Shown piece after piece: positions 1 to 64,000 of a DNA stretch of 64,000 nucleotides. Made by a program: the position numbers and the translations under genes. Source of the stretch: Spirochaetaceae bacterium (lineage in GTDB: Bacteria > Spirochaetota > Spirochaetia > Treponematales > Breznakiellaceae). The stretch covers positions 1 to 64,000 of the forward strand of contig JAITER010000092.1 in NCBI GenBank assembly GCA_031281945.1. The letters are read 5' to 3'. The notes under the pieces are model-generated. The model had not been told where the DNA came from, searched no databases, and saw only the letters and a program-made list of their open reading frames with translations. How positions within the stretch are numbered: the first letter of the stretch is position 1; each line of letters starts with the position of its first letter.

Positions 1-96
1 TTTATTTTTAATTTTTTTTTTTATTTTTTTTTTTTGTTTTTTTTGTGGTGGTTTTGTTTTTTTTTTTGTGGGTGGGGGGGGGGGGGGGGGGGGGGC
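1..96. repeat. T/G-rich lead-in ending in a 22-G homopolymer
   Basis: The first 73 bases are almost only T with scattered G and A. An uninterrupted run of 22 G follows at 74-95, and complex sequence begins at 96. Two readings are possible. It may be low-quality sequence at a contig edge, where a long homopolymer broke the assembly. Or the G run may be a real contingency tract at the 5' end of the surface-protein gene, comparable with the C tracts at 31966, 59694 and 61200. I cannot decide from one sequence. Confidence 0.6.
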
Positions 97-2276
97 GCCA
101 GGATCCCTTACCGCCTAACCCGGGCAATACTCCCGAATTCACTTCTCTAGATCAATATATAGTCGCCTCAGACGGCGAGTTTGATAATGAAACCACCACT
201 ACCCTTACATTTTATTTTGCCCAGGATGTTAAAGACCTTACGGAAAGCAATATATCCATAAGCGACGGTACAAACCGCATCGCCGCGGGACACGCTAAAA
301 AAAGCGGTTTGCAGGGCGAAGGCAGAACCTGGACGTTGTATGTTGATGAAATTAAACAGGGTAATGTTTGGGTTTCCATAAAAAAAGATGGAATTACCAG
401 CGAAGAAAAAAAGATAGCCGTATACGAGAATACTTTTAAATGGTCTGTAAGCGCCAACGGTAAAAACAATGAAACAACCACTACAAAACTTACAATTTCG
501 TTTAACGGCGTTTCTCTTACCCAAGACAACATTAAAATTAGTAATTATGGCGGCGAAGCGTCGATAACGGGTTTTAATCAGGGTGATTTTGGAACGACCA
601 GTTGTACGGTTAACGTAAATGTTGCAAGGGCCGGTTATATTACGGTGGAAATTGACAAACGCGCCGCTGACAATCTTGGCGTCTATCGCACTATGGAACG
701 CAGCAAGCCCGTACTGGTTCACAAAGCGGGCGAAGATACCGGAAACAGGGTAAACTGGAGCGTTTCCGCCGATGAAGGCCGTGACGCTGGAACTTCCGCG
801 ATTAATATTAGTTTCGTCAGTCCCGTAGCAGGTTTAACTTTAGACGATGTTGAAATTCTTGGAGAAGCGGTTGCGACCGGAGTTTCTGGCGGCGGAAGCG
901 ATTGGAAGCTTAATCTTAAACCGGTAACCGTTGAGGAAGTCGTTCAATTTACCCTGCGTAAAAACGGCTTGGCTTCTTATACAACGCTGTTGCCTGTTTA
1001 CAAAAAAACGTCAATTACCTGGAGGGCGAAAGCGGATGGCAGTTCTACAGGCATAGCTTCCACCGCTATTACTCTTACTTTTGCAAGACCGGTGGAAGCG
1101 GCGGACATAGCGCAAGCTGTAAGTTTTAATTCACAAAATGTCGCCGTTCTTTCTGATGTATCAAGTGTAAGCGGCTTTTCAAAAACAGTGGTATTGCCAA
1201 TAACCGTTGTTGACGAAGGCCAAGTAAAAGTTTCAGTTAGCATGGAGGGCGTAGCCGCCGGAGAAAAAACAGTAAATGTTTTTAAAGTGCTTGCGAAGCA
1301 AATAAAAACCATTGAAGAATTGGTGGAGGATATTAAAGCGACTACGGGTAATAGTGAGGATAACCCTTACAACGTTGATGCGGCGCTGGCTAAAAATCTT
1401 ATAACCTCTATAGACGATTTGCGCCTGCTTATTAATGGGGTGGGAATAATTGACCCAAAAAACCTATCCGAAAACGATAGATACATTAAACTTGACCTTT
1501 CCGAATGCGATATAGGCGGATTTAACGAAAAAGTAATTTCCAATGCAAGCGCTACGAAGTATGTACCGGTAACAGAATTAGTATTGCCTAAAAATATAAT
1601 TGTATTGAATGGAAATGCTTTTATGGCGTGGAATAAGCTTAAAAAACTAACCATAGCCGCCACGGGGCTTGATACTATGACCAAAGCGTTTAACGCTTGT
1701 ACCGCTCTTGAAACGGTGGACATATCCGGTTGCACTGCTCTTGCCATTGTTGGAGAAAGTGCTTTTGATGGATGTAGCAACTTAGTAGAAGTGAAGCTCC
1801 CGTCTTCAGTTACAGAATTTGGGCTTAAAGCTTTTAACGCTTGCAAGTTAAAATCAATGTATACAAACGCCGATGCCAAAATAGAAAACACGCTGATTTT
1901 CCCAGCAGGCCTTGTTACTATTGGAAATGCCGCTCTTATGGGTTCTTCTTCCATTATTCCGGATGCTACATCTGTAAAAGTTGGCGCCAATCTTACAACC
2001 ATAGGAATGCAGTTTTTGCAGTATTATAAAAATTTAACGGCCGTAGAGCTTCCCGCTTCGGTAACAAGTATCGGCCAGAATTTGTGCTTAAATTGTAGCG
2101 CTCTTACAGAATTTAAAATAAACGCGACTACCCCGCCTGCTTTGACGTCAGCGAGTTGTTTTAGCGGAACCAATGCGAGTTTGGCAATTAAAGTTCCGAA
2201 TGCATCGGTGGATGCGTATAAAGCCGCCAGCGGTTGGTCTACTGCTACCATTGTCGCCAAAATCGTAGGATTCTAA
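45..2276 (+). CDS. BspA-like leucine-rich-repeat surface protein, 5' end unreliable
   Basis: The reliable part begins just after the G tract (about residue 18); the nominal GTG start lies in the T/G lead-in, and no signal peptide is visible, so the true N-terminus is missing or lies upstream. Four related modules of about 90 residues occur at roughly 40-127, 132-232, 239-325 and 330-418. Each resembles a bacterial Ig-like fold and carries repeated ETTTT-type or W-S-V-S-A openings. Residues about 520-735 hold BspA/LRR_5 repeats with the recurring pattern A-F-x-x-C-x-x-L-x-x-V-x-L-P. Such proteins are exported and often mediate adhesion to host or partner cells. Two lipoprotein genes follow on the same strand and may form a surface-protein set with it. 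Family assignment is firm; the ligand is unknown. Confidence 0.75.
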   Translation: MVVLFFFLWVGGGGGGGRQDPLPPNPGNTPEFTSLDQYIVASDGEFDNETTTTLTFYFAQDVKDLTESNISISDGTNRIAAGHAKKSGLQGEGRTWTLYVDEIKQGNVWVSIKKDGITSEEKKIAVYENTFKWSVSANGKNNETTTTKLTISFNGVSLTQDNIKISNYGGEASITGFNQGDFGTTSCTVNVNVARAGYITVEIDKRAADNLGVYRTMERSKPVLVHKAGEDTGNRVNWSVSADEGRDAGTSAINISFVSPVAGLTLDDVEILGEAVATGVSGGGSDWKLNLKPVTVEEVVQFTLRKNGLASYTTLLPVYKKTSITWRAKADGSSTGIASTAITLTFARPVEAADIAQAVSFNSQNVAVLSDVSSVSGFSKTVVLPITVVDEGQVKVSVSMEGVAAGEKTVNVFKVLAKQIKTIEELVEDIKATTGNSEDNPYNVDAALAKNLITSIDDLRLLINGVGIIDPKNLSENDRYIKLDLSECDIGGFNEKVISNASATKYVPVTELVLPKNIIVLNGNAFMAWNKLKKLTIAATGLDTMTKAFNACTALETVDISGCTALAIVGESAFDGCSNLVEVKLPSSVTEFGLKAFNACKLKSMYTNADAKIENTLIFPAGLVTIGNAALMGSSSIIPDATSVKVGANLTTIGMQFLQYYKNLTAVELPASVTSIGQNLCLNCSALTEFKINATTPPALTSASCFSGTNASLAIKVPNASVDAYKAASGWSTATIVAKIVGF

Positions 2277-2368
2277 AAGATTTTCGCCCGCTTTTCTTGC
2301 AAGCCGCCGGTTGAATTGAGCCGGCTGGCGGCGTTAAAGGCGGCGGGCGTTTTCCGGGGATATTAATA

Positions 2369-2782
2369 ATGAAATTGCGGATAAAGTTAAAAATAATTTT
2401 GTTTTTCGGTTTTTTTGCGTTGGCGGGTTGTTCGGATTCTTCACAGGGAGGCAATTCGCAAACGCAGGAAGAATATCAAACGGGCGTAACTCTTGAGCTT
2501 GTTGTGGAAAATCCTCTGTTCATTGAAAACGGGGCGAGCGTTTCTAAAAGCGGTAAAACTGGAAACCAGGATACGCTGGTTTCCGCCGCCCCCAAAGATT
2601 CAAAAAATACGCCTTTTTCGGATTACAAATGGTATGTTGATGGGGAAGCTGCGGCTGCCGGAAGCAGACATTTTAATTTAAAAGCGCAAGATTACACGTT
2701 GGGCTCACATTATTTAAGCGCAAGCGCCGTGTTGGGTGAATCCGTTTATCACGCCGGATTGTTTTTTATTGTAGGCCCGTAA
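2369..2782 (+). CDS. small lipoprotein of unknown function
   Basis: A 137-residue protein with a basic N-terminus, a hydrophobic stretch and a lipobox ending L-A-G-C, giving a lipidated Cys at residue 21. The mature part is polar and ends in a short beta-rich domain (about 85-137) that includes Y-K-W-Y-V-D-G, as seen in PKD/Ig-like surface domains. The stop is 10 bp before the next lipoprotein gene, whose ribosome site (gggagg) overlaps the end, so the two are very likely co-transcribed, possibly with the LRR protein upstream. I do not recognise a specific family. Confidence 0.75.
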   Translation: MKLRIKLKIILFFGFFALAGCSDSSQGGNSQTQEEYQTGVTLELVVENPLFIENGASVSKSGKTGNQDTLVSAAPKDSKNTPFSDYKWYVDGEAAAAGSRHFNLKAQDYTLGSHYLSASAVLGESVYHAGLFFIVGP

Positions 2783-2792
2783 GGGAGGCTTT

Positions 2793-4610
2793 ATGCGTTT
2801 TGTTTTGAGTTTGTTTTTATTGGGAGCTGTTTTTTCTTCCTGTTCGCAAACAGAATTTGACGGTGAAAAAGCCGTCTCGCCTGCCGGAAATTGTGGAATT
2901 CTACGGCTAAATTTAACAGTAAAAGATGAAACGCGCAACGTTTTTCCGTCATTCGACCGTTACGAAGCCGTTCTTACATCCGCGGCGGGTGTGGAAATAG
3001 AGCGTAATTTAACGCAACCGCCCTTTTTAGTGGAAGCGCCCGCCGGAATTTACAGCCTGGTTGTAAAGGCCTTTGCCGGAGAAGAAACTCTGGCGGCGGC
3101 TGGAAGCGCGGATGTTACAATTAATGCCGGAGAGACGTCTTCCGCAACCGTGCCGCTTGTTTTGGCCCTGGAAATGGGGGAAGGCGCCGGTTCTTTGTCG
3201 TACAATATAAAATTTCCAAAAGACGCCGTTGAAGCTGTTCTTACAATAAAAGAGCTTAAAAACGCAAACAACGCGCAAACTTTAGATTTCGTTACTTCCC
3301 TTGCTTCCGGTTCAGTTTCCGGCCTTGTAACCGGTAAACCCGCCGGGTTTTACCTTTTAACGTTAAGCATTAAACGCGGCGGCCACCCGTTTGTTGAACA
3401 AACCGCCGTAAAAACGGTTTTGGCGCATATTTACCCGTCTCTTAAAACCGCATTTACGGAAGACGCCGGTTCTTTTCCCGCCGCTTATAGTTTTAAGCCC
3501 GGCCTTTACTTCGATTTTGGAAGAAGAATCACAGATGCGGACTTTCCATCAAACCAGGCGGAATGGGAAGCCCAAAACACATATTTTGTGGAAGCCGGTA
3601 AACCTGTTGTTTTGGCTCCCGTTACGGCAAACCCGCCGGAAAACGCCGTTTACGAATGGCAATTGGGCGGAGTTGTGGAAGCTGGCGCAACCAATCCAAT
3701 TTTGACAAAACAATTTACCGCAACTTCAACTTTAGTAAAGGCCGTTATGAAAATTGACGCTGTTACCAGCGCAAGCGCAAGTTTGCTGGTAAAAGCGGTT
3801 CCTCTCGCGCCGTACCGCCCTAAAACGGAAGCCAGCAAATCTAAAGCCGCAGTTTGCGTTGAATTTACTTCGGCTCCAGGACAGTTTGTAGGCGTAGGAA
3901 ATGGGTATTCAAACCCATCAATTGCAAACCTCGCCCAAAAAACGGAAGCCAGTGTAAAAAATATTATACAAGATTACATGGATGGTAAAACGCCTTTTAA
4001 TAACAGTTCGGTGGATGGCGAGGTTTTTTCCCTTGGCGGCTGGGGCGGATATTTTACCGTTAAATTTGACCACAGCGTACACAATTTAGAAGACGATGAT
4101 TTAGAGATTTTAAGCAACTACAATGTCGCCGGTATGGCGGAAGCGGGCGTTGTTTGGGTGAGCTGTGATGTAAACGGAGACGGCGAACCCAACGAAATTT
4201 GGTATAGGTTAAAAGGTTCCCTGGCCGGCGAAAGGCCGCGCCATGCGGTTTCGTATTTTAAACCCCGCGCTAACAGCAAGCCGTCTGCTTTTTGGATGGA
4301 TAACAAAGGGTTAAACGGCTCTTTTATTTACTTTTCTAACGTTAATGACGGATACCCGTATTATATAACGGGGAACGCCGGAACTTTTGTTACATTTACC
4401 GGAGTGTTTTTGGAAGATGGAAATTTAAGCGGGTATGTTGACGCGGGCGCGACAAGATTTGACATAAGCGATGCGGTGGATGACAGCGGAGCCCCTGTGT
4501 CTTTGGAATATATTGATTTTGTAAAAGTGCAAACAGGATTGAACAAAGATGGCGGCGGTTTGGGCGAGTATTCATGTGAAAGCGGCGTTGCAAGGGATTT
4601 GCATTTTTAA
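2793..4610 (+). CDS. large surface lipoprotein with beta-sandwich modules
   Basis: 605 residues. A signal sequence ends in the lipobox F-S-S-C (lipidated Cys17). The N-terminal third looks like a carboxypeptidase-regulatory or Ig-like fold (P-A-G-I-Y-S-L-V-V-K-A near 75-90). A PKD-like module lies near 255-330. The C-terminal region, about 400-605, is the cell-surface domain often found beside BspA-like proteins; it has D-V-N-G-D-G-E-P-N-E-I-W-Y near 455 and the ending F-D-I-S-D-A-V-D with V-K-V-Q-T-G-L-N. D-x-N-x-D-G-E suggests calcium binding. Its ribosome site gggaggc lies just ahead of the ATG. It is probably exposed on the outer membrane together with the upstream LRR protein and small lipoprotein. 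Confidence 0.75.
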   Translation: MRFVLSLFLLGAVFSSCSQTEFDGEKAVSPAGNCGILRLNLTVKDETRNVFPSFDRYEAVLTSAAGVEIERNLTQPPFLVEAPAGIYSLVVKAFAGEETLAAAGSADVTINAGETSSATVPLVLALEMGEGAGSLSYNIKFPKDAVEAVLTIKELKNANNAQTLDFVTSLASGSVSGLVTGKPAGFYLLTLSIKRGGHPFVEQTAVKTVLAHIYPSLKTAFTEDAGSFPAAYSFKPGLYFDFGRRITDADFPSNQAEWEAQNTYFVEAGKPVVLAPVTANPPENAVYEWQLGGVVEAGATNPILTKQFTATSTLVKAVMKIDAVTSASASLLVKAVPLAPYRPKTEASKSKAAVCVEFTSAPGQFVGVGNGYSNPSIANLAQKTEASVKNIIQDYMDGKTPFNNSSVDGEVFSLGGWGGYFTVKFDHSVHNLEDDDLEILSNYNVAGMAEAGVVWVSCDVNGDGEPNEIWYRLKGSLAGERPRHAVSYFKPRANSKPSAFWMDNKGLNGSFIYFSNVNDGYPYYITGNAGTFVTFTGVFLEDGNLSGYVDAGATRFDISDAVDDSGAPVSLEYIDFVKVQTGLNKDGGGLGEYSCESGVARDLHF

Positions 4611-4626
4611 TTTTTAGGAAAATGAT

Positions 4627-5379
4627 GTGCGGCTTGATTTTTGCTCCGAAAAAACAAAACCAATAAAGGGAGTTAATACTGCGGGGCTCGCCCCGCGCCC
4701 GCCTACGGCGGTTTCCGCAACAAGTTGCGGAGTATTAAGCCCTTTGGTTTCTCACTCGCTCGATCATGCCCGTGCAAGCACGATCGCGATCTCGCTCCGT
4801 TCGTCAATAAAGTTAATTTTTTTATGGGTTTTGTTTTCGTTGTTTGTTTTTTTTACCTCGTGTGAGAACGATTCTGGTAAAAATAATTCCGGTGATGATT
4901 TTTCCAAAAGGCCGTACGCGCTTGATTCGCTTTTAATTGGCAAATGGCGTTCCCTTCCCTACGAAAACGCCGAAGGCTACAACATAAGCGAGACTTTGTT
5001 TGAGTATCAGGACGGCCAGGAACCAGGCGTCTGGGATATAAGTTATAAAGGTGTGGTTCGTTACGTGAAAAGCTTTGATTCTAAATCCGGCGTTATAATA
5101 ATTGAATACACTGGCGGCGGCTGGCCCAGGTATACCGAAGAAGGCCATACAATTAGCGCCTGGGTTGGAACGCCTATACCGGGGCCTTTTTTTGGCGTTT
5201 ATTATTCTAATTTAGTTGAAGATTCCGTTACTTTGGCTAATTCTACAACTCTGGACTCAATCCCGCCGTACAAGCCGCCCGAAACAGCATCTTTAGAAGA
5301 AGCTATAGCCAAATTTACCTTGGAAAACCGCAGCCGTTTTGTAGCCGGAGTAGCCGTTCCGCAGAAACGGTGGGAATAA
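4627..5379 (+). CDS. lipoprotein whose 5' end is overrun by a dispersed repeat
   Basis: The conserved part starts near 4807 with a hydrophobic stretch and the lipobox F-T-S-C (Cys about residue 80 of the open frame), then a 170-residue mature region rich in Tyr, Gly and acidic residues. There is no ATG, GTG or TTG at the expected distance before the signal peptide. The frame instead stays open through repeat A (4662-4810) back to a GTG at 4627. Either the repeat replaced the native start, or translation begins at a non-standard codon such as ATA 4807. An alternative ATG at 4622 gives only a 14-codon peptide. The mature protein family is unknown to me. Confidence 0.5.
   Translation: MRLDFCSEKTKPIKGVNTAGLAPRPPTAVSATSCGVLSPLVSHSLDHARASTIAISLRSSIKLIFLWVLFSLFVFFTSCENDSGKNNSGDDFSKRPYALDSLLIGKWRSLPYENAEGYNISETLFEYQDGQEPGVWDISYKGVVRYVKSFDSKSGVIIIEYTGGGWPRYTEEGHTISAWVGTPIPGPFFGVYYSNLVEDSVTLANSTTLDSIPPYKPPETASLEEAIAKFTLENRSRFVAGVAVPQKRWE
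4662..4810 (-). repeat. dispersed repeat A, copy 1 (inverted)
   Basis: Reverse-oriented copy of a ~150-bp unit that recurs at 9652, 10432 and 20433, with partial copies at 13643 and 33588. Read on the minus strand it opens with TTGACGAACGGAGCGAGATC, then contains CGTGCTTGCACGGGCC hairpin-like sequence, GAATCGAGCGAGTGAG, CTTAATACTCCGCAACTTG, CCGCCGTAGGCGGGCGCGGG and ends near a gttaatactcccttt-type tail. It has no coding potential of its own and occupies the 5' part of the downstream lipoprotein frame. Confidence 0.85.
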
Positions 5380-5386
5380 ACGCGCC

Positions 5387-6175
5387 TTAGTCGTAAAATA
5401 GGCACATGGCGAAAACGTTTTCCGCGCCGCCGGCTTTAAGCGCCTGTGCGCATACGTTGACTGTTGAACCTGTTGTAAACACGTCGTCGAATAAAATAAC
5501 ATTGCGTGGCGGGCGTTTTACCGTAAGAATACGCCCTTTTAAATTTAACAGACGGTTTTCCCTGTTAAGTTCCTTTTGACTTCTTGAAGCCAGCCTTTTT
5601 AATACGCGCTCTACTTTTTTTTCAGATTTATTTTCTAAAACGCGGGCGATTTCTTCAACTTGATCCCAGCCTTTTTCTTTTATTTTTTTAGGTTGAGGCG
5701 GCGTTGGAACCCAAACCCATTCTTCTTGTAGAAGCGCCGGAATGTCCGAAGCGATTTGGATTAATTTTTCCGCGAAAAAATGCGCCAGAGGGCGGTGATT
5801 TTCGAATTTGTAAGCCGTTAGCAGTTTTTGATACACACCGGTGTATGGATAAATGACGAAAGCTCCGTTAAAAGCGGGTTTTTCTTCTGCTTTTCTGCAA
5901 GAAACGCAGACTTTTATTTCTGAGATAAGAGGTTTCCCGCATATTTCGCAACGAAGTTCCGGTTCCACGTTAAAATATAAGGCGCAAGAGTTGCAAATTC
6001 CATTAACCGCTTCATTTTGACTTAATAAATGCGCCCCGCAAATAGGACAGTCAAGCGGAAAAATAATCTCTTTTATCAAAGCGGTTAATGGGTGGCGCGG
6101 TATTTTTTTTGCTGTGTGTACGATGCTTCGAAAGCCGTAATTTATTTTTTGTGGAAATGTAGCGATCATACACAA
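5387..6175 (-). CDS. comF: ComF-family phosphoribosyltransferase-like protein
   Basis: 262 residues in the order expected for ComF/GntX proteins. The N-terminal half has a zinc-ribbon-like region with CxxC pairs (C-P-I-C, C-N-S-C, C-E-I-C, C-V-S-C between residues about 43 and 95). The phosphoribosyltransferase fold follows, with the PRPP-binding motif V-I-L-F-D-D-V-F-T-T-G-S-T near 225-237. In competent bacteria ComF helps move incoming single-stranded DNA; elsewhere its role is uncertain. It is the last gene before the convergent lipoprotein and shares the strand of accB-fabV, 43 bp downstream of accB. Length and motifs fit an intact gene. Confidence 0.9.
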   Translation of the reverse strand: MCMIATFPQKINYGFRSIVHTAKKIPRHPLTALIKEIIFPLDCPICGAHLLSQNEAVNGICNSCALYFNVEPELRCEICGKPLISEIKVCVSCRKAEEKPAFNGAFVIYPYTGVYQKLLTAYKFENHRPLAHFFAEKLIQIASDIPALLQEEWVWVPTPPQPKKIKEKGWDQVEEIARVLENKSEKKVERVLKRLASRSQKELNRENRLLNLKGRILTVKRPPRNVILFDDVFTTGSTVNVCAQALKAGGAENVFAMCLFYD

Positions 6176-6218
6176 TATATCGCATAAAAAGGAATTTTGC
6201 TTTTCTTTTTTAAGAAGA

Positions 6219-6722
6219 TTAAAGCCTTTTTACTTCAAAAAGAACCTGTCCAAATTCTATAAGATCGCCTGGACCGGCTTTTATCTCCAGGATTTCACAA
6301 TCAAATTCGGCTTCCAGCTTGTTCATCATTTTCATTGCTTCCAGTATGCAAAGAGTGTCGCCTTTTTTAACTGTGCTGCCCTTGTTTACAAAAGCTGGAG
6401 AATCCGCGCTGGGGGACGCATAAAACGTGCCGACTATTGGCGAAATTATGCTTGTGTAATCAGATTGTTCGCTTAATGTTGATTTTTCGAAAGTTTCTTT
6501 TTTTGAAGCGGAAGAAGCGTTTGCCGCGTTGTCCGCGACTACACTTCTGCCAGCCACAGAATCTTGAACGGGCGCCGTATGGCTTCCTTCCAGTATTTTA
6601 ACAGGGCTTGTGTATGTGTTTTTGCTTAACAAAAAACGGCTCGCCCCATCGTCAAGAGCAAGCTCTCTCATAGAACCGGATTCAAATCTGTCGATTAAAG
6701 TAAGTATAAATTGTTCCGTCAT
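6219..6722 (-). CDS. accB: biotin carboxyl carrier protein of acetyl-CoA carboxylase
   Basis: The start is taken at 6722 (M-T-E-Q), one base after the fabV stop; an upstream in-frame ATG would overlap fabV. About 167 residues: an N-terminal segment with helical S-M-R-E-L-A-L, a variable Ser/Ala-rich linker, and a C-terminal biotinyl domain with the biotin-attachment motif E-A-M-K-M-M followed by N-K-L-E-A-E. The protein carries CO2 on biotin between the biotin carboxylase and carboxyltransferase subunits to make malonyl-CoA. It is translationally coupled to the enoyl reductase gene, so the two ends of fatty-acid synthesis are made together. The other acc subunits are not in the window. Confidence 0.93.
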   Translation of the reverse strand: MTEQFILTLIDRFESGSMRELALDDGASRFLLSKNTYTSPVKILEGSHTAPVQDSVAGRSVVADNAANASSASKKETFEKSTLSEQSDYTSIISPIVGTFYASPSADSPAFVNKGSTVKKGDTLCILEAMKMMNKLEAEFDCEILEIKAGPGDLIEFGQVLFEVKRL

Positions 6723-6723
6723 T

Positions 6724-7938
6724 TTAAAGCCCTGCTGTTGAAACATCCGCTTCATAATCTATGCCGTCTATATCAAAACCATGCGCCTCAAGAAAATCAT
6801 GTTTAAATCCGGCGGCGTCTGTTTTTTCAAAAATATTGTCTTCTGTTACTTCTTTTAGCCGGCTCTCAACAGTTTTTTGTATTTCCGGATTCATCTCCAG
6901 GTCGTCTATGCGTATACGGCCTTCAGCGTCTACCGGAACTTTTTCGGCGTTTACAGCCGCTTCCACTGTGTAAAGCCGTTCTTTATAAAGCCGGATAATT
7001 TGTTCTATGCAACCTTCGTGAACGCCTTTTTCTTTCATTATTTTGAATAGGCAGGAAATATAAAGCGGAATAATTGGAATAACCGCGCTTGACCGCGTAA
7101 CCACCGCTTTGTTTACGGAAACCCACGCTTTAACGACGCCGGTTTTGTTGATGGCTTTTGCGGCGCGTTCTAGATCCTCTTTTGCTTTGCCTATAGTTCC
7201 ATTTTTGTAAATAGCCCAGGAAAGTTCAGGCCCAATATAGGTGTAAGCAACAGTTCTTGCTTTTTCCGCCAATATTCCGGCGCCAGCTAACGCTTCCATC
7301 CAGAGTTCCCAGTCTTCGCCGCCCATAACTTTGATTGTGTTGGCAATTTCTTCATCATTCGCCGGTTCCGCGCTTATTGTGTTGATTTTTCCCGTTAACA
7401 TATCAAAAGTTTCGCCTGTAAATGATTTTCCCGTGGGTTTAATTACAGATTTGTATAAAATTCCCGTTTTGGGGTCTGTGCGGACGGGGGAAGCGAGCGA
7501 ATAAATAATAAGGTCGATTTTTGCGGGTATATTCGCCTGTTTCGCCACATTTTTTACAGCGTTGACGGCTTGCGTTTTTAATTCGTTGGAAAATGCGTCG
7601 CCGTTTAATGTTTGAGAAAAGAGCCCTTCCTGTTTTGCGGCGTTATCGAAAGCAAGGTTGTTGTAATATCCCGGCGTGCCCGGCTTGGTTTCGGTTCCGG
7701 ATTTTTCGAAAGAAACGCCTATTGTGTGCGCGTTATATCCAAAAGCGGCCGCTATGCGGCTGGCTAAACCATACCCGGTGGAGCATCCGATTACAAGAAC
7801 GATTTTTGGGGCGCCTTCCGGCTTAACGCCCGTAAAACATTTTTTTGTTAATGCAATTTGATTTTTTACAGCTTTTTCACAACCTTTTGGATGGCTGTTT
7901 ATGCAAATATTGCTGCGAATCATTGGTTTTATAATCAT
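6724..7938 (-). CDS. fabV: trans-2-enoyl-CoA/ACP reductase, FabV/TER type
   Basis: 404 residues, the usual length for the family. It begins with the typical M-I-I-K-P-M-I-R and an N-terminal C-I-N-S-H-P-K-G-C segment, then the NAD-binding I-G-C-S-T-G-Y-G-L-A-S near residues 50-60. The catalytic Tyr-x8-Lys region is A-Y-T-Y-I-G-P-E-L-S-W with the following G-T-I-G-K-A-K near 235-260. The enzyme reduces trans-2-enoyl thioesters with NADH, either in fatty-acid synthesis (FabV) or on CoA substrates, as in the well-known Treponema denticola TER. The coupled accB downstream favours a fatty-acid role here, but the sequence cannot separate ACP from CoA preference. Start ATG at 7938 follows aaggagt. 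Confidence 0.95.
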   Translation of the reverse strand: MIIKPMIRSNICINSHPKGCEKAVKNQIALTKKCFTGVKPEGAPKIVLVIGCSTGYGLASRIAAAFGYNAHTIGVSFEKSGTETKPGTPGYYNNLAFDNAAKQEGLFSQTLNGDAFSNELKTQAVNAVKNVAKQANIPAKIDLIIYSLASPVRTDPKTGILYKSVIKPTGKSFTGETFDMLTGKINTISAEPANDEEIANTIKVMGGEDWELWMEALAGAGILAEKARTVAYTYIGPELSWAIYKNGTIGKAKEDLERAAKAINKTGVVKAWVSVNKAVVTRSSAVIPIIPLYISCLFKIMKEKGVHEGCIEQIIRLYKERLYTVEAAVNAEKVPVDAEGRIRIDDLEMNPEIQKTVESRLKEVTEDNIFEKTDAAGFKHDFLEAHGFDIDGIDYEADVSTAGL

Positions 7939-8089
7939 GGCGACTCCTTAATTCCATCTGAAAAACTAGATTTTCCGGCTAATATAGCCCAATTAGCGTT
8001 GAAAAACAAGGTGTGCGCGGGTTTTAGGCTATGGCGGCAGTCCGGCCCGCACACGCTTTTTTAATATAGCCGCCGTTGTTGATTGAACG

Positions 8090-8126
8090 CGCAAGCGTTT
8101 TTTAAAACTTTCTAAAAACGCTTGCG
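8090..8126 (-). terminator. hairpin terminator downstream of the aminopeptidase gene
   Basis: Perfect 13-bp inverted repeat, CGCAAGCGTTTTT at 8090-8102 and AAAAACGCTTGCG at 8114-8126. It sits 16 bp beyond the stop of the minus-strand aminopeptidase gene. The A/T tract within the stem gives U-rich RNA in either direction. A second GC hairpin lies at about 8010-8056 and may insulate fabV. Confidence 0.65.
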
Positions 8127-8142
8127 ATTTGGGTTGGTTGAA

Positions 8143-9588
8143 TTAAATGTGTTTTAAAAACGCTAAATAGCCCTTATACGCCGTCCAGAGGTCTATTTTT
8201 GAAATTACTTCAAACGGGGAATGCATAGACAACACGGGGACGCCGCAATCAATAACTTCTATTCCAAGACGGGCGAACTGACTTGCTATGGTGCCGCCGC
8301 CGCCTATATCAACTTTGCCCATATTTCCATACTGCCACCGTACTTTTTCGGCGTTAAATATTTTTATTATTTTTTGAACATACTCCGCGCTAGCGTCCGA
8401 ACAGCCGTATTTTCCGCCGTGGCCGGTGTATTTTGAAATTGCTATTCCCTTTCCGCAATAAGAGCAGGTTTTTTTGTCAAAAACGGAGGCGAAAGCAGGG
8501 TCAAAAGCCGCGTTAACGTCCGAAGAAATCATAAATGAGTTATTTAAAGCGAGATGCGTTTTAAAACTGTCGTAAGAACCGGATGTTTTAGCTGTAATAC
8601 CGGTAATAAAATCCTCAAAACTACGTGATTCCGCGCTTGTATTGCCTGATGAACCCGTCTCTTCTTTGTCTGTAAACGAACAAATAACAGTTCTTTCCGG
8701 CGCGGAGCCGCGGTTTGCAAAATGCAACGCCGCTTCTAGCGAGGCAAAAGCGCAACATTTGTCATCGTGGCCGTACGCCCCTATCATACTGCGGTCGAAA
8801 CCCACATCCCTGGCTTTTTGCGCGGGAACGGCCTCTATTTCCGCGCTTGCAAAACAGGATTCGGTAACTCCGTATTTTTTATTAAGTATACGCAGTATGT
8901 TCAATTTGACTTTAGCTTCCGCTTTTTCATCGTAGAACGGCCTGGAACCAACAAGAATATCCAGGTCTTCGCCTGTTATGGCTTTGGACATCTTTTTTTC
9001 CGCTTGTTCTTGGGAGAGATGCGGAAGCAAGTCGGTAATTACAAAAACAGGATCGTTTTCATCTTCGCCTATGCAAATATTTTGTTTGTTTCCACTGGAA
9101 TCAAAAATAACGCCATGCAGGGCGAGCGGAACTGTAGTCCATTGGTATTTTTTAATCCCGCCGTAATAGTGCGTGTCGAAAAAAGCGGCGTCTGAATCTT
9201 CGTAAAGCGGGTTGGTTTTAATATCTATGCGCGGGGAATCAAGGTGCGCTCCAAGTATTGCGGCGCCTTCCGTTACTGGTTTTTTGCCGATTATGGCAAA
9301 GTTAAGCGCCTTGCCGCGTATGTTTTGATAAATTTTATCGCCAGGTAAAAGCGGCGTTTCTTTACTAAACGCGATTTTTGCGTCTATAAAGCCTAGTTTA
9401 GACAAAATTGAATCTATTTGAAGCGTAATCTCGCGTTCTGTTTTTCCAGCATTTAAAAAATCTTTATAACGTGTGGAAAACTTTTCGATATCGTCCAAGT
9501 CGGCTGGACTTGCTGTTTCCCATGCGCTTTTAATTTTAAAACCAAGTTTTTCCGTCAATTTTTGACCTTCCGTTTTTTCTTCTGACAT
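8143..9588 (-). CDS. M18-family zinc aminopeptidase
   Basis: 481 residues, close to bacterial M18 enzymes. Metal and active-site segments are visible: A-I-L-G-A-H-L-D-S-P-R (His/Asp) near 105, Y-G-H-D-D-K-C-C-A near 273, F-T-D-K-E-E-T-G-S near 308, D-V-N-A-A-F-D near 360, and G-H-G-G-K-Y-G and V-P-V-L-S-M-H-S-P-F-E near the end. M18 enzymes are cytoplasmic dodecamers that trim acidic or neutral N-terminal residues from peptides, a plausible supply of amino acids in a gut anaerobe. Start ATG 9588 is preceded by an aggatt ribosome site. Monocistronic: repeat A lies upstream and a hairpin downstream. Confidence 0.92.
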   Translation of the reverse strand: MSEEKTEGQKLTEKLGFKIKSAWETASPADLDDIEKFSTRYKDFLNAGKTEREITLQIDSILSKLGFIDAKIAFSKETPLLPGDKIYQNIRGKALNFAIIGKKPVTEGAAILGAHLDSPRIDIKTNPLYEDSDAAFFDTHYYGGIKKYQWTTVPLALHGVIFDSSGNKQNICIGEDENDPVFVITDLLPHLSQEQAEKKMSKAITGEDLDILVGSRPFYDEKAEAKVKLNILRILNKKYGVTESCFASAEIEAVPAQKARDVGFDRSMIGAYGHDDKCCAFASLEAALHFANRGSAPERTVICSFTDKEETGSSGNTSAESRSFEDFITGITAKTSGSYDSFKTHLALNNSFMISSDVNAAFDPAFASVFDKKTCSYCGKGIAISKYTGHGGKYGCSDASAEYVQKIIKIFNAEKVRWQYGNMGKVDIGGGGTIASQFARLGIEVIDCGVPVLSMHSPFEVISKIDLWTAYKGYLAFLKHI

Positions 9589-9651
9589 AAAAAATCCTTA
9601 TTTTAACAGCATTTAATTTCCATCCATAAAGCTGAGTGCTTTGCGGATCAA

Positions 9652-9819
9652 TTTTATTGATGAACGGAGCGAAATCGCGACCGTGCTTGCACGGGCCGGA
9701 ATCGAGCGAGTGAGGAACCGGAGGCTCTAAGAGCCATGGTTTAATACCCCGCGGCTTGCCGCGGAAGCCGCCGCAAGCTACGGGTGCAGGGCAAGCCCTG
9801 CGGTATTAATACCCTTTAT
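9652..9819 (+). repeat. dispersed repeat A, copy 2
   Basis: Starts ttattgatgaacggagcgaa and keeps the order of the family: GATCGCGACC-like core, CGTGCTTGCACGGGCC, GAATCGAGCGAGTGAG, then taataccccgcggcttgccg and a GCAAGCCCTGCGG tail. It is longer than other copies because of a small internal duplication of the GC-rich half. It fills most of the 419-bp gap between the aminopeptidase and yjbQ; the rest of the gap is AT-rich with a small GTTTGAAACAGCC hairpin-type sequence (repeat B remnant) at about 9950. Confidence 0.8.
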
Positions 9820-10007
9820 TGTTTTTGCGAGAAACCAGGGTGGATTTTTATTTTGAACACCTTCGGTTTACGCTCCGTGATTTTACAATCGAATTCCAAT
9901 AATAAAACATTTAACAAAAAAAGCATATTAAGGGCGCCGCTTCAAAGCCAGCCGTTTGAAACAGCCTCAAGTTGTATATTGTGCTGATGCGTGGTAAATT
10001 TAATTAA

Positions 10008-10415
10008 ATGATTACAAAACTCTATAGTTTTTCTGTACAAACAAAAACGCGCAATGAATGGCTTAATATTACGGATAAGGCGGCTGGAGCAATCGCTTCT
10101 TCCGGTGTAAAAGAAGGCCTTTGCGTTTTGTTTACGCCGCATACAACCGCCGCTGTTACAATAAACGAAAACGCCGATCCTGATGTGCCGCGGGACGCGA
10201 TTATGGCGTTAAACTCTATTTCTCCAGATATGCCCGCTTTTAAGCATAGCGAAGGAAATTCAGACGCTCATGTAAAAACAGCGCTTGTGGGGCCTTCTAT
10301 TACAATTATAGTAACGGAAGGGCGGCTTTTGCTGGGAGTATGGCAGGGCTTGTGGTTTACAGAGTTTGACGGCCCGCGCACAAGAAAATTTTTTGTGCGG
10401 GTGATTGGCGAATAA
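10008..10415 (+). CDS. yjbQ: YjbQ family (UPF0047) protein
   Basis: 135 residues, full length for the family. The signature is complete: L-F-T-P-H-T-T-A-A-V-T-I-N-E-N-A-D-P-D-V-P near 45-65, then H-S-E-G-N-S-D-A-H-V-K near 85-95, and a C-terminal G-V-W-Q-G-L-W-F-T-E-F-D-G-P-R. Some YjbQ proteins have a weak thiamine-phosphate synthase activity in E. coli assays, but the physiological role is unclear. The gene stands alone between two copies of repeat A. A ribosome site is weak (ggtaaattt). Confidence 0.93.
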   Translation: MITKLYSFSVQTKTRNEWLNITDKAAGAIASSGVKEGLCVLFTPHTTAAVTINENADPDVPRDAIMALNSISPDMPAFKHSEGNSDAHVKTALVGPSITIIVTEGRLLLGVWQGLWFTEFDGPRTRKFFVRVIGE

Positions 10416-10431
10416 AACGAATTCGCCAGCC

Positions 10432-10583
10432 TTTTATTGACGAACGGAGCGAGATCGCGACCGTGCTTGTACGGGCCGGAATCGAGCGAGTGAGAAAACG
10501 AAGGGCTTAATACTCCGCAACTTGTTGCGGAAACCGCCGTAGGCGGGCGCGGGGCGAGCCACGCGGTGTTGACGCCCTTTGTT
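10432..10583 (+). repeat. dispersed repeat A, copy 3
   Basis: The best-preserved copy, and the mirror of copy 1. It begins 17 bp after the yjbQ stop with TTTATTGACGAACGGAGCGA and ends with TTGACGCCCTTTG, 13 bp before the ogt start. It therefore fills the whole intergenic gap and supplies most of the ogt 5' leader. Confidence 0.88.
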
Positions 10584-10595
10584 AAAGGTTTAACT

Positions 10596-11087
10596 ATGGC
10601 GGAAGGCTTTGTTTATTCATTTCAATTTTTTAATCTTGCTATTTGTTCGGAAAATGGCGCGATAACAGCGGCGTTGTTTGGGCCTTTGCCGTCTGGGGTT
10701 ACCGTTGCGGAAAACCCGTTAATTAAAGCCGCCGCTTCCCAAATAACTGAATATCTTGAACATAACCGCGCTTCTTTTACAGTTCCATTGGCTTATAGCG
10801 GAACGTCTTTTCAAAACGCGGTTTGGAAAAATCTTGAAAAAATACCGTATGGAGAGACCCGCACATACAAAGAAATCGCTTTGCAAGCAGGAAGCCCCGC
10901 CGCTTGCCGGGCTGTAGGCCAGGCGGTTCACGTTAACCCGATTTCCATTTTTATTCCTTGCCATCGTGTTATAGGCTGGAATGGAAAATTAACCGGTTTT
11001 GCGGGCGGGCTGGATGTAAAACAAAAGTTGCTGGAACTGGAACAAAACGCGCTTTTTGCCCCATTTGCTTTAAGCAACGCCGGATAA
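10596..11087 (+). CDS. ogt: methylated-DNA-protein cysteine methyltransferase
   Basis: 163 residues from the ATG at 10596, which has aaagg seven bases upstream; the longer GTG frame from 10566 would start inside repeat A. The catalytic domain is complete: Y-G-E-T-R-T-Y-K-E-I-A near 85, the helix-turn-helix region A-C-R-A-V-G-Q-A-V-H-x-N-P, and the acceptor-cysteine motif F-I-P-C-H-R-V-I-G. The protein removes alkyl groups from O6-guanine by transfer to its own Cys. It is of the Ogt/C-terminal-Ada type with a short N-terminal domain and has no Ada regulatory domain. Confidence 0.93.
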   Translation: MAEGFVYSFQFFNLAICSENGAITAALFGPLPSGVTVAENPLIKAAASQITEYLEHNRASFTVPLAYSGTSFQNAVWKNLEKIPYGETRTYKEIALQAGSPAACRAVGQAVHVNPISIFIPCHRVIGWNGKLTGFAGGLDVKQKLLELEQNALFAPFALSNAG

Positions 11088-11143
11088 ACGTTGTTTCATA
11101 AAATCTTGGCCCAAAAATTCCAGACGCTCTTAACGTTTGTTTT

Positions 11144-11389
11144 TTAGGGTTTAAATTCCCTGTATAACTTGATAGCGCGTTTTAATTGAGACCTAACAGT
11201 GGTTGTTAAAGCCTTAAAACCGGTTTTGCGTGTAAAATTAAACAAAAGGGCGTCAATATCAACAGGAACGTCAACATCTATAATGTTTTTTGCGCGTTTA
11301 AGGCGCGAAACAACGTCGTTGGCGGATTTTTTTGTTAAGGCTTTTGTCGTTTGAAGCCATTCGCAAAAGGCGTAATAATTTTCATTCAT
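11144..11389 (-). CDS. small helical protein coupled to the cytosine methyltransferase
   Basis: 81 residues from ATG 11389 (M-N-E-N-Y-Y). That start overlaps the last bases of the methyltransferase region upstream, so the two are translationally coupled. It is predicted to be all helix, basic (K-K-S-A-N-D-V-V-S-R-L-K-R-A-K), with a C-terminal R-S-Q-L-K-R-A-I-K-L-Y-R-E-F. The shape recalls the DNA-binding N-terminal core of site-specific recombinases or a small DNA-binding subunit. A restriction-enzyme remnant is another option. No catalytic motif is visible and I do not recognise the family. Confidence 0.6.
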   Translation of the reverse strand: MNENYYAFCEWLQTTKALTKKSANDVVSRLKRAKNIIDVDVPVDIDALLFNFTRKTGFKALTTTVRSQLKRAIKLYREFKP

Positions 11390-11391
11390 TT

Positions 11392-12312
11392 TTATTTCGC
11401 TTCCGTGTCGCAATAATCAATAATTGCGCGGGCGACAAATTTAGCCAAATTAACAGGCACGGCGTTGCCTATCATCTGTTCAATATTCGTTTTTGAACCT
11501 TCCCACTTAAAATTTTTAGGGAAGGTTTGAATTTGTGAACGCTCTAATGTTGTTAAAGGTCGCACCGATTCAGAAATATTTACAGGATCGCCGGGGTGAC
11601 CCGGGTAGCCTTTAGGTATTGGTCTATTAACGCCGCGAATTGCGGGGCTTGCTTCGTCTATGGAATAAACAGCCCTTCGGCAATAATTGCGGGGGTGCCG
11701 GTAATAATAATCTGTATCTATTTTATCGCCAAAATAATCACGAACGGTCATTTGTTTTTTAGAAAGGTTTTTTTCTATGTAAGGCGCTAAAACATTGTCG
11801 GGTTTACCAAAAAAGCCGACGCAAAAAAAACGTTTGCGAATTTGCGGGCAACCGCAATAACTAGCGTCTAGAATTTTTTCCGTCAAGCCGTAACCGCCAA
11901 TCTTTAGAATTTTTTTTGCATTTTCCCATGCCTTGCTTTTAATAATACGGTCTACATTTTCCATCACAAAAATTCGGGGCTTTAAGGCGGCGACAATCCC
12001 GGCAAAACATTTGGTCAATCCGGCGCGTTCTTTTTCCGTGCGCTTACCCGCGTGGGAAAAATCTTGGCATGGGGGGCCGCCTATAATCATACTAGCAGGG
12101 TGTTTCTGGAGTTCCGCAACCGCCCCGTCAATATCGGAAAGGTCAAGTTTCGCCGCTTTGTGGGCGAAATTCACGTTGTAAATCTCTAAAGCCCGCTCCC
12201 AGTTGTCAAAACTGGCCAAAATTGGAATCCCCGCCTGTTCAAACCCTAGCGAAAGCCCTCCTACCCCGCAAAACAGGTCTATTGCGTCTAGCGCCGGTTT
12301 CGTAGCATACAT
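11392..12312 (-). CDS. dcm: DNA (cytosine-5) methyltransferase
   Basis: 306 residues, short but with all core motifs in order: I (D-L-F-C-G-V-G-G) near 13, IV with the catalytic Cys (G-G-P-P-C-Q-D-F-S), VI (M-E-N-V), VIII (Q-I-R-K-R-F-F), a target-recognition region about 185-250, IX (R-P-L-T-T-L-E-R-S-Q-I-Q-T-F-P) and X (I-G-N-A-V-P-V-N-L-A). It transfers a methyl group from AdoMet to cytosine C5. No restriction endonuclease is adjacent, only a small coupled ORF. A Vsr endonuclease gene sits about 30 kb away at 41828, which may repair T:G mismatches arising from this methylation. The recognition sequence cannot be read off. Confidence 0.93.
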   Translation of the reverse strand: MYATKPALDAIDLFCGVGGLSLGFEQAGIPILASFDNWERALEIYNVNFAHKAAKLDLSDIDGAVAELQKHPASMIIGGPPCQDFSHAGKRTEKERAGLTKCFAGIVAALKPRIFVMENVDRIIKSKAWENAKKILKIGGYGLTEKILDASYCGCPQIRKRFFCVGFFGKPDNVLAPYIEKNLSKKQMTVRDYFGDKIDTDYYYRHPRNYCRRAVYSIDEASPAIRGVNRPIPKGYPGHPGDPVNISESVRPLTTLERSQIQTFPKNFKWEGSKTNIEQMIGNAVPVNLAKFVARAIIDYCDTEAK

Positions 12313-12361
12313 ATCCAGGAATGTATATGAGTTTCAAAAAAGGCGTCAAGCAATTGACGCC
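12307..12361. promoter_or_regulatory. inverted repeats just upstream of the methyltransferase start
   Basis: Two symmetric elements lie against the start of the minus-strand dcm gene (start codon 12310-12312). The first has arms ATACAT and ATGTAT at 12307-12312 and 12321-12326, with a CCAGG in its centre. The second is GGCGTCAA-GCAA-TTGACGCC at 12342-12361, with perfect 8-bp arms. Some cytosine methyltransferases repress their own genes by binding inverted repeats at their promoters; a role here is inference. The remaining gap to the recombinase gene holds one repeat B hairpin (12491) and otherwise nothing I recognise. Confidence 0.4.
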
Positions 12362-12490
12362 AAAATGTTGTTCCAGATTATAGCGTGATAAACGGCATAG
12401 CGCGAAAACGCCGGCGATTTTGGACCGCTTCTTGCGTTTTGTAAACAGCGCCTTGTCTTCCGGCGTTTTTTGATGTGAAAATCTAAATTG

Positions 12491-12529
12491 AGGTTGTTCC
12501 AAAACCTTAAATATTGGAACAGCAACCTT
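12491..12529. repeat. dispersed hairpin repeat B
   Basis: AGGTTGTTCCAA, a short AT loop, then TTGGAACAGCAACCTT. It belongs to the recurrent intergenic family built from TGTTCCAAAACC and its complement, also seen near 22741, 25263, 29571, 33971, 42474 and 47713. It can form an RNA hairpin. Confidence 0.75.
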
Positions 12530-12728
12530 GAAAAATGCGGTTTTACAAGGTTAAAGCCTTTCGAAACCGTAAAAGCCCGCCAAAACCAACCGGGTTTTTA
12601 AGCGGACTCAGTCTTATAAACGGTTTTAAGGCGTTAGTAACGAAAAATTTTAAACTCGTTTTGTCTTGCGGCGCGTGTTCCATGGTTTTAGGATATTTTT
12701 TGCGGCGCTTGTTTCCAAGGATAATATT

Positions 12729-13637
12729 ATGGATTTAATTTCCGGTTTTATTGATTATATGCAATCTATTCGTTCAGTTTCTCCGCAAACGGTAAAAGCT
12801 TACCGCCACGACCTTAAACAGTTCGCTTTGTTTTGCGAGGATGCCGGAGTAATGCCGGAAAACGCTGAATTCCACATGGTTGAGCGGTTTATTGCGGATT
12901 TAAGTTTTTCCGGCCTTGCCGCTGTTAGCGTTAATCGCGCTCTTTCAACTTTGCGGGGTTTTTTTGGGTGGCTTATTAGGTTTGGACGCCGTAAAGACGA
13001 TCCTTGCGCGTTAATAAAAAATTTAAAAACGCCGAAAAAATTGCCTGTTTTTTTGTGGGAAGATGAAATGGCGGATTTTGCGAAAACGCCGGAAAATTTT
13101 GGATTGCTTTGGGAAAAACGGGATTCTGCGTTAATTTTATTGCTTTATTCAAGTGGAATGCGTATTTCCGAAGCTATGAGTTTGACGCTTTCTTCTCTAA
13201 AAACAGATTACAGCGGAGCGCGTATAATTGGGAAAGGCGCTAAAGAAAGAGTGGTGTTTTTTTCGGATGAGTGCCGGGCGGCTTTATGCGCATACTTGCC
13301 GGAAAGAGAGGCGTTGTTAAAGGAAACCGGCGGAAAATCTCCCGTAAAAACGGTTTTGGAAAAGCGATTGTTTTTGAATAAACGGGGGGCCGCCCTTTCT
13401 CCGGCGGGCGCTAGATGGATTATAAGCCGTTATTCCAGTTTTTCTAGCGTCAAAAAGAACGTTCATCCCCATGCTTTGCGCCACACTTTCGCAACCAATC
13501 TGCTAAAAAACGGTTGCGATATTAGGCTTGTGCAGGAATTGTTGGGACACGCCAATATTTCCACAACGGCGCGTTATACGCACCTTAACATAGAAGGCCT
13601 AAAAGAAACTTACCGTAAAGCCCACCCTCATGCATGA
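12729..13637 (+). CDS. Xer-type tyrosine recombinase
   Basis: 302 residues from ATG 12729 (M-D-L-I-S-G-F-I-D-Y), preceded by an aagga ribosome site; a longer frame upstream is unlikely. The N-terminal SAM-like domain (S-P-Q-T-V-K-A-Y-R-H-D-L) spans about 1-90. The catalytic domain shows the first Arg in S-S-G-M-R-I-S-E-A-M-S, a G-K-G-A-K-E-R-V-V beta-hairpin Lys, H-P-H-A-L-R-H-T-F-A-T, L-G-H-A-N-I-S-T-T and the nucleophile Y-T-H-L. This is a standard XerC/XerD-like length and layout for chromosome dimer resolution. There is no IntI-specific insertion visible, so I do not treat it as the integron integrase. Confidence 0.88.
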   Translation: MDLISGFIDYMQSIRSVSPQTVKAYRHDLKQFALFCEDAGVMPENAEFHMVERFIADLSFSGLAAVSVNRALSTLRGFFGWLIRFGRRKDDPCALIKNLKTPKKLPVFLWEDEMADFAKTPENFGLLWEKRDSALILLLYSSGMRISEAMSLTLSSLKTDYSGARIIGKGAKERVVFFSDECRAALCAYLPEREALLKETGGKSPVKTVLEKRLFLNKRGAALSPAGARWIISRYSSFSSVKKNVHPHALRHTFATNLLKNGCDIRLVQELLGHANISTTARYTHLNIEGLKETYRKAHPHA

Positions 13638-13642
13638 ATGTT

Positions 13643-13714
13643 TGTTGACGAACGTAGCGAGATCGCGACCGTGCTTGCGCGGGCCGGAATAGAGCGAGTT
13701 TTGAACGGTGTTAA
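13643..13714 (+). repeat. dispersed repeat A, 5' fragment
   Basis: Only the first half of the family is present: TTGACGAACGTAGCGAGATC, GCGACCGTGCTTGCGCGGGC and GGAATAGAGCGAG, then the homology stops. It starts a few bases after the recombinase stop codon. Confidence 0.8.
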
Positions 13715-13725
13715 AGATTCCGGCG

Positions 13726-13833
13726 TTATTTAGAAATAAGGCTTGCTATAATCAAGGCGATAACGGCGAAAACAACCGAAAATGCAAGCGACGCCGCCCA
13801 TTTTGGCAATGGGTGTTTGGGTGTGTCGTTCAT
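13726..13833 (-). CDS. 35-residue single-pass membrane peptide
   Basis: A short frame with a strong ribosome site (gggaggc, 4 bp before ATG 13833). It encodes a polar head M-N-D-T-P-K-H-P-L-P-K-W and then about 20 hydrophobic residues (A-A-S-L-A-F-S-V-V-F, A-V-I-A-L-I-I-A-S-L-I), ending S-K. That is one transmembrane helix with the N-terminus probably cytoplasmic. Function unknown; small peptides of this form often modulate a membrane partner or act as type I toxins. It is alone on the minus strand, antisense to the intergenic tail of the recombinase. The good ribosome site and clean topology make me believe it is real, but only comparison can prove it. Confidence 0.5.
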   Translation of the reverse strand: MNDTPKHPLPKWAASLAFSVVFAVIALIIASLISK

Positions 13834-13865
13834 AAGCCTCCCGCTATACGCCGGCGCGTTTAATA

Positions 13866-13985
13866 GAGTTGTTCGGAAACTTCAGTTTCCGAACAACTTC
13901 CGCTTAAAAAACGCAAAATGCGTATCATTTTGCAAGACTTGGGCGACAACCAACCAGGGCGAGCGAACAAGTCCAATGATAAAGC
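13866..13985 (+). repeat. dispersed repeat C, copy 1
   Basis: Starts with an imperfect palindrome, agttgttcggaaac-ttcagtttccgaacaact, followed by cgcttaaaaaacgcaaaatg and ccagggcgagcgaacaag-tccaat. The same order returns at 42330 and 54140. The rest of the gap to the ferredoxin gene (13986-14218) contains no gene I can support. Confidence 0.7.
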
Positions 13986-14218
13986 CGTTCCGGGAAAATC
14001 CGCGTCCGGTTTTGTTTCCGGCGATTGACATCCTCAAATGACAAAGCAAGTAAAACGATACCGTATAAGCCAGACCCAGGCCAAGCCGCGCCTTGCCGGT
14101 TGGTTGTATGGGCCCAAAACCCGAAACCGCTACGGCTTGGCATCGGTTTTTAAACAGTTGCCGGTTTTTAAATTATTGTGTTATATTTTATCAAAATCTA
14201 TTTATAGAGAGGTAAAAT

Positions 14219-14392
14219 ATGGCTTTTTTAATTGACGCCACTACTTGTGGAAATTGCGGATCTTGTAAAAGCGAGTGTCCAAATGAGGCGATTTTAGAAA
14301 AAGGTGAAGTCCATTGGATTGATCCAGAAAAATGCGTTGATTGTGGTTCTTGCAAAGAAGCGTGTCCATGCGACGCCATTAGCGAAGCATAG
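14219..14392 (+). CDS. 2[4Fe-4S] clostridial-type ferredoxin
   Basis: 57 residues with ribosome site gagagg 5 bp before the ATG. Two classical cluster motifs: C-G-N-C-G-S-C-K-S-E-C-P and C-V-D-C-G-S-C-K-E-A-C-P, with a symmetric fold around a central I-L-E-K-G-E-V. Such ferredoxins carry low-potential electrons between pyruvate:ferredoxin oxidoreductase, hydrogenases and bifurcating enzymes in anaerobes. It is a natural electron partner for the transhydrogenase-like complex at 34-38 kb, although the two loci are unlinked. The downstream M23 peptidase gene starts 8 bp after its stop, so they may share a transcript. Family assignment is certain. Confidence 0.95.
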   Translation: MAFLIDATTCGNCGSCKSECPNEAILEKGEVHWIDPEKCVDCGSCKEACPCDAISEA

Positions 14393-14400
14393 GCTTAATC

Positions 14401-15369
14401 TTGACGCTTAAAGGCCGCTCCGGTTCTTTTAAAAGATTCTGGGGCGGCTTTTTTTTTGCTTTTGTGTTGACGGCTCCATTTTTGGCCGGCTTTGTTTTTT
14501 GTGAAGAGAATATAAGTTACCCGCTGATTGTTTCTATGGAAAGGCGGGTTGCGGATCCTGTTTTTAGGCAGTATCAGGAAGATGTTGAGGCGGGGCGCCG
14601 ATTGGCTTTTAATCGCCGCCGTAAAGAAAGCGATTCCGCGCTTGCGGAGGCGTTGGCTATTTATGCGTATCGTTTGCGTCCAGAAGATGAATTTTTTGTT
14701 ATGGCCGCCCGTTGTTCAATTCCTTATAGTTCCATTGCAAGTATTAACGGCATTAACAGCAAAGCCTTCGTTCCCGCCGGAACAGTCGTTTTGTTGCCTT
14801 CGATTCCGGGGCTTTTTATTCATGACCCGCCCGTTTCAGATTTTGACAGCCTTCTTTTGTCGGCTCGCGCCGGAGAAGGCGAGCTTATAACGCTATTGGT
14901 AAACGGCGTAAAAAAAACATTGCGTTTTATACCCGGCGCTGATTTTTCTCCCAGCGAGCGGGCTCTTTTTCTTAATCCAAGCTTATTCACGTTTCCGCTT
15001 AAAACATATTCAATAACAAGCAGGTACGGAATTCGTGTAAGCCCCATCAACGGAAAAACCATGATGCACAAAGGATTGGATTTAGCCGCCCCTCTGGGCG
15101 CTCCAGTGTACGCCGTTCGCGCCGGAGCCGTTGTTTTTTCCGGCGAAAACGCTATTTACGGAAATTATGTCATTATAGCCCACGATGACGGTTGGACCAG
15201 CCTTTACGGCCATCTTTCCAAAATACGCGCCATACAGGGCGATAAAGTTGCGGCGGGAAACGTTATAGGCGAAGTAGGCTCAACCGGACTTTCAACAGGG
15301 CCGCATCTTCATTTTGAATTGTCGCAGGACGGAAAATCTAAAGATCCGGCGTTTCTGTTAAAAAAATAA
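14401..15369 (+). CDS. LysM-like/M23-family cell-wall endopeptidase
   Basis: 322 residues from a TTG start that follows the ferredoxin stop closely; no better in-frame start precedes the signal segment (F-W-G-G-F-F-F-A-F-V near residue 14). A LysM-like module spans about 85-140 (I-A-S-I-N-G-I-N-S, then V-P-A-G-T-V-V-L-L-P). The C-terminal M23 domain has the zinc ligands M-H-K-G-L-D-L-A and H-L-H-F-E, with Y-G-N-Y-V-I-I-A-H and L-Y-G-H-L-S between. These enzymes cut peptidoglycan cross-bridges or activate amidases in the periplasm. All ligands are present, so it is probably active. Confidence 0.9.
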   Translation: MTLKGRSGSFKRFWGGFFFAFVLTAPFLAGFVFCEENISYPLIVSMERRVADPVFRQYQEDVEAGRRLAFNRRRKESDSALAEALAIYAYRLRPEDEFFVMAARCSIPYSSIASINGINSKAFVPAGTVVLLPSIPGLFIHDPPVSDFDSLLLSARAGEGELITLLVNGVKKTLRFIPGADFSPSERALFLNPSLFTFPLKTYSITSRYGIRVSPINGKTMMHKGLDLAAPLGAPVYAVRAGAVVFSGENAIYGNYVIIAHDDGWTSLYGHLSKIRAIQGDKVAAGNVIGEVGSTGLSTGPHLHFELSQDGKSKDPAFLLKK

Positions 15370-15622
15370 AAATCAATCTTAAAAAATTCGTGAATATGCT
15401 GTTTCGCTGGACAAATTTTTTAGAAATGTTAGCTTATCTTTAATTTGAATGTAATTTGTGCGAAAATAAAAAGCTCCAGACAGGCTTTGCGGAAGATTTT
15501 ACCGCAAATAAAACCGGCTCAAACGGTTTGCCTTAAAAATAGAGTTCATCCGCAATGCAAACGTGTTGCGAATGCGCGCTGAAGCGTAGAAATTTTATAT
15601 CGTATAAATCAAGGAGATAATT

Positions 15623-16822
15623 ATGCTTTTACGAAATCCCAATATAAGCCGCCTTAAAGCGGGTTATTTATTCCCGGAAATCGCCCGTAGACGGCGTGAA
15701 TTCGCGGCTTTGCATCCTGCCGCAAAAATTATCAGTTTGGGTGTCGGCAATACAACGGAGGCTATACTTCCGCATATTTGTTCAGCTCTTGTTGAAGGAG
15801 CCGGGGCGCTTGGGAAACAGGAAACTTACAGCGGCTATATGGACGAAGGTTTAGAGCAACTGCGCAAACAAATAAGCGCGGTTTATTATGGCGGTAAATT
15901 TTGCGTGGACGAAATTTTTATTTCGGACGGTTCAAAATGTGATATTGGCCGGCTTCAGTTGCTTTTTGGAAAAGAAGCCCGTGTTTGCGTGCAGGATCCG
16001 TCATATCCGGTTTATGTGGACGGCTCAGTTCTTATTGGCGCGGCGTTGGACTGGGAGGGGGAAGGCTACGGTTCTATTTGCTATCTTCCTTGCACTGCGG
16101 ACAACGGCTATTTCCCGGACGTGCGGAAAATCTCAAAAAACAGCCTGGTTTATTTTTGTTCCCCAAACAATCCTACCGGGGCCGCCGCAACCAGGGAACA
16201 GCTTGCCGTTTTGGTAAAACGAGCTCTTGAAACAGAATCTGTCATTATTTACGATGCGGCCTATTCGGAATACATACGCGATGCAAGCCTGCCAAAGACT
16301 ATTTACGAAATTGACGGATCACAGGAGTGCGCAATTGAAGTAAATTCTTTTTCAAAGTCCGCCGGGTTTACCGGAGTTCGTCTTGGGTGGACTGTTGTTC
16401 CAAAAGTTATGAAATTTTCCGGCGGCGAAAGCGTTAACAAGGATTGGTCGCGAATTATGGCTACAATTTTTAACGGCGCTTCAAATATAGCGCAAGCGGG
16501 CGGCATAGCGGCGCTGGATGAGGAAGGTTTAAAAGAAATTCGTAAATTAACGGACTTTTATCTTGAAAACGCCGCCCTTATACGGCAGGCCGTTCAAAAA
16601 CTTGGCGTAAAGTGCGTAGGCGGTGATAATTCGCCGTATATTTGGGCGAATTTCGGCAAGGAAGACAGTTGGGAGGTCTTTTCGCGCATACTCGAAAAAT
16701 GCCATGTTGTAACTACCCCTGGTTCCGGCTTTGGGCCCGCCGGAGCGGGTTTTATAAGGTTTAGCGCTTTTGGGCGCCGTTTCGACATACAGGAAGCTTG
16801 CCGCCGTCTTGCCAATTATTAA
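15623..16822 (+). CDS. dapL: LL-diaminopimelate aminotransferase
   Basis: 399 residues of a class I PLP aminotransferase with DapL-specific features: N-terminal N-P-N-I-S-R-L-K-A-G-Y-L-F-P-E-I, S-L-G-V-G-N-T-T-E near 50, Y-S-G-Y-M-D-E-G-L near 78, S-D-G-S-K-C-D-I-G-R, S-P-N-N-P-T-G and the PLP lysine in S-F-S-K-S-A-G-F-T-G-V-R-L-G. It makes LL-diaminopimelate directly from tetrahydrodipicolinate, the route used by spirochaetes and others for lysine and peptidoglycan. Ribosome site aaggag precedes ATG 15623. The 253-bp leader holds a small GCGG-AAGATTTTA-CCGC hairpin but no lysine riboswitch that I can recognise. The capA-like gene follows 7 bp later. Confidence 0.95.
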   Translation: MLLRNPNISRLKAGYLFPEIARRRREFAALHPAAKIISLGVGNTTEAILPHICSALVEGAGALGKQETYSGYMDEGLEQLRKQISAVYYGGKFCVDEIFISDGSKCDIGRLQLLFGKEARVCVQDPSYPVYVDGSVLIGAALDWEGEGYGSICYLPCTADNGYFPDVRKISKNSLVYFCSPNNPTGAAATREQLAVLVKRALETESVIIYDAAYSEYIRDASLPKTIYEIDGSQECAIEVNSFSKSAGFTGVRLGWTVVPKVMKFSGGESVNKDWSRIMATIFNGASNIAQAGGIAALDEEGLKEIRKLTDFYLENAALIRQAVQKLGVKCVGGDNSPYIWANFGKEDSWEVFSRILEKCHVVTTPGSGFGPAGAGFIRFSAFGRRFDIQEACRRLANY

Positions 16823-16829
16823 AAATAAA

Positions 16830-17996
16830 ATGCGGAAATTTGTTTTCCTTACCGGTCTTTTAATTTTATTAGCTTCGTCTTGCGCCACAAGAAACGGCGC
16901 GGTTACGAAAACTGAAAAACAGTTGCGGCAGGGAAAACAAACTTCGCTTAGCCTTATAGCCGCAGGGGATAATCTTATCCACATCGAAATTATAAAAGAC
17001 GCAAAAAAAGAAACTGGTTATGATTTTAAGCCGTGTTATTCTGAAATAAAACCCTACATAAAAAACGCGGATATTGCGTTTATAAACCAGGAAACTTTAA
17101 TAGCCGGCGAAACTTACGGATTTTCCGGCTATCCCTTGTTTAACGGGCCTAAAGAAATAGGCGAAGCCCTTGTGGATGCGGGGTTTGACGTCGTGAATCA
17201 CGCCACTAATCACGCCATGGACAAAGGGGAGCGCGCTGTTTTTGAAGTTATAGATTTTTGGGAAAAACAGCCGCAAATTTTAATGCTGGGTTTGCATCGC
17301 GACGCTCAAAGCCGCTCTGAAACAAAAAGCGTTATACAAAAAAACAATATACGGATAGGCTGGCTGGCTTACACCTATGGCGCCAACGGCATTCCTTTGC
17401 CAAAAGATAAACCTTACCTTGTTTCTCTTATAGACGAAGCGGTTATGGCGAAAGAAATAGATGAATTGCGTCTGCTCTGCGATTTTTTAATAGTTTCTAT
17501 GCATTGGGGGGATGAATACGAGCATACGCCAAATAAACGCCAGCGGGAACTTGCTGTTTTTCTAGCCCAGCATAAAGTTGACCTTGTTATAGGGCATCAT
17601 CCCCACGTTATACAACCCGTAGAGGAATTTGCAAGGCCGGATGGCGGCAAAACGCTTGTGTTTTTTTCGTTGGGAAACTTTTTTTCCAGCCAAAAAGAAA
17701 CGCCCACAATACTTGGCGCTTTATCTCGTGTAACTATAACCAAAACGCCTGATAAAGCCCCGCCGGAACAGGTTGTTATCACAGAAGCGGAAATTATTCC
17801 AATAATAACGCATTATGATATTGATAACATAGGTTACAAAGTCTACCCGCTTGCCGGTTATACGCCGGAATTGTTGGATTCGCACAAAATAAGCCTTTCA
17901 AAAAAAACAACTATAACCGAATTTTATACTCTTTTTTCAAAGGTTTTTAACCAAAATGGATTGCCTTCTAGTTCAAATGCTTCAAAAAAAGATTAA
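16830..17996 (+). CDS. CapA-family lipoprotein, metallophosphoesterase-like
   Basis: 388 residues from ATG 16830, just after the dapL stop. It has a lipobox L-A-S-S-C at about residue 17-21. The CapA domain is clear: A-A-G-D-N-L-I-H, I-A-F-I-N-Q-E-T, D-V-V-N-H-A-T-N-H-A-M-D, S-M-H-W-G-D-E-Y, V-I-G-H-H-P-H-V-I-Q and F-S-L-G-N-F-F-S-S. These residues are the metal site of the calcineurin-like fold. In Bacillus CapA takes part in poly-gamma-glutamate export, but most family members have unknown substrates. It overlaps azlC by about 20 bp and follows dapL closely, so dapL-capA-azlCD look like one operon. Confidence 0.88.
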   Translation: MRKFVFLTGLLILLASSCATRNGAVTKTEKQLRQGKQTSLSLIAAGDNLIHIEIIKDAKKETGYDFKPCYSEIKPYIKNADIAFINQETLIAGETYGFSGYPLFNGPKEIGEALVDAGFDVVNHATNHAMDKGERAVFEVIDFWEKQPQILMLGLHRDAQSRSETKSVIQKNNIRIGWLAYTYGANGIPLPKDKPYLVSLIDEAVMAKEIDELRLLCDFLIVSMHWGDEYEHTPNKRQRELAVFLAQHKVDLVIGHHPHVIQPVEEFARPDGGKTLVFFSLGNFFSSQKETPTILGALSRVTITKTPDKAPPEQVVITEAEIIPIITHYDIDNIGYKVYPLAGYTPELLDSHKISLSKKTTITEFYTLFSKVFNQNGLPSSSNASKKD

Positions 17997-18729
17997 AAAA
18001 AGTATTTTTTTAACCGCGCTTAAAGCTTCAACGCCCATATTTATGGGTTATATTACGATAGGAATCGCGTTTGGGCTTTTATTGCGGCAAGCCGGCTATC
18101 CGCCATACCTGGCGCTTGTAATGAGTGTTTTTATGTATGCTGGATCGGCGCAATATATAGCCGTAGGTATTTTTGCGGGAGGTTCGCCTTTATGGGAAGC
18201 TGTGTTTATACAGCTTGCTGTAAATTCCCGCCATATAGCTTACAGCATCGCTTTGTTAAAGAAATATAACAGTTGCGGTTTTTATAAACCCTATTTGATT
18301 TTTGCTTTAACCGATGAAACTTTCGCTCTTGTTTCTTCCACCAATTTTGAAAGTGAAGAATTCTCTAAAAAAAATGAGCAAACCCTTTTTATTTTTTTTG
18401 TGTCGCTTTTAAATCATTTGTATTGGATAACCGGCAGTGTCATTGGAGCCGTTATGGGCGGATTCATCCCATTTAAAATAAATGGGATTGATTTTGCGCT
18501 TACCGCTTTATTTATAGTTTTAATGATTGAGCAAATGTATGTGATTAAAAAAAAGACGCCTTTTATAATATCCGGCGCGGTCGCCGTTCTGTGCGTTATT
18601 TTTGCTCCGGAACGTTTGTCGTTGTTATCCGCATTGACCATTTCATTGGCCGCGGTTCATTTGATATGCGGCGGCTCTTCTTATCGTGTTATGGCTGATA
18701 AAGCTAAACGGGGCCGCGATGGCTCTTAA
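17977..18729 (+). CDS. azlC: AzlC-type branched-chain amino-acid exporter, large subunit
   Basis: About 250 residues from ATG 17977 (M-L-Q-K-K-I-K-K); another ATG at 17956 is in frame. Family motifs near the N-terminus include P-I-F-M-G-Y-I-T-I-G-I-A-F-G, M-Y-A-G-S-A-Q-Y-I, V-N-S-R-H-I-A-Y-S and A-L-T-D-E-T-F-A-L. Several hydrophobic helices follow, as expected for the inner-membrane subunit. AzlCD exports valine, leucine or azaleucine-like compounds. The start lies within the end of the CapA-like gene and its own end overlaps azlD by 11 bp, giving tight translational coupling. Confidence 0.92.
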   Translation: MLQKKIKKSIFLTALKASTPIFMGYITIGIAFGLLLRQAGYPPYLALVMSVFMYAGSAQYIAVGIFAGGSPLWEAVFIQLAVNSRHIAYSIALLKKYNSCGFYKPYLIFALTDETFALVSSTNFESEEFSKKNEQTLFIFFVSLLNHLYWITGSVIGAVMGGFIPFKINGIDFALTALFIVLMIEQMYVIKKKTPFIISGAVAVLCVIFAPERLSLLSALTISLAAVHLICGGSSYRVMADKAKRGRDGS

Positions 18730-19078
18730 TCTTGGCCAGGCGTTTTTGTACACATTTGTTATGGCGGTTACGATTTTTTTGTGCCGGATTTTTCCGTTTA
18801 TTGTTTTTAGAAATAAAACAGACGGCGTAAAAACCGGCGCGGATAAATTTATTGCTTTTGTTGAAAATACCGCTCCCGCTGTAGTTACAACGGTTTTAGC
18901 CTTTAACTCCATTTCGTCGGGGGCGGTCTCGGCCAACAAAGACGCCTTCGCGCTATTTGCGGCGTCTTTGGTTACGGTTTTCTTGCATATTTGGAAGCGC
19001 AACGCTTTATTAAGCATAGCTAGCGGGACGGCTGTGTACGTGTTGCTATTTTTTGTTAAAGAAACAATTATTAAATAA
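18719..19078 (+). CDS. azlD: AzlD-type small subunit of branched-chain amino-acid exporter
   Basis: 119 residues from ATG 18719 (M-A-L-N-L-G-Q-A-F), overlapping azlC by 11 bp. Four hydrophobic segments are visible (around 5-25, 48-68, 72-92 and 97-116). The family hallmarks are T-I-F-L-C-R-I-F-P-F and F-V-E-N-T-A-P-A-V-V-T-T-V-L-A-F. It forms the exporter with AzlC. A short inverted element follows at about 19085-19140 (GAAGCTGTTTCAAAA ... TTTTGAACAGTTTC), which resembles repeat B and could end the operon. Confidence 0.9.
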   Translation: MALNLGQAFLYTFVMAVTIFLCRIFPFIVFRNKTDGVKTGADKFIAFVENTAPAVVTTVLAFNSISSGAVSANKDAFALFAASLVTVFLHIWKRNALLSIASGTAVYVLLFFVKETIIK

Positions 19079-19209
19079 TTGAAGCTGTTTCAAAAACCAT
19101 TGGCGGGAACCGCCGGTTTTAAAAACGTTTTGAACAGTTTCATGTATTATACAAAATATATGACGGCTAAGAACGGTAAAAGTTCTTCAGCCATTTTTAA
19201 GGAGTAATT

Positions 19210-19734
19210 ATGAACCAATTGAAAACTATTTCATTTAAAGACTTTACGGTAAATCCTTTTACTGTAATTTCTAAAGAATGGATGCTTATTACGGCGGAAA
19301 AAGACGGTAAAGTAAACGCGATGACGGCTTCGTGGGGTGGAATAGGCCATATTTTTGGGAAAAACGTGCTGTATTTTTTTATAAGGCCGCAACGTTATAC
19401 AAAAGAATTTGTAGACGCCGCCAGCGGGGTTTCCATTAGCATACTGCCCGCATCCCACCGTAAAACCCTTAATTATTTTGGCGCGGTTTCAGGACGCGCA
19501 GAAGATAAAATCGCAAAATCCGGCCTTACCGTAGCTTATGAAAACAAAATCCCTTATTTCGCCGAATCTAAAACGGTTTTTATTTGCCGGAAATTTTTCG
19601 CCCAGCCTTTTCTTAAAGATTCTTTTGTAGATAAAACAATTTTAACGGAATTTTATCCAGAAAACGACCTTCATACAATGTATATCGCGGAAGTTGAAGA
19701 AATTTTTGTAAACGAATCGCTTTTTAAAGTTTAA
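19210..19734 (+). CDS. flavin-reductase-like FMN-binding protein
   Basis: 174 residues of the flavin_Reduct split-barrel fold. Signs are N-P-F-T-V-I-S-K-E-W-M-L-I-T-A, the FMN-contact segment V-N-A-M-T-A-S-W-G-G-I-G, F-I-R-P-Q-R-Y-T-K-E-F near 55-66 and V-S-I-S-I-L-P near 75. Members bind FMN and act as flavin reductases or as redox proteins of unknown role in anaerobes. A clean aaggag ribosome site precedes ATG 19210. No partner monooxygenase is nearby, so the substrate is unknown. Confidence 0.85.
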   Translation: MNQLKTISFKDFTVNPFTVISKEWMLITAEKDGKVNAMTASWGGIGHIFGKNVLYFFIRPQRYTKEFVDAASGVSISILPASHRKTLNYFGAVSGRAEDKIAKSGLTVAYENKIPYFAESKTVFICRKFFAQPFLKDSFVDKTILTEFYPENDLHTMYIAEVEEIFVNESLFKV

Positions 19735-19880
19735 TAAAGTTTGTAAATTAGAGCCGTTAAGAACAGCAACTTTTTAACGGCTTCCGCAAAAAATGCGGCT
19801 TTGTAAGCCCTAAAATCCGTAGAGCTTACCCAAAAGGCCTGGCGTGGGTTGTTTAGTAAGTTCATATTATAATTTGATCT

Positions 19881-20441
19881 ATGAAAAAGTGGTTTTTTAC
19901 AGTTTTTGTTTTGTTTTTGCCTTTTGTTTTGACGTCCCAAAGCGAATCTCCCGTTGCCGCAGATTCGCGGGCGCCTCCTGTATCTCCAGGCGTTATCCCC
20001 GACGCATTGCGGCGGCCTTTGCGTGGAGCCGCGCCCGTTTACCCCCGCGATGCCGTAATCGGCGAGCTTGGCGTGGGAGAGGCTGGAAATGACCCTTATA
20101 GGTACGCCCGCAACGCCTTGTACGACTTGGTTATGAAAAATAAATCCAGCTCTTTTTTAAAAACTTTAAGCGATGAAACATTGGACGAGTTGCTTGTAAA
20201 GCTTGCCGAAGTTGCGCCGAGGAAATACAGGGTGGGGGCCGGAATGGTGGAGCCGGATGGCAGTTTTTCTTTTTTATACCGTTTTTTTGGGCGTGAAACG
20301 GAGGTGACAGGTTCCATATACATTATGGAAGATGAAGATAAAAAATTATACCTTGATGATATAATAATGGAAGATGTAACGGAAATCGTAAAAATGGAAG
20401 CGTGGAATTACGAATATCTGCCCTATGAACGGTTTTATTGA
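19881..20441 (+). CDS. secreted protein of unknown function
   Basis: 186 residues with a cleavable signal peptide (K-K-W-F-F-T-V-F-V-L-F-L-P-F-V-L-T-S near 2-19) and a Pro/Arg-rich linker to about 55. A compact acidic C-terminal domain of about 115 residues follows, with aromatic residues at its end. It contains F-L-K-T-L-S-D-E-T-L-D-E-L and Y-I-M-E-D-E-D-K-K-L-Y-L. I do not recognise the family. The stop codon TGA is supplied by the first bases of repeat A (TTGACGAACGG), so the repeat may have changed the C-terminus of this protein. Confidence 0.65.
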   Translation: MKKWFFTVFVLFLPFVLTSQSESPVAADSRAPPVSPGVIPDALRRPLRGAAPVYPRDAVIGELGVGEAGNDPYRYARNALYDLVMKNKSSSFLKTLSDETLDELLVKLAEVAPRKYRVGAGMVEPDGSFSFLYRFFGRETEVTGSIYIMEDEDKKLYLDDIIMEDVTEIVKMEAWNYEYLPYERFY

Positions 20442-20586
20442 CGAACGGAACGAAATCGCGGTTGCGCTTGCGCGGGCCGGAATCGAGCGATAGAGGAGAC
20501 GAAGGGCGTATCCCGTAGCCTGTTGCGGAAGCCGCCGTCTGCGGCGCGCGCGGGGCAAGCCCTGCGGTGTTGGCGCCTTTTTATTA
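20433..20586 (+). repeat. dispersed repeat A, copy 4
   Basis: Starts ttttattgacgaacggaacg and keeps the core (GCGCTTGCGCGGGCCGGAAT, CGAGCGATAGAGGAG), then CCTGTTGCGGAAGCCGCCG and a GCAAGCCCTGCGGTGTTGGC tail. It supplies the stop codon of the upstream secreted protein and ends four bases before the next gene's ATG, leaving that gene without a recognisable ribosome site. Confidence 0.85.
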
Positions 20587-20589
20587 AAC

Positions 20590-22020
20590 ATGAAAAATCA
20601 CTTTCCTCCAAATCACAAAGATTGGATAAAATTTAAAATACGCCGTAAAAATAAAAATGATGCGTATATCGAGGTATACCTTTCGAAAGACCACATAGAA
20701 GCAAAAGCTGATTTTTTTCCCGCAAAAGAAAAAGGGCGCCCTTTTACAAAAGAATATATTGATTTAGTTCTAAAAAAGTTAAACATTTGTTGCGGAATTG
20801 AATACAAAGCGATTGATGACGCCGCGGACGATTGCAATGAAAATTTGCGCGAGAATTTAGGTGTAATTATAGCGCGAGGTTTTATACCGGTTGATGATTC
20901 GCCGGCGTATTTCAAAATAAACCCCAATATGACGCCGCCAAGGTTGCAAAATGAGCCTGGGGCTGGAGAATTTAATATTCACTCTTCCGTTTACATCCAG
21001 GTTAAAGAAGGAGACGAATTGGCGCGGTTGCAAGACGCGGTTCAGGGCCGTGTTGGAAAAACCGTTACCGGAAAAGAAGTCCCATTTAAATTCGTTCAGC
21101 GCAAGGAATTGGTAGAAAGTGAAGGCGTATATATTAAAAATAATTGCATCTACGCCAAAATTTCCGGCCAACTAATGATTGAGGAAAATTGCATAAACGT
21201 AAAAGACACGCTTTGCGTCAATGAAAAGATAGGTTGCAAGACGGGGGATGTTGATTTTTCCGGCAATGTTATAATTAAAGGCCCTGTTGCCGACGGCTTT
21301 AAAGTGTATTCCGGCGGCGATATTACCGTGCGAGAAACTTTTTTTGTAAGCGACTGCCTTTCTGCGGGCGATTTACGAGTGTCCGGGGGGATTATAGGGC
21401 GTAAACAAGGAATTGCTAAAGTAAACGGTTCCATAACGGCCCGGTTTATACAAAATTGCAAAATAGCCTGCAAAAAAGACGTTAAAGTTAGCCGCGAAAT
21501 AATAAATTCAAATTTATGGGTTATGGGCGATCTGGATTTGGGCGATTCCGGAGTAATTGTATCCAGCAAAATAAACTCTTTTTGTGGGTTAAGGGCGGGG
21601 CGTATAGGGGGAAGAACCGCCCAAAGTACGATAATTTGTTTAGGCGATGATTGGATGGTTGCGCGGGAAATAGAGCTTATAAAACAAAGGTTGTTTCATA
21701 TTAAAAGAGACCTGGCGGCTTTAACGCTTGCTTTTAAAAAGCAAAAAGAATTAGGGAAAAGCGGTTTGGAAAAACTTAATGCGATAACAAAAACCGGAAG
21801 ATCGTTAATTAAAGAGTATAAAGAAACCCAAATCAGGCTGGAGCAAAATAAAAAAAATATAAAAAAAAATGAAAACGCGACTTTGATTGCTTTTGGGAAA
21901 ATATACGCCGGAACTTTTGTAAAAATCTGCAATGCGCAGTACCCAGTCATCGAAGATTTAAACCGCGTGCGTTTTATGCTGGATAAAACCCGCAATTGCG
22001 TTGTTTGTAAAAAATTATAG
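20590..22020 (+). CDS. FapA/DUF342-family protein
   Basis: 476 residues. The N-terminal FapA domain spans about 1-170 (G-V-I-I-A-R-G-F-I-P-V-D, then G-K-T-V-T-G-K-E-V-P-F). A right-handed beta-helix follows, about 175-365, with repeated V-x-G-x-I turns such as G-D-V-D-F-S-G-N-V-I-I-K-G and V-Y-S-G-G-D-I-T-V. A coiled-coil region at about 365-440 precedes the end. Related proteins (Vibrio FapA) link glucose-PTS signalling with polar attachment or polysaccharide; the role in spirochaetes is not known. Its ATG directly follows repeat A and no Shine-Dalgarno is visible, so expression may be low or leader-dependent. Confidence 0.85.
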   Translation: MKNHFPPNHKDWIKFKIRRKNKNDAYIEVYLSKDHIEAKADFFPAKEKGRPFTKEYIDLVLKKLNICCGIEYKAIDDAADDCNENLRENLGVIIARGFIPVDDSPAYFKINPNMTPPRLQNEPGAGEFNIHSSVYIQVKEGDELARLQDAVQGRVGKTVTGKEVPFKFVQRKELVESEGVYIKNNCIYAKISGQLMIEENCINVKDTLCVNEKIGCKTGDVDFSGNVIIKGPVADGFKVYSGGDITVRETFFVSDCLSAGDLRVSGGIIGRKQGIAKVNGSITARFIQNCKIACKKDVKVSREIINSNLWVMGDLDLGDSGVIVSSKINSFCGLRAGRIGGRTAQSTIICLGDDWMVAREIELIKQRLFHIKRDLAALTLAFKKQKELGKSGLEKLNAITKTGRSLIKEYKETQIRLEQNKKNIKKNENATLIAFGKIYAGTFVKICNAQYPVIEDLNRVRFMLDKTRNCVVCKKL

Positions 22021-22091
22021 GCCTTAGGCGCCTTAATTCGGCGGTTTCACCTGTTTTTCGGGCGTTAATATATCTGATAAAAAGGAAAATC

Positions 22092-22673
22092 ATGGCCTAC
22101 GAAATTGAGTTGAAAGCATGGGTTGACGATGTTAAACAGACTGAAGCGCGTTTAAATAAAATCGCCCGGTTTTTGTTTTCTTTTCAAAAGGAAGACGTAT
22201 ATTGGTATTGCGAAAATAAAAACGCTTTTCCCTCAGGCGTGCGGTTGCGTAATGAAAAACAAATTTTACCGGAAGACTCCGTTAAAAACAGGCTTTTAAT
22301 AACTTATAAGACGAAAGAAACGCGGGACGGCGTAGAAGTCAACGAAGAAAAAGAATTCCGGGTGGCAGACGGCCCGGAAAATTTTGAAGAATTTATGGAA
22401 CGTTCCGGTTTCGCTCCCGGTTTTTCAAAAAAAAAGACCGGAAAAAGCTGGTGTTATGACTGTAAAGATTTTTGCGGCGGTGTAACTGCGGAATTGACGG
22501 AAATAGACGGCTTGGGATGGTTTTTGGAAATGGAAATTCTTTCGGAAGACGGAAGCCAAAAAACCGTGGATTTAGCGCGGGCAATCTTGATTCAATTGCT
22601 TGATGATTGCGGCGTCCCTCCAGAAAAAATTGAAAGCCGTTACTATTCGGAAATGCTTGTTAACAAGCCTTGA
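22092..22673 (+). CDS. CYTH-domain protein (class IV adenylate cyclase/thiamine-triphosphatase type)
   Basis: 193 residues. The CYTH signature E-I-E-L-K lies at residues 4-8. Basic and acidic pairs that line the triphosphate tunnel follow: V-R-L-R-N-E near 50, L-L-I-T-Y-K-T-K-E-T near 72, E-E-K-E-F near 90, and A-E-L-T-E-I-D-G-L-G-W-F-L-E-M-E-I near 137-153. Members bind triphosphate compounds with Mg2+ and may be CyaB-like cyclases or inorganic triphosphatases. The sequence alone does not separate these. Ribosome site aaaagg lies 7 bp before the ATG. Confidence 0.85.
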   Translation: MAYEIELKAWVDDVKQTEARLNKIARFLFSFQKEDVYWYCENKNAFPSGVRLRNEKQILPEDSVKNRLLITYKTKETRDGVEVNEEKEFRVADGPENFEEFMERSGFAPGFSKKKTGKSWCYDCKDFCGGVTAELTEIDGLGWFLEMEILSEDGSQKTVDLARAILIQLLDDCGVPPEKIESRYYSEMLVNKP

Positions 22674-22675
22674 CA

Positions 22676-22783
22676 AATCCAAAACCGCAACCTTTAAAAA
22701 CGCGGTTTCGCAAGTTTTTGGCCTCTCGAAACTGCAAGAGCCTGTCAAAACTAACCGGGTTTTGGAACAGGCCCATTTATATG
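22676..22783. repeat. dispersed hairpin repeat B, long form
   Basis: Begins right after the CYTH stop. It contains AAAACGCGGTTTCGCAAG, then GCAAGAGCCTGTCAAAAC and a closing GGGTTTTGGAACAGGC. The same order, including the GCGGTTTCGCAAG part, recurs at 29571-29667 and, inverted in part, at 42474-42530. Confidence 0.75.
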
Positions 22784-22923
22784 TTTTTTTAAGATTTTAT
22801 TACGAATACTTATGTAAAGAGTTTTTAAATGATATAATATCGCTTATTTATGTGGTTGGGGCATCTAAAAATCATGATTAAAAATAAGCGGACGCTTAAT
22901 CATATTTTTTATAAATCTATGCC

Positions 22924-24141
22924 TTGTTGCGGAGGATTGCTATTTCTTTTTTAAAGAAATGGGGCTTTTTTGGCATAGACGGAAGTGATTATGCAAAGTG
23001 CCAAAAAAATGTTTTTAGGCACAATGTTAAAGCCGTTTGCTTTAGCTCTATTACGATTGCTTTTTTAATGACCCTCCTCTTTTTTTATCCGGAAATGCGG
23101 GGAGAGAGCAATCGCCTAATTTTTTTTATTCCCGCCGTGATAGAGCTTGCGATTTTTTGCGTTTCTTTTTTTCTTGTAAAACGTGATTATATAAATAAGA
23201 TACAGGCTAATACTTTAGTCGCGCTTTTTGTTACAACTACAGCAGGTTTTTGTATCGCCGTTTTAATTAACTTTGGTTTGGCTTACGCGATTTCTTTTTC
23301 TCTTTTCTTTTTTATTTTTGAAGTCGTTTTTATTTTTCGGCCTATCGCCGTCATACTTATTAACCTAATTATATCCGCCGCTTTTTATGTGGTTTGTATA
23401 TTTTTTTCAAATAAAAACGCCGGCGAAATCTTTGACGGCAGGTTGTTGGTTTTTTTAAATATTTTGACGGCTTCTATTCTTGGCTGTCTGCTTAATTTGT
23501 TTACATCGCGTTCCCATGTAAAAAATTTGATTATGAACCATTCTCTTATTGAAGAGCGCAACTTTTACAGGGAAGAAAGCGTAAGGGATGTGCTTACCGG
23601 CCTGAACAACCGCCGTAGTTTTGATCAATCCGTTAATTTTTATATTTCAGTTTGTACGCACGTACGTCAAACTGTTTGTGTAGTAATGATGGATGTTGAT
23701 TATTTTAAACTGTACAATGATTATTACGGCCATTTAAAAGGCGATTTTGTGCTTCAATCGATAGGCAAAGTATTAAAACAATTAATCGAAGAAGAACACG
23801 TTTACTCGGCCAGGGTTGGCGGCGAGGAATTTATTATGCTTTGGACGGAAAACCGGACGATAGAATGTGAACGGATTGTTCTAAAACTGCGCCAGCTTAT
23901 CATCGACTTAAACATTCCGCACGAAAAATCTAAAGCCGCACCGGTTGTTACCGCTAGTTTTGGTGTATACATTATGCGGGGAGGCTCCCAGTCGTCTGCT
24001 GGCGAGCTTTACCGTATGGCAGATACCGCTCTTTATAAGGCCAAAGAATGGGGCCGAAACCGTATCGTGCTGTTCGATTCGCAAAACGGGCGTTTTCGCG
24101 AGGTGGATATACGCAATTACAAGGAACTAAAACGCGAGTAA
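22924..24141 (+). CDS. membrane-bound diguanylate cyclase
   Basis: 405 residues. The N-terminal half has about six membrane helices (roughly residues 38-205). A C-terminal GGDEF domain follows, about 225-395, with D-V-L-T-G-L-N-N-R-R, M-M-D-V-D-Y-F-K and the active-site G-G-E-E-F; an I-site-like R-x-x-D is not obvious. It should make cyclic-di-GMP in response to an unknown membrane signal. The start is unclear: TTG 22924 gives the longest product, but the best ribosome site (gcggagg, 22929-22935) would place initiation near 22942 at an ATT codon. The 5' side is bordered by repeat B. Confidence 0.88.
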   Translation: MLRRIAISFLKKWGFFGIDGSDYAKCQKNVFRHNVKAVCFSSITIAFLMTLLFFYPEMRGESNRLIFFIPAVIELAIFCVSFFLVKRDYINKIQANTLVALFVTTTAGFCIAVLINFGLAYAISFSLFFFIFEVVFIFRPIAVILINLIISAAFYVVCIFFSNKNAGEIFDGRLLVFLNILTASILGCLLNLFTSRSHVKNLIMNHSLIEERNFYREESVRDVLTGLNNRRSFDQSVNFYISVCTHVRQTVCVVMMDVDYFKLYNDYYGHLKGDFVLQSIGKVLKQLIEEEHVYSARVGGEEFIMLWTENRTIECERIVLKLRQLIIDLNIPHEKSKAAPVVTASFGVYIMRGGSQSSAGELYRMADTALYKAKEWGRNRIVLFDSQNGRFREVDIRNYKELKRE

Positions 24142-24180
24142 GCCTAATTCGCCGCGTTTTCCGCGCCGGACGTTAATTTA

Positions 24181-25260
24181 ATGCGACAAAACCTCGCCGG
24201 GCTTTCCCTTGCCGAAATAGGGGCGGTTTTTTCTGGCCGCAATCCGCCGCTTCCCGCATACCGCGCCGCCCAGGTTCACCGGTGGATACTAAACGGCGCC
24301 GGCTCTTTTGACCAAATGACTAACCTGCCTGCGCACCTGCGCGCTGAACTTTCCGCGGATTACAGCCTTAGAGACACGCGCCTTGAAGCCGTTTTAGAAA
24401 ACGAAGAAGAAACAATCAAATTACGCCTTGTTACAGAAGACGGGAACGCGCTGGAGGCTGTTATTTTAAATGACGGCAAAGGGCGCCATACCGCTTGTGT
24501 TTCCAGTCAAGCTGGTTGCCCTATGGGTTGCGTTTTTTGTAAAACTGGTTCCTTGGGGTTTTCCAGGAATTTGAGCGTCGCGGAAATTATTGAACAATTG
24601 TATTATATAAATGATTTTCTGGTGAAACGGGAAAAACCGCCTGTGGAAAACATTGTTTTTATGGGCATGGGTGAGCCGATGTTGAATCTTGACGCTTTGC
24701 AAAAAGTTTGCGCTATTCTTTTTACTTCGGAAAATTCCGGTAAAAACCGGGGCGTCCCTCTCTTTTCAAAAAAAAGGATAACGCTTTCTACCTGCGGCCT
24801 TGCGGCCTATATACGAAGGTTTGCGGAAGAAGGCCCTGACGTACGGCTAGCTGTTTCGCTTACTTCCGGTAAAGAAGATTTGCGCCGCCGTTTAATGCCG
24901 GGTTCTTCATCTCTTTCTGAGTTAAAAGAAGCCCTCGTTTTTTATCAGGAAAAAAGGCGGCGGCGCATTACCTTGGAAGTTGTTTTACTTTCCGGCCTTA
25001 ATACTTCCAGGGAAGACGCCGCCGCTGTAGCCGAATTTGCTTCCGGCCTGGACGTAATTGTAAATATTATACCCTGGAACCCTGTTAAAGGCCTTTTTTT
25101 TGAAGGCGCACCTCTTGCAAGCCCCGGCAAAAACCAGGTTGTAAGATTTTGCGATTCTTTACGAACTTATGGCGTAAAAACAGTTTTACGTTTGCGAAAA
25201 GGGTCTTCCATATCCGGCGCTTGCGGCCAACTTGGCGAAATACGTAAGGTTGCTTTGTAG
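24181..25260 (+). CDS. rlmN: dual-specificity RNA methyltransferase RlmN
   Basis: 359 residues of a radical-SAM methylase. The Fe-S motif is C-P-M-G-C-V-F-C-K-T-G near 116-126, G-M-G-E-P-M-L-N lies near 160, and the conserved methyl-carrying Cys regions include S-T-C-G-L at about 203 and G-A-C-G-Q-L near the C-terminus. It methylates C2 of A2503 in 23S rRNA and A37 in some tRNAs. The start at ATG 24181 has no strong ribosome site; 39 bp separate it from the diguanylate cyclase stop. Length and motifs fit an intact housekeeping enzyme. Confidence 0.94.
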   Translation: MRQNLAGLSLAEIGAVFSGRNPPLPAYRAAQVHRWILNGAGSFDQMTNLPAHLRAELSADYSLRDTRLEAVLENEEETIKLRLVTEDGNALEAVILNDGKGRHTACVSSQAGCPMGCVFCKTGSLGFSRNLSVAEIIEQLYYINDFLVKREKPPVENIVFMGMGEPMLNLDALQKVCAILFTSENSGKNRGVPLFSKKRITLSTCGLAAYIRRFAEEGPDVRLAVSLTSGKEDLRRRLMPGSSSLSELKEALVFYQEKRRRRITLEVVLLSGLNTSREDAAAVAEFASGLDVIVNIIPWNPVKGLFFEGAPLASPGKNQVVRFCDSLRTYGVKTVLRLRKGSSISGACGQLGEIRKVAL

Positions 25261-25262
25261 TT

Positions 25263-25300
25263 GAGGCTGTTTCAAACCAACCGGGTTTTGAAACAGCCTC
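25263..25300. terminator. repeat B hairpin after rlmN
   Basis: Perfect 14-bp inverted repeat, GAGGCTGTTTCAAA and TTTGAAACAGCCTC, two bases after the rlmN stop. It is a member of repeat B and the clearest case where the family could act as a transcription terminator or mRNA 3'-end stabiliser. Confidence 0.65.
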
Positions 25301-25389
25301 TGCTGTTTCAAAATATTTATTTCAAATTTTTAAACTCATAATTTAGCTTAAGCTTTTGGAACGACTCCAGGTTTTGTTATATTAACGCT

Positions 25390-26211
25390 ATGAATAGCGG
25401 TAAAAACTTGCTTTTTATTTGTTTTTTTGCGGCGGCGGTTCGATTGTTTGCGCAAACCCCGCTTCCGCCGTCCGCCGCTCCTTCCGCCCCGCCGAATCCG
25501 GCTAAACCGGCTCCCGATTCCGCCGAACCGGAAAAAAATGAACAAAAAAAACTTACCGCGCCGGATTTTATCTTTTCGTTGCAAAGCGGCTTTATTCTTT
25601 TTAACGAGGATGGCGGTTTAAATACGGCCCCGTCGCCTGTTGTTCTTTGGGAGCCGGGCTTTGTAATGGATGTGGTTTTATTAAAAAGAGGCGGTTTTAA
25701 TTTGGCCCTTTCTTCCAGCCTGCATCTTTATTGGAATAACTATTTGTGGGAAAACCGAAGGCCCTACCCCGCCCCGCTCGAAAACCGGCTTGCTTTTGTT
25801 CTCGGTTTTTTAGGCGGCCTGGAAGCGAAAGCTATTTTCCCCGTGTTTAATTTCCTGCTTTATTCTAACCTTGGGCTTTCTGCGGATTTCCGTTTGGTTA
25901 CGGAGGCGCTGGGGCTTAACGAAAGCGATAAAAACGATGTTAACGAGCAGTTGCCGTTAATTCGGGATTATTTTTGGAGCAACGGGCGTTTGTTTTATCC
26001 TGTCGCCGGTGTGGGTTTTGAAACGCACCTCGTCAACGGCTGGTTTTTGGGCGGCGCGGTTAACGTTAGTATGCCCATTGCTGAATTGTTTCTTGGCGAG
26101 CAAATTGGATTGGAAGGCTGGCGTTTTAGTTTCACCCTTTCTTTTTCACGTCATTTTCAAAAAAAAGTAAAACCCAAAGAAGAAGAAAAAAAAGAAGAAA
26201 TAGCAAAATAA
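25390..26211 (+). CDS. probable outer-membrane or periplasmic beta-rich protein
   Basis: 273 residues: a signal peptide ending near V-R-L-F-A-Q (Gln22), a 35-residue Pro/Ala-rich linker, then a region of alternating hydrophobic and polar residues with many aromatic residues and Gly. It includes S-L-Q-S-G-F-I-L-F, N-L-A-L-S-S-S-L-H-L-Y-W and G-W-R-F-S-F-T-L-S-F-S-R. This suggests a beta-barrel. The C-terminus is a Lys/Glu-rich tail instead of the usual terminal aromatic, which is unusual for a barrel inserted by BamA. The family is not recognised. It converges on the lipoprotein gene at 26280, with a shared hairpin between. Confidence 0.6.
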   Translation: MNSGKNLLFICFFAAAVRLFAQTPLPPSAAPSAPPNPAKPAPDSAEPEKNEQKKLTAPDFIFSLQSGFILFNEDGGLNTAPSPVVLWEPGFVMDVVLLKRGGFNLALSSSLHLYWNNYLWENRRPYPAPLENRLAFVLGFLGGLEAKAIFPVFNFLLYSNLGLSADFRLVTEALGLNESDKNDVNEQLPLIRDYFWSNGRLFYPVAGVGFETHLVNGWFLGGAVNVSMPIAELFLGEQIGLEGWRFSFTLSFSRHFQKKVKPKEEEKKEEIAK

Positions 26212-26219
26212 AATAAAAA

Positions 26220-26241
26220 AAACCCCCAAATTCGGGGGTTT
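26220..26241 (-). terminator. intrinsic terminator between convergent genes
   Basis: AAACCCCC and GGGGGTTT with a 6-nt loop. On the minus strand the hairpin is followed by a long T-rich run, so it should terminate the lipoprotein gene at 26280-26855. It may also work for the plus-strand gene, although the T run on that side is short. Confidence 0.8.
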
Positions 26242-26279
26242 GCTACAGAAAACTACGGTAAAACCTGTGTTATAAAATT

Positions 26280-26855
26280 TTATTTTTTTCTGTTTGCGGA
26301 TATGGCCGCTTGTGAAATTTCGCTGGTAATAAGGCTTAAAGCTGAACGGGCGTTTTGGCTGTGTTCTATAGCTTCGCCGTAACGGCTTTCTTCGTTTGCC
26401 ATTTCCGCCTGACCCGCCGTTTGTCTCGCCGACGCGAAATCGTTATCCAGGCGCGGCAGGTCTAAGCCTTTGCCGCCGGAGGCGTGGGCGTTTTGCAAAG
26501 TGTCTTCTGTTGTAACGAGCGCTTCTTTCATTAAGGACAGGGCGCTGGCCGCTTCGTCTTTTTGCCTGCCTATAAAGTTTTTCGCGTCCGCTATAGCTCT
26601 TTCCGCCAGGTTTTCAGCGTCCAGCGCAAATTTTTTAGCCTGTTCATACCGTTTTGCGTCTGCTTCCGTCTGCATATTGCTAAGGGCTTCTCTGGCTCTG
26701 GCAAGCGAATTCACGGCGTAGGCCATAACATCCGGGTCGTTTTCAGCGCGTGCGACAGCGGCTATCGCGTTGTTCATTTCTTCAACCGGCGGTTTCGCGC
26801 ATGAGGCGAAAAACGCAAATGCGATTATGGCGGTAATAATTAGTTTCTTCTTCAT
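26280..26855 (-). CDS. DUF4398-like helical lipoprotein
   Basis: 191 residues. A short signal ends in the lipobox F-A-S-C (Cys19). The mature part is almost all helix with repeated Ala-rich heptads, such as A-V-N-S-L-A-R-A-R-E-A-L and A-L-D-A-E-N-L-A-E-R-A-I. This fits the DUF4398 pattern of coiled, periplasmic lipoproteins common in spirochaetes. The basic C-terminus (I-S-A-N-R-K-K) is short. A good aggac ribosome site lies before ATG 26855. The divergent neighbour is the CHASE2 protein, about 80 bp away. Function unknown, probably an envelope spacer. Confidence 0.7.
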   Translation of the reverse strand: MKKKLIITAIIAFAFFASCAKPPVEEMNNAIAAVARAENDPDVMAYAVNSLARAREALSNMQTEADAKRYEQAKKFALDAENLAERAIADAKNFIGRQKDEAASALSLMKEALVTTEDTLQNAHASGGKGLDLPRLDNDFASARQTAGQAEMANEESRYGEAIEHSQNARSALSLITSEISQAAISANRKK

Positions 26856-26935
26856 AAAGTCCTCTTTAAATCCTGTTTTTGTTTTTAAAAGCGCTGTTAA
26901 GTTGATTTTTTTATCCTGGTTTTCTTAACAGGGTT

Positions 26936-29536
26936 TTGAAACCACAGCTAAACTATTATAATGATTGTGGCTTCACTGTGGCAACGTATCATAATACAAA
27001 AATAATAGTAATTCGCATCATAGCGCCGGTTTTGTGCGGTTTATTGGCTTTATACGCTGTCGTAGCGTCTCCCTCCATGTTTACTCACTACGATTTTTTA
27101 ATGAAAATGCGCCCCCAAAAAACGATTGATCCAAGCCTTTTGCTTATAGATACAGGCGGCGTTGAATCTGACGCTTTAGTTGAAAGCGCCCTCGCTTTGT
27201 CCGTTGTGGACGCGCTTATTGAACTGAACGCGGAGGCTCTTGTTATTCAAACGCCGCTTTTGGGGGCTTCGGGCGCAAACAGCGCGGAAGGCGAAAGCGA
27301 TTTACTTGCCGGATTCGACCGTGAATTTAGCATTATCGCGGGAAATATACGAAATCTTTTTGAAGGAATCTTGATGGGCTTTATTCCGCCGGAAGAAGCG
27401 CCCTTGTTTGTGGAAGAAACCGTAAAGCTTACAGAAGCCGGCAAAGAAAGGCTTTTACAGGCCGCGTTTCAAAGTAGCGAGGAATTAAGCGAACAAATTG
27501 AAAAAGCGGGTTTGGTTTTTGGGGCTGTTTTTATGGCGAATGATTTAAACGTCCCGCTTATACAGGGTAAAAACCAGGAGGCCGCCCGTTTCCGGCGCGG
27601 CGCCTTCACCCAGGGCTTTTCCCGGGTGAATCCCTCGCCGGACGGCCTTGTTAGGGGGGCGCCGCCTATTCGCACTATTGAAGTTTCTGGCGGCGGCGCT
27701 TTTAGCGCGGTGGTGGAGGAGCACGTGGTTTTGGTCGCGTTAAAAGAACGCTTCGCCGAAACTTCTTTTTCAAAAACGGAACGGGGTCAGGCTTTGATTC
27801 TTTTACCCAAGGCTGGCGGCGAAAACGCCCGCATAAAGCTGGAGCTTGACGATTCGGGCGCCGTTCTTTTTGATCATTCCGCTTTTTCGCATAATCTTAA
27901 AAGTATCCCAATCAGTTTATTTATTGATTACGATGACGCCGGAAAAACTTTGTACAGACTGCTTTCCCAGGCGGTTACGCTTGTTCAGTATGGGAAAATC
28001 AACCCGGAGAATTACCCGCCTTTTATTTACGAAAAAAATGCGCTGTTGTATCAAAATATGCTGGATTTAAAGGCCGCCGAAATCGCGCCGGCAAACCTGG
28101 CCGTACGGGCCGAACTTGAGCCCGCGACAGAAGCCGCCGCTTCCGAAACAGAGGGGCTTGATGAGGAAGCAATTCTTGAGGCTGAAGACGCCGCCGGGCC
28201 TATTGTTGAAACAAGCGCCGCCCCGGAAGCCGCGGAAATGGAAGCCGTAGAACCGGATTTTTCCGGGGTTGAAGGCGGCGTGGATGAAGTTGCGGCGGCA
28301 GAATCCAGGAAAGCTGTTGAAGATGCGAAAATTCTTTGGCAAGAAGGCCGAAAAGCATATTTTGCCGCTTGCGAGGCCTTTTTTAGCGAAACCACGGAGC
28401 AGGCCGTCCGGGATTCTTTTAACGAATTAATCCAAAGTGAAAATCTTGGGGAAGAAGGCGAGCGCCGTCTTTTGGAAATGCGTGAAAAAGAATTGGAAAA
28501 ATTCTACATAGCTCGTGATATTTATTTTCTTTTGCGTGATTCCCGCAACGTATTGGCCAAAAATCTTAACGGCGCTTTTTGCGTAATGGGGGCCGCTTCC
28601 GGTGAAAGTTTAAGCGATGCGGAAGTTTCAATTTTGCTGGCCGACGCCCTTTTAGGCGGCGAAGCCGTTATCCCGCTAAGTTTAAACTACGCTTGCTTTT
28701 TCGCGGTTCTGGCTGTTTTAACGGCGGTTTTTATGCTATGCGCTCTTCCGCCGCTTGTTTCGTTTGTTTTTGCTGCGGCTTTTCCAGCCGTTTTATTCGC
28801 CGCCGCCGCGCAAGTGTTTTTGGCGGCGCCGTATTGGCTGGATCCGTTTTTTCCGGCTGTTCCCGCGGCGGCGGCGGCTTTCGCTTCCTCGTTGATTGCT
28901 TTGGCCGCGCGTTTGGACGCGGAAAGAAACGCCGCGTTAATTTGCGGTTCTTCTATTCCAAAACAGTATTCCAAAACCCTGCTAAAATACGCTTCCGGCA
29001 AAGATTCACCGGCTTTTGCGGCTTTTGTCGCGGTAAGGGCGCCGGATTTTCCGGTGGTTGAAAGCCGCCAGGAAGCGGAAGCGGCCCTTAAACTGTTAAA
29101 GCAGTTTCATGAAGAAGCGAAAGCTTTGTTTTTTAAAGCGGGAGCTGTTTTGGCGGGAATAGAGCGGGATTTGCTTGTTTTTTCTTTTGGCTCCCCGCTG
29201 GAGCGGTTGGCTCAAAACAAAACGGCGCTCCAACCGGTTCGTAAAGCCGCGTCCGTTTTAGCCGGCGTGGATTTTTCAAAACTTAAAACGGCGCCTTGGT
29301 ATATAGGCATGGACGCCGGCGTCTGTATTTTTTGCTCCATGGACGGCGTTTGCTGTCATGCGTCCGGTCAGGCCGCCGCCCGCGCCCGCTTGCTTTCATC
29401 TTTGGCGGAACGCTCAAAAGTCCGCGTGCTTGTTTCAAAAACGGCGGCGGCGCACCTTGACGTATCAAAAATCAGCCCTTTGTCATCGAATTTTCCGGAA
29501 TCGGAGCTTTGTTGCGTCCTAAAAACCGGCGTATAA
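26936..29536 (+). CDS. CHASE2-domain membrane protein with degenerate cyclase-like C-terminus
   Basis: 866 residues from a TTG at 26936; a GTG at 26978 is another candidate and leaves the first membrane helix intact. One helix lies at about 25-46. A CHASE2-type extracytoplasmic region follows (S-L-L-L-I-D near 65, V-V-D-A-L-I-E-L-N-A-E-A-L), interrupted by an Ala/Glu-rich low-complexity linker at about 390-450. Two or three helices lie at about 580-660. The C-terminal 200 residues resemble the outline of a class III nucleotide cyclase (F-V-A-V-R-A-P-D-F, G-M-D-A-G-V-C-I-F). However, the metal-binding Asp pair and transition-state Asn/Arg are not evident, so it may be a sensor without catalysis. 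Confidence 0.65.
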   Translation: MKPQLNYYNDCGFTVATYHNTKIIVIRIIAPVLCGLLALYAVVASPSMFTHYDFLMKMRPQKTIDPSLLLIDTGGVESDALVESALALSVVDALIELNAEALVIQTPLLGASGANSAEGESDLLAGFDREFSIIAGNIRNLFEGILMGFIPPEEAPLFVEETVKLTEAGKERLLQAAFQSSEELSEQIEKAGLVFGAVFMANDLNVPLIQGKNQEAARFRRGAFTQGFSRVNPSPDGLVRGAPPIRTIEVSGGGAFSAVVEEHVVLVALKERFAETSFSKTERGQALILLPKAGGENARIKLELDDSGAVLFDHSAFSHNLKSIPISLFIDYDDAGKTLYRLLSQAVTLVQYGKINPENYPPFIYEKNALLYQNMLDLKAAEIAPANLAVRAELEPATEAAASETEGLDEEAILEAEDAAGPIVETSAAPEAAEMEAVEPDFSGVEGGVDEVAAAESRKAVEDAKILWQEGRKAYFAACEAFFSETTEQAVRDSFNELIQSENLGEEGERRLLEMREKELEKFYIARDIYFLLRDSRNVLAKNLNGAFCVMGAASGESLSDAEVSILLADALLGGEAVIPLSLNYACFFAVLAVLTAVFMLCALPPLVSFVFAAAFPAVLFAAAAQVFLAAPYWLDPFFPAVPAAAAAFASSLIALAARLDAERNAALICGSSIPKQYSKTLLKYASGKDSPAFAAFVAVRAPDFPVVESRQEAEAALKLLKQFHEEAKALFFKAGAVLAGIERDLLVFSFGSPLERLAQNKTALQPVRKAASVLAGVDFSKLKTAPWYIGMDAGVCIFCSMDGVCCHASGQAAARARLLSSLAERSKVRVLVSKTAAAHLDVSKISPLSSNFPESELCCVLKTGV

Positions 29537-29570
29537 CCTTTTCCGCAAAATTCTGTTTTATTTTTGAGCC

Positions 29571-29667
29571 TCCTTAAAAACGGCAACCTTAAAAAACGCG
29601 GTTCGCAAGGCTTTAGCCTTAGAAATTGCAAACCCTGTCAAAACCCATCAGGTTTTGGAACAGGCTA
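29571..29667. repeat. dispersed hairpin repeat B, long form
   Basis: Contains AAACGCGGTTCGCAAGGC, GAAATTGCAAACCCTGTC and the closing CAGGTTTTGGAACAGGC. It has the same order as the copy at 22676-22783 and fills the gap before recJ. Confidence 0.7.
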
Positions 29668-29708
29668 GGTATGTGCAAAAAGCGGCGGTTTCTGCATAAT
29701 TATTGAAA

Positions 29709-31874
29709 ATGAAGTGGTTAAAACGTGAAATAAACGCGGATTTGGTAAACGACATATCCGAAAAATATGGTTGCGATAAGCTAACGGCCTCTATTTTAGT
29801 TAGGCGTAGTATACTTTCCGGCGACAAAATCATTTATTTTTTAGAAGACGGCAAAAGAAACCTTCACAATCCGTTCAAATTGTCCGGCATGGAAGACGCC
29901 GTAGAAAAAATTCTGGAATTAAAAGAAGACGGCGGTAAAGTTCTTGTATTTGGAGACCGTGACACAGACGGAGTAACAAGCACAGCCATACTTGTGCAAT
30001 GTTTGCAAAAAATAGGGATAGACGTAAGCTGGCGCGTTCCTGTGGGCGATGAACCTTACGGACTTTCCATGCAAGCTGTGGAAGAATTTGCGGCCGGTTA
30101 CGGTTCGCTTATCATTACTGTAGACTGCGGCGTTTCCAATCATCGCGAAATTGAGCGCGCTTCGGAGTTGGGGCTTGACGTCATTGTAACCGATCATCAT
30201 GAAGTAAGAGGCGAGCCGCCGCCGGCTTTCGCGGTGATAGACCCTAAAATAAAGTCGCCTGACGGCGGCTACGAATATCCTTTTCCGCATTTGGCGGGTT
30301 GCGCGGTTGCGTATAAACTTACGCAGGCTTTAGATTTTGCGCAAAAAAGCTCGCTTTTTAACCGGCAGGTTTGCCTTTTAAATACCCGCCCCGGCAACGC
30401 CGGTTCATGGATTATCGAAATTAAAAAGTTGCGCAATCTTGTGGAAATTGATTCTCTTACAGAAATAGTTCTTCCTGGCGGCGTCAGCATATCGCAAACT
30501 AGACTCCCCGCGTTTTTAGAAGGCCAGTATATTTATGTTTGGGACGAAAGCGCTCAAAAAAAGAACATGGAAGTTATTTTTGGCAAGGGCGTCGAGTTTG
30601 GTTTTGCGGACATAGCTCCCCAGGCGGCCTCTATAATACCGTCTGTGGAAGGAAAAAGCCTTTTGCGGCTTAAAGAGGTGTCGCGGTTGGGGCGTTATGG
30701 CGAGCCGCCTTCCGAGTTGGACGTGTTTTTTAGCGTTTTTTACGCGATGTTTCAAAAAGGCGAAGGTTTTTTTGGCGATGAAGACGCTGCGGCCTTGCAG
30801 CTTACCGCCATAGGGACGCTCGCCGACCTTATGCCGCTGGAAAATGAAAACCGGATTTTGGTGAAGCACGGGCTTTTACGGTTGAACGAAAAGGCGGTTC
30901 CCGGAATTTCCGATCTTATTTTTAGCCTTGGGATAGGCGGAGGCAGGCTTGATTCCAGCGATGTTTCCTGGAAGCTCACTCCCGCGATAAACGCGGCGGG
31001 CAGAATGGGCAATGCGGCTTTGGCTGTGGAGCTTCTTCTGGAACCGGATTTAAAGCGGCGGGGCGCTCTTGCTTTACAAATTGTGGAGTTAAACGCCCAG
31101 CGCCGTAAACTTACAGACAAAGCTATGGAAACCGCCATGCCTATAGTTCAGCAGAATCAGGCGGATTACAACGGCAAGATTGTTTTTGCGGCCAGCGAAA
31201 ACATTCCTCGCGGCGTTACCGGCCTTACTGCTAACAGGCTGACGTCTTGTTTTAACGCGCCGGCTGTGGTGGTTTCTTTGGCCGAAGACGTTGCGGCGGG
31301 TTCTGTGCGTTCCGCTCGCGGTTATAATTTGCAGTCGTTTTTAGACCAAAGCAACGATCTTTTTATAGACTGCGGGGGCCACGATTTTGCGGCTGGTTTT
31401 TCTATAAAAATGGAGCGTTGGAATGATTTTGTTGAGCGTCTAAAAACCATATCTCTTACGGTGGAATTTCCAAAGGATGCGGAAGAAGGCGGCGAAGTGT
31501 TAAATATTGACGCCGAACTGCCCCTTTCGTGGTTAAAGCCGGAAATTTTGTCCGTTGTGGATATGTTTCAGCCTTTTGGCCGGGGCAACGACCCTCTTTT
31601 ATTTTTGGCGCGCGGTTTAAAAATTATGGACATTACTTTGCAGGGCAGGCCGGAGGTAAAGCACGTTAAATTTACGCTGGACGGCGGCAAGCACAAATGG
31701 CCCGCCATGTACTGGAACGCGGTTGATAAAGTGAACGTGGAATGGACTAAAAATGATTCTGTGGACGCTGTTTTTAAAATAACCCGCAATTATTTTGCGG
31801 GAAACACTACGCCCACTTTGATTATTTCCGATTTAAAACTTTCAGAATCCGGCGGCGGCCAGGCTCTTTGTTAA
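29709..31874 (+). CDS. recJ: single-stranded-DNA exonuclease RecJ with a large insertion
   Basis: 721 residues from ATG 29709 (a TTG lies two codons earlier). DHH-domain motifs are present: I, G-D-R-D-T-D-G near 84-90, II, T-V-D-C-G-V-S near 139-145, and III, V-T-D-H-H-E near 162-167. The DHHA1 region follows, with G-G-H-D-F-A-A-G-F near 560. RecJ degrades 5'-ended single strands in recombination and base-excision repair. About 145 residues (215-358) separate H-L-A-G-C-A-V-A-Y-K from G-T-L-A-D-L-M-P-L, where E. coli RecJ has only about 40. The insertion has a Trp/Tyr-rich core and may be a lineage-specific domain. Key catalytic Asp and His residues are intact. Confidence 0.9.
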   Translation: MKWLKREINADLVNDISEKYGCDKLTASILVRRSILSGDKIIYFLEDGKRNLHNPFKLSGMEDAVEKILELKEDGGKVLVFGDRDTDGVTSTAILVQCLQKIGIDVSWRVPVGDEPYGLSMQAVEEFAAGYGSLIITVDCGVSNHREIERASELGLDVIVTDHHEVRGEPPPAFAVIDPKIKSPDGGYEYPFPHLAGCAVAYKLTQALDFAQKSSLFNRQVCLLNTRPGNAGSWIIEIKKLRNLVEIDSLTEIVLPGGVSISQTRLPAFLEGQYIYVWDESAQKKNMEVIFGKGVEFGFADIAPQAASIIPSVEGKSLLRLKEVSRLGRYGEPPSELDVFFSVFYAMFQKGEGFFGDEDAAALQLTAIGTLADLMPLENENRILVKHGLLRLNEKAVPGISDLIFSLGIGGGRLDSSDVSWKLTPAINAAGRMGNAALAVELLLEPDLKRRGALALQIVELNAQRRKLTDKAMETAMPIVQQNQADYNGKIVFAASENIPRGVTGLTANRLTSCFNAPAVVVSLAEDVAAGSVRSARGYNLQSFLDQSNDLFIDCGGHDFAAGFSIKMERWNDFVERLKTISLTVEFPKDAEEGGEVLNIDAELPLSWLKPEILSVVDMFQPFGRGNDPLLFLARGLKIMDITLQGRPEVKHVKFTLDGGKHKWPAMYWNAVDKVNVEWTKNDSVDAVFKITRNYFAGNTTPTLIISDLKLSESGGGQALC

Positions 31875-31957
31875 AAACCCGGAAATCAGTATAAAAAAGC
31901 CGAATTCAATTGCTAAAATATATGATAAGCACATCATTAACTTTTTAAAAAACGTTT

Positions 31958-31991
31958 TTGTAAAGCCCCCCCCCCCCCCCGTTGTTATTAA
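31958..31991 (+). promoter_or_regulatory. 15-C tract in a putative promoter spacer
   Basis: C run at 31966-31980, about 82 bp before the outer-membrane protein start. TTGTAA at 31958 (-35-like) and TATTAA at 31986 (-10-like) flank it with a 22-bp spacer; deletion of five C would give the usual 17. Length changes in the tract could switch transcription, as known for poly-G tracts upstream of Treponema pallidum tpr genes. The box assignments are inference. Confidence 0.55.
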
Positions 31992-32062
31992 TGTAAAATA
32001 AAACGCAAAATATTGATGTCTTTAATTAGACTTGATTTTTCAAAAAATCTTAAGGAGAAAAC

Positions 32063-33493
32063 ATGAAAAAAGGTATTTTTGCGGCTGTTTTTGCAGCCCT
32101 GGCGGTTGGGGCGTTTGCTCAGCCGACGCCCCCAGCGGAACCCATCAAACTGTTGGGCTTGCAGGCTACTATCGGTTCTATGGTTAACGGTGTAACGCCG
32201 CGTTATGCTTTGGACGAAGACAACTATCTAAACGTTGTAAACTGGGCCAACGTTAAATTTGACGACGTTTACTTTTTCCTGGGCGGAAAAGCAACGACGA
32301 TAGGTACAGGCTTTCAGGGCGGGCTCGCCAAAAAACTCGGCCAAAACTATTTGGGATTTTACTTTAACGGAGAACTTTTTAGTGGAAAAGGGACGAATAC
32401 CGGCACGGATCCTGCTCCTCCTACTGTTAAGGAAGACTTTACTATTAACCAGAAGTTCGCTGTTCTTTTTGCGAATCAGGCGATAGGCGGCATACGTTTA
32501 GACCTTTTGTTTGATAATGCTAAAAGCGAATACGATAAAAACGACGCCACCCATACAGAGAAAACCACAGGCACTGGCACAACTGTTACCAGCGTGCAGT
32601 GGGGCAAAAAAATCGGGTCTTTCACCCCGAAAGCGACTATCGGCTTTCAATGGCCTAAGCATACTACAAGCGAAAAAAAAACCAACATTTCAACCTATAC
32701 CACAACTGAAAATGCGGAGAGCTGGGATGCGGCTGCTTTGGGCGTAAAACTGGAAGGCGCGTACAAAGATTTTTCCGCCGACTATCAGCTTTCTCTTGAT
32801 TTCGGTAAAACTACGATGTCGACGTTTAAAGTTTCCAGTAACGGCGTTTCCGGCTCTACTACCGAAATAAAAGCTGTAACAACCGGCGGTTATAACAACA
32901 CATTAAACCTGTACTACGGCATAACGGCGGACGTCAACCAAAAACTGCAGTTTAAACTGCGCCCGCAGTTGCAGTTTGTTTTGGCCGGCGCGGAAAACAA
33001 AACAACAACCAACACAACAACCGCTCAGGATGATATAGAAACTGTGACCTACTCTGTTGCGCCCACAACATATTTTGCTTTTAGCCCTTTAATGCAGGTT
33101 GGCGCCCAGTATAAAGTTACCCAGAAATTCGCTTTGTACACCGGCGTAACATTCACCTTCCTTAAAGTGGAATCGCAAAGTTGGGCTTCGTATACGAATA
33201 AAAACGCGGATGGTACTGAGGTTGAATATAAAAACACGCCTTCTTCTTGGAGTATTGCCGGTTTATCTTTGGGCGGCGGCACCACGCTAAATTTTGGCGC
33301 GAACTTTGCGTTCAGCGACACATTTAGCCTGGACGCCCAGATTCAAAGCGACCTTGTCAAAATAGGCGTTCCCGGTAAAGACCCTGCCGCAACCATTGCC
33401 AATCCGTTTGATACTAGCAAGAGCTGGCTTGAAGGCGGCATAATTCTTAACTTTAAACCGGCGCCCAAAGCGGCTCCGGCAACCGCCCAATAA
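32063..33493 (+). CDS. outer-membrane beta-barrel protein
   Basis: 476 residues. The signal peptide K-K-G-I-F-A-A-V-F-A ends near A-F-A-Q (residue 20). The mature part has alternating aromatic and small residues, Gly-rich turns and Thr/Lys-rich external-loop-like stretches (for example E-K-T-T-G-T-G-T-T and E-N-K-T-T-T-N-T-T). These features fit a porin-like barrel. The last residues are A-P-K-A-A-P-A-T-A-Q, so the usual C-terminal Phe is absent or lies upstream in I-I-L-N-F-K. It has a strong aaggaga ribosome site. It is a likely major surface protein under poly-C control, with a strong terminator after it. The specific family is not recognised. Confidence 0.7.
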   Translation: MKKGIFAAVFAALAVGAFAQPTPPAEPIKLLGLQATIGSMVNGVTPRYALDEDNYLNVVNWANVKFDDVYFFLGGKATTIGTGFQGGLAKKLGQNYLGFYFNGELFSGKGTNTGTDPAPPTVKEDFTINQKFAVLFANQAIGGIRLDLLFDNAKSEYDKNDATHTEKTTGTGTTVTSVQWGKKIGSFTPKATIGFQWPKHTTSEKKTNISTYTTTENAESWDAAALGVKLEGAYKDFSADYQLSLDFGKTTMSTFKVSSNGVSGSTTEIKAVTTGGYNNTLNLYYGITADVNQKLQFKLRPQLQFVLAGAENKTTTNTTTAQDDIETVTYSVAPTTYFAFSPLMQVGAQYKVTQKFALYTGVTFTFLKVESQSWASYTNKNADGTEVEYKNTPSSWSIAGLSLGGGTTLNFGANFAFSDTFSLDAQIQSDLVKIGVPGKDPAATIANPFDTSKSWLEGGIILNFKPAPKAAPATAQ

Positions 33494-33523
33494 CCTGTTA
33501 CAAAACAGCGTTTAGGTCTTTGT

Positions 33524-33569
33524 AAAGAGGGCGCGGTTTTATTATCGCGCCCTCTTTTTTTGTTTTTTT
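33524..33569 (+). terminator. strong intrinsic terminator of the outer-membrane protein gene
   Basis: 12-bp stem, AAAGAGGGCGCG at 33524-33535 and CGCGCCCTCTTT at 33546-33557, followed by a long T run. It sits 31 bp after the stop codon. Confidence 0.9.
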
Positions 33570-33587
33570 TAATTTATAACCTGCATT

Positions 33588-33688
33588 TATTACCGCACGG
33601 AGCGGGATCGCCGCCGTGCTTGCGCGGCAAGCCGCCGCCCGGCGTGTCGTGTACAGGGCTAAACCTGCGGTGTTGGCGCCTTTTATTC
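33588..33688 (+). repeat. dispersed repeat A, degraded copy
   Basis: Begins tttattaccgcacggagcg, keeps GCCGTGCTTGCGCGGCAAG, then jumps to the 3' end ACCTGCGGTGTTGGCGCCTT; the middle is missing. The rest of the 538-bp gap before the Fe-S operon (33689-33970) is AT-rich with short inverted repeats and shows no gene. Confidence 0.65.
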
Positions 33689-33970
33689 CATCCTTTGGCG
33701 GCTGTTTTGGCTTTCGCCTCCTATTCCTTCAAAAATGTTTTGCGCGTAATAATATTAGGCTTGCTCAATAACCCGCCTGGTTATTACAAGTCTTGCAAAA
33801 CGCTCCGCATTTTGCTGTTTTTAGGCTTGTTGGTCAGGCCGTGCAAGCCAAACACAACCGCGTTTGGCCCGGCTTGCGGAAATTTTAGCTTTTGAACGGC
33901 TTTATTGGGTAAAATAATTGTAATTTTCTTGCGCGTAACATTCTTTTCGTACTATAATTAATTTATATTT

Positions 33971-34007
33971 AAGGTTGTTCCAAAACTTCAAGTTTTGGAA
34001 CAGGTTC
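33971..34007. repeat. dispersed hairpin repeat B in the leader of the Fe-S operon
   Basis: AAGGTTGTTCCAAAACTT then AAGTTTTGGAACAGGTT; the arms TGTTCCAAAAC and GTTTTGGAACA are perfect. It ends 24 bp before the start codon at 34032 (ribosome site aaggagc), so it lies in or next to the operon's untranslated leader. Confidence 0.8.
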
Positions 34008-34031
34008 ATTTAAGTAAAATAAGGAGCGTTT

Positions 34032-34526
34032 ATGGCTTGTTGTTGTGGTAACGATGACGCCGCCCTTATCTCCGAAGCAAAAGAGATTGTTCAAAAAGTG
34101 GGTAAAGCCCCCGAATACGCAATCCCTCTGCTGCAAGAGATTCAAAGACGGCGTACATACCTTCCCCAAGACCTGGTAGAAAAGGTCGCGCAAGAGGCGG
34201 AAATCCCCGTCTCCAATTTGTACGGAGTTGCGACTTTTTACTCGCAATTCCGCTTTAAGCCCCAGGGCAAGTATCTAATCCGCGTGTGTCATGGAACCGC
34301 CTGCCACGTAGCGGGCTCGGATATTATCGCGGCGGTGATAGCCCAGGAGCTGGGTATAGAAGAAGGCGATACAACGCCGGATAAGCTTTTCTCTTTCGAA
34401 AAAGTAGCTTGTTTGGGTTGTTGCGCGCTCGCCCCCGTGGTTATGATAGGCGATAAAATTTACGCGAAGCTCACCAGCTCCAAAGTCAAAGCGGTAATAA
34501 AGGAGTACAAAGATGGCAAAGCCTAA
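34032..34526 (+). CDS. NuoE/HydC-like [2Fe-2S] thioredoxin-fold subunit
   Basis: 164 residues. The family's [2Fe-2S] cysteines appear as C-H-G-T-A-C near residues 90-95 and C-L-G-C-C-A near 131-136. A helical N-terminal region precedes them, with Y-L-P-Q-D-L and P-V-S-N-L-Y-G-V-A-T-F-Y-S-Q-F. Such subunits relay electrons to the NADH-binding NuoF-like partner, whose gene overlaps its end by 14 bp. An additional Cys-rich N-terminus (M-A-C-C-C-G) is unusual. With the next two genes it forms a three-part electron-transfer complex; see the finding on Stn-like transhydrogenase. Confidence 0.92.
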   Translation: MACCCGNDDAALISEAKEIVQKVGKAPEYAIPLLQEIQRRRTYLPQDLVEKVAQEAEIPVSNLYGVATFYSQFRFKPQGKYLIRVCHGTACHVAGSDIIAAVIAQELGIEEGDTTPDKLFSFEKVACLGCCALAPVVMIGDKIYAKLTSSKVKAVIKEYKDGKA

Positions 34527-36276
34527 ACTATTGGTTGGACTGGGTTCTTGCGGTGTCGCGGCGGGCGGAATGGCCGTCTACAATCATTTAAAAGAGGTGG
34601 TTCCGCAAGACCTCGCGGATATAGAAATTACTTCCTGCATAGGAATGTGTTGGGCCGAACCTCTTGTAGAAGTGGTTTCCGGCGAAAACCGCACTCTTTT
34701 TGGTTATGTAAACGAAGAATTCTCCGACAAAATTTTTGAAGGCGTTAAATCCGGCAAACTTCCCGAAGAAAACCGCGTGCGCGAAAGCGAGGAAGGCAAA
34801 GACTATCTTGGAAAACAAGTAAAAGTCGTGTTGCGGAATTGCGGCGTCATCAACCCCGAAAAAATCAGCGATTACATCGCCGTAGGCGGCTATGAAGCCT
34901 TAAAAAAATGCCTGAACGAATACACGCCGCAACAGGTGATAGATATCGTAAAAGAATCCGGGCTTGCGGGGCGCGGCGGGGCGTTTTTCCCCACCGCCGT
35001 AAAGTGGGGCCTTTTCGCGGCGAATCCGGCTCCGGCTGGCGGCCATAAATATATGGTTTGCAACGCCGACGAAGGCGACCCGGGCGCATTTATGGATCGC
35101 GCAACTATAGAAGGCGACCCCCACGGCCTTTTGGAAGGTATGCTTATAGCGGCTTACGCTACGGGCGCCGATCGGGGCTACATTTATTGCCGCGCAGAAT
35201 ACCCTCTCGCGATAAAACGCCTTAAAATCGCCATAGACGAAGCCGAAAAAAACGGCTTTTTGGGTGATAATATTCTTGGAAAAAACTTTAATTTTCACCT
35301 CAAAATAAAAGAAGGCGCCGGCGCCTTTGTTTGCGGCGAAGAAACGGCGCTCATGGCCTCCGTAATGGGCCGGCGCGGAATGCCCACCCTTAAACCACCC
35401 TTCCCCGCCGTTTCCGGCTTGTTTGAGTGTCCCACAAACATTAACAACGTAGAAACCTTCGAAAACGTAGCCTACATCATTAGTAAAGGCGCAAAAGAAT
35501 TCAACAAATACACATCTAACGGCACTATCGGTACAAAAGTTTTCGCCCTTGCCGGAAAAGTTAAACGCGCCGGACTTGTGGAAATTCCTGTTGGCATGAC
35601 AATACGCGAGCTCGTTGAAAGGATTGGCGGCGGTTCCTCCACGGGGCTTCCGTTAAAAGCCGTTCAGATGGGCGGGCCGTCCGGCGGCTGTATTCCGGCG
35701 CGCCTTTTTGACACCACCATAGATGTAAAATCGGTTACAGGAACGGGCGCGATAATGGGCTCCGGCGGGTTTATCGTCATGGATGAACAAACCTGCATGG
35801 TGGACGTCGCAAAATACTTCCTTACCTTTGTGCAAAGCGAAAGTTGCGGAAAATGTACTTTTTGCCGTATAGGCACAAAACGTATGCTGGAAATCTTAAA
35901 CCGAATTACAAACGGCTCCGGCGAAGAAAAAGACCTTGAACGCCTGCAAGAATTAGCGGCGGCGATTAAAAAATCATCGCTTTGCGCTCTTGGGCAAACC
36001 GCGCCAAATCCGGTTCTTACAACGATGAAATACTTCCCGGAAGAATACGAAGAACACATCAAGCAAAAAAAATGCCGGGCCAAAGTTTGTAAACCGTTAA
36101 TTAAATACGGAGTTTTGGAAGATAAATGCGTTGGTTGCGGAGCTTGTTTGCGCGGTTGCCCGGTTAAAGCAATTTCCGGCGAAAAAAAGAAACCGCACAG
36201 CATAGACCCGTCCAAATGCACCCGTTGCGGTCTTTGTAAAGACGCCTGCAAATTTGCCGCTATAGAAGTTAGCTAA
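34513..36276 (+). CDS. NuoF/HydB-like NADH-binding flavo-iron-sulfur subunit
   Basis: 587 residues in the order typical of HydB/HndC/StnB proteins. The N-terminal thioredoxin-like [2Fe-2S] domain has C-G-V-A-A-G and C-I-G-M-C. The FMN/NADH region has G-R-G-G-A-F-F-P-T near 155, N-A-D-E-G-D-P-G-A-F near 180 and G-A-G-A-F-V-C-G-E-E-T-A near 270. The [4Fe-4S] motif is E-S-C-G-K-C-T-F-C-R-I-G near 455. Two C-terminal ferredoxin clusters are C-V-G-C-G-A-C-L-R-G-C-P and C-T-R-C-G-L-C-K-D-A-C. In electron-bifurcating complexes this subunit holds the bifurcating FMN and binds NAD(H). It is 16 bp from the next gene. Confidence 0.93.
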   Translation: MAKPKLLVGLGSCGVAAGGMAVYNHLKEVVPQDLADIEITSCIGMCWAEPLVEVVSGENRTLFGYVNEEFSDKIFEGVKSGKLPEENRVRESEEGKDYLGKQVKVVLRNCGVINPEKISDYIAVGGYEALKKCLNEYTPQQVIDIVKESGLAGRGGAFFPTAVKWGLFAANPAPAGGHKYMVCNADEGDPGAFMDRATIEGDPHGLLEGMLIAAYATGADRGYIYCRAEYPLAIKRLKIAIDEAEKNGFLGDNILGKNFNFHLKIKEGAGAFVCGEETALMASVMGRRGMPTLKPPFPAVSGLFECPTNINNVETFENVAYIISKGAKEFNKYTSNGTIGTKVFALAGKVKRAGLVEIPVGMTIRELVERIGGGSSTGLPLKAVQMGGPSGGCIPARLFDTTIDVKSVTGTGAIMGSGGFIVMDEQTCMVDVAKYFLTFVQSESCGKCTFCRIGTKRMLEILNRITNGSGEEKDLERLQELAAAIKKSSLCALGQTAPNPVLTTMKYFPEEYEEHIKQKKCRAKVCKPLIKYGVLEDKCVGCGACLRGCPVKAISGEKKKPHSIDPSKCTRCGLCKDACKFAAIEVS

Positions 36277-36292
36277 AACCAAAGGATTAAAT

Positions 36293-38362
36293 ATGGCAAC
36301 ATTAAATATAACCATTAACGATAAACCGCTTCAGGTTGAGGCGGGAACTACAATTCTAAACGCGGCTACGGCGGCGGGGTTTGAAATCCCCACTTTCTGC
36401 CATTCCTGGAATTTAAAGCCGTATACAAGCTGTTTTATCTGCGCTGTAAAAGTTGAACCAGGCAGAGGCAACCTTGTGCCGGCTTGCGCTACAAAAGTTG
36501 CGGAAGGTCAAAAAATTACAGTTTCCGGCCCGGAAGTAGACGCTTCCCGCCGTATGTGCCTTAATTTGCTGGTCTCCGACCATTGCGGCGATTGTTTGCC
36601 GCCATGCCAAACTACCTGCCCGTCTTCCATAGACATAAAAGGGTTTTTGGCGCTTGTGCGTGAAGGCAAAGAAGAAGAAGCGGCGAAACTTATCCGCGAA
36701 AAAGCGCCTTTCCCTGGCGTCTTGGGCCGCATCTGCCCGCGCCCGTGCGAAGAAGAATGCCGCCGTAACCGTGTGGAAGGCCCGGTGGCCATCTGCAACA
36801 TGAAGCGCCATATCGCGGATACGGAGCTTGCGGCTAAAAGAAAACCCCAGCTTCCGGCTCCCGCGCCGTCTACCGGAAAAAAAGTAGCTGTTGTGGGCGC
36901 AGGCCCCGCCGGAATGACCGCCGCTTATTTTTTACGTTTGCAAGGCCATGCGGTTTCCGTTTTTGAAAAACATAAAGTTTCCGGCGGAATGCTCCGTTAT
37001 GGAATACCTTATTACCGCTTGCCGGACGAAACTCTTAAAACAGAATTCGGCGCAATTGAAGCTCTTGGCGTTGAGGTAAAATACGGCGTCGAAATTGGCA
37101 AAGATATTCCGGCAAAAAAACTGGAAGCGGATTACGACGCGCTGATTTTGGCGGTGGGCGCTCAAGGCGCCTCCCCAATAGGCGTTCCTGGCGAGGATTT
37201 GCCCGGCGTTTGGTCTGGAATCCAGTACTTGGGAGAATCCGGCGAAGGAGCTACGCCTAAGCTTGGCTCCGACGTCTACGTAGTTGGCGGCGGTAATACG
37301 GCGATGGATTGCGTTAGAAGCGCAGTGCGCGGCGGTTCCAGGGCTACTTGTTTGTACAGACGCGGACGCGAAGAAATGCCCGCCAATGACATGGAAATTG
37401 AAGAAGCCGAACACGAAGGCGTTAAGTTTGAGTACCTTACCGCGCCGGTTAAAATAGAAAAAGACGGCGATAAATTAAAACTCACCCTTATAAAAATGGA
37501 ATTGGGTGAACCGGACGCATCGGGGCGCAGGTCTCCCAAGCCTAAAGCCGGAACCGAGTACACCGTATCCGCCACGGCGGTTGTCGGGGCCATAGGCCAG
37601 CGGGTTTTACCGCAACTGGCTGGCGAACTGGGTTTGGATCTCGTCAGAAATGGCGCCATAGCCGCCAACCCCCAGACTTTCCAGACAAGCCGGCAAGGCA
37701 TTTTTGCTTGCGGCGATTGCCAAACCGGCGCCAACATCGCGGTTCGAGCCGTTGGTAATGGGCGTAAAACGGCTGTTGCTGTAGACCAGTTCCTTAAAGG
37801 CGAAGAAGTAAAAGGCGAAGAAGTCTTGTTTAATTCGCAAATGGGCCCGTTGGATACTGTAAGCGAAGAACTTTTTAAAGACGCAAAAAAACAAGACCGT
37901 ATTAAAATGCCTGTTATTTCTGACGGGGAGCGTAAAACAACGGAAAAAGAAGTGGAAACAGGCTTTAATCCGCAGGATGCAAAAAAAGAAGCGGAACGTT
38001 GCCTGGAGTGCGGATGCGAAGCTATTAAAGACTGCCGGTTGCGCGAATACGCCACAAAGTACGGCGCAGACCAAAATTATTTTGGACGGCCTTCCGAAGA
38101 GGATTCCCGCCGCGCCTACCAAATTGATTGCAGCCACCCCAAAATTAAGATGCAATCAAATAAATGCATCAACTGCGCCGCTTGCGTCCGTGTTTGCGCC
38201 GAAGTTAAAGGACTTAGCGTATTGGGCCTGGTAAACCGTGGGTTTGCCACACGTATGCTGGCCCCGTTTGGCAGAAGCCTTGTTGGAACTAAATGCGACG
38301 GTTGCGGGGAATGTGTAAAAGTTTGCCCCACCGCCGGCGTTATGGAAAAAAAAGCGGGCTAA
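36293..38362 (+). CDS. GltD/NfnB-like FAD oxidoreductase fused to Fe-S domains
   Basis: 689 residues. An N-terminal plant-type [2Fe-2S] domain has C-H-S-W-N-L-K-P-Y-T-S-C-F-I-C (residues about 37-51). A His/Cys cluster motif D-H-C-G-D-C-L-P-P-C follows, then the GltD helical Fe-S domain (C-P-R-P-C-E-E-E-C). The FAD fold has V-V-G-A-G-P-A-G-M-T-A-A near 200, and the NADPH fold has V-V-G-G-G-N-T-A-M-D-C near 330. Two C-terminal [4Fe-4S] motifs are C-I-N-C-A-A-C-V-R-V-C and C-D-G-C-G-E-C-V-K-V-C-P. No hydrogenase H-cluster motif is present. This domain order matches StnC of the Sporomusa-type Nfn transhydrogenase, which would give NADPH chemistry to the complex. Confidence 0.88.
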   Translation: MATLNITINDKPLQVEAGTTILNAATAAGFEIPTFCHSWNLKPYTSCFICAVKVEPGRGNLVPACATKVAEGQKITVSGPEVDASRRMCLNLLVSDHCGDCLPPCQTTCPSSIDIKGFLALVREGKEEEAAKLIREKAPFPGVLGRICPRPCEEECRRNRVEGPVAICNMKRHIADTELAAKRKPQLPAPAPSTGKKVAVVGAGPAGMTAAYFLRLQGHAVSVFEKHKVSGGMLRYGIPYYRLPDETLKTEFGAIEALGVEVKYGVEIGKDIPAKKLEADYDALILAVGAQGASPIGVPGEDLPGVWSGIQYLGESGEGATPKLGSDVYVVGGGNTAMDCVRSAVRGGSRATCLYRRGREEMPANDMEIEEAEHEGVKFEYLTAPVKIEKDGDKLKLTLIKMELGEPDASGRRSPKPKAGTEYTVSATAVVGAIGQRVLPQLAGELGLDLVRNGAIAANPQTFQTSRQGIFACGDCQTGANIAVRAVGNGRKTAVAVDQFLKGEEVKGEEVLFNSQMGPLDTVSEELFKDAKKQDRIKMPVISDGERKTTEKEVETGFNPQDAKKEAERCLECGCEAIKDCRLREYATKYGADQNYFGRPSEEDSRRAYQIDCSHPKIKMQSNKCINCAACVRVCAEVKGLSVLGLVNRGFATRMLAPFGRSLVGTKCDGCGECVKVCPTAGVMEKKAG

Positions 38363-38381
38363 GGCCGTAAACAAAAAAATG

Positions 38382-38413
38382 AAAAACGGCTCCAGAAATG
38401 GAGCCGTTTTTTT
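38382..38413. terminator. bidirectional intrinsic terminator
   Basis: 12-bp stem, AAAAACGGCTCC and GGAGCCGTTTTT, 6-nt loop, A tract on the left and T tract on the right. It separates the plus-strand Fe-S operon from the convergent minus-strand transporter gene and can serve both. Confidence 0.9.
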
Positions 38414-38453
38414 ATGCCGGCAACCAGGCGCCGCGCCGCCGGTTAGCGGCCTG

Positions 38454-39389
38454 TTATGCTTTTTTTGATAAAATTACCGCTTCTATCGCAAGAACAGGCA
38501 ATTCGATTAAAGGCCCAATAACTAAAATTAAAGAAATAACGGGATTGGACGGAAAGGCTATTATTGCTATTGCCAAAGCGACCGGAGAATTCCTGGCCGA
38601 AGTTGTAAAAATTAAAGACGTCGTATCCCGAAAAGAAAGCCCTAATTTTTTCCCTGTAAAAAAAGACAACAAAAAGACCGCCGTAAAAAAAATCATAACC
38701 GGTAAAAATAGTTTTGCAAAAATAATTAGATTTCCGGTTATCGCTTCTCCTTGCGAAGCGAACATTGCCGCCACCGCCACGCAAAGTAATATAAATTGAA
38801 AATTGCCGCTGTGTTTGCTTATAAAGTTTGTTATGCAGTGAAAATTTATACCCTTTATTATGTTTGCTGCAGTTAAAGGCAAAATAAGCGTAAAAATTAT
38901 AGTTTGCATAATTATTTTTGCGTCAAAATTTATGGATTCTTTCATAAAAATAAATAAATAAACCGGCATTAATATAATTTGTAAAATTAAATTTAACGGT
39001 AAAATGGAAGACCCCAGCGTTACGTTCCCTTTCGCAAGCCGTGTAAAAATTAGATACCAGTCTGTGCAAGGCGTAACCATAAGCATAATAAACCCAATTT
39101 GCAAACTTGTTTGGCTGGGAAAAAATATTATGCCAAGGCTGTACGCAAAAACAGGCGTCCATAAAAAGTTGATGGTTAAGGCTGGAATGGAAAACTTTAA
39201 ATTTTTAAATGATTTTGTAATATCTTTTATGTTTACATCAAAAAAAACAAAAAAAAGCATGATTATTAAAAATAATTCGATAAAATTACCGGCTTTTCGC
39301 GCTGTTTCCGCATTGATTTTACTAAAAACGACGCCCAGTAAAGAGGATAAAATTATAAAAACCGGCTGTAACTTTAAAAAAACGCCCGT
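38454..39389 (-). CDS. ACR3-like arsenite efflux/bile-acid symporter-family protein with a non-standard start
   Basis: The first ATG (39260) would cut off the first membrane helix. Upstream in frame lies L-Q-P-V-F-I-I-L-S-S-L-L-G-V-V-F, the usual ACR3 N-terminus. The only well-placed ribosome site (aaaaggag, 39395-39402) points to an ACG codon at 39387-39389, which gives 311 residues. The remaining helices are intact: S-I-P-A-L-T-I-N-F-L-W-T-P-V-F, then M-V-T-P-C-T-D-W-Y with the transport Cys, and S-A-R-N-S-P-V-A-L-A. No arsR or arsC is adjacent. Either ACG is used, an ATG mutated, or the base is a sequence error. Confidence 0.75.
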   Translation of the reverse strand, partial: TGVFLKLQPVFIILSSLLGVVFSKINAETARKAGNFIELFLIIMLFFVFFDVNIKDITKSFKNLKFSIPALTINFLWTPVFAYSLGIIFFPSQTSLQIGFIMLMVTPCTDWYLIFTRLAKGNVTLGSSILPLNLILQIILMPVYLFIFMKESINFDAKIIMQTIIFTLILPLTAANIIKGINFHCITNFISKHSGNFQFILLCVAVAAMFASQGEAITGNLIIFAKLFLPVMIFFTAVFLLSFFTGKKLGLSFRDTTSLIFTTSARNSPVALAIAIIAFPSNPVISLILVIGPLIELPVLAIEAVILSKKA

Positions 39390-39523
39390 AAAAACTCCTT
39401 TTGCCGGTTTGCGGCTGTATAAATGATGTTAAAAAGCCCTGTAAATTATGCGCGAACTTTGTTTAAAAGGCGTTGAATTTAAAATAAAACGGCGAAACCG
39501 CTTTAAATTTAGCCAAACTTAAA

Positions 39524-39538
39524 GGACGCGAAGCGTTC
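39524..39538 (-). terminator. small hairpin ending the transglutaminase-lipoprotein operon
   Basis: GGACGC-GAA-GCGTTC, followed on the minus strand by T-rich sequence. It lies about 75 bp past the lipoprotein stop. The stem is short, so support is modest. Confidence 0.4.
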
Positions 39539-39614
39539 TTTTTTAACCGCGCAACGCGATTGGAGCGGAATTTGCTTTGCAAATTGCGGCGGAAAGCGCG
39601 GTTGAAAATGCGCC

Positions 39615-39935
39615 CTATTTATCGGATACGGGTTTAAAAACCGCCCATGGAACAGGCTCTTTAAGTTTGCCTTCTTTATATTCACGAAAGCTTGTATAAG
39701 ATTTAGATTCCATGCTGTAAAGCACGCCGTTTATTTGCGCTATAAAATGCGTGTCCGTGTAAAAAACGGTGGCGACTTTATGACGTTTAACAAGAGCTTC
39801 AAAATCGTCAATGTTTGCGACATTAACGCCTGAAGAAATTGAAAAGTCGCTTGCCGGAACAAAATTAACAGGCGCGGTTTTGCATGAATTAAATAAAAAC
39901 AAACAAAAGATAACTGGTAGATATATTTTTTTCAT
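39615..39935 (-). CDS. small lipoprotein coupled to the transglutaminase-like gene
   Basis: 106 residues with lipobox F-N-S-C (Cys18), then a compact alpha/beta domain: N-I-D-D-F-E-A-L-V-K-R-H and T-D-T-H-F-I-A-Q-I-N-G-V-L-Y-S-M-E-S-K-S. The pattern of V-A-T-V-F-Y-T then F-I-A-Q-I resembles a small DUF-type fold but I cannot name it. Its ATG overlaps the stop of the transglutaminase-like gene by 4 bp, a strong sign that they are made together and may act on the same envelope substrate. Confidence 0.7.
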   Translation of the reverse strand: MKKIYLPVIFCLFLFNSCKTAPVNFVPASDFSISSGVNVANIDDFEALVKRHKVATVFYTDTHFIAQINGVLYSMESKSYTSFREYKEGKLKEPVPWAVFKPVSDK

Positions 39936-41689
39936 TCAACATCCCCTATCATAATTTTTCCCTGGTTGCCGTGGCGCGAGCCGCCGCCGGTAAGAGATTC
40001 CAGTAAAAAATAAGTTCTGCCTATTATTTCCGGGCCTCTGTCGGGAACGGGATCGTCCCATGTAGCGTCGTAAAAAAGCCATTTTCCGTTGTTATAAACG
40101 TTGTTCCACGCATGATTTATGGAACGCGAGGTAACAATCCTAACGTTTATTCCGGCGGAGCGCATGAGCGCCGCGCTTAAATAAGAGTAGCCTTCGCATA
40201 ACGCAGTTTTGTTTTCTATAACCGAAACAGCGTCTGTTTTTCGCGCACGGCCCGGATTGCGCAACGATTGCTGGTCGTAAACTAATTCCGATACAACATA
40301 ATCATGAATGGCGGTGATTTTTTCCAGGTCTGTTTTTAAATTGGCGGTAATTTCGCGCATTAGATTTGTTACAACAAAACTGTCCGACTGTATGAAATAA
40401 CTGGGATAAATCCAGCGCCCGTCTCCATCAAGGCCGTTTTCTTGCCGTGTGTTTATTACATTGAATTCCAGCGGCTCTTCGGTGTAAGACCCGCCGCGCA
40501 ACGCCCCCTCCCCTTTTTGCGGGTTTGTAAGAGTTACGGAATCGAAAATTTGTACAGTTACGGTGTATTCGCCTTCCCCAAACGGCAACCAAATTCGGCA
40601 GGAAAAAGAGTCGTTAATTATGTACCAGGTTTTAAGAGGCGGCGTTTTTTGGCCTTTTTCGCTTTTTTTAATTATTTCCACACGCCCATAATTACGCGCT
40701 TTTGGCTTGGTTATTTTGCCTTCCAGCGTAAAAAAAGCGTCCGTTTCAAAGTCGCGCGCGGGCGGTTGTGTTATGTGTATGCTTGCGGAAGACGGCGCCG
40801 GCGGTGAAGCGGATTGCGCTTTTATAAACCCCGAATAGGTTTTTCCTGTTCCCGGATATGTGTATGGTTCAAGCAAATAGTTTGCCGGATGAATCGTAAT
40901 TTCGCCGCTTAAAGCGGTGAAGCCGGCGGATTTTGCCGATACAATGTAAACCCCTGTTTGCGCCGCCGAAAAAAAACCGTCCGGGTTTACTTTGGCTATT
41001 GTAGCTGAAACTTCGCCATTTTCGATTTTATCTTTGTATACCGTCCAGGTTACCGCCTCTTTGTTTGGCCTAACAGAGCCGTCAGAACGTAGCATGGAAG
41101 GCGAAAAATGAATTTGCGCGGCGCCTTCCGCCCCAACAAATGAATCCACAGCGGCCGCCGGAAACATGGAAAGTTTTACCGGTTTGTCCGGTATAAGCAT
41201 TATGTCGTCCAGATAAACAGCGTTGTATCCTCCGGTAATCTGCATATTTTTTGCGGAAGTTTGGAAAATTACGGTGTGTTCGCCAGATTTAAGCGATAAG
41301 CGCCCGGTTCTCCAGCCGGCGTTTGACCCTGTGTACGAAACCGGGTTTTCGCCATTTACAGAAACGGTGAATTGCTGGTTGGCTCGCGAATCAATTTCCG
41401 TTTTGTAACGGAAAGTTAAAACGGAGGGCTCTTCTATAACAAGCGGCGATAATTTTAAAATATTGGTTGTTTGAAGGCCCGCGCTTAATTTTACAAAGGA
41501 TGTGCCGTTGCCAAAAAACGGGTCGTTTTTTCCAGCAGTTTCGGCGGCGGAATCTGTTATTTTGAAATCGCCGCTCCATAATTTTTCGTTTAACTTTCCC
41601 GAATCAAAATTTTCGGTAAAATCAGCGGTTTGCGCCTGAAACCCAGCGTAAAACAATAGGATTGCGGCAAAAGCTGACTTTTTCATCAA
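39932..41689 (-). CDS. secreted transglutaminase-like protein
   Basis: 585 residues. The signal peptide is M-M-K-K-S-A-F-A-A-I ending near F-Q-A-Q (about 20). A carbohydrate-module-like N-terminal sandwich spans about 25-165. Ig-like modules follow (about 180-400). The C-terminal transglutaminase-like core lies at about 455-570, with the catalytic Cys in T-A-L-C-E-G-Y-S-Y, His in S-I-N-H-A-W-N-N-V, and Asp in F-Y-D-A-T-W-D-D-P. The triad is complete. Bacterial members mostly act as proteases or peptide-linking enzymes on surface proteins. The lipoprotein gene follows with overlapping start. Confidence 0.85.
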   Translation of the reverse strand: MMKKSAFAAILLFYAGFQAQTADFTENFDSGKLNEKLWSGDFKITDSAAETAGKNDPFFGNGTSFVKLSAGLQTTNILKLSPLVIEEPSVLTFRYKTEIDSRANQQFTVSVNGENPVSYTGSNAGWRTGRLSLKSGEHTVIFQTSAKNMQITGGYNAVYLDDIMLIPDKPVKLSMFPAAAVDSFVGAEGAAQIHFSPSMLRSDGSVRPNKEAVTWTVYKDKIENGEVSATIAKVNPDGFFSAAQTGVYIVSAKSAGFTALSGEITIHPANYLLEPYTYPGTGKTYSGFIKAQSASPPAPSSASIHITQPPARDFETDAFFTLEGKITKPKARNYGRVEIIKKSEKGQKTPPLKTWYIINDSFSCRIWLPFGEGEYTVTVQIFDSVTLTNPQKGEGALRGGSYTEEPLEFNVINTRQENGLDGDGRWIYPSYFIQSDSFVVTNLMREITANLKTDLEKITAIHDYVVSELVYDQQSLRNPGRARKTDAVSVIENKTALCEGYSYLSAALMRSAGINVRIVTSRSINHAWNNVYNNGKWLFYDATWDDPVPDRGPEIIGRTYFLLESLTGGGSRHGNQGKIMIGDVE

Positions 41690-41827
41690 TACGGATGATT
41701 GTAATACGGCGTAATGCGGCGCGTCAACGGCGGAAATGATTTTCTGCGTGAAGGCGTTTGGCCGGAAGCCTTTCTAAAACGGCGTCCAGGAATGTTAACG
41801 CATTAAAATAGAGCGGAGTTTAGAAAT

Positions 41828-42298
41828 ATGGATAATCTTACCCCGGAACAACGTAAAAAAGCTATGGCGGCGGTGCATAGTAAAAACACAAAGCCGGAAA
41901 TTTTAATAAGGAAAGCGTTATTTGCGCTTGGTTATAGATACCGTATAGATTACAAAAAGTTGCCAGGCCGTCCAGATTTAGCGTTGCCCAAATACCATGC
42001 TGTTGTTTTTGTTCACGGCTGTTTTTGGCACGGCCATTCCGGGTGTCCAAATTCTAAATTACCGCAATCAAATAAAGAATACTGGACTCTTAAAATCGAC
42101 AGGAACCGCAAACGCGACGGAGAATCCTTGAATCATCTGCACGCTATCGGCTGGAGAGTTTGCATAGTCTGGGAATGCGCGATTCAGGGTAAAAATAAGA
42201 AAATGAAGATTGAGCGGGCGGCTTTAACAATTTCTGATTGGTTGCAAAACGGCGGAGTATGGCTTGAAATAAGCTCCGCAACGCAGCGGGAAATGTAA
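41828..42298 (+). CDS. vsr: very-short-patch repair endonuclease
   Basis: 156 residues, full length. Family motifs: N-L-T-P-E-Q-R-K-K-A-M at the start, V-H-S-K-N-T-K-P-E, G-Y-R-Y-R-I-D, the catalytic Asp in G-R-P-D-L-A-L-P, and zinc ligands in H-G-C-F-W-H-G-H-S-G-C-P, followed by W-E-C-A-I. Vsr nicks beside T:G mismatches left by deamination of 5-methylcytosine and usually sits next to its methylase. Here the only cytosine-5 methyltransferase in the window is 30 kb away. Repeats C and B follow the gene directly, which would fit a past rearrangement. Confidence 0.94.
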   Translation: MDNLTPEQRKKAMAAVHSKNTKPEILIRKALFALGYRYRIDYKKLPGRPDLALPKYHAVVFVHGCFWHGHSGCPNSKLPQSNKEYWTLKIDRNRKRDGESLNHLHAIGWRVCIVWECAIQGKNKKMKIERAALTISDWLQNGGVWLEISSATQREM

Positions 42299-42329
42299 GA
42301 TTAGCGCGTAAGCGCCGATGTTTTAAACA

Positions 42330-42480
42330 TTAGAGTTGTTCGGAAACTTTAGTTTCCGCAAACCAGCCAAGCCGGGTTTGGCCGGTTTGCGCGGGCAACC
42401 GCTAAAAACAGCAAATGCGTAGCGTTTTGCAAAACTAAAGCAAAGTTTGCCCGCAACTTAGTAGGCGAGCCTGTTACAAA
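42330..42480 (+). repeat. dispersed repeat C, copy 2
   Basis: gagttgttcggaaac-tttagtttccg opening, a long inner inverted part (gccaagccggg ... tttgcgcgggcaac), then taaaaacagcaaatgcgtag and cccgcaacttagtaggcgag. It is the counterpart of 13866 and 54140. With the repeat B hairpin after it, it takes up half of the 380-bp gap before rpsU. Confidence 0.7.
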
Positions 42481-42530
42481 AACCCGGTTGGTTTTGACAG
42501 GCTCTTGCGAAACCGCGTTTTGAATGGTTA
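42474..42530. repeat. dispersed hairpin repeat B
   Basis: GCCTGTTACAAAAACCCGG, GGTTTTGACAGGCTCTTG and CGAAACCGCGTTTT, an inverted version of the long copies at 22676 and 29571. Beyond it, 42531-42662 is the rpsU leader, with a CAAAAAC/GTTTTTG inverted repeat at about 42612-42642 that could pair. Confidence 0.65.
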
Positions 42531-42678
42531 AATTTATGAATTTTATTACCGGTATCTATACAAGAACGCCTATTTTTGTAAGAATAGACGGTGGTAGGGG
42601 CCTTGCGCCCTTCAAAAACATTAAAAAACCCCTGTTTTTGAATGTTTTACGGCCTTTGCTGGAAAGGGGGTGATTATT

Positions 42679-42882
42679 ATGGCGCATATTGTTGTAGACG
42701 ACAGTGAAGCTCTGGAACGAGCCATTAAACGCTTTAAGCGCATGGTAGAAAAAGAGGGCGTTATTCGTGAATACAAAAAACGCGAATACTACGAAAAACC
42801 CTCCACCATCCTTAACCGTAAAAACAAAGCTCTTCGTAGAAAATTAATGAAGAGAACCAGAAAGGGCCGCCCTGAGTATTAA
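42679..42882 (+). CDS. rpsU: 30S ribosomal protein S21
   Basis: 67 residues from ATG 42679 with ribosome site aaaggggg. The protein is short, very basic and helical: [16 protein letters not shown] and E-Y-Y-E-K-P-S, then [13 protein letters not shown]21 binds the small subunit near the anti-Shine-Dalgarno and is needed for initiation on many messages. It is 11 bp upstream of the kinase-like gene, with which it is probably co-transcribed. Confidence 0.96.
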
Positions 42883-42893
42883 AAGGAAAAGCA

Positions 42894-43715
42894 ATGGCTA
42901 TTATTACTATTAGCCGTGAATTGGCGGCGTTGGGCGATGAAACCGTAAAGGAGTTGTCCAAGCTGTCCAATTACAGGTTTATAGATAAAAAAGCGCTTGA
43001 ACGCCGTATTTCCGAATATGGTTTAGACGATAAAAATTTTAAAAAATATGATGAACGTAAGGGCGGTTTTTTTTCCATTCTATCGAATAACAGGGATGAT
43101 TATTTACACTTTTTAAAAAAAGCCATGTTTGAAGAAGCGGCTGAAGGTGATTGCGTTTTTATAGGACGCGGCGCTTTCGCTATTTTTAGCTCATTGCCAT
43201 GTGTTTTACCAGTGTTTCTTGTATCTTCACTTGAAGTTCGTATAGGGCGCGTGCAAAGCTACTTCCGTTGCGATGACAAAAAAGCCCGTTGCATTATTTC
43301 CAAAAGCGATAACGACAAACAAAGTTTTCATAATTATTTTTTTGATGCGGAATGGCGCAAGAGTGAAAATTATAAATTAACCTTGAATACAGCTTGTTTA
43401 TCACCGTCTGTGTGCGCACAAGTAATTAACAATGTGCGTTTGCTTATATCCAATAACGAAATCGAAACAAAAACAAAAGAACGGCTGGATGAGCTTAGGC
43501 TGGCTCAAAAAGTAGCGCATCATATTTTATACGAAAAGGCTATAACCGTTCATTTTTTGGACGTATCGGTTTCGCAAGGAGTTGCAACCCTGTATGGCGT
43601 GGTCAACGCGATTACTTTTGTAGAATCCCTGCTGGAAGCGGCAAAAGAAGTTGACGGCGTAATAAAAGCGGTTTCGGAAATACAAGTAATTCAGGACTAT
43701 CCAGTTTTTCATTAG
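42894..43715 (+). CDS. cytidylate-kinase-like protein with C-terminal BON domain
   Basis: 273 residues. Residues 1-190 match the cytidylate-kinase-like family: I-T-I-S-R-E-L-A-A-L-G-D-E near the start in place of a standard Walker A, F-I-D-K-K-A-L-E, F-I-G-R-G-A-F-A near 92, and D-D-K-K-A-R-C-I-I-S-K near 126. Residues about 200-270 form a BON-like module, with V-S-Q-G-V-A-T-L-Y-G-V-V and V-D-G-V-I-K-A-V. BON domains bind phospholipid or act as docking units, so this may be a regulator more than a metabolic kinase. Stop is 5 bp before the next gene. Confidence 0.8.
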   Translation: MAIITISRELAALGDETVKELSKLSNYRFIDKKALERRISEYGLDDKNFKKYDERKGGFFSILSNNRDDYLHFLKKAMFEEAAEGDCVFIGRGAFAIFSSLPCVLPVFLVSSLEVRIGRVQSYFRCDDKKARCIISKSDNDKQSFHNYFFDAEWRKSENYKLTLNTACLSPSVCAQVINNVRLLISNNEIETKTKERLDELRLAQKVAHHILYEKAITVHFLDVSVSQGVATLYGVVNAITFVESLLEAAKEVDGVIKAVSEIQVIQDYPVFH

Positions 43716-43720
43716 TACAA

Positions 43721-44587
43721 ATGGGTTATGACGCATTTGCCGCGGCCAGAGATTTTTTGTATGCTTCCGGCGTTTTGTTAGGCTCCGCATTGGGTGTATT
43801 TGCCGGGGCCTTCTTGCCGCAAAAAAAACTGCGTGAAAAAAGCCGTAATATTACGGCGGCTTTATACATATTTTCTTTTTTTATTGCGGTTCTTACCGTT
43901 TCTTTGTGTATTTTTCCCAAAATTATATCAAACGAAAAAACATTAATAGTTTTTATTTTTTTTGTATTGATTTTCTTTATCGCGTTCTTTTTTTCGGCGG
44001 TTTTGCGCTTTATATTAATTTTCGCGGCTTCTGTTTTAATTTTAAGCGTAATGTATTTTTATTATATAGGTTACGCATTCGACGGCCTAAAAGTCCCTAT
44101 TGTAAAAATTAGATACTCAAATGAAGACGCAATAAACATAAATCCTATATATAATAAAGTAAATGTGTTTAAAACGGATTCTGGGCCGGCCCAAATAGCG
44201 GATATATTTTACGATAAACGGTATACGGGAATTGTAAAATATTCGTTTGCTTTTATAGCCGCGGATAAAACAATACCGGTTTTTGGAGGAGGCCGCCGTA
44301 TTGTTTTGTTAAGCGTAACTATGGAACAAGTTGAGCCTGGGCGGGCGGTTCAGGTTTTTTGGACTAAACCCATGGAAGAAACCCTTTTGGGTTCCGCTTT
44401 AAGCGAAAATACAGAACTTTTAAACAGTACAAGCGATAAAATTTTTAGGACTTACGGTTTAAATTTTTTAGAAATGCAAATAATTTACGGAAAAGCAAAG
44501 CTTCCTGTATTGCGGGATTCAAACGATGCGTTGCTGGTTCTTCAAAATGACGGTGAAAATAGATGGCGGGAAACATGGATGCGTTAA
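43721..44587 (+). CDS. integral membrane protein of unknown function
   Basis: 288 residues. The N-terminal 125 residues contain about four hydrophobic segments (12-30, 45-65, 70-95, 97-115). A soluble domain of about 165 residues follows with beta strands and many Asn/Lys: I-V-K-I-R-Y-S-N-E-D, V-F-G-G-G-R-R-I-V-L-L and V-F-W-T-K-P-M-E-E-T. No signal peptide other than the first helix. I do not recognise it. It follows the kinase/BON protein by 5 bp, so rpsU, kinase/BON and this gene look like one transcription unit. Confidence 0.65.
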   Translation: MGYDAFAAARDFLYASGVLLGSALGVFAGAFLPQKKLREKSRNITAALYIFSFFIAVLTVSLCIFPKIISNEKTLIVFIFFVLIFFIAFFFSAVLRFILIFAASVLILSVMYFYYIGYAFDGLKVPIVKIRYSNEDAININPIYNKVNVFKTDSGPAQIADIFYDKRYTGIVKYSFAFIAADKTIPVFGGGRRIVLLSVTMEQVEPGRAVQVFWTKPMEETLLGSALSENTELLNSTSDKIFRTYGLNFLEMQIIYGKAKLPVLRDSNDALLVLQNDGENRWRETWMR

Positions 44588-44821
44588 ACTAAATTAATTT
44601 CCGAAAACAAGCGCCCGGGTAAGCTTTGATTGGGCGCGTTCAAACTTTAACGGTGTAAGCGCTTGAAGCGCGGATGATTTAGGGCGTTGCTTTAGACGGG
44701 CGTGTTCGCGTTAGTATTGAAAATACGGAATATAGCGCGTTTTTATGAACAAAACTGTTACATGGCGCAATTCGCGCCCTTGAAATTATAGACGGCTTCT
44801 GGTAATTTGATAAATGCTATC

Positions 44822-44894
44822 GGGGATATAGCTCAGTTGGTAGAGCGATAGGTTCGCAATCTATAGGTCGGGGGTTCGATTCCCCCTATCTCCA
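44822..44894 (+). tRNA. tRNA-Ala (anticodon CGC)
   Basis: 73-nt cloverleaf. The acceptor arm is GGGGATA paired with TATCTCC and contains the G3:U70 pair that identifies alanine. The D arm is GCTC/GAGC. The anticodon arm is ATAGG-TTCGCAA-TCTAT, so the anticodon is CGC (reads GCG). The T arm is GGGGG-TTCGATT-CCCCC. No CCA is encoded. GC-ending Ala codons are common here, in line with a dedicated GCG reader. Confidence 0.93.
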
Positions 44895-45026
44895 AATTAT
44901 TATAATGTGATTTAACCGTTAAATATGGCGTGTTTTACAAGATTTTCATTTTTGCGCCAATTTATACGGCTTTTGGCGGCGCGGTTTCTATTCCAATCAT
45001 ACCAATAAATAACAAAGGAGTTTTTT

Positions 45027-46802
45027 ATGGATAAAAACGAAATTACCAAAAAAGCAAAAGAATATATAGCAAAAGAAAAAAACGTCAATTTTAAATCCGA
45101 GGTGGAAAAATTGCTTGCTTCCGTTGCGGACGCAGACTGGAAGGATTTGGAAGACCGGTTTTTTCAAAATTTAGAATTTGGCACAGGCGGTTTGCGCGGC
45201 GTAATGGGCGGCGGCTTTAATCGCATGAATACTTTTGTTGTGCGTTCAGCGACCCAGGGGCTTGCCTCCTATGTAATAAAAGCTTTTCCAAAAAAGGCGG
45301 CGGCCGGCGAGTTGGCTGCTGTTATAGCTTACGACAGCCGCCGTTATTCCAAAGAATTTTCGGAAGAAGCCGCTCTTGTACTCGCCGCAAATGGAATTAA
45401 ATGCTATTTGTTTTCCGGCTTGCGCCCGACTCCGGAACTTTCTTTCGCTATACGTCAATTTAAAGCGGATACAGGCATTGTGGTGACGGCCAGTCACAAT
45501 CCGCCGCAGTACAACGGTTATAAAGCCTACTGGAACGATGGTTCGCAAGTAATTGAACCCCATGATGTTGGAATTATCCGCGAAGTAAACGCTGTTACCG
45601 AAATAAAAGAAATAACTAAAGAAGACGCCCTTAAAAAAGGGCTTTTAAAAATTATTGACAAAGAAGTTGACGAGCCTTTTCACGCGATGATTCGAGGCAA
45701 GCTTTTTCGCCCGGATTTAATTAAAGAAAAAGCCGGGGAAGTAAAAATTGTTTACACGCCGCTTCATGGCACGGGCGCAATGCACGTAGAAGCGGCGCTT
45801 GGCGGCCTTGGTTTAAAAGTGATAACCGTTCCTGAGCAACGCGAAGGAGACGGCGCCTTCCCAACCGTACAGTTTCCGAATCCTGAAGAGCCGCCCGCGC
45901 TTAAAATGGCGATTGACTTGGCCAAAAAAGAAAAGGCTGGAGTTGTTATGGCGACGGATCCGGACGCCGACCGTTTTGGGATTGCGGTTCCAGACGGGAA
46001 TGGCGAATTTGTGCCTGTAACCGGAAATCAAATAGGCAGCCTTCTTATCGACTATGTATTGCTTTCCTTAAAAGAACAAGGAAAATTACCGAAAAACGCC
46101 GCCGTTGTAAATACCATCGTTACTACAGGTATGCAGGCGAAAGTTGCGGCCTTATACGGCGTTGAAACTTTAGAGTGCCTTACTGGATTTAAATGGATAG
46201 CCAATTTAATGCGGCTTTCCGAAACTGGCGCCCTTAATAAAAGTATTGTATTTGGTTGTGAGGAAAGTTACGGATATTTAGTAGAAACTGAAGTGCGCGA
46301 TAAAGACGGCGTTTCCGCTGCGGCGATGACGGCGGAAATGACGTTATATTGGCTTAGTAAAGGAAAAAGTTTGCTTGGCCGCCTTAATGAACTTTATGAA
46401 AAAACAGGCTACTGGCAAGAAGCCGGCGTCTCTAAATACTTCCCTGGGCCGGAGGGGCCGTCGACTATGCAGGGAATTATGACTTCTTACCGTGAAAAAC
46501 CTCCCGCTACTTTTGGCGGAATAGAAGTAATTAAAGTGCGCGACATAAAAACTTCCCAAATTTTACATCTTAAAGACGGTAAAAAAGAAACTGTAGATCT
46601 TCCAAAAAGTGATGTTTTACAGTTTTTCCTTAAAGACGGCACAATTGTAAGCGCAAGGCCGAGCGGAACGGAACCTAAAATTAAATTTTACGCAACTTCC
46701 TGCCAGGAAATAGGCGCAGACGGACTTGCCGGCGCGAAAGCCGCGATGTCAAAAAAACTTGAAGCTATTAAAAAGGACATTAAAAGTGTTATTGGGGATT
46801 AA
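45027..46802 (+). CDS. alpha-D-phosphohexomutase (phosphoglucomutase/phosphomannomutase)
   Basis: 591 residues, the long form. G-T-G-G-L-R-G-V-M-G near 55, the phosphoserine loop T-A-S-H-N-P-P-Q-Y-N near 150, the metal loop D-P-D-A-D-R-F near 311, a sugar-binding G-C-E-E-S-Y-G near 413 and the phosphate-binding R-P-S-G-T-E-P-K near 550. It interconverts hexose 1- and 6-phosphates for glycogen or cell-wall precursors. Ribosome site aaaggag. The tatT-like gene begins inside its last 17 bp. Which hexose it prefers cannot be told; the 591-residue form is often phosphoglucomutase. Confidence 0.93.
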   Translation: MDKNEITKKAKEYIAKEKNVNFKSEVEKLLASVADADWKDLEDRFFQNLEFGTGGLRGVMGGGFNRMNTFVVRSATQGLASYVIKAFPKKAAAGELAAVIAYDSRRYSKEFSEEAALVLAANGIKCYLFSGLRPTPELSFAIRQFKADTGIVVTASHNPPQYNGYKAYWNDGSQVIEPHDVGIIREVNAVTEIKEITKEDALKKGLLKIIDKEVDEPFHAMIRGKLFRPDLIKEKAGEVKIVYTPLHGTGAMHVEAALGGLGLKVITVPEQREGDGAFPTVQFPNPEEPPALKMAIDLAKKEKAGVVMATDPDADRFGIAVPDGNGEFVPVTGNQIGSLLIDYVLLSLKEQGKLPKNAAVVNTIVTTGMQAKVAALYGVETLECLTGFKWIANLMRLSETGALNKSIVFGCEESYGYLVETEVRDKDGVSAAAMTAEMTLYWLSKGKSLLGRLNELYEKTGYWQEAGVSKYFPGPEGPSTMQGIMTSYREKPPATFGGIEVIKVRDIKTSQILHLKDGKKETVDLPKSDVLQFFLKDGTIVSARPSGTEPKIKFYATSCQEIGADGLAGAKAAMSKKLEAIKKDIKSVIGD

Positions 46803-47685
46803 AAAACACTTTTCTTTTATCTCCGTTCTTTTTTTGTTTGCTTTTTTTTGCGTTTCCTGCGCCACTCAAAATATGGCGCAGGCGGCTCAAAAAATGAGCC
46901 TTAACACAATAAAAAATTTTTTGCCGATGGTTATAAATTCTGGAGAAGCAAAATTAAGAAGCAAGCCGGGCGATTGGACGCAATCAATTGAAACCGGCTC
47001 TTACTGCGTTATGTACGCCAACGCTTTTATTCAAGGGCCTGCTTCTATGCTTGCCGCAAACGATTATCAAAAACGGGACAAAGCTTATCAACGCGCAAAA
47101 AAAGAATACTTGCGCGGGGTGAAAATCCTTAGAACGGCCTTTAACAAAAAATATCCTGGAGTAAACGAAGCTTACGGTAAAGGTGAGCTCAATCAATTTT
47201 TAACAAAATTTACAAAAGATGACGCCGGAATGATTTATTGGCTTGTAGCCGGAACCATGGCGGCTTTTTCCATAAACCCTATGGATGTATCTTTGGGCGT
47301 GAAATTACCGGAACTTACCGCGTTAATTAAACGCGCTTACGAGCTTGACCCTGATTATAGCGAAGGCTCTTTGGATGATTTTTTTATCCTGTTTTATGGT
47401 TCTTTGCCGCCGGAAATGGGCGGAGATAAAGCCAAAGCTAAAATTCATTATGAAGCCGCGATTAAAAAATCCGCCGGACGTTCTGCGGGGCCTTACGTTT
47501 CGTGGGCTAAAACTATCAACATACCGGAACAAAATTATCGTGAATTTAAAGAAAACTTGAATAAAGCCCTTGCGATAGATCCTGAAGCTTACCTTCCGCT
47601 TAGGCTAAACAACCTTATAGCTCAAAAAACGGCGCGGCACCTTTTGAAAACTGCGGAATATCATTTTATAAATATTGAAGAATAA
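46786..47685 (+). CDS. TatT-family (TRAP-associated) lipoprotein
   Basis: 299 residues from GTG 46786, with aaaaggac upstream inside the phosphomutase gene. A hydrophobic signal ends in F-C-V-S-C (lipidated Cys about 22). The mature part is an all-helical TPR-like array: Y-Q-R-A-K-K-E-Y-L-R-G and L-I-K-R-A-Y-E-L-D-P-D-Y near 180, F-F-I-L-F-Y-G-S-L-P-P-E-M-G-G, and A-L-A-I-D-P near the end. This is the form of Treponema pallidum TatT, which pairs with a periplasmic ligand-binding protein of a TRAP transporter. The transporter genes are not adjacent here. Confidence 0.8.
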   Translation: MLLGIKKHFSFISVLFLFAFFCVSCATQNMAQAAQKMSLNTIKNFLPMVINSGEAKLRSKPGDWTQSIETGSYCVMYANAFIQGPASMLAANDYQKRDKAYQRAKKEYLRGVKILRTAFNKKYPGVNEAYGKGELNQFLTKFTKDDAGMIYWLVAGTMAAFSINPMDVSLGVKLPELTALIKRAYELDPDYSEGSLDDFFILFYGSLPPEMGGDKAKAKIHYEAAIKKSAGRSAGPYVSWAKTINIPEQNYREFKENLNKALAIDPEAYLPLRLNNLIAQKTARHLLKTAEYHFINIEE

Positions 47686-47712
47686 GACTTGTTTTAAGTT
47701 ATATAAAAATCA

Positions 47713-47750
47713 GTCTGTTCCAAAACCTGTTTGATTTTTGGAGCAAGCTG
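47713..47750. repeat. dispersed hairpin repeat B
   Basis: CAGTCTGTTCCAAAACCTG then TTTTTGGAGCAAGCTGA, a diverged copy in the gap between the TatT-like gene and proS. Confidence 0.55.
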
Positions 47751-47798
47751 AATTTTGCTTAATTGTTCACTGGCTTAAAGCGGCGCTATACTAAAAAA

Positions 47799-49631
47799 AT
47801 GAAATATTCACAACTCTTTATACAAACTCTCCGGGAGGTTCCTTCCGAAGCGGTAATTGCAAGCCACAGACTTATGCTACGCTCTGGAATGATGCGTAAA
47901 ATAGCAAACGGCCTTTTTGCTTATTTGCCGCTTGGTTTGCGTTCTTTTCGGAAAATTGAAAATATTATACGCGAAGAAATGGAATATATAGGCTCGCGGG
48001 AAATAAAACCTACAGTTGTAATCCCGGCGGCGTTGTGGAAAGAGTCTGGGCGATGGCACACGATGGGTGAATCTATGTTGCGTGTTAAAAACAGACTTAA
48101 CGATGAATTTGTGGTTTCGCCTACCGCGGAAGAAGTTGCGACTTCTATAGTGAAAGGCGAGCTTTCCAGTTATAAACAACTACCAGTAAGTATTTTTCAG
48201 ATAAACACTAAATACCGTGATGAAATACGCCCAAGATACGGTGTAATGCGCGGGCGCGAATTTGTAATGAAAGACGCTTACTCTTTTCACCGTAACGATT
48301 CTTGCTTGGATGCGCATTATCAAGCTATGGGAGATGCGTATAGGCGCGTATTTAGCCGTTGCGGTCTTTCTGTTATTGCTGTAAAAGCGGATTCCGGAGC
48401 TATGGGCGGAGACGGCAGTGAAGAATTTATGGTTGAAAGTGAAATTGGAGATAATACGCTTTTGGTCTGCAAAGAATGTTCCATAGCCGCAAATGTGGAA
48501 AAAGCCGCCTGTAAAGATGATTTTTCTCCCGCGCCAGATTCCGTTTTAACTAAAAATTTACCGGAGGTTTCAAAAATTGATACGCCGGATGCAAAAACCA
48601 TCCCTGAATTATGTAATTTTCTTAAAACTGACGCAAAGAAATTTATAAAAACTTTAATTTATCGCGCGGCCAATGTAGAGCTTGACTTGAAGGAAGCTTC
48701 CAATGGCTGGGCTTTTAAAGCCGAAAAACGCGGCTCCGGCCTTGTTTACCCGGAAGCTTTTTTCGCCGTATGTATACGCGGCGACCTTGATGTAAACGAG
48801 GTGAAACTTGCCGCCGCGCTTAAAGCTAGCGAAGCCGCTCTTGCGTCCGACGACGATGTTATGCGTATAACAGGCGCCCCTGTGGGTTTCGCCGGCCCGG
48901 TTGGGCTTGGTTCCGTCCCTGTAATCGCGGATAAAACCGTAAAATACCTTTACGGCGGTATTTGCGGCGCGTTAGAAAAAGACAAGCATTTTATAAATGT
49001 TGAATATGGCCGGGATTACAAGCCTTTTATAGTCGCGGACTTGCGAACCGTAAAAGCCGGAGACGCTTGTCCGGTTTGCGGCGGCGTCTTATACGAAAAA
49101 AAAGGCAACGAGTTGGGGCATATTTTTAAGCTAGGCTTTAAATATACAAAAAGTATGAATGTAACTTACCTTGACGAAAACGGGAAAGCGCAAACCCCAA
49201 TAATGGGAACCTATGGAATAGGCGTAGACCGCACCCTTGCCAGTGTAATTGAGGAACACCATGATGAGGCGGGAATTATATGGCCTATGACAGTGGCTCC
49301 GTTTCATGTGCATATAGTTCCGGTAAAATATGACGGGTCTGTAAAAGAGGCGGCGGATGAATTGGCCGCGCAATTCAACGCTTTGAATGTGGAAACCCTG
49401 TTGGATGACAGGCCTGAGCGTCCTGGAGTTAAATTTAACGACGCCGATTTGATAGGTATTCCTTACCGGATAACTATTGGCGAAAAAAACCTTGGTCAAA
49501 ACGTTCCTTTGGTGGAAGTAAAAAAACGTACGGAAAAAGAAGCGCATACAGTCCCTTTAAAAGATTGCGCCGCTAAAATTGCGGAAGAAGTGCGTTTGGA
49601 GCTTGCGGCATTTAAAACCAGCGCTTTATGA
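47799..49631 (+). CDS. proS: prolyl-tRNA synthetase
   Basis: 610 residues from ATG 47799 (M-K-Y-S-Q-L-F-I). This is the bacterial long type with an editing domain inserted between motifs 2 and 3. Class II motif 1 includes N-G-L-F-A-Y-L-P-L-G near 45. Motif 2 is F-Q-I-N-T-K-Y-R-D-E-I-R-P-R near 141. The editing domain spans about 230-400, and motif 3 is Y-G-I-G-V-D-R near 480. A Cys pair (C-P-V-C-G-G-V) lies in the region that often binds zinc-like or structural elements. It charges tRNA-Pro. It overlaps the NeuB-like gene by 4 bp. Confidence 0.95.
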   Translation: MKYSQLFIQTLREVPSEAVIASHRLMLRSGMMRKIANGLFAYLPLGLRSFRKIENIIREEMEYIGSREIKPTVVIPAALWKESGRWHTMGESMLRVKNRLNDEFVVSPTAEEVATSIVKGELSSYKQLPVSIFQINTKYRDEIRPRYGVMRGREFVMKDAYSFHRNDSCLDAHYQAMGDAYRRVFSRCGLSVIAVKADSGAMGGDGSEEFMVESEIGDNTLLVCKECSIAANVEKAACKDDFSPAPDSVLTKNLPEVSKIDTPDAKTIPELCNFLKTDAKKFIKTLIYRAANVELDLKEASNGWAFKAEKRGSGLVYPEAFFAVCIRGDLDVNEVKLAAALKASEAALASDDDVMRITGAPVGFAGPVGLGSVPVIADKTVKYLYGGICGALEKDKHFINVEYGRDYKPFIVADLRTVKAGDACPVCGGVLYEKKGNELGHIFKLGFKYTKSMNVTYLDENGKAQTPIMGTYGIGVDRTLASVIEEHHDEAGIIWPMTVAPFHVHIVPVKYDGSVKEAADELAAQFNALNVETLLDDRPERPGVKFNDADLIGIPYRITIGEKNLGQNVPLVEVKKRTEKEAHTVPLKDCAAKIAEEVRLELAAFKTSAL

Positions 49632-50749
49632 AGCATCCGTTTGTTGTAGCCGAAATTGGCACGGCTCACGGCGGCGACATAAACAAAGCGAAAGACCTGA
49701 TTGACGCGGCTGTCTCCGCCGGAGCCGATTGTGTTAAGTTTCAGATTGTATATGCTGATGAAATTTTGCATTACAATTCAGGAATCGTTCCTTTGCCCGG
49801 CGGGAATATTCCCCTATACGATACATTCAAAAAATTGGAATCTTCGCCGGAATTCTTCGCCCTCATTAAAGAATATGCGGAATCAAAAAAAGTTGTTTTT
49901 CTGGCGAGCCCTTTTGGATTAAAAAGCGCCGGCGAATTAAAAGCGTTAAAACCAGCTTGTGTAAAAATAGCTTCGCCGGAGCTTAACTACGCGCAACTTT
50001 TGCGCGAAATCGCCTTTTGGCATATTCCTGTTTTTCTTTCTACGGGCGTTTCTCTGTTAAAAGATATAGAAGCCGCTCTTGCAATTTTCGCCGCCGCCAA
50101 TAGTTTAAATGATGTTACCTTGCTTCATTGCATAACCGCGTATCCCGCGCCGGCGGAAGAATATAATTTAAACCTGCTTCCTAATTTGGAGTCGATTTTT
50201 GGGGTAAAAACCGGGGTAAGCGACCATACTTTAGACCCGGTTCTTGTTCCTGTGCTTGCTCTTTGCAAGGGCGCAACAGTTATAGAAAAGCATTTTTGCC
50301 TTAACCGTAAAGACGGAGGCCTTGACGACCCAATAGCCCTAAACGTTTGTGAATTTGAAAAAATGACTTCGGCGCTTAGAGACGCCTCAAGACTTTTACT
50401 CGCGGCTAAAACTAACCTACAGGGAGCGGAAGCAGTTATAGCTTCACTTGAAGAGGAATATGGGAAAAAGCGCGTTGAACGTGTTTTGGGGAATGGGCGT
50501 AAACAATTAGCGCTTGCTGAAGCCGCCAATTACGGACGTACAAACCGTTCTATTCACGCATTATGCGAAATTAAAAAGGGAGAAGTTTTTTCCGGCGGTA
50601 ATTTGGCTGTTTTACGGACGGAAAAAGTTCTTCGTCCCGGCGTTGAACCCGCATTTTTACCGCATCTTATAGGCAGGTCGGCGGCTCGTTTAATACCGTC
50701 CGGCGAGGGTGTGCGTTGGGAAGATGTTGGAACGTATATTTCTGAATAA
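49628..50749 (+). CDS. NeuB-family sialic-acid-type synthase with SAF domain
   Basis: 373 residues. The TIM barrel has I-G-T-A-H-G-G-D-I-N-K-A near 10, D-C-V-K-F-Q near 35, S-P-F-G near 95, K-I-A-S-P-E-L-N near 115 and G-V-S-D-H-T near 195. An SAF antifreeze-like domain closes the protein (R-S-I-H-A, then I-K-K-G-E-V-F). It condenses phosphoenolpyruvate with an N-acyl hexosamine to make sialic, legionaminic or pseudaminic acid. No other genes of such a pathway are nearby. It is coupled to proS by a 4-bp overlap. Confidence 0.88.
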   Translation: MKHPFVVAEIGTAHGGDINKAKDLIDAAVSAGADCVKFQIVYADEILHYNSGIVPLPGGNIPLYDTFKKLESSPEFFALIKEYAESKKVVFLASPFGLKSAGELKALKPACVKIASPELNYAQLLREIAFWHIPVFLSTGVSLLKDIEAALAIFAAANSLNDVTLLHCITAYPAPAEEYNLNLLPNLESIFGVKTGVSDHTLDPVLVPVLALCKGATVIEKHFCLNRKDGGLDDPIALNVCEFEKMTSALRDASRLLLAAKTNLQGAEAVIASLEEEYGKKRVERVLGNGRKQLALAEAANYGRTNRSIHALCEIKKGEVFSGGNLAVLRTEKVLRPGVEPAFLPHLIGRSAARLIPSGEGVRWEDVGTYISE

Positions 50750-50751
50750 AA

Positions 50752-51420
50752 TTATGGTTTAATAATTAAAATATGCCGTTCTTCGTTTAAAAAAGGAACT
50801 TCGCATGGAATTATTTCCCAAAAAAGCGGTTTAACGGGTAGCGAGTTCATTTCTTGCTGTATGTTTTTAATGCGGCCTTTGTACGCCGCGATAAATCCGG
50901 TTGGAGAAAGCCTGCTTTTTAATTGTTTGTATAACTTTAAGTCCAATGGATGAAAAGCCCTAAAAGTTATCAAATCAAAACCGGAAGCCGCAACCGCGCT
51001 TAAATCGCTTTGAATTATGATTGTGTTTTTTAAATTTAAAACTGCGGTCGTGTTTTGTAAAAAATCGCTGCGCCGCTCCATTCGTTCAATAAGCGTAAAT
51101 TGGACGTGTGAAAAAACAGCCGCAAGCGGAATCCCAGGCAAACCCGCGCCGGAGCCCGCATCGGCTATGGAAACGCTTGCTTTGTCCGGCAATTTATCCG
51201 CAATGATTCCGGCGGCGGCCACGGAGTCCAGGATGTGTTTTATTACAAGCTCGTTTTTATCACGGTACGAAACAAGGCCGTACACGTTGTTAAATAGTTC
51301 GATTTCATTTATGTAAAGCTGTAAAACTTTGATAATTTCTTCAAAACGCGGTTCTATTAATTGGGCGCAACTTTGACTGTTGTTGCAGATAGAACGTAAT
51401 CCGTTTTTAAGAGCGTCCAT
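50752..51420 (-). CDS. rsmG: 16S rRNA (guanine-527-N7) methyltransferase RsmG
   Basis: 222 residues. AdoMet-binding motif D-A-G-S-G-A-G-L-P-G-I-P-L-A near 88-101, L-I-E-R-M-E-R-R near 113 and F-R-A-F near 153 match RsmG (GidB). The N-terminal helical part includes N-L-V-type N-V-Y-G-L-V-S. It modifies G527 of 16S rRNA; loss gives low-level streptomycin resistance in other bacteria. Its start overlaps the pyrH stop by one base, so it is the third gene of the fprA-pyrH-rsmG string. Confidence 0.93.
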   Translation of the reverse strand: MDALKNGLRSICNNSQSCAQLIEPRFEEIIKVLQLYINEIELFNNVYGLVSYRDKNELVIKHILDSVAAAGIIADKLPDKASVSIADAGSGAGLPGIPLAAVFSHVQFTLIERMERRSDFLQNTTAVLNLKNTIIIQSDLSAVAASGFDLITFRAFHPLDLKLYKQLKSRLSPTGFIAAYKGRIKNIQQEMNSLPVKPLFWEIIPCEVPFLNEERHILIIKP

Positions 51421-52118
51421 TAACCAATGGTTGTGCCTATAAAAGGTTTGCCCTGAAACAGGTTTCGTAAATTGGCAAGGTCTCTACCGGCGGCGCAAAT
51501 AACCTGGACGCCGGATTCTTCAGCATTTTTGCTTGCCACAGGATCAAAGGGGACGTTTTTTCCGGGCGTCCATTCTTCCCCAATAAGTTTGCGAAAATCT
51601 TTCCACGATATTGAATTGATGGGATGCGCCGTTGGATCTTTTTTGGGATCCGCCGTGTACACTTTTTCTATATTTGAAAGATTTATAACGCGGGAAGCCT
51701 TAAAACGTTTCGCCAAAAGCACGGCGTCGTTATCGGAAGAAAAGCCTGGTTTCCAGCCCGCCGCCACCAATACGCGGCTTTCCCAAACGAAATCCGCTGT
51801 TGGGTCTGTTACTACAGGCTCGGCGGCGGCGTCCGCGAATACAGCGCGGATTAGCTGGGCGTTTAGGCGGGTGGCCATAACGCCAATCCAATCCGCTTCT
51901 TTGGGGGAGAAAGTTACGGCGGAATTTAAACACGCCGCGTTTTTGTAAGCGTCCTGGTACCGGCGGGCTGTAGAACCGCCTCCAACCACCAGTACAAAAC
52001 GCGCCTCTTTATCAGCGGCGAGCGTCTCGTCAATTAACGTTTTGAATTGGGCGATATATTCGCAATCTACAGCGTTTGGAGCGATTATGGAACCGCCAAG
52101 CGATAAAATTGTTATCAT
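51420..52118 (-). CDS. pyrH: UMP kinase, archaeal type
   Basis: 232 residues of the amino-acid-kinase fold: I-L-S-L-G-G-S-I-I near the start, V-V-G-G-G-S-T-A-R near 45, D-W-I-G-V-M-A-T-R-L-N-A near 76 and S-D-N-D-A-V-L-L-A near 126. This is the shorter form found in archaea and spirochaetes and lacks features of the E. coli hexamer. It makes UDP from UMP. It overlaps fprA by 4 bp and rsmG by 1 bp. Confidence 0.9.
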   Translation of the reverse strand: MITILSLGGSIIAPNAVDCEYIAQFKTLIDETLAADKEARFVLVVGGGSTARRYQDAYKNAACLNSAVTFSPKEADWIGVMATRLNAQLIRAVFADAAAEPVVTDPTADFVWESRVLVAAGWKPGFSSDNDAVLLAKRFKASRVINLSNIEKVYTADPKKDPTAHPINSISWKDFRKLIGEEWTPGKNVPFDPVASKNAEESGVQVICAAGRDLANLRNLFQGKPFIGTTIG

Positions 52119-53956
52119 GCTATCCTTTCAAAAACTTCCGCCCCATGTTTGCAAATTGGGCATATAAAATCTGGCGGTAATTCCTCTTCTTCGTGAATAT
52201 ATCCGCATATTTTACATACGTAGCCTTTCTTTTTTTGCGCCGCAACCGGGGGTTTGGGTTTTATATTGTCGAAATAGTACTGGTATGTAAGCGACGCATC
52301 GTTGGAAATAAGAGCCGATTCTGTTACCTCAGCGGTGTATAGGGTGTGCGTTTCATAATCTACAGATTTTATTACTTTGCAGGAAATGAATGCGTTTATG
52401 TTTTCCGGCATATAAACGATATTGTTGGCTGTGCGTTGTTTTTTGTAGCCTTCGAATTTATCCACCGTGCGCCCGCTTTGAAATCCAAACTGTTTAAACA
52501 AACTAAAAGGTGTATCTTGTTTTAATATATTGACATTAAATAGGCCGGTTTTTTTTATAATATCGTTTGTGTAGTTTGATTTTACAACCGAGATATTAAC
52601 ACGTTTTGGCGAATCGGTAAGCTGTACAGCCGTATTGATTATGCACCCAGAATCCTTTTCGCCGTCTTTTACCGTAAGCAGGTAAAGCCCGTAACTGAAT
52701 TTGAAGAATGCGGGCGCGTCTACAGCGCCTGTCTTGTGTTCTGGAATCGCGGGTTTAGGCATAGTTTCCACTATTTTTTGCGCCAGCAACTTTAACTGTT
52801 CGTTAACATCTGGATTTACGGTTGATGTGATGGATACGGAAGGCTCTATTATGCGCATATCTGTTAGACCTTCGATAATTTCACGCATTAGCTTTCCCGC
52901 GGAAGGCGCCCACGAACCGTTTTCGATAAAAGCGACGTCGCGGTTTTTTAAATAGTGCGCTTGTATGTCGCGTAACGCTTCGTCCATTTTTATAAAAACG
53001 CCCGCATTGTAGGTTGTTGATGCGAATATAAGATGGCTGCATCTAAAACTTTCGGAAACTATAAGGTCTGTGTCGTGTTGAGAGACGTCGTATACGGAGA
53101 TGTTGCGTACGCCTTTTTCGGCCAGCGCGCTCGCCAAAATATTGACGGCGTTTTCCGTTCCGCCGTAAACCGACGCATAGGCTATTAAAACGGCGTTTTC
53201 TTCCGGTGTATAAGAACTCCAAAGACGGTATTTTTCCAAAAACCAGCTGAAGTTTTTACGCCAGATTGGGCCGTGCAAAGGGCAGGTATAAGCTATGTCC
53301 AGCCCGCTTAGTTTGGAAAGCGCGTTTTGCACCTGGCGGCCGTATTTTCCAACTATGTTTGTGTAATAACGGCGGGCGTCGGGCAGCCATTCGCTTTCAA
53401 AATTGACTTCGTCCGCAAACAGGTTTCCGTTTAGAGCCCCAAACGTGCCGAAAGCGTCTGCGGAAAAAAATAATTTGTCTTTGCTTTCGTAGGTTACCAT
53501 TACTTCGGGCCAATGCACCATTGGAGCCATTATGAAGTTAAACGTATGTTTTCCGGTTTTTAATTCGTCGCCCTCGTCTACAACAATTTTTCGCGAATCA
53601 ATATCGAATGTAAAAAATTGTTTAATCATTTGTATGACTTTTTTATTTGTAACGATTTTTGCGTCTGGATGCCGTAAGATTACTTCGCCTAACACCGCGC
53701 TGTGATCCGGCTCCATGTGCTGGATGATTATGTAATCCAGTTTTTTGCCTTTTAGTAAGAATTCAAGGTTTTCAAAAAACACCCCGCCTACTGTTTTGTC
53801 TACAGTATCTATCAGTATGTTTTTTTCGTCTTGTATTAGATAGCTGTTATACGAAACCCCGCGAGGTATGTTGTAAACTCCTTCGAAAGCCGTCGGGCGG
53901 CGATCGCTAGCCCCTATCCAGTAAACTCCATCTGTAATTTTTCGTACGTCTTGCAT
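52115..53956 (-). CDS. fprA: flavodiiron protein with flavin-reductase and rubredoxin-like domains
   Basis: 613 residues. The metallo-beta-lactamase-like diiron domain has H-M-E-P-D-H at residues 80-85 and D-A-F-G-T-F-G near 165. The flavodoxin domain has Y-A-S-V-Y-G-G-T-E-N-A near 260 and S-T-T-Y-N-A-G near 315. A flavin-reductase-like domain spans about 415-565. The end is a short rubredoxin-like module, about 575-613, with C-K-I-C-G-Y-I-H and C-P-I-C-K-H. This resembles extended flavodiiron proteins that reduce O2 or NO to harmless products and take electrons from NAD(P)H in one chain. Useful to an anaerobe near oxic gut walls. Confidence 0.92.
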   Translation of the reverse strand: MQDVRKITDGVYWIGASDRRPTAFEGVYNIPRGVSYNSYLIQDEKNILIDTVDKTVGGVFFENLEFLLKGKKLDYIIIQHMEPDHSAVLGEVILRHPDAKIVTNKKVIQMIKQFFTFDIDSRKIVVDEGDELKTGKHTFNFIMAPMVHWPEVMVTYESKDKLFFSADAFGTFGALNGNLFADEVNFESEWLPDARRYYTNIVGKYGRQVQNALSKLSGLDIAYTCPLHGPIWRKNFSWFLEKYRLWSSYTPEENAVLIAYASVYGGTENAVNILASALAEKGVRNISVYDVSQHDTDLIVSESFRCSHLIFASTTYNAGVFIKMDEALRDIQAHYLKNRDVAFIENGSWAPSAGKLMREIIEGLTDMRIIEPSVSITSTVNPDVNEQLKLLAQKIVETMPKPAIPEHKTGAVDAPAFFKFSYGLYLLTVKDGEKDSGCIINTAVQLTDSPKRVNISVVKSNYTNDIIKKTGLFNVNILKQDTPFSLFKQFGFQSGRTVDKFEGYKKQRTANNIVYMPENINAFISCKVIKSVDYETHTLYTAEVTESALISNDASLTYQYYFDNIKPKPPVAAQKKKGYVCKICGYIHEEEELPPDFICPICKHGAEVFERIA

Positions 53957-54139
53957 GATGTACTCCTTAGCATTTTGTTGCGCGTTTTTGCGTATTTAAA
54001 CCTATGTTTTATCAATCTTTTTATTACATAATAAAAACAAGTGTAATAAAGTGATGCGCTGATTAAGACGCCCTTAATCAACATATTGTTACATTATCAA
54101 AAAATCCGCCTTTTGGGAAAGTATGCGCCTTTTTATAAA

Positions 54140-54290
54140 ATAAAGTTGTTTGGAAACTGAAGCTTCCTCAAGCTGAACCAAGCCCAGGCTTGATTTGGCC
54201 GGCTTCCGCTTAAAAACAACTTGGCAAAACTTGACTCCGCAGGTTAGTAGACGACCAACCGGATTGGCGAGCAAGTCCAATCTTTAAACA
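54140..54290 (+). repeat. dispersed repeat C, copy 3
   Basis: aagttgtttggaaac-tgaagcttcc, gaaccaagcccaggcttg inner inverted part, cgcttaaaaacaacttgg, then gaccaaccggattggcgagc and aagtccaat. It lies in the 611-bp gap between fprA and feoA. The remainder (54291-54488) is AT-rich with no gene visible. Confidence 0.7.
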
Positions 54291-54488
54291 GAAATTATAA
54301 AACCTGGCGCAGAATCAACCGGATAAATCTGTTATAATCTTCACAATTTTTTAATTAGAGTTGTGTTCATAATTTAGGCGCATTATGAACAGAAATCTTT
54401 AAAAAAACCGCATTTTATAGCCCCGTTATGCGAGAAAACGCAAGATATTTCCGCAAAGCAACCGGTTTTGCGGACAGACGCTAATATA

Positions 54489-54542
54489 TTGACATAAAGT
54501 TAGGAGGTTATAACAATACGGTTATAACAATATTGTTATAAC
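54489..54542 (+). promoter_or_regulatory. feo promoter with perfect palindromic operator
   Basis: TTGACA at 54489-54494 and a weak AACAAT at 54512-54517 with a 17-bp spacer. GTTATAAC occurs at 54507, and a 22-bp perfect palindrome, made from GTTATAACAAT and its complement, spans 54521-54542. The half-site spacing places repressor contacts across and just after the -10. Iron-sensing repressors of the Fur or DtxR/TroR type would be expected for feo; which one is inference. Confidence 0.7.
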
Positions 54543-54567
54543 AAAATAATAATTTGGAGGATTAAAT

Positions 54568-54789
54568 ATGACATTGGCAAATATACCGCCTGGCGTTTCG
54601 TTTAAAGTGCTTAAAGTTAGATTGAATAAAGAAATAGGCAAACGTCTTGCCGATATGGGGTTTGTATCCGGCGTTAGGGGTTACATAGTCCGCGCTGGAG
54701 TTTTAGGGGGGCCTTTGCAGGTGCACATAATGGGATATGAAGTGGTGATACGGCGTTTTGAAGCGTCAGGTATAGAAGTTGAAAGCTAA
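54568..54789 (+). CDS. feoA: ferrous iron transport protein A
   Basis: 73 residues of the SH3-like FeoA fold: K-V-L-K-V-R-L-N-K-E-I-G-K-R-L-A-D-M-G-F, then G-P-L-Q-V-H-I-M-G-Y-E-V-V-I-R-R. It is cytoplasmic and is thought to work with FeoB. The ribosome site ggagg lies 7 bp ahead of the ATG; feoB starts 12 bp after its stop. Confidence 0.94.
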   Translation: MTLANIPPGVSFKVLKVRLNKEIGKRLADMGFVSGVRGYIVRAGVLGGPLQVHIMGYEVVIRRFEASGIEVES

Positions 54790-54801
54790 AGGAGATTTTG
54801 A

Positions 54802-56931
54802 TTGAAAGACAAAATATTAATAGCTCTCGCTGGAAATCCCAACAGCGGAAAAACTACGCTGTTTAACGCTTTTACCAAAGCGCATCATAAAGTTGGAAAC
54901 TATCCTGGAGTAACTGTAGAAAAAAGAGAAGGAATTGTTAAACGCGGCGGGACGGCGTACCATTTTGTAGATTTGCCCGGCGTATACAGCCTTACCGCTT
55001 ACTCGGAAGATGAGGTTGTGGCTCGCAATTTTATATTGAACGAAAAACCGGATGTTATTATTGACGTTCTGGATTCAACCAATCTGGAGCGCAACCTTTA
55101 CCTGTTTCTGCAACTTCAGGAATTGGGCGTTCCTATTGTGGGCGCGTTGAATATGTCGGACGAAGCGGACAAAAACAAAATAAATATAGACGAAAAAAAA
55201 CTTCTGGATAAATTTGGAGCGCCCTTTGTAAAAATAATAGCGCAACATAGTAAAGGTCTGGCCGGCCTATATGACGCGATTAATCAAGTTGTCGCCGAAA
55301 AGCCGGCGGAACCCGTATTAGCCCCCAAAAATATTTATGATGTTGAAATCGAGCAAAAAATAAGCGATCTACAAAATATAATCCAGGGGAATGTTAAAAC
55401 GACCGGCTTGAATTTGCGATGGCTCGCTATAAAATTGCTGGAAAAAGACGCCGATCCTCTTGTGTTGTCGCAAGCCGGATCGGATGGTTTTATGATAGAA
55501 ACCGAATCTCAAAAAATTATAAATTGGATGGAAGACAGGTTTGGCGGCGACAGCGAAATTATAATTTCTGAACAACGTTACAAATACATAAGTGAAGCCG
55601 TTGAATACGCCGTAAGAGCTTCTTCCAAAACAAATTTTTCCATAACAAAAAAGCTGGATAATGTATTTATGAACCGGTTCCTCGCCTTGCCTCTGTTTGC
55701 CGGTATATTGTGGTGTGTGTTTCAAATAACATTTACAATAGGCGCGTATCCCCAGGAGTGGTTGGAAACCTTCTTTGGCTTTCTTACAGACGCCGCAAAT
55801 AATTCTATGGAAGACGGTCTTTTGCGAAGTTTGATTGTAGACGGCGTTATAGCGGGCGTGGGCGGAGTTTTAAGTTTTCTGCCGCTGGTTGTAATTCTGT
55901 TCCTTCTAATTTCTATTTTGGAAGATTTTGGCTATATATCCCGCGCCGCATACGCGACGGATAAACTATTGCATACCGTAGGATTGCATGGGCAGTCGGT
56001 TTTCCCGATGATGCTGGGTTTTGGCTGCTCTATTCCGGCGGTTATGGCTTCTCGCACATTAAAAAGCAAGCGCGACAGAATTATCACGGTGTTGCTTACG
56101 CCAATGATGAGTTGCGGGGCTAAATTGCCAATACATTTGATGATAGCCGCCGCTTTTTTCCCGGAAAACGCTGGAAATATGGTGATGCTCATCTATCTGT
56201 GCGGAGTGTTTCTCGCGGTTTGTTCCGCCATGCTGTTGCGTGTAACAGTCTTAAAAGGCGATCCCACGCCGTTTGTTCTGGAGTTGCCGCCCTACCGCCT
56301 GCCGACAATTAGCGGCGTTCTTTGGCACGTATTTGAAAAATCCTGGAGTTATGTAAAGAAGGCGGGAACTATTATTTTGGCTACAACAATCCTTGTTTGG
56401 CTTATTACCACTTTCCCCGCTTATGAACTTGACGGCGCTCAAAGAGAAGAATTCGTATCAACTTATCTTTCGGAAAACCCGGAAGCGAATGATGAAGAAC
56501 TTGAAGGACGTCTAAAAACCATTGAAGCAAAGTCCGGGCTAGAAAATAGTTACGCTGGGCGTATAGGTAAAGTGATTGAGCCTATTTTTAAACCGCTTGG
56601 TTTTAATTGGCAGATTTCGATTGCGGTTATTACTGGTTTTGCGGCCAAAGAAGTTGTTGTCTCTACGTTAGGCGTTTTATATAGCGTAGGTTCTGAAGAA
56701 ACTGAAGAAAGCGAAGAATTGCACGCCGTTTTTGCCGCGGAATCTGGTTTAAACAAACTGGGCGCTTTTACGTTTATGCTGTTTATGTTGCTTATTCCCC
56801 CTTGTTTTGCGGCTTTGGCGGTAATTAAAGCGGAACTCGGCTGGAAATGGCTAGGTTTTGAATTTGTGTTTCTGACTGCATTCGGCTGGTTTGTTAGCTT
56901 TCTTGTATTTCAAATTGGGAGTCTTTTATGA
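54802..56931 (+). CDS. feoB: ferrous iron transporter B
   Basis: 709 residues from a TTG start with ribosome site aaggag. The N-terminal G domain has G-N-P-N-S-G-K-T at 11-18, D-L-P-G near 58 and N-M-S-D near 119. A helical GDI-like part follows. The membrane domain begins near 290, with gate motifs G-F-G-C-S-I-P-A near 410 and A-P-M-like T-P-M-M-S-C-G-A-K near 430. It imports Fe2+ across the inner membrane, powered by GTP. Its end overlaps the small Cys-rich gene by 4 bp. Part of its 3' half (56027-56155) is duplicated at 59170. Confidence 0.96.
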   Translation: MKDKILIALAGNPNSGKTTLFNAFTKAHHKVGNYPGVTVEKREGIVKRGGTAYHFVDLPGVYSLTAYSEDEVVARNFILNEKPDVIIDVLDSTNLERNLYLFLQLQELGVPIVGALNMSDEADKNKINIDEKKLLDKFGAPFVKIIAQHSKGLAGLYDAINQVVAEKPAEPVLAPKNIYDVEIEQKISDLQNIIQGNVKTTGLNLRWLAIKLLEKDADPLVLSQAGSDGFMIETESQKIINWMEDRFGGDSEIIISEQRYKYISEAVEYAVRASSKTNFSITKKLDNVFMNRFLALPLFAGILWCVFQITFTIGAYPQEWLETFFGFLTDAANNSMEDGLLRSLIVDGVIAGVGGVLSFLPLVVILFLLISILEDFGYISRAAYATDKLLHTVGLHGQSVFPMMLGFGCSIPAVMASRTLKSKRDRIITVLLTPMMSCGAKLPIHLMIAAAFFPENAGNMVMLIYLCGVFLAVCSAMLLRVTVLKGDPTPFVLELPPYRLPTISGVLWHVFEKSWSYVKKAGTIILATTILVWLITTFPAYELDGAQREEFVSTYLSENPEANDEELEGRLKTIEAKSGLENSYAGRIGKVIEPIFKPLGFNWQISIAVITGFAAKEVVVSTLGVLYSVGSEETEESEELHAVFAAESGLNKLGAFTFMLFMLLIPPCFAALAVIKAELGWKWLGFEFVFLTAFGWFVSFLVFQIGSLL

Positions 56932-57080
56932 ACATGGAAGTTGCTGTTGTGGGGGCTATAGTTTTAGCCTCCGCTGTATTTTTGGCGGCGCGTGTTGTAA
57001 AAACGTTTGCCTCTAAAAGCCCGGGCTGTTGCGGCGGCCCCGGAAAAAAATGTCCGCATTGCGCAAAAAGTAAAATTTAA
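56928..57080 (+). CDS. FeoB-associated Cys-rich membrane protein
   Basis: 50 residues, overlapping the feoB stop (ATGA). One membrane helix (V-A-V-V-G-A-I-V-L-A-S-A-V-F-L-A-A) is followed by a basic segment and S-P-G-C-C-G-G-P-G and C-P-H-C motifs. This is the small FeoB partner seen at the end of many feo operons; its cysteines may bind iron during transfer. A second, fused remnant of it lies at 59299-59394. Confidence 0.9.
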   Translation: MNMEVAVVGAIVLASAVFLAARVVKTFASKSPGCCGGPGKKCPHCAKSKI

Positions 57081-57202
57081 GGTTGCTCAAGGCGTTTAGG
57101 TTTTGGATCGCCGCCGCCGGCAACCTCGAATCAATCCTGGACGTCGATTAAAAAAACCGCCGCCTGTCGTGAAGCCGGTGCGGACGATGGCGCGGGCGGA
57201 CT

Positions 57203-59023
57203 TTACGACACCATCCCTTCATACACGAGGAGTAGGCCGCCGTCAATGGTTACGTTGAGGCCGGACTCCAGTTTCCGGGTCGCGTTGTGAACGCCGGTAA
57301 GCCACACGAGATTCGGATTCACCTGTTCCATTACAGCGTTGACAATATGGCAGTGTCCCTCGCAGATTACGCCCTGGACAATCCGTAGTATCGGGATATA
57401 GTCGTTGGTCAGCGCCGGGCATACGAGAATATTGCCGCCGTCCGCTTTGATGATCTGCCGGGCCTCCTCCGCCGTTTGCGCCCGCACGATTTTACCGTTG
57501 GCGCGGGGGACTTTTTCATTGACATGGCCGCCGGACGCGCTACGGGCGAGTACGTTGCCCATAATCAGAATGCGCACCGTGTTGATAGGCAAGGGACTGT
57601 GCAAGGGCAATCCCGCCGTGAGCACGATTTTATCGGAAATTCCAGCAAGGGATGTCGCGGCTAAAATCTGTAGCGCGTTTTGGATCATCTCATCCGAGTG
57701 TAGCGCGGTTTTTGTCTGTTTCGGGATGACGCCCCAGTCAAGCTGCATCGACCGGCACGCCCGCGCGTCAGGGGTTACGGCGAGAATTGGCTGTTCTGGC
57801 CGCCACATGGCGATTTGCCGCGCTGTGCTACCGGAAGTGGTCGGGGTGAGGATGATTTTTGCCTCCAGCGCGAGCGCGATTTCATAGGCGCTGCGCGATA
57901 TGACCCGCGCAATGTCGTTTTTGTGCGTGGCCGCATCATGGGACAGAGCCGCCGAATTCCTGATGTGCGTCCGGTACTCGGCGGACTGTTCAATCGTGGA
58001 GGCAATTTTCACCATCGTGGTAACGGCTTCCACCGGGTACGCCCCGCTCGCCGTTTCCCCTGATAGCATTACCGCATCACTGCCGTCAAAAATCGCGTTG
58101 GCGACGTCGGTTAGCTCGGCGCGGGTCGGACGCGGGTTCACAATCATTGAATCAAGCAACTGTGTCGCCGTAATGACCGGCTTGCAGTGCCGCCGCGCCG
58201 CCGTGATAATTTTTTTCTGCGCCAGTGGTATCTGGTCGTCCGGTATCTGTACGGCCAGATCTCCGCGCGCCACCATGATGCCGTCCGCATGAGAGGCTAT
58301 GGCCTCGATATTGTCCAGTCCTTCCTGACTTTCAATTTTTGCAATAATCCGCGCCGGCCAGCGCAACGAGCGGATATAGTCGCGGATTTGCGTTACCTCG
58401 TGCGGAAAACAGAGAAAACTCGCCGCGATAAAGTCCATCTCCTGCGCCGCGCCGAACTCAAGATCCTTCCTGTCCTGTTCGCTGATGATGGGAAGCCCCG
58501 AATGGACGCCGATAAGGTTGACATTTTTCCGGCTGCCGATTTTCGCGTTGTTTGCGGCCCGGCAGGTAACTGTTTTCCCATCGCTTTCCAGGACGTCAAG
58601 CTCAAACAGCCCGTCGGCGATAAGTATCCGTATCCCCGGCGTGACGCGGGCGGCAATGTCCTGCCATGTCAGCGAAACACGTCCCGGTTCTCCCGGCTGG
58701 GCGGGCTTGGTAAAACCGCCGTCTGTCGAGACGATTACCGTGTCGTTTTTTTTGAACTCGACAACGCCGCCACCCTCGACCAGTCCCGTCCGGATTTCCG
58801 GCCCCTTCGTATCGAGCATAAGCGCGACCGGCAAATCCGCTTCCTCAGAAAGCCGCTTGACCCGCTTGATACGCTCCTCATGATCGGCATAATCGCCATG
58901 GGAAAAATTAAACCGCGCTACGTTCATACCCGCATAGAGCATTTTGCGTACGGTTTCGTCACTATCGCACGCCGGCCCCATCGTACAGACAATTTTTGTC
59001 TTTCGAAAATACCGATTATTCAT
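57203..59023 (-). CDS. pyk: pyruvate kinase
   Basis: 607 residues from ATG 59023 (M-N-N-R-Y-F-R-K-T-K-I), which is chosen because T-K-I-V-C-T-M-G-P is the usual N-terminus. Key motifs are present: N-F-S-H-G near 38, D-T-K-G-P-E-I-R-T-G near 70, A-K-I-E-S-Q-E-G near 225, M-V-A-R-G-D-L-A-V near 246 and V-M-L-S-G-E-T-A-S-G near 315. An extra C-terminal domain of about 100 residues resembles the PEP-utilising mobile domain of long pyruvate kinases. It converts PEP and ADP to pyruvate and ATP. By eye the gene is clearly richer in G and C than its neighbours and lies inside a duplicated feo segment, suggesting it arrived from elsewhere. Confidence 0.93.
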   Translation of the reverse strand: MNNRYFRKTKIVCTMGPACDSDETVRKMLYAGMNVARFNFSHGDYADHEERIKRVKRLSEEADLPVALMLDTKGPEIRTGLVEGGGVVEFKKNDTVIVSTDGGFTKPAQPGEPGRVSLTWQDIAARVTPGIRILIADGLFELDVLESDGKTVTCRAANNAKIGSRKNVNLIGVHSGLPIISEQDRKDLEFGAAQEMDFIAASFLCFPHEVTQIRDYIRSLRWPARIIAKIESQEGLDNIEAIASHADGIMVARGDLAVQIPDDQIPLAQKKIITAARRHCKPVITATQLLDSMIVNPRPTRAELTDVANAIFDGSDAVMLSGETASGAYPVEAVTTMVKIASTIEQSAEYRTHIRNSAALSHDAATHKNDIARVISRSAYEIALALEAKIILTPTTSGSTARQIAMWRPEQPILAVTPDARACRSMQLDWGVIPKQTKTALHSDEMIQNALQILAATSLAGISDKIVLTAGLPLHSPLPINTVRILIMGNVLARSASGGHVNEKVPRANGKIVRAQTAEEARQIIKADGGNILVCPALTNDYIPILRIVQGVICEGHCHIVNAVMEQVNPNLVWLTGVHNATRKLESGLNVTIDGGLLLVYEGMVS

Positions 59024-59164
59024 TTGTGCTATTATAACGGTACAGGGTGTAAAAAAGCAAGAAAATAGCACATTTAGGTGAAAATAGACGTGATAAAAAG
59101 GAAAAAAGCGCGTTTATTTGAAAAACAGCCCGCTCGACCGGAGGGTGACGGCAAGGCTCCGTGA

Positions 59165-59435
59165 ATTCCCGCTCTATTCCGGCGGTTATGGCTTCTCGCG
59201 CATTAAAAAGCAGGCGCGGCAGAATTATCACGGTATTGCTTACGCCAATGATGAGTTGCGGGGCTAAATTGCCAATACATTTGATGATAGCCGCCGCTGT
59301 ATTTTTGACGGCGCGTGTTGTAAAAACGGGCGTCTCTAAAAGCCCAGGCTGTTGCGGCGGCCCCGGAAAAATTGCCGCATTGCGCACAAAGTAAAATTTA
59401 AGGTTGTTCCAGCCGTTTAGGCTTTGGAGCGCCTG
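59165..59435 (+). pseudogene. collapsed second copy of the feoB/Cys-rich gene tail
   Basis: 59170-59299 repeats feoB 56027-56155 with few changes; 59299-59435 repeats 56979-57115 (end of the small Cys-rich gene and its 3' flank). The intervening 823 bp are missing, with a shared CCGCT at the junction. The remnant reads as one open frame joining part of the FeoB membrane domain to the end of the Cys-rich protein, but it has no proper start and lacks most of FeoB. Between 59436 and 59583 nothing else is recognisable. Confidence 0.88.
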
Positions 59436-59583
59436 CGACGCCGGCGGTCAACGATGATTTTACCGTAAAATCGATAAAATCCGCCAATGGATGCGCTTCC
59501 ACGCAACGCCCGGTTTGTGATTTCTTACCCTTGGTATGAATAATCTTTCCGGGCTTGCGGTTTTAATGTTTTAAACCGTGATT

Positions 59584-59612
59584 TTGACAATTTTGTTGTA
59601 ACAAAGTAGAAT
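59584..59612 (+). promoter_or_regulatory. consensus-like promoter of repeat D, copy 1
   Basis: TTGACA (59584-59589), 17-bp spacer, TAGAAT (59607-59612). The spacer holds TTTGTT-GT-AACAAA, a 6-bp-arm inverted repeat that could bind a repressor. Transcription should begin near 59619, the same place as the ATG. The other copy has the same boxes and spacing at 61093-61121. Confidence 0.75.
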
Positions 59613-59618
59613 GATTTT

Positions 59619-60035
59619 ATGCTTTTGAAGCCGGCGGGTAAAAAGATAGATCGTTTTCCACGGCTCGTAAATCAAAACGGGCGGCGTGTCAAGCCCCCCC
59701 CCCCCCCCGCTCTCTCATTTCCTGAAAATATTCTGTCTGGTCGCCCCTGTCTCGCATTCAGGCGCCGTTATGCTTCATTTTTAAACCAATACGCCCTGTT
59801 CACGGGCAAAAACTCTTCATTTTTCAACAGATTCACCAACTCTGAGTTATTGCGGCGATGCAGTAAAGACATGAGGCGCCGTCCGTCTTTACGCATCGTA
59901 AAAGAATGGGCCGCTTGCATTGCGCGAAGCCGGGTAAAGAATAATAAAAAGCTTATTCGGCTTTGCGGTCGCTTTACATTGTCTTCTGATAGCGGGGCGT
60001 CTGGAGCGAAAGGAGGCGGGCGGCGAACAGAATAA
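59619..60035 (+). CDS. putative leaderless ORF with in-frame poly-C tract
   Basis: 138 codons, beginning at the expected transcription start, so no ribosome site is possible. The frame goes through 15 C at 59694-59708 (encoding Pro), then a basic, Arg-rich region: P-E-N-I-L-S-G-R, F-R-R-R-Y-A-S-F-L-N-Q, F-F-N-R-F-T-N-S-E-L-L and V-K-N-N-K-K-L-I-R-L. No family is recognised. The other copy has 14 C and is out of phase. Translation is unproven; the conserved sequence might instead be a structured RNA, or be read on the minus strand. Confidence 0.3.
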   Translation: MLLKPAGKKIDRFPRLVNQNGRRVKPPPPPALSFPENILSGRPCLAFRRRYASFLNQYALFTGKNSSFFNRFTNSELLRRCSKDMRRRPSLRIVKEWAACIARSRVKNNKKLIRLCGRFTLSSDSGASGAKGGGRRTE

Positions 60036-60077
60036 ATCTATTTGAAAGGGACGGATATTCAGTATACGGGATTCGCG

Positions 60078-60103
60078 GCGTATACAATATGGTTATGCGA
60101 CAT
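60078..60103 (+). other. attC/attI-like right half-site, repeat D copy 1
   Basis: GCGTATACA (L'-like, 60078-60086), a 5-bp spacer, then GTTATGCGAC (R'-like, 60092-60101). The core GTTATG is where integron integrases cut (after the G). The following DNA differs between the two repeat D copies exactly from here on, as expected of a cassette boundary. Confidence 0.6.
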
Positions 60104-60234
60104 AAAACCCTGAAGTTTCCGGAATTGAAAGACGGCGGAGTTCATGCCGCCGCTACGGAATACACTGATAACGGTTTTATGAATTTCAACACATAATCTT
60201 AAATACTTTGTTGTCAAAGTGGAGAAGAAAAAAA
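60101..60234 (+). repeat. cassette leader repeat E, copy 1
   Basis: About 122 bp nearly identical to 63315-63447: cataaaaccctgaagtttcc, gacggcggagttcatgccgc, gaatacactgataacggttt and cttaaatactttgttg. In both places it lies between an attachment site and a lipoprotein start. It contains CGGCGGAGTTCATGCCGCCG, which can form a hairpin. Confidence 0.88.
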
Positions 60235-60807
60235 ATGGCAAATAAAAACAGATTTTGGAAAATGTTTGCGGCGGTTCTGGTGTTCGGAATGGTTTTACTT
60301 GGTTGTCCCAATGACACGACCGGGGAAAAATATGACGTATGGTCAAACGTAACAGATTTGAACCAATTGAATGGGACATGGAAAGGTTCCTATAGTCAAA
60401 CCCAGACTATAAAAGAAATGATTGTGGCTCTAGGCGAGACATGGGAGGAGGGAATGTCTACAACGTTTGGTGATATGAAAGTAACCACCTTGACGGAAAT
60501 AACCACAACCATTAAGTCAGCCGATAAAACGCAGTCTTTTTCCTTTAAAATTACAATGACATTTTCCGGCGGGAATATCGACACGGCATGGACAATGATA
60601 AAAGAAGGTTTCAACTCTGAAAGCTATACAATTGATGACAGCAAGCATTCCATAACCACGCAATACGGCCATGATTTACCAATTAAAGACGAGGATATAG
60701 CGAAAATGCTGAAAGGTTTTCAGATAAATCAAAACGGGACAAAAATGAAAATCCCCGCAGACGATATGAGTGAAGGTTCACCGGAAGTGGTGATGATCAA
60801 ACAATAG
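60235..60807 (+). CDS. cassette-borne lipoprotein
   Basis: 190 residues from ATG 60235 (M-A-N-K-N-R-F), with tggagaag upstream. Lipobox V-L-L-G-C (Cys about 22). The mature part has L-N-G-T-W-K-G-S-Y, a phrase often seen in lipocalin-like or beta-barrel small domains of treponemal lipoproteins, and a Thr/Lys-rich beta pattern to the end. Family unknown. It is the first gene after the repeat D half-site and ends 49 bp before an R''-L'' half-site, as a gene cassette would. Confidence 0.75.
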   Translation: MANKNRFWKMFAAVLVFGMVLLGCPNDTTGEKYDVWSNVTDLNQLNGTWKGSYSQTQTIKEMIVALGETWEEGMSTTFGDMKVTTLTEITTTIKSADKTQSFSFKITMTFSGGNIDTAWTMIKEGFNSESYTIDDSKHSITTQYGHDLPIKDEDIAKMLKGFQINQNGTKMKIPADDMSEGSPEVVMIKQ

Positions 60808-60856
60808 GGAAAGCCGCCGCGCCGTCCGCAGTGTGGCGCTTCGTAGCAGATTTTAC

Positions 60857-60880
60857 GGCGCATAACAGGACTGTTTACGC
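60857..60880 (+). other. attC-like left half-site without its right half
   Basis: GGCGCATAAC (R'', 60857-60866), a 4-bp spacer, CTGTTTACG (L'', 60871-60879). The expected L'-R' partner within about 130 bp is missing. L'' does match the GCGTATACA of repeat D copy 2 (one mismatch), 700 bp away at 61586. Between 60880 and 61090 the DNA is GC-rich, with short inverted repeats (GCGGCGC ... GCGCCGC) and no gene. Confidence 0.6.
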
Positions 60881-61090
60881 TACGCCTACAGTAGCGGGCT
60901 TGGCCTCCATTCGGCTAGGTCAGTCGCTACGCTCCTTCCCACGCCTCATTCCGGCACATTTGGGCGGCGCAAAACCCTGCGGCTTTCTTTATAGCGCCGC
61001 CCAAACGCCGCATACCGCTGAAACGCCGTCCGTGCAAGCATGTTTTGTAATCCTTGCGGTTGTCATTACACCCCGCAACAAATCGCAAGC

Positions 61091-61611
61091 ATTTGACATT
61101 TTTGTTGTAACAAAGTAGAATGATTTTATGCTTTTGAAACTGGCGGTTAAAAAGATAAAGCTTTCACAGTTCGTAAATCAAAGCGGGTTGTGTGTCAAGC
61201 CCCCCCCCCCCCCGGCCAGCCTCATTTCCTGAAAACATTCTGTCCGGTCGCCTCTGTTTCCCATTCAGGCGCCGTTATGCTTCATTTTTAAACCAATACG
61301 CCCTGTTCGCGGGCAAAGACTTTTCATTTTTCAACAGATTCACCAACTCTGAGTTATTGCGGTGTTGCGGTAAAAACGGGAGGCGCCGTCCGTTTTTACG
61401 CATCATAAAGGAATGCGCCGCTTGCGTAGCACGAAGCCAGGTAAAGAATAATAAAAAACTCATTCGGCTTTGCGGTTGCTTTACATTGTCTTCTGATAGC
61501 GGAGCGTCTGGAGCGAAATGAGGCGGGTGGAGAACAGAATAAATCTATTTGAAAGGGACGGATATTTTAGTGTACGGGATTCGCGGCGTATACAATATAG
61601 TTATGCGACAT
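61091..61611 (+). repeat. ~520-bp repeat D, copy 2
   Basis: Mirror of copy 1: TTGACA 61093-61098, 17-bp spacer with the same inverted repeat, TAGAAT 61116-61121, ATG 61128, poly-C at 61200-61213 (14 C), L'-like GCGTATACA 61586-61594 and R'-like GTTATGCGACAT 61600-61611. The DNA after it goes into the rmuC-like cassette instead of the lipoprotein leader. Confidence 0.9.
61128..61521 (+). pseudogene. out-of-phase copy of the poly-C ORF
   Basis: From ATG 61128 the frame is the same as in copy 1 up to the tract, but 14 C plus a 2-bp change after it put the conserved downstream part one base out, and a TGA comes within about 20 bases. With 13 or 16 C the conserved frame (P-E-N-I-L-S-G-R ... S-D-S-G-A-S-G-A-K) would be open. 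So it is either a phase-off state or a broken copy. Confidence 0.35.
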
Positions 61612-61664
61612 TTTTTCTGAAAATTTTTGAAGTAGTTGACTAATTTGTATGTTTTGGAGGATGT

Positions 61665-63164
61665 ATGGACTTAAATATTGTTATTGAATTGGCAATTTTG
61701 GCAGTGGTAATTATACAATTTATTGTAATAATTATACTTCTTGCAAAGAATAGGCAAGGATTACAGAAGTTGATAGAATACGATGACCAACTTGATAAAA
61801 ACAAATCAGGCATTGAATCAAGTCTCCGTGACGAATTCGGTAGAAACCGAGGCGAACTATCACAATCACTCAAAACTGTTTCTGAACAATTATCAACCAC
61901 AATAACAAACTTTACCGGACTAGTTGATAATAAAATTCAATCTATATTGAATTCATTGACAACATCGTCAAAATCGAACAGAGATGAACTAAATAAAACA
62001 ATCATCACCTTTGAAGAAAAAGTGACCAGAATTTTGAATACAGAATTAAAATCTGTTCAGGACGGAGTAAACCATTCAACGAAAGAAAGTCGTGAAGAAC
62101 TAGCTGCTTCATTGAAGCAATTTGAGGAGAAGTCATCAGCAAAGATAGAAGCTTTAACAAAAGACACCAGGGAAGGGCTTGAAAAAAATCGCGAAACTGT
62201 TGAAAGAAAGCTTGCGGAAATTCAGACAGGAAATGAGGCAAAGTTGGATAAAATGCGGGAGACGGTTGATGAAAAGTTACAAAAAACCCTCGAAGCACGG
62301 CTAAGCGCTTCATTCAAACAAGTAAGCGACGATCTTGAAAAAGTGCAAAAAGGGCTTGGAGCAATGCAAAATCTCGCATCAGACGTTGGTGATTTGAAAA
62401 AGGTAATGTCTAATGTTAAAACGAAGGGGGTTTTAGGCGAATATCAACTTGAAGCAATTCTTGAGCAAATGCTTCATCCAAGCCAATATGAGAAAAATGT
62501 AAAAACAAAAGTTGGTAGTGATAAACATGTGGAATTCGCCATTAAAATTCCGAGTAAGGAAGATTCAGATAAAAATGTCTGGCTGCCTATTGATGCAAAA
62601 CTACCTACCAGCAACTATGAAATTCTCATGGAAGCTTACAATAATGGAGACAAAGAAGCCGTTGAAAATGCGCGAAAGGCTTTTTCAAAAACTGTTAAAA
62701 ATTTTGCAAAGGAAATCAAGGAAAAATATATTGACTCACCGAATACCACCGATTTTGCGATAATGTTTTTGCCATTTGAAGGCGCGTATGCGGAGGTTGT
62801 ACGTGATCCTGAGCTTTTTGAAGGAATACAGAGAGAACATAAGATTATTGTTACTGGTCCATCTACGATAGCAGCATTTTTAAATGCGCTACAGGTAGGT
62901 TTTAGAAGCTTGGCTGTAGAAAAGGGAACAAGTGTTATTTTGAACACCTTAAGCGCTGTAAAGAAAGAATTTGGAAACTTTGAAAATATCCTGGTCAAGG
63001 TAAAAGATCAGATTGATAAGGCAAGCGCTACATTGGATGAAACCGTTGGTAAACGAACAAAAGCAATAAACAAGGCATTGAAAAAGGTTGAGACCTTATC
63101 TGATGATACTGTGGGGCAAAAATTATTAGTAGATGTTTCTTCTGATTTAGAAGAAACAGAATAA
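61665..63164 (+). CDS. rmuC: RmuC-family protein carried in a cassette-like segment
   Basis: 499 residues. An N-terminal membrane helix (I-A-I-L-A-V-V-I-I-Q-F near 8-28), then a long coiled coil to about 245, then the RmuC core: K-G-V-L-G-E-Y-Q-L-E near 255, D-A-K-L-P near 305 and F-L-P-F-E-G-A-Y-A near 360, with G-P-S-T-I-A-A-F-L-N near 398. RmuC proteins limit recombination between inverted repeats and have a nuclease-like fold. The gene has a strong tggagg ribosome site, is AT-richer than its neighbours and lies between the half-site at 61600 and the full attC at 63189. Confidence 0.92.
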   Translation: MDLNIVIELAILAVVIIQFIVIIILLAKNRQGLQKLIEYDDQLDKNKSGIESSLRDEFGRNRGELSQSLKTVSEQLSTTITNFTGLVDNKIQSILNSLTTSSKSNRDELNKTIITFEEKVTRILNTELKSVQDGVNHSTKESREELAASLKQFEEKSSAKIEALTKDTREGLEKNRETVERKLAEIQTGNEAKLDKMRETVDEKLQKTLEARLSASFKQVSDDLEKVQKGLGAMQNLASDVGDLKKVMSNVKTKGVLGEYQLEAILEQMLHPSQYEKNVKTKVGSDKHVEFAIKIPSKEDSDKNVWLPIDAKLPTSNYEILMEAYNNGDKEAVENARKAFSKTVKNFAKEIKEKYIDSPNTTDFAIMFLPFEGAYAEVVRDPELFEGIQREHKIIVTGPSTIAAFLNALQVGFRSLAVEKGTSVILNTLSAVKKEFGNFENILVKVKDQIDKASATLDETVGKRTKAINKALKKVETLSDDTVGQKLLVDVSSDLEETE

Positions 63165-63188
63165 GAAAATTACTGTAGCAGAAAAAAC

Positions 63189-63315
63189 GTCGCATAACAG
63201 GTCTGTTAACGCTTCGGGCCTAAAGGCCCTCGGGGTTCCGGCTGACTAGGTCATTTCGCTTCACTTCATTTCCAGGGCCGCCAAACCGTCGTAAACAGCC
63301 GGAACGTTATGTGCC
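63189..63315 (+). other. complete attC-like recombination site
   Basis: R'' GTCGCATAAC (63189-63198), L'' CTGTTAACG (63203-63211), a 78-bp central region with GGGCC-TAAA-GGCCC pairing, L' CGTAAACAG (63290-63298), R' GTTATGTGCC (63306-63315). R'' and R' pair through GCATAAC/GTTATG; L'' and L' pair with one mismatch. This is the two-simple-site layout of integron attC sites, about 127 bp long. It lies 25 bp after the rmuC-like stop. Confidence 0.75.
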
Positions 63316-63447
63316 ATAAAACCCTGAAGTTTCCGGAATTGAAAGACGGCGGAGTTCATGCCGCCGCTACGGAATACACTGATAACGGTTTTATGAATTT
63401 CAACACATAATCTTAAATACTTTGTTGCCAAAGTAAAGGAGAAAATA
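63315..63447 (+). repeat. cassette leader repeat E, copy 2
   Basis: Second copy of the leader at 60101, starting directly at the attachment-site core and ending at the lipoprotein start. It differs by only a few bases, mostly beside the ribosome site (aaaggag here). Confidence 0.88.
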
Positions 63448-63645
63448 ATGGCAAATAAAAAATTTGGGCCGGTAATGCTGGCGATAATGTTTCTGGCATT
63501 TGGTTTGATGCTGACTGGTTGTGATGATGGCGGCGACAGCGGCGGTGGAAATGGAGACGGTGTTGCAGCGGCGTTAACAGTAAATAATTGCCCTTCAAGC
63601 GCCACATATGACATAAATAAAGGAGGTTTTTATGGACAATATTAA
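63448..63645 (+). CDS. truncated lipoprotein
   Basis: 65 residues only. The signal peptide and lipobox L-T-G-C (Cys25) are good, and a Gly/Asp linker follows (C-D-D-G-G-D-S-G-G-G). The mature domain stops after about 20 residues with G-G-F-Y-G-Q-Y, inside the ribosome site and start of the following gene. It looks like the front end of a treponemal lipoprotein cut by the arrival of the downstream NTPase gene. Base composition changes sharply at about 63605. Confidence 0.6.
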   Translation: MANKKFGPVMLAIMFLAFGLMLTGCDDGGDSGGGNGDGVAAALTVNNCPSSATYDINKGGFYGQY

Positions 63646-64000
63646 GGAACTTGAAATTCTAATGGATGATATTAATGGTCAAATTTCGGATTCTGAAAAC
63701 ATTCCTGACAAAAAAGGTTATCAATATATAGCATGGCATGATTTTCTAAAAAAAACAAAGGAAAAATTGGAAATTGGAACTTATAAATTTGTATTTATAG
63801 GACAAAAAGGCATTGGTAAAACTACGACAATATTGGAATTGTTTGGATTAAATAAAAAAATAAACGGAAAAAATGAGGATTTATTAACAACCGCATCCGG
63901 TGGTACAACAACTTGCGAAGTAGAGTTATTAAAAAGTAATACATCTGTAACATATTTTGAAATAGAACCTATTGATATTCAATTACTAAAACAATACATT
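63632..64000 (+). CDS. P-loop NTPase, partial at the window edge
   Basis: First 123 residues of a longer protein with a strong aggagg ribosome site 5 bp before the ATG. Acidic helical N-terminus, then a Walker A motif F-V-F-I-G-Q-K-G-I-G-K-T-T-T near 53-66. T-T-A-S-G-G-T-T-T-C-E-V-E-L near 86-99 is switch-like, then T-Y-F-E-I-E-P-I. This spacing recalls GTPase/ATPase proteins of bacterial defence islands, but I cannot name the family from the N-terminus alone. Very AT-rich compared with the rest of the window, so probably acquired. Confidence 0.65.
   Translation, partial: MDNIKELEILMDDINGQISDSENIPDKKGYQYIAWHDFLKKTKEKLEIGTYKFVFIGQKGIGKTTTILELFGLNKKINGKNEDLLTTASGGTTTCEVELLKSNTSVTYFEIEPIDIQLLKQYI

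What the first reader, a model, noticed from the sequence alone, without database searches (positions are those of the whole stretch)
59582..61611. Two copies of a 520-bp unit: promoter, poly-C ORF and attachment half-site
Copies at 59582-60103 and 61091-61611 both start with TTGACA-N17-TAGAAT and end exactly at GTTATGCGACAT. What follows differs: a lipoprotein cassette in one, an RmuC cassette in the other. So each unit looks like a portable platform that puts a strong promoter ahead of an attachment site, similar in concept to the Pc-attI part of an integron but lacking intI. I know of no described element of this form.
Basis: partly seen in the sequence, partly recalled or inferred. Interest (0 to 1): 0.85.

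Follow-up and report, generated by a model that had tools for sequence, protein, structure and literature searches.

The report
Lipoprotein leader that catches integron cassettes
In a family of spirochaetes thought to live in termite guts, the control region in front of lipoprotein genes carries a run of Cs of a kind prone to length change and a newly recognised folded RNA, and the first base of that fold is the exact spot where mobile integron gene cassettes have landed in several genera whose genome assemblies show no integron recombinase.

Summary
The two 520-bp copies are real (about 89% identical), begin with TTGACA-N17-TAGAAT and end at GTTATGCGACAT. They are best read as two copies of a promoter/leader for lipoprotein genes. 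GTTATGCG is the 5' arm of a conserved leader-RNA hairpin: 86 hits in 45 of 200 family genomes, 18 of 57 genera, none found outside the family, no Rfam match, changes on both sides at all 22 pairs. Copy 1 runs straight into lipoprotein 1. Copy 2 is interrupted at G|TT by a true integron cassette (rmuC plus attC, 61601-63306), after which lipoprotein 2's leader resumes in register. Cassettes at the same arm occur in G140, G003 and G198, each of a different genus; 10 of 85 leaders have an attC-type end at this arm. No integron integrase passes the family cut-off in the 45 leader-bearing genomes. Sense-strand poly-C tracts are about tenfold enriched upstream of these leaders. What supplies the recombinase, and whether landing is selected or accidental, is unknown.

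The parts
59584..59612 (+). promoter of copy 1: TTGACA-N17-TAGAAT
   Evidence: sequence; block recurs in G003, G010, G058, G131
59619..60035 (+). ORF through the poly-C tract, copy 1 (138 aa); probably not a constrained protein
   Evidence: 7 syn / 16 nonsyn between copies; no Pfam hit
59694..59708 (+). poly-C tract, 15 nt (copy 1)
   Evidence: poly-C enriched upstream of such leaders
60062..60085 (+). P0 inverted repeat GTATACG...CGTATAC (copy 1)
   Evidence: sequence; counterparts upstream of many leaders; statistical support modest
60092..60197 (+). P1 leader hairpin of lipoprotein 1 (arms 60092-60099 and 60190-60197)
   Evidence: covariance model R1 hit 60089-60227; covariation
60205..60220 (+). 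hairpin ACTTTG-TTGT-CAAAGT before the Shine-Dalgarno sequence of lipoprotein 1
60235..60807 (+). lipoprotein 1 (190 aa, signal peptide with ...VLLGC lipobox)
60860..60866 (+). R''-type box GCATAAC opening a degenerate attC after lipoprotein 1; no proper R' follows
61093..61121 (+). promoter of copy 2: TTGACA-N17-TAGAAT
61200..61213 (+). poly-C tract, 14 nt (copy 2)
61570..61593 (+). P0 inverted repeat GTGTACG...CGTATAC (copy 2)
61600..61607 (+). GTTATGCG at the end of copy 2; crossover point between 61600 (G) and 61601 (TT)
   Evidence: cassette junction: the unit and the lipoprotein leader rejoin in register when the cassette is left out
61601..63306 (+). integron cassette carrying rmuC
   Evidence: start TTATGCGAC complementary to its own R'' GTCGCATAA; attC
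61665..63164 (+). rmuC gene (499 aa)
   Evidence: PF02646, E 1.8e-71
63192..63312 (+). attC of the rmuC cassette (R'' GCATAAC 63192-63198, R' GTTATGT 63306-63312)
63306..63411 (+). P1 leader hairpin of lipoprotein 2 (arms 63306-63313 and 63404-63411)
   Evidence: covariance model hit 63303-63441, E 9.5e-16 (this sequence was one of the 15 used to build the model)
63448..63645 (+). lipoprotein 2, short or truncated (65 aa); its end overlaps the start of a GTPase-like ORF

Best explanation
Each unit is the promoter and 5' leader of a lipoprotein gene. A sigma-70-type promoter is followed by a long poly-C tract (slippage there probably switches or tunes expression), a weakly constrained stretch, two RNA hairpins (P0, and P1 = GUUAUGYG/CRCAUAAC) and a small hairpin before the Shine-Dalgarno sequence. 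The 5' arm of P1 also acts as a core recombination site, G|TT: integron cassettes recombine there and so land behind the promoter and in front of the lipoprotein. In copy 2 an rmuC cassette sits in that slot; in copy 1 the slot is empty. The integrase acts in trans or has been lost. Shown by sequence: the anatomy, the leader family, the insertion in register, the recurrence in other genera. Inferred: phase variation, expression of the cassette from this promoter, IntI as the enzyme, any selective value of the landing site.
For: Leaving out the rmuC cassette joins copy 2 to the lipoprotein 2 leader in register with copy 1 + lipoprotein 1. The cassette's start is complementary to its own R'' and it has a foldable attC. 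The leader RNA is a family: 86 hits in 45/200 genomes, 18/57 genera, with 22/22 pairs changed on both sides and 95.1% of cells paired versus at most 56% when slid. Many leader genes have no attC after them. Independent cassettes at the same arm: G140 with promoter, C15, P0-like repeat and complete attC; G003 with P0 and complete attC; G198; G000 contig C92; in all 10 of 85 leaders by inspection of their 5' flanks. Poly-C of 9 or more: 21 in 67.8 kb upstream versus 2 in 62.5 kb downstream and 9 in 300.6 kb of other loci; 21:2 on the sense strand.
Against: No integrase found, and many of the genomes are incomplete MAGs. Only three loci show both the unit-like or P0 side and the leader side around a cassette (G000, G140, G003). 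The unit copies differ by about 11% left of G|TT, but the leaders are identical over 102 nt right of it, so the pair did not arise by one simple tandem duplication. Lipoprotein 1 is followed by a degenerate attC, so in this genome the lipoproteins could themselves be cassettes. No expression or tract-length data. A2 was aligned to the model, which favours its structure.
Confidence: 0.7

Rival explanations
1. Accidental landing. GTTATGCG merely resembles the integron core site, so cassettes sometimes hit leader hairpins as secondary sites, without benefit or selected role.
For: Off-target activity of integron integrases is described (PMC10127599, abstract only). Only 10 of 85 leaders carry an attC-type end, and the leader exists independently of integrons.
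Against: The same arm is hit in 8 genera, always in the orientation that puts the cassette behind the promoter; several leaders lie at the end of cassette segments.
Confidence: 0.35
2. Remnant of a classical integron platform: the unit is Pc plus attI whose intI has been lost, and the lipoproteins are the first captured cassettes.
For: Promoter, simple-site-like CGTATACA-ATATG-GTTATGCG, cassettes right after it, degenerate attC after lipoprotein 1.
Against: Unit end and leader occur as one block at many dispersed genes without attC; up to 9 leaders per genome; GTTATGCG pairs with a partner inside the leader; true IntI genomes of the family lack the leader.
Confidence: 0.15
3. The leader-lipoprotein segments are themselves ordinary gene cassettes that begin at TTATG and end in an attC, and the unit is simply whatever lay upstream.
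For: Lipoprotein 1, the C92 lipoprotein and the segment after lipoprotein 2 are followed by attC-type sequence; leaders identical right of G|TT.
Against: Most leader genes examined have no attC after them, and P0 plus P1 form a common block upstream of them in several genera.
Confidence: 0.15
4. The unit is an ORF-less promoter cassette.
For: Promoter-bearing ORF-less cassettes are known from oral Treponema (PMC6557892).
Against: No R''-L'' pair found inside the unit, and its left ends are not G|TT boundaries.
Confidence: 0.03

Closest known systems
Integron platform (Pc promoter + attI + intI)
   Same: Promoter in front of a G|TT site that has received attC-bearing cassettes in the orientation for expression.
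   Different: No intI found; the site is the arm of a lipoprotein leader RNA; several leaders per genome; a gene with its own leader lies behind the slot.
CALIN (cluster of attC sites lacking an integrase; PMC9024848)
   Same: attC-bearing cassettes without an integrase nearby.
   Different: Often a single cassette, tied to a defined leader downstream of a promoter, at recurrent sites. IntegronFinder 2 reports CALINs only from two attC sites.
Chromosomal integrons of oral and animal Treponema (PMC3607928)
   Same: attC-bearing cassettes in a spirochaete.
   Different: That paper found none in the termite-gut treponemes then sequenced; here cassettes occur without a detected integrase.
ORF-less promoter cassettes of oral Treponema (PMC6557892)
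   Same: A promoter without a proven ORF ahead of cassettes.
   Different: Those have their own attC; the unit has none.
Poly-G-tract phase-variable promoters of Treponema pallidum tpr genes (from general knowledge)
   Same: A long G/C homopolymer near the promoter of genes for envelope proteins.
   Different: Here the tract is C on the sense strand about 80 nt after the -10 box, and heptamer repeats stand in its place in relatives; length variation was not observed here.

Membership tests
Integron (complete) | integron integrase gene (TIGR02249 over its cut-off) | tested here: not met
   none in G000 or in 45 leader-bearing genomes; assemblies incomplete
Integron (complete) | attC-bearing gene cassette | tested here: met
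   rmuC cassette, attC 63192-63312
Integron (complete) | attI recombination site next to intI | tested here: not met
   no intI on this contig over the cut-off; the landing site is a leader arm
Integron (complete) | cassette promoter that is active | not testable with these tools
   promoter-like boxes only
CALIN | at least two attC sites without an integrase nearby | tested here: inconclusive
   one complete attC in the window, one longer at C77:65686-65882, one degenerate at 60860
Structured cis-regulatory leader RNA | conserved structure supported by covariation | tested here: met
   15 sequences: covariation score 0.166 vs 0.121, 0/500 shuffles; 85 distinct: 0.283 vs 0.129, 0/500
Structured cis-regulatory leader RNA | member of a described Rfam family | tested here: not met
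   no match at gathering score, two implausible weak hits
Structured cis-regulatory leader RNA | regulates the downstream gene | not testable with these tools
   needs reporter or RNA data
Phase-variable contingency locus | long simple-sequence tract near a promoter or start codon | tested here: met
   C15 and C14 after the promoters; enrichment
Phase-variable contingency locus | tract length varies in a population and changes expression | not testable with these tools
   no reads; the two paralogues differ by one C
ORF-less gene cassette | own attC (R''-L'' ... L'-R') | tested here: not met
   none found in the unit
Insertion element fragment | transposase or element copies elsewhere | tested here: not met
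   unit occurs only twice in the genome; no Pfam hit for its ORF; transposase libraries not searched further

The most novel reading that the evidence does not exclude
A dispersed, integrase-less integron: a structured lipoprotein leader RNA doubles as a chromosomal attI, with a slippage-prone promoter region in front, giving the cell several selected expression slots for cassettes moved by an integrase supplied in trans.
Probability: 0.3. Interest if true: 0.9.

Novelty: new variant of a known kind. Interest (0 to 1): 0.7.

Why it matters
It shows integron cassettes in a spirochaete family whose termite-gut members had been reported to lack integrons (PMC3607928), and suggests a way for cassettes to be expressed without an integron platform: by landing in the leader of host lipoprotein genes. 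It also defines a widespread, strongly covarying leader RNA that Rfam does not hold, and links it to hypermutable tracts. All of this can be tested directly.

Tried and rejected
Unit as ORF-less cassette: no R''-L'' pair inside. Unit as insertion-element fragment: only two copies in the genome, absent from plasmid records, no transposase. Poly-C ORF as protein: no Pfam hit, 7 syn/16 nonsyn. A conserved-peptide reading of GGATATTCAGTATACGGGATTCG: it looked coding between two genera, but it is the P0 inverted repeat and changes form elsewhere. Tyrosine recombinase at C64 as IntI: below cut-off and model positions 176-233 unmatched, so it looks Xer-like. attI of true IntI genomes of the family (G022, G028, G070, G098): read, no convincing similarity to the unit end. 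Rfam relaxed search: two implausible hits. Paper searches on termite Treponema integrons, CALIN in spirochaetes, and structured RNAs showed no title or abstract describing such an element; the library is open-access only.

Full report
Observation. Both copies exist as described: 89% identical over about 520 bp, the same promoter, C15 and C14 tracts, the same 3' end GTTATGCGACAT. They are the only two copies in the assembly. The window lies in a 2.49-Mb draft genome (G000, contig C77). Other genomes of its family that share the promoter block correspond to records titled 'MAG: Treponema sp.'.

What follows the units. After copy 1 comes lipoprotein 1. After copy 2 comes rmuC (PF02646) with a clear attC at 63192-63312. 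The start of this segment (TTATGCGAC) is complementary to its own R'' (GTCGCATAA), as expected of a cassette that was once a circle. Directly at the end of the attC, at 63306, the leader of lipoprotein 2 begins; it matches the leader of lipoprotein 1. Joining the flanks 61600 and 63307 gives a sequence that aligns in register with copy 1 plus lipoprotein 1. So copy 2 is a unit-plus-leader split by one integron cassette at G|TT.

The leader is an RNA family. Sequences upstream of many lipoproteins in this family share GTTATGYG ... CRCATAAC ... ACTTTG-TTGC-CAAAGT-AAAGGAG. RNAalifold found both hairpins unaided on an ordinary MAFFT alignment of 15 sequences, and the pair counts on that alignment exceed all 500 shuffles for cells paired and covariation score. 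A covariance model found 86 places in 45 of 200 family genomes and 18 of 57 genera, up to 9 in one genome (15 of these had been used to build the model), and none outside the family in a 394-genome sample of the order. On 88 matches (85 distinct) all 22 pairs show changes on both sides and 95.1% of cells pair, against 28-56% when the partners are slid. That alignment was fitted to the structure, so the counts lean towards it. No Rfam family matches. The unit's last 40 bases hold a second inverted repeat, P0 (GTATACG...CGTATAC), with counterparts upstream of many leaders; its statistical support is modest (mean best stem 6.1 versus 4.8 in shuffles).

The leader is ordinary gene anatomy. In G063, G067, G090 and G013, P0-type or related sequence, P1 and a lipoprotein occur together, and in the loci read far enough downstream no attC was seen after the gene (G063, G067, G090 C59, G013). 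So the arm GTTATGCG is part of the leader. Its arms lie in the opposite order to those of an attC (GTT...AAC on the outside), so the hairpin is not itself an attC.

The leader arm is a recurrent landing site. In G140 (genus g52): TTGACA-N17-TATAAT-like promoter, C15, an ATGACGTAA mini-ORF, a P0-like repeat, a G|TTAGGCGAC cassette with R'' GTCGCCTAAC and full attC, then leader and gene. In G003 (g4): P0, a G|TTATACGAAA cassette with R'' TTTCGTATAAC and full attC, then the leader, whose arm here begins CTT. G198 (g44) has two attC-type ends before the leader. G000 itself has a further attC-leader junction on contig C92. By inspection of 5' flanks, 10 of 85 leaders have an attC-type end at this arm, in 9 genomes and 8 genera. 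A complete R''-to-R' attC was read for five of these (C77, C92, G140, G003, G198); for the others only the 3' half was seen or the contig ended.

Integrase. No match passes the TIGR02249 cut-off in G000 or in any of the 45 leader-bearing genomes. Five other family genomes have IntI over the cut-off, and none of them has a leader match. Many assemblies are incomplete, so absence is provisional.

Promoter and tract. The promoter block recurs in four other genomes, where heptamer repeats often take the place of poly-C. Poly-C of 9 or more is about tenfold enriched upstream of leaders and lies on the sense strand 21 to 2. Promoter-like pairs precede 7 of 15 tracts, 0.86 expected from shuffles. Copy 1's ATG frame is open through the tract to 60035, copy 2's is not. 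One possible mechanism is that tract length decides whether ribosomes cover the long leader and so whether transcription reaches the lipoprotein; this is inference. The encoded sequence itself shows no constraint.

History. Right of G|TT the two leaders are identical over 102 nt, while the units left of it differ by about 11%. So the two sides have separate histories, through site-specific exchange or gene conversion. Lipoprotein 1's arm (GTTATGCG) mispairs with its partner (CACATAAT) at one position, while lipoprotein 2's (GTTATGTG) pairs there; the odd bases match the start of the rmuC cassette, as if copy 1 had once held such a cassette and lost it by recombination within the first 12 nt. 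This is speculative.

Comparison. The arrangement works like Pc-attI but fails the integrase test for a complete integron. It resembles a CALIN but is tied to a defined leader. PMC3607928 reported no integrons in the termite-gut treponemes sequenced by 2013. PMC6557892 showed promoter-bearing ORF-less cassettes in oral Treponema, which this is not, since the unit has no attC of its own.

Verdict. Observation confirmed, interpretation partly supported, interest 0.7. Open points: the recombinase, whether landing is selected, tract variation and expression.

Noticed in passing
contig C77: 31966, 59694, 61200, 73015, 78719, 85351 (first three in the window): Six poly-C tracts of 14-16 nt in 86 kb and none of 9-13 nt; more such tracts elsewhere in the genome, some inside genes, mostly followed by G.
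   Followed up: partly
L014 (contig C64) about 9370-9502: A third locus in the same genome with ATGCTTTTGA ... TGTCAAG followed by C14, resembling the 5' part of the unit.
   Followed up: no
upstream of leaders, e.g. L172, L158, L268, L282: A Shine-Dalgarno sequence followed by the mini-ORF ATGACRTAR (Met-Thr-stop) in 14 of 85 leader upstream regions and in none of the downstream controls.
   Followed up: partly
L015:6340-6450, 7455-7577 and 8029-8168 (C77 about 64340-66170): A roughly 110-130 bp element with complementary ends sits twice in a GTPase-like gene, breaking it, and once inverted nearby; similar sequence in L142, L144 and L152. MITE-like.
   Followed up: no
59171-59440: Fragments 85-95% identical to 56027-57119 (the feoB-like gene region) lie just upstream of copy 1.
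   Followed up: no
L026, L029, L034, L037 and 61601: Cassettes in several genera share a start like TTATGCGMCATTTTTTCTGAAAATTT.
   Followed up: no
L043, L046, L138, L168: A gene family ending ...GPVASAVIP* lies behind repeat-bearing promoters or before the leader; the copy in L138 looks frameshifted.
   Followed up: no
L040 (G090): A lipoprotein behind this leader has a MACPF domain (PF01823).
   Followed up: no
L050-L054 (G022, G038, G070, G028, G098): IntI over the TIGR02249 cut-off in five genomes of the family.
   Followed up: partly

Follow-up and report, generated by a model that had tools for sequence, protein, structure and literature searches.

The I2 helix is the defining feature of integron integrases and is held to permit the reading of folded single-stranded attC sites. 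Genes are also moved by Xer-type recombinases without I2, as in pdif modules and Xer-exploiting elements. The origin of I2 has been posed as a "chicken-egg" paradox: was I2 selected before attC, or attC before I2 (Escudero et al., PMC4792948)? For an integron-like subgroup of tyrosine recombinases, the insertion is called essential for integron function in the available part of the source (PMC8138268). IMEXs are discussed in PMC7790495. Clusters of attC sites without an integron integrase are termed CALIN, a name from IntegronFinder (PMC9024848). In T. primitia and T. azotonutricia, an earlier report found no trace of integrons (PMC3607928). Here we analysed a stretch of 64,000 nucleotides from a Spirochaetaceae bacterium (hereafter the window), which contains a cluster of gene cassettes near its right end. 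Judged from sequence, the host genome most probably carries, genome-wide, an integron-like system of mobile cassettes and folded sites that would be recombined by a tyrosine recombinase without I2.

The cassette cluster in the window

The initial annotation had placed a complete attC-like site at 63189-63315 (+ strand; site 2). This site was recovered by DNA similarity and by a covariance model (125 bits, E = 2.5e-30). The model was home-made, not that of IntegronFinder, and was built from 15 sites including site 2; therefore, the DNA similarity is the independent support for this site. By DNA similarity, site 2 matched 44 other places in the genome (45 DNA matches in the family), the best of them on contig C92 (E = 3e-19). 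Its R'' (GCATAAC) lies at 63192-63198, L' is present and R' (GTTATGT) starts from 63306. Genome-wide, the covariance model gave 96 matches at E <= 1; 83 of these reached E < 1e-3. The sites are 70-230 bp in size, possess internal stems and occur on more than 30 contigs of the 99-contig draft assembly. Furthermore, attC-like sites were present in 156 of 195 sampled genomes (80%) from the family of the host. An Rfam search of the window returned tRNA only.

Site 1 (60856-61037, + strand) was left out of model building and was nevertheless found by the covariance model (81 bits, E = 1.9e-18); its bottom-strand fold gave a z value of -2.5. R'' is at 60860, L'' is present and the L' arm is near 61008, while the R' core is displaced by approximately 570 bp to 61600 by the insertion of a repeat copy. 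Thus, the element at 60857, previously read as a bare R''-L'' half-site, belongs to a near-complete site. The supposed L'-R' half-sites at 60078 and 61586 turned out to be R' cores only (GTTATGCG at 60092 and 61600), which are preceded by copies of a 520-bp repeat ("E") and possess no L' arm. The two copies are direct and 89% identical. Copy 1 (59583-60103 as aligned, 59583-60096 as annotated; + strand, ~520 bp) ends at the first cassette core and contains TTGACA-N17-TAGAAT and a poly-C tract; copy 2 (61092-61611 as aligned, 61092-61599 as annotated; + strand, ~520 bp) separates the L' arm of site 1 from the core with which cassette 2 starts.

All window cassettes are on the + strand. Cassette 1 (60092-60866) starts with GTTATGCGACAT, ends with R'' (GCATAAC, 60860-60866) and carries a lipoprotein-like ORF (60235-60807). 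Cassette 2 (61600-63198) starts with GTTATGCGACATTTTTTCTG and ends with CAGAAAAAACGTCGCATAAC, these ends being complementary at 19 of 20 nt; its ORF (61665-63164) encodes an RmuC-family protein (Pfam PF02646, E = 1.8e-71). Cassette 3 begins at 63306 and continues beyond the window end (64000) to a further site just past it, which was found by the covariance model (C77:65682-65859). It contains a truncated lipoprotein ORF (63448-63645) and an ORF with a P-loop motif from 63632. The integron-type layout with GTTATG cores that had been proposed, with a single gene per unit and one strand, holds for this cluster.

On the left, the cluster is flanked by the chromosomal genes feoB (54802-56931, + strand; TIGR00437, E = 1e-180) and pyruvate kinase (57203-59071, - strand), and on the right by the genes for FlgK and LuxS. 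The locus is a small integrase-less cluster amid housekeeping genes. Because of these flanks, of two earlier suggestions the integrase-free attC cluster is retained and the distal part of an array is discarded. As had been stated, the TIGR02249 profile detected no integrase close to IntI in the window: its sole match (12768-13589) is an ordinary Xer-like recombinase. The host has its own, separate Xer genes (C77:12768 and C1:19799). By the home-made model, the cluster comprises the sites at 60856, 63189 and C77:65682, with no array-type integrase in the window, and so has the two or more attC sites apart from an integron integrase by which a CALIN is recognised.

Pairing of cassette ends and probable folding of the sites

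The cassettes are approximately 0.9 kb in length and contain one gene on a single strand, with the ORF in the sense orientation in 47 of 50. The first ~18 nt of a cassette are complementary to the ~18 nt that end at the AAC of its own R'', not at that of the next cassette. In 35 cassettes, the end paired better with the start of its own unit than with the following core; in 6 it paired worse, and 10 were ties. The mean own-cassette pairing was 6.98 as compared with 5.63 after permutation, and the highest of 1000 permutations reached 6.10. Such complementarity is expected only if the unit circularises. Thus, the cassettes have the core complementarity between their ends that is asked of circularisable integron units. 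In a canonical IntI control (G011), the same-cassette complementarity ended at 8 nt, as against 18 nt here; no usable pairs came from a brief search of Vibrio sites, intended as a further canonical control.

The AAC/GTT cores are conserved and, as in integrons, the R and L arms are paired (87%, versus 19-44% after sliding). The L-arm register is unique, with a mean of 4.3 of 6 pairs as compared with 0.6-2.4 in other registers. At stem position 11, 45 of 52 stems have a C-A mismatch, which becomes a G-T wobble on the bottom strand only. This bottom-strand-specific wobble and the compensatory pairing between cassette ends suggest that the sites are folded. Relative to shuffles, bottom-strand folds were more stable than top-strand folds (-3.3 versus -2.4). 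The fold of site 2 (63189-63317), to which the initial annotation had pointed, was not significantly stable (z = -1.06); the signal is the pairing over many sites. The sites have an unpaired L-arm base, but it is not fixed as a bottom-strand G. Among 105 parsed sites, each with one unpaired L'' base, the top-strand base was A in 59, T in 26, C in 18 and G in 2; the bottom-strand extrahelical G of integron L arms is therefore not a rule here. The L-arm single-nucleotide bulge and the pairing could also serve another role in single-stranded DNA or RNA.

It is possible, although rather unlikely, that the sites are double-stranded substrates of an Xer-like enzyme, comparable to pdif modules, and that the hairpin is incidental. 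The recombinase is indeed Xer-like and without I2 (described below), and a pair of short inverted arms with a 5-6 nt spacer can be made out in the attI-like junctions. However, distant cassette ends covary, with compensatory changes to 18 nt; both this and the bottom-strand bias of wobble and fold stability favour folded sites.

A sigma70-like promoter, by consensus match only, was present in the first 160 nt of 22 of 52 cassettes (3.7 in shuffles), and the cassettes thus differ from the mostly promoterless cassettes of integrons. Near-identical cassettes occur in different genera, with a shared cassette showing 93% identity between genera; in the best example, the first ~16 nt are lost in the host genome.

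Recombinases adjoining the arrays

No canonical IntI was found in the host genome. The recombinase on contig C64 is likely the recombinase of the host system; because its gene runs off the contig end, attI and the first cassette are out of view. In relatives, a tyrosine recombinase gene of the same strand lies ~0.8-4 kb ahead of where the arrays begin. In about 13 relatives, an attI-like G/TTA(T/G) junction followed by cassette-like sequence lies mostly 30-500 bp past the integrase stop codon. Sites were present downstream on the same strand at 15 of ~19 assessable integrase loci; at 4 loci the covariance model gave no downstream site, and G107 (L084) has sites on the opposite strand. For example, in G140 (taken as T. 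primitia ZAS-2, 4,059,867 bp), the integrase gene (2031211-2032404) is followed by 11 plus-strand sites (2033215-2061618). Across family genomes, whose MAGs are incomplete and for which few candidates per genome were scored, the presence of the integrase does not track that of the sites. Therefore, the link between them rests on position. A different, second recombinase could be the true actor.

The IntI-specific insert (I2) is absent from 22 of 22 aligned array integrases. Their spacing from KG..R to HxLRH is 65-71 amino acids, compared with 107-110 in IntI, and their TIGR02249 scores are below the cut-off; all catalytic residues are retained. In the tree, the C64 recombinase and those of relatives, T. 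primitia ZAS-2 included, form a separate insert-less clade (support 100/100), which is not nested in the IntI clade (100/99). Secondary loss of I2 within the IntI clade was considered and is rejected by the tree, in which sampling is limited.

Could the locus be the remnant of an ordinary chromosomal integron, with arrays built by a canonical IntI like that of T. denticola, which has since been lost or lies outside the assembly? The attC anatomy of the sites, the canonical IntI in a few relatives of the same family and the draft state of the genome are compatible with this explanation. However, the single-contig genomes G140, G138 and G009 carry sites with an I2-less integrase only, the covariance model gave zero matches in five IntI-bearing family genomes, including around the intI genes, and the canonical G011 sites show the shorter complementarity. 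The remnant explanation is thus disfavoured and very unlikely. Because the host genome has no canonical IntI, the covariance model found nothing in the IntI-bearing relatives and the array recombinases of relatives form a separate insert-less clade, we do not follow the initial annotation in equating the locus with a T. denticola-type chromosomal integron. Scattered repeats of a REP-like or MITE-like kind, or terminators at the ends of genes, without a role as recombination sites, would fit the hairpins, the spread over contigs and the other interspersed repeats of the genome, but are highly improbable given the same-cassette complementarity, invariant AAC/GTT, one-gene spacing on one strand, integrase linkage and shared cassettes.

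For the integron-like system, we propose that the recombinase would excise cassettes as circles and, through exchange at G/TT, insert these at attI or attC, with the folded bottom strand as the probable substrate. Integrase-less clusters such as that in the window may be supplied in trans. Speculatively, the longer stem may partly replace the role of the I2 helix.

Probable integron-like systems without I2 and comparison with known systems

Recombinases without I2 are found next to arrays of this type in Bacteroidota and Bacillota as well, and the class may therefore extend widely. De novo array detection by chaining 10-nt cassette-end pairs was no better than shuffles; therefore, the evidence from these phyla rests on repeat-defined sites. 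Because the array-adjoining recombinase of relatives is without the part thought essential, the system would appear to be a second type of integron. We lean towards the view that I2-less tyrosine recombinases run integron-like arrays in Spirochaetota, Bacteroidota and Bacillota, and form a second integron class with structured attC-like sites and without the I2 helix. If so, folded attC sites either came before I2 or had an origin independent of it. The chicken-egg question becomes testable in a natural system that combines attC-like cassettes with the absence of I2. The host genome, of the termite-gut Treponema type, carries dozens of cassettes and would be a natural test of integron beginnings. 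The present arrays revise the earlier negative report on T. primitia and T. azotonutricia (PMC3607928), and such systems would escape any tool for which the IntI-specific domain is mandatory.

IntI chromosomal integrons (T. denticola, Vibrio) resemble the host-type system in their tyrosine recombinase, an adjoining junction (putatively attI-like in the host-type system), arrays of single-gene cassettes all on one strand, and attC-like sites that combine R'', L'', L' and R' with G/TT cores. The integrase orientation is that reported for T. denticola. In contrast, the host-type integrase belongs to a separate clade without the IntI-specific insert, the same-cassette stem is extended to 18 nt with a conserved C-A/G-T position, the unpaired L-arm base is not fixed as a bottom-strand G, many cassettes have their own promoter-like sequence and the arrays are spread over many loci. 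The pdif modules share the I2-less Xer-type recombinase, but use XerC/XerD and dif-like 28-bp sites, whereas the host-type system has a dedicated recombinase beside the array and long, structured sites (70-230 bp with internal stems) with cassette-specific arms. For insert-less members of the integron-like subgroup, the available part of PMC8138268 describes no arrays or sites, in contrast to the present system. Like a CALIN, the window locus is an attC-like cluster without an adjoining integrase; unlike a CALIN, its likely recombinase is encoded elsewhere in the genome and would escape IntI calling.

The cassette cluster and its site family

The window covers positions 1-64000 of contig C77 (85,790 bp; the genome has 2.49 Mb in 99 contigs and is 94.9% complete). 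The locus is a three-site cassette cluster of about 6 kb in a conserved chromosomal region, between FeoB and pyruvate kinase on the left and FlgK and LuxS on the right, and it has no integrase of its own. One of the two possibilities raised in the initial annotation, an integrase-free attC cluster, therefore holds.

The complete site at 63189-63315 was confirmed. A DNA search with it gave matches at 44 other places in its own genome, spread across more than 25 contigs (best E = 3e-19), and a covariance model built on 15 complete sites gave a match at 63188-63318. Because the same model matches 60856-61037, the proposed R''-L'' half-site at 60857 is instead a near-complete site. A further attC-like site was found by the model past the window end, at C77:65682-65859. 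What had been read as two L'-R' half-sites are R' cores only (60092 and 61600): a copy of a 520-bp repeat, and no L' arm, precedes each. The two copies of this direct repeat of about 520 bp (59583-60103 and 61092-61611) are 89% identical, contain TTGACA-N17-TAGAAT and a poly-C tract of 14-17 nt, and stop exactly at a cassette core. Copy 2 stands between an L' arm and its core, and the site at C77:65682 has a 26-bp insertion at the point matching the position of copy 2. A fragment at 59171-59440 duplicates parts of feoB and the sequence downstream (56027-56159, 95%; 56965-57119, 85-92%).

Cassettes 1 and 3 have a common 157-bp leader and lipoprotein start (60092-60248 and 63306-63462, 92%) and are divergent thereafter. 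In cassette 3, a dispersed repeat appears to have truncated the P-loop-motif gene. A dispersed palindromic repeat of the GTTCGGAAACTTCAAGTTTCCGAAC type, which is common in the genome, lies inside cassette genes at L009:2640-2759 and L059:374-440 and 1500-1566. The RmuC-family cassette gene (61665-63164) has a weak match (E 4.5e-10) to RTasRmuC, a PADLOC defence model.

The DNA matches of this genome share the plan GCATAAC-AGGn-CTGTATGCG ... CGCATACAG-CCGGAAC-GTTATGC, and the covariance model gave 96 matches at E<=1 and 83 at E<1e-3. In the starting alignment, 87% of the cells in the R and L arms are paired, against 19-44% after a slide of 1-3 columns, and these arms show compensatory changes (A-U/U-A and G-C/A-U). 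Across 142 parsed sites, the L arms pair in a single clear register (real partners, 4.30; shuffled, mean 3.78 and maximum 4.05). The R''/R' variants covary (GCATAAC/GTTATGC, ACATAAC/GTTATGT, GCCTAAC/GTTAGGC and GTATAAC/GTTATAC).

Cassettes as units

Excision of the units as circles predicts that the end of a cassette (R'' and the preceding bases) pairs with the start of that cassette. The core that follows the site is part of the next cassette and should not be the partner. Among 51 consecutive site pairs, same-cassette pairing was better in 35, worse in 6 and tied in 10. Its mean at positions 4-12 was 6.98 versus 5.63 in 1000 permutations (maximum, 6.10). Same-cassette pairing extends as far as position 18, with values of 0.75-0.87 over positions 12-18; for the downstream core, positions 13-18 give 0.25-0.45. 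Position 11 is the exception, being C-A in 45 of 52 cassettes: there the top strand has a mismatch and the bottom strand a G-T wobble. In cassette 2, the start (GTTATGCGACATTTTTTCTG, 61600) and the end (CAGAAAAAACGTCGCATAAC, 63179-63198) are complementary at 19 of 20 positions. In the canonical-IntI arrays of G011 (3,239,340 bp), a relative which we take to be T. caldarium, same-cassette complementarity ends at 8 nt. Judged from sequence, the cassettes are circularisable units, and same-cassette pairing is the strongest evidence for this.

The median length of the 52 distinct cassettes is 942 bp. The arrangement of single genes on the same strand, noted initially for this region, recurs among them: of the 50 cassettes with an ORF of at least 60 aa, 47 have their longest ORF on the sense strand. 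Within the first 160 nt, 22 of the 52 carry a sigma70-like TTGACA-N16-18-TATAAT match with one mismatch permitted per hexamer (shuffles, 3.7, maximum 7; opposite strand, 3); these are consensus matches and not measured promoters. A 780-bp unit on contig C86 of this genome is 93% identical to a unit in G040, a genome of another genus. The identity drops off at either end, and the C86 copy is without its first ~16 nt. As far as such sequence comparison indicates, cassettes move between genomes.

An insert-less recombinase and neighbouring arrays

No protein of this genome passed the integron-integrase cut-off. The best match, on contig C64, is incomplete at the contig end, and the profile aligned on either side of a gap. 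This gapped type occurs in dozens of the 195 family genomes, and canonical IntI in 5. In an alignment of 22 insert-less integrases and three canonical IntI of this family, none of the 22 has the IntI-specific segment, and the catalytic residues (R, K, H, R, H and Y) do not vary. The distance from KG..R to HxLRH is 65-71 aa in the insert-less proteins versus 107-110 aa in IntI. In a tree of 89 recombinases, from which columns filled in <30% of rows (the insert among them) had been dropped, the insert-less integrases of the family fall into a single clade (100/100), separate from the IntI clade (100/99). Therefore, loss of the IntI-specific insert I2 inside the sampled IntI is ruled out. The integrases (L001:3-1166) have an N-terminal domain of about 100 aa (YLFYE...IPFYDYD...GGYWD), which falls outside every Pfam family.

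At 15 of the approximately 19 loci with enough downstream sequence, same-strand attC-like sites occur no more than about 4 kb from the 3' end of the integrase. At about 13 loci, a G/TTA(T/G) junction and a cassette-like start are found, mostly 30-500 bp past the stop codon. In T. primitia ZAS-2 (4,059,867 bp), 11 plus-strand sites follow the integrase (2031211-2032404) and extend to 2061618; Wu et al. 2013 described T. primitia and T. azotonutricium as without trace of integrons (PMC3607928). The site model matches in 156 of the 195 family genomes and has no matches in the family genomes with canonical IntI. Among phylum genomes sampled outside the family, it matches only 10, nine of them weakly. 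At one locus (L084, G107:C136), the attC-like sites are opposite in strand to the insert-less integrase, as in most canonical integrons.

Wider occurrence and comparison with integrons

Bacteroidota and Bacillota also have insert-less recombinases next to arrays of attC-like repeats: in Seonamhaeicola (L195), Algibacter (L197), Mediterranea (L206) and a Firmicutes MAG (L192), the repeats are regularly spaced and their cores resemble AAC/GTT. At L195, L197 and L206, 14 of 17 cassettes pair better within the cassette than with the downstream core; at L192, same-cassette pairing was seen by eye. Because a de novo chain detector for arrays was no better than shuffles, the generality of the system beyond the family is a lead and not a result. 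A search of published papers, preprints and most subscription journals excepted, yielded no previous account of a system of this kind.

The anatomy is consistent with a mechanism in which the cassette would be excised as a circle and inserted at G/TT on the folded bottom strand. Treponema IntI sites have a fixed, protruding bottom-strand G (PMC3607928). In contrast, the unpaired L'' base, one per site, is not a fixed bottom-strand G here, because the top strand has A in 59, T in 26, C in 18 and G in 2. The I2 helix of canonical integron integrases recognises extrahelical bases and blocks the second strand exchange (PMC4792948). I2 is absent here, and therefore a different solution is needed; by inference only, the extended stem and the position-11 wobble are candidates for it.
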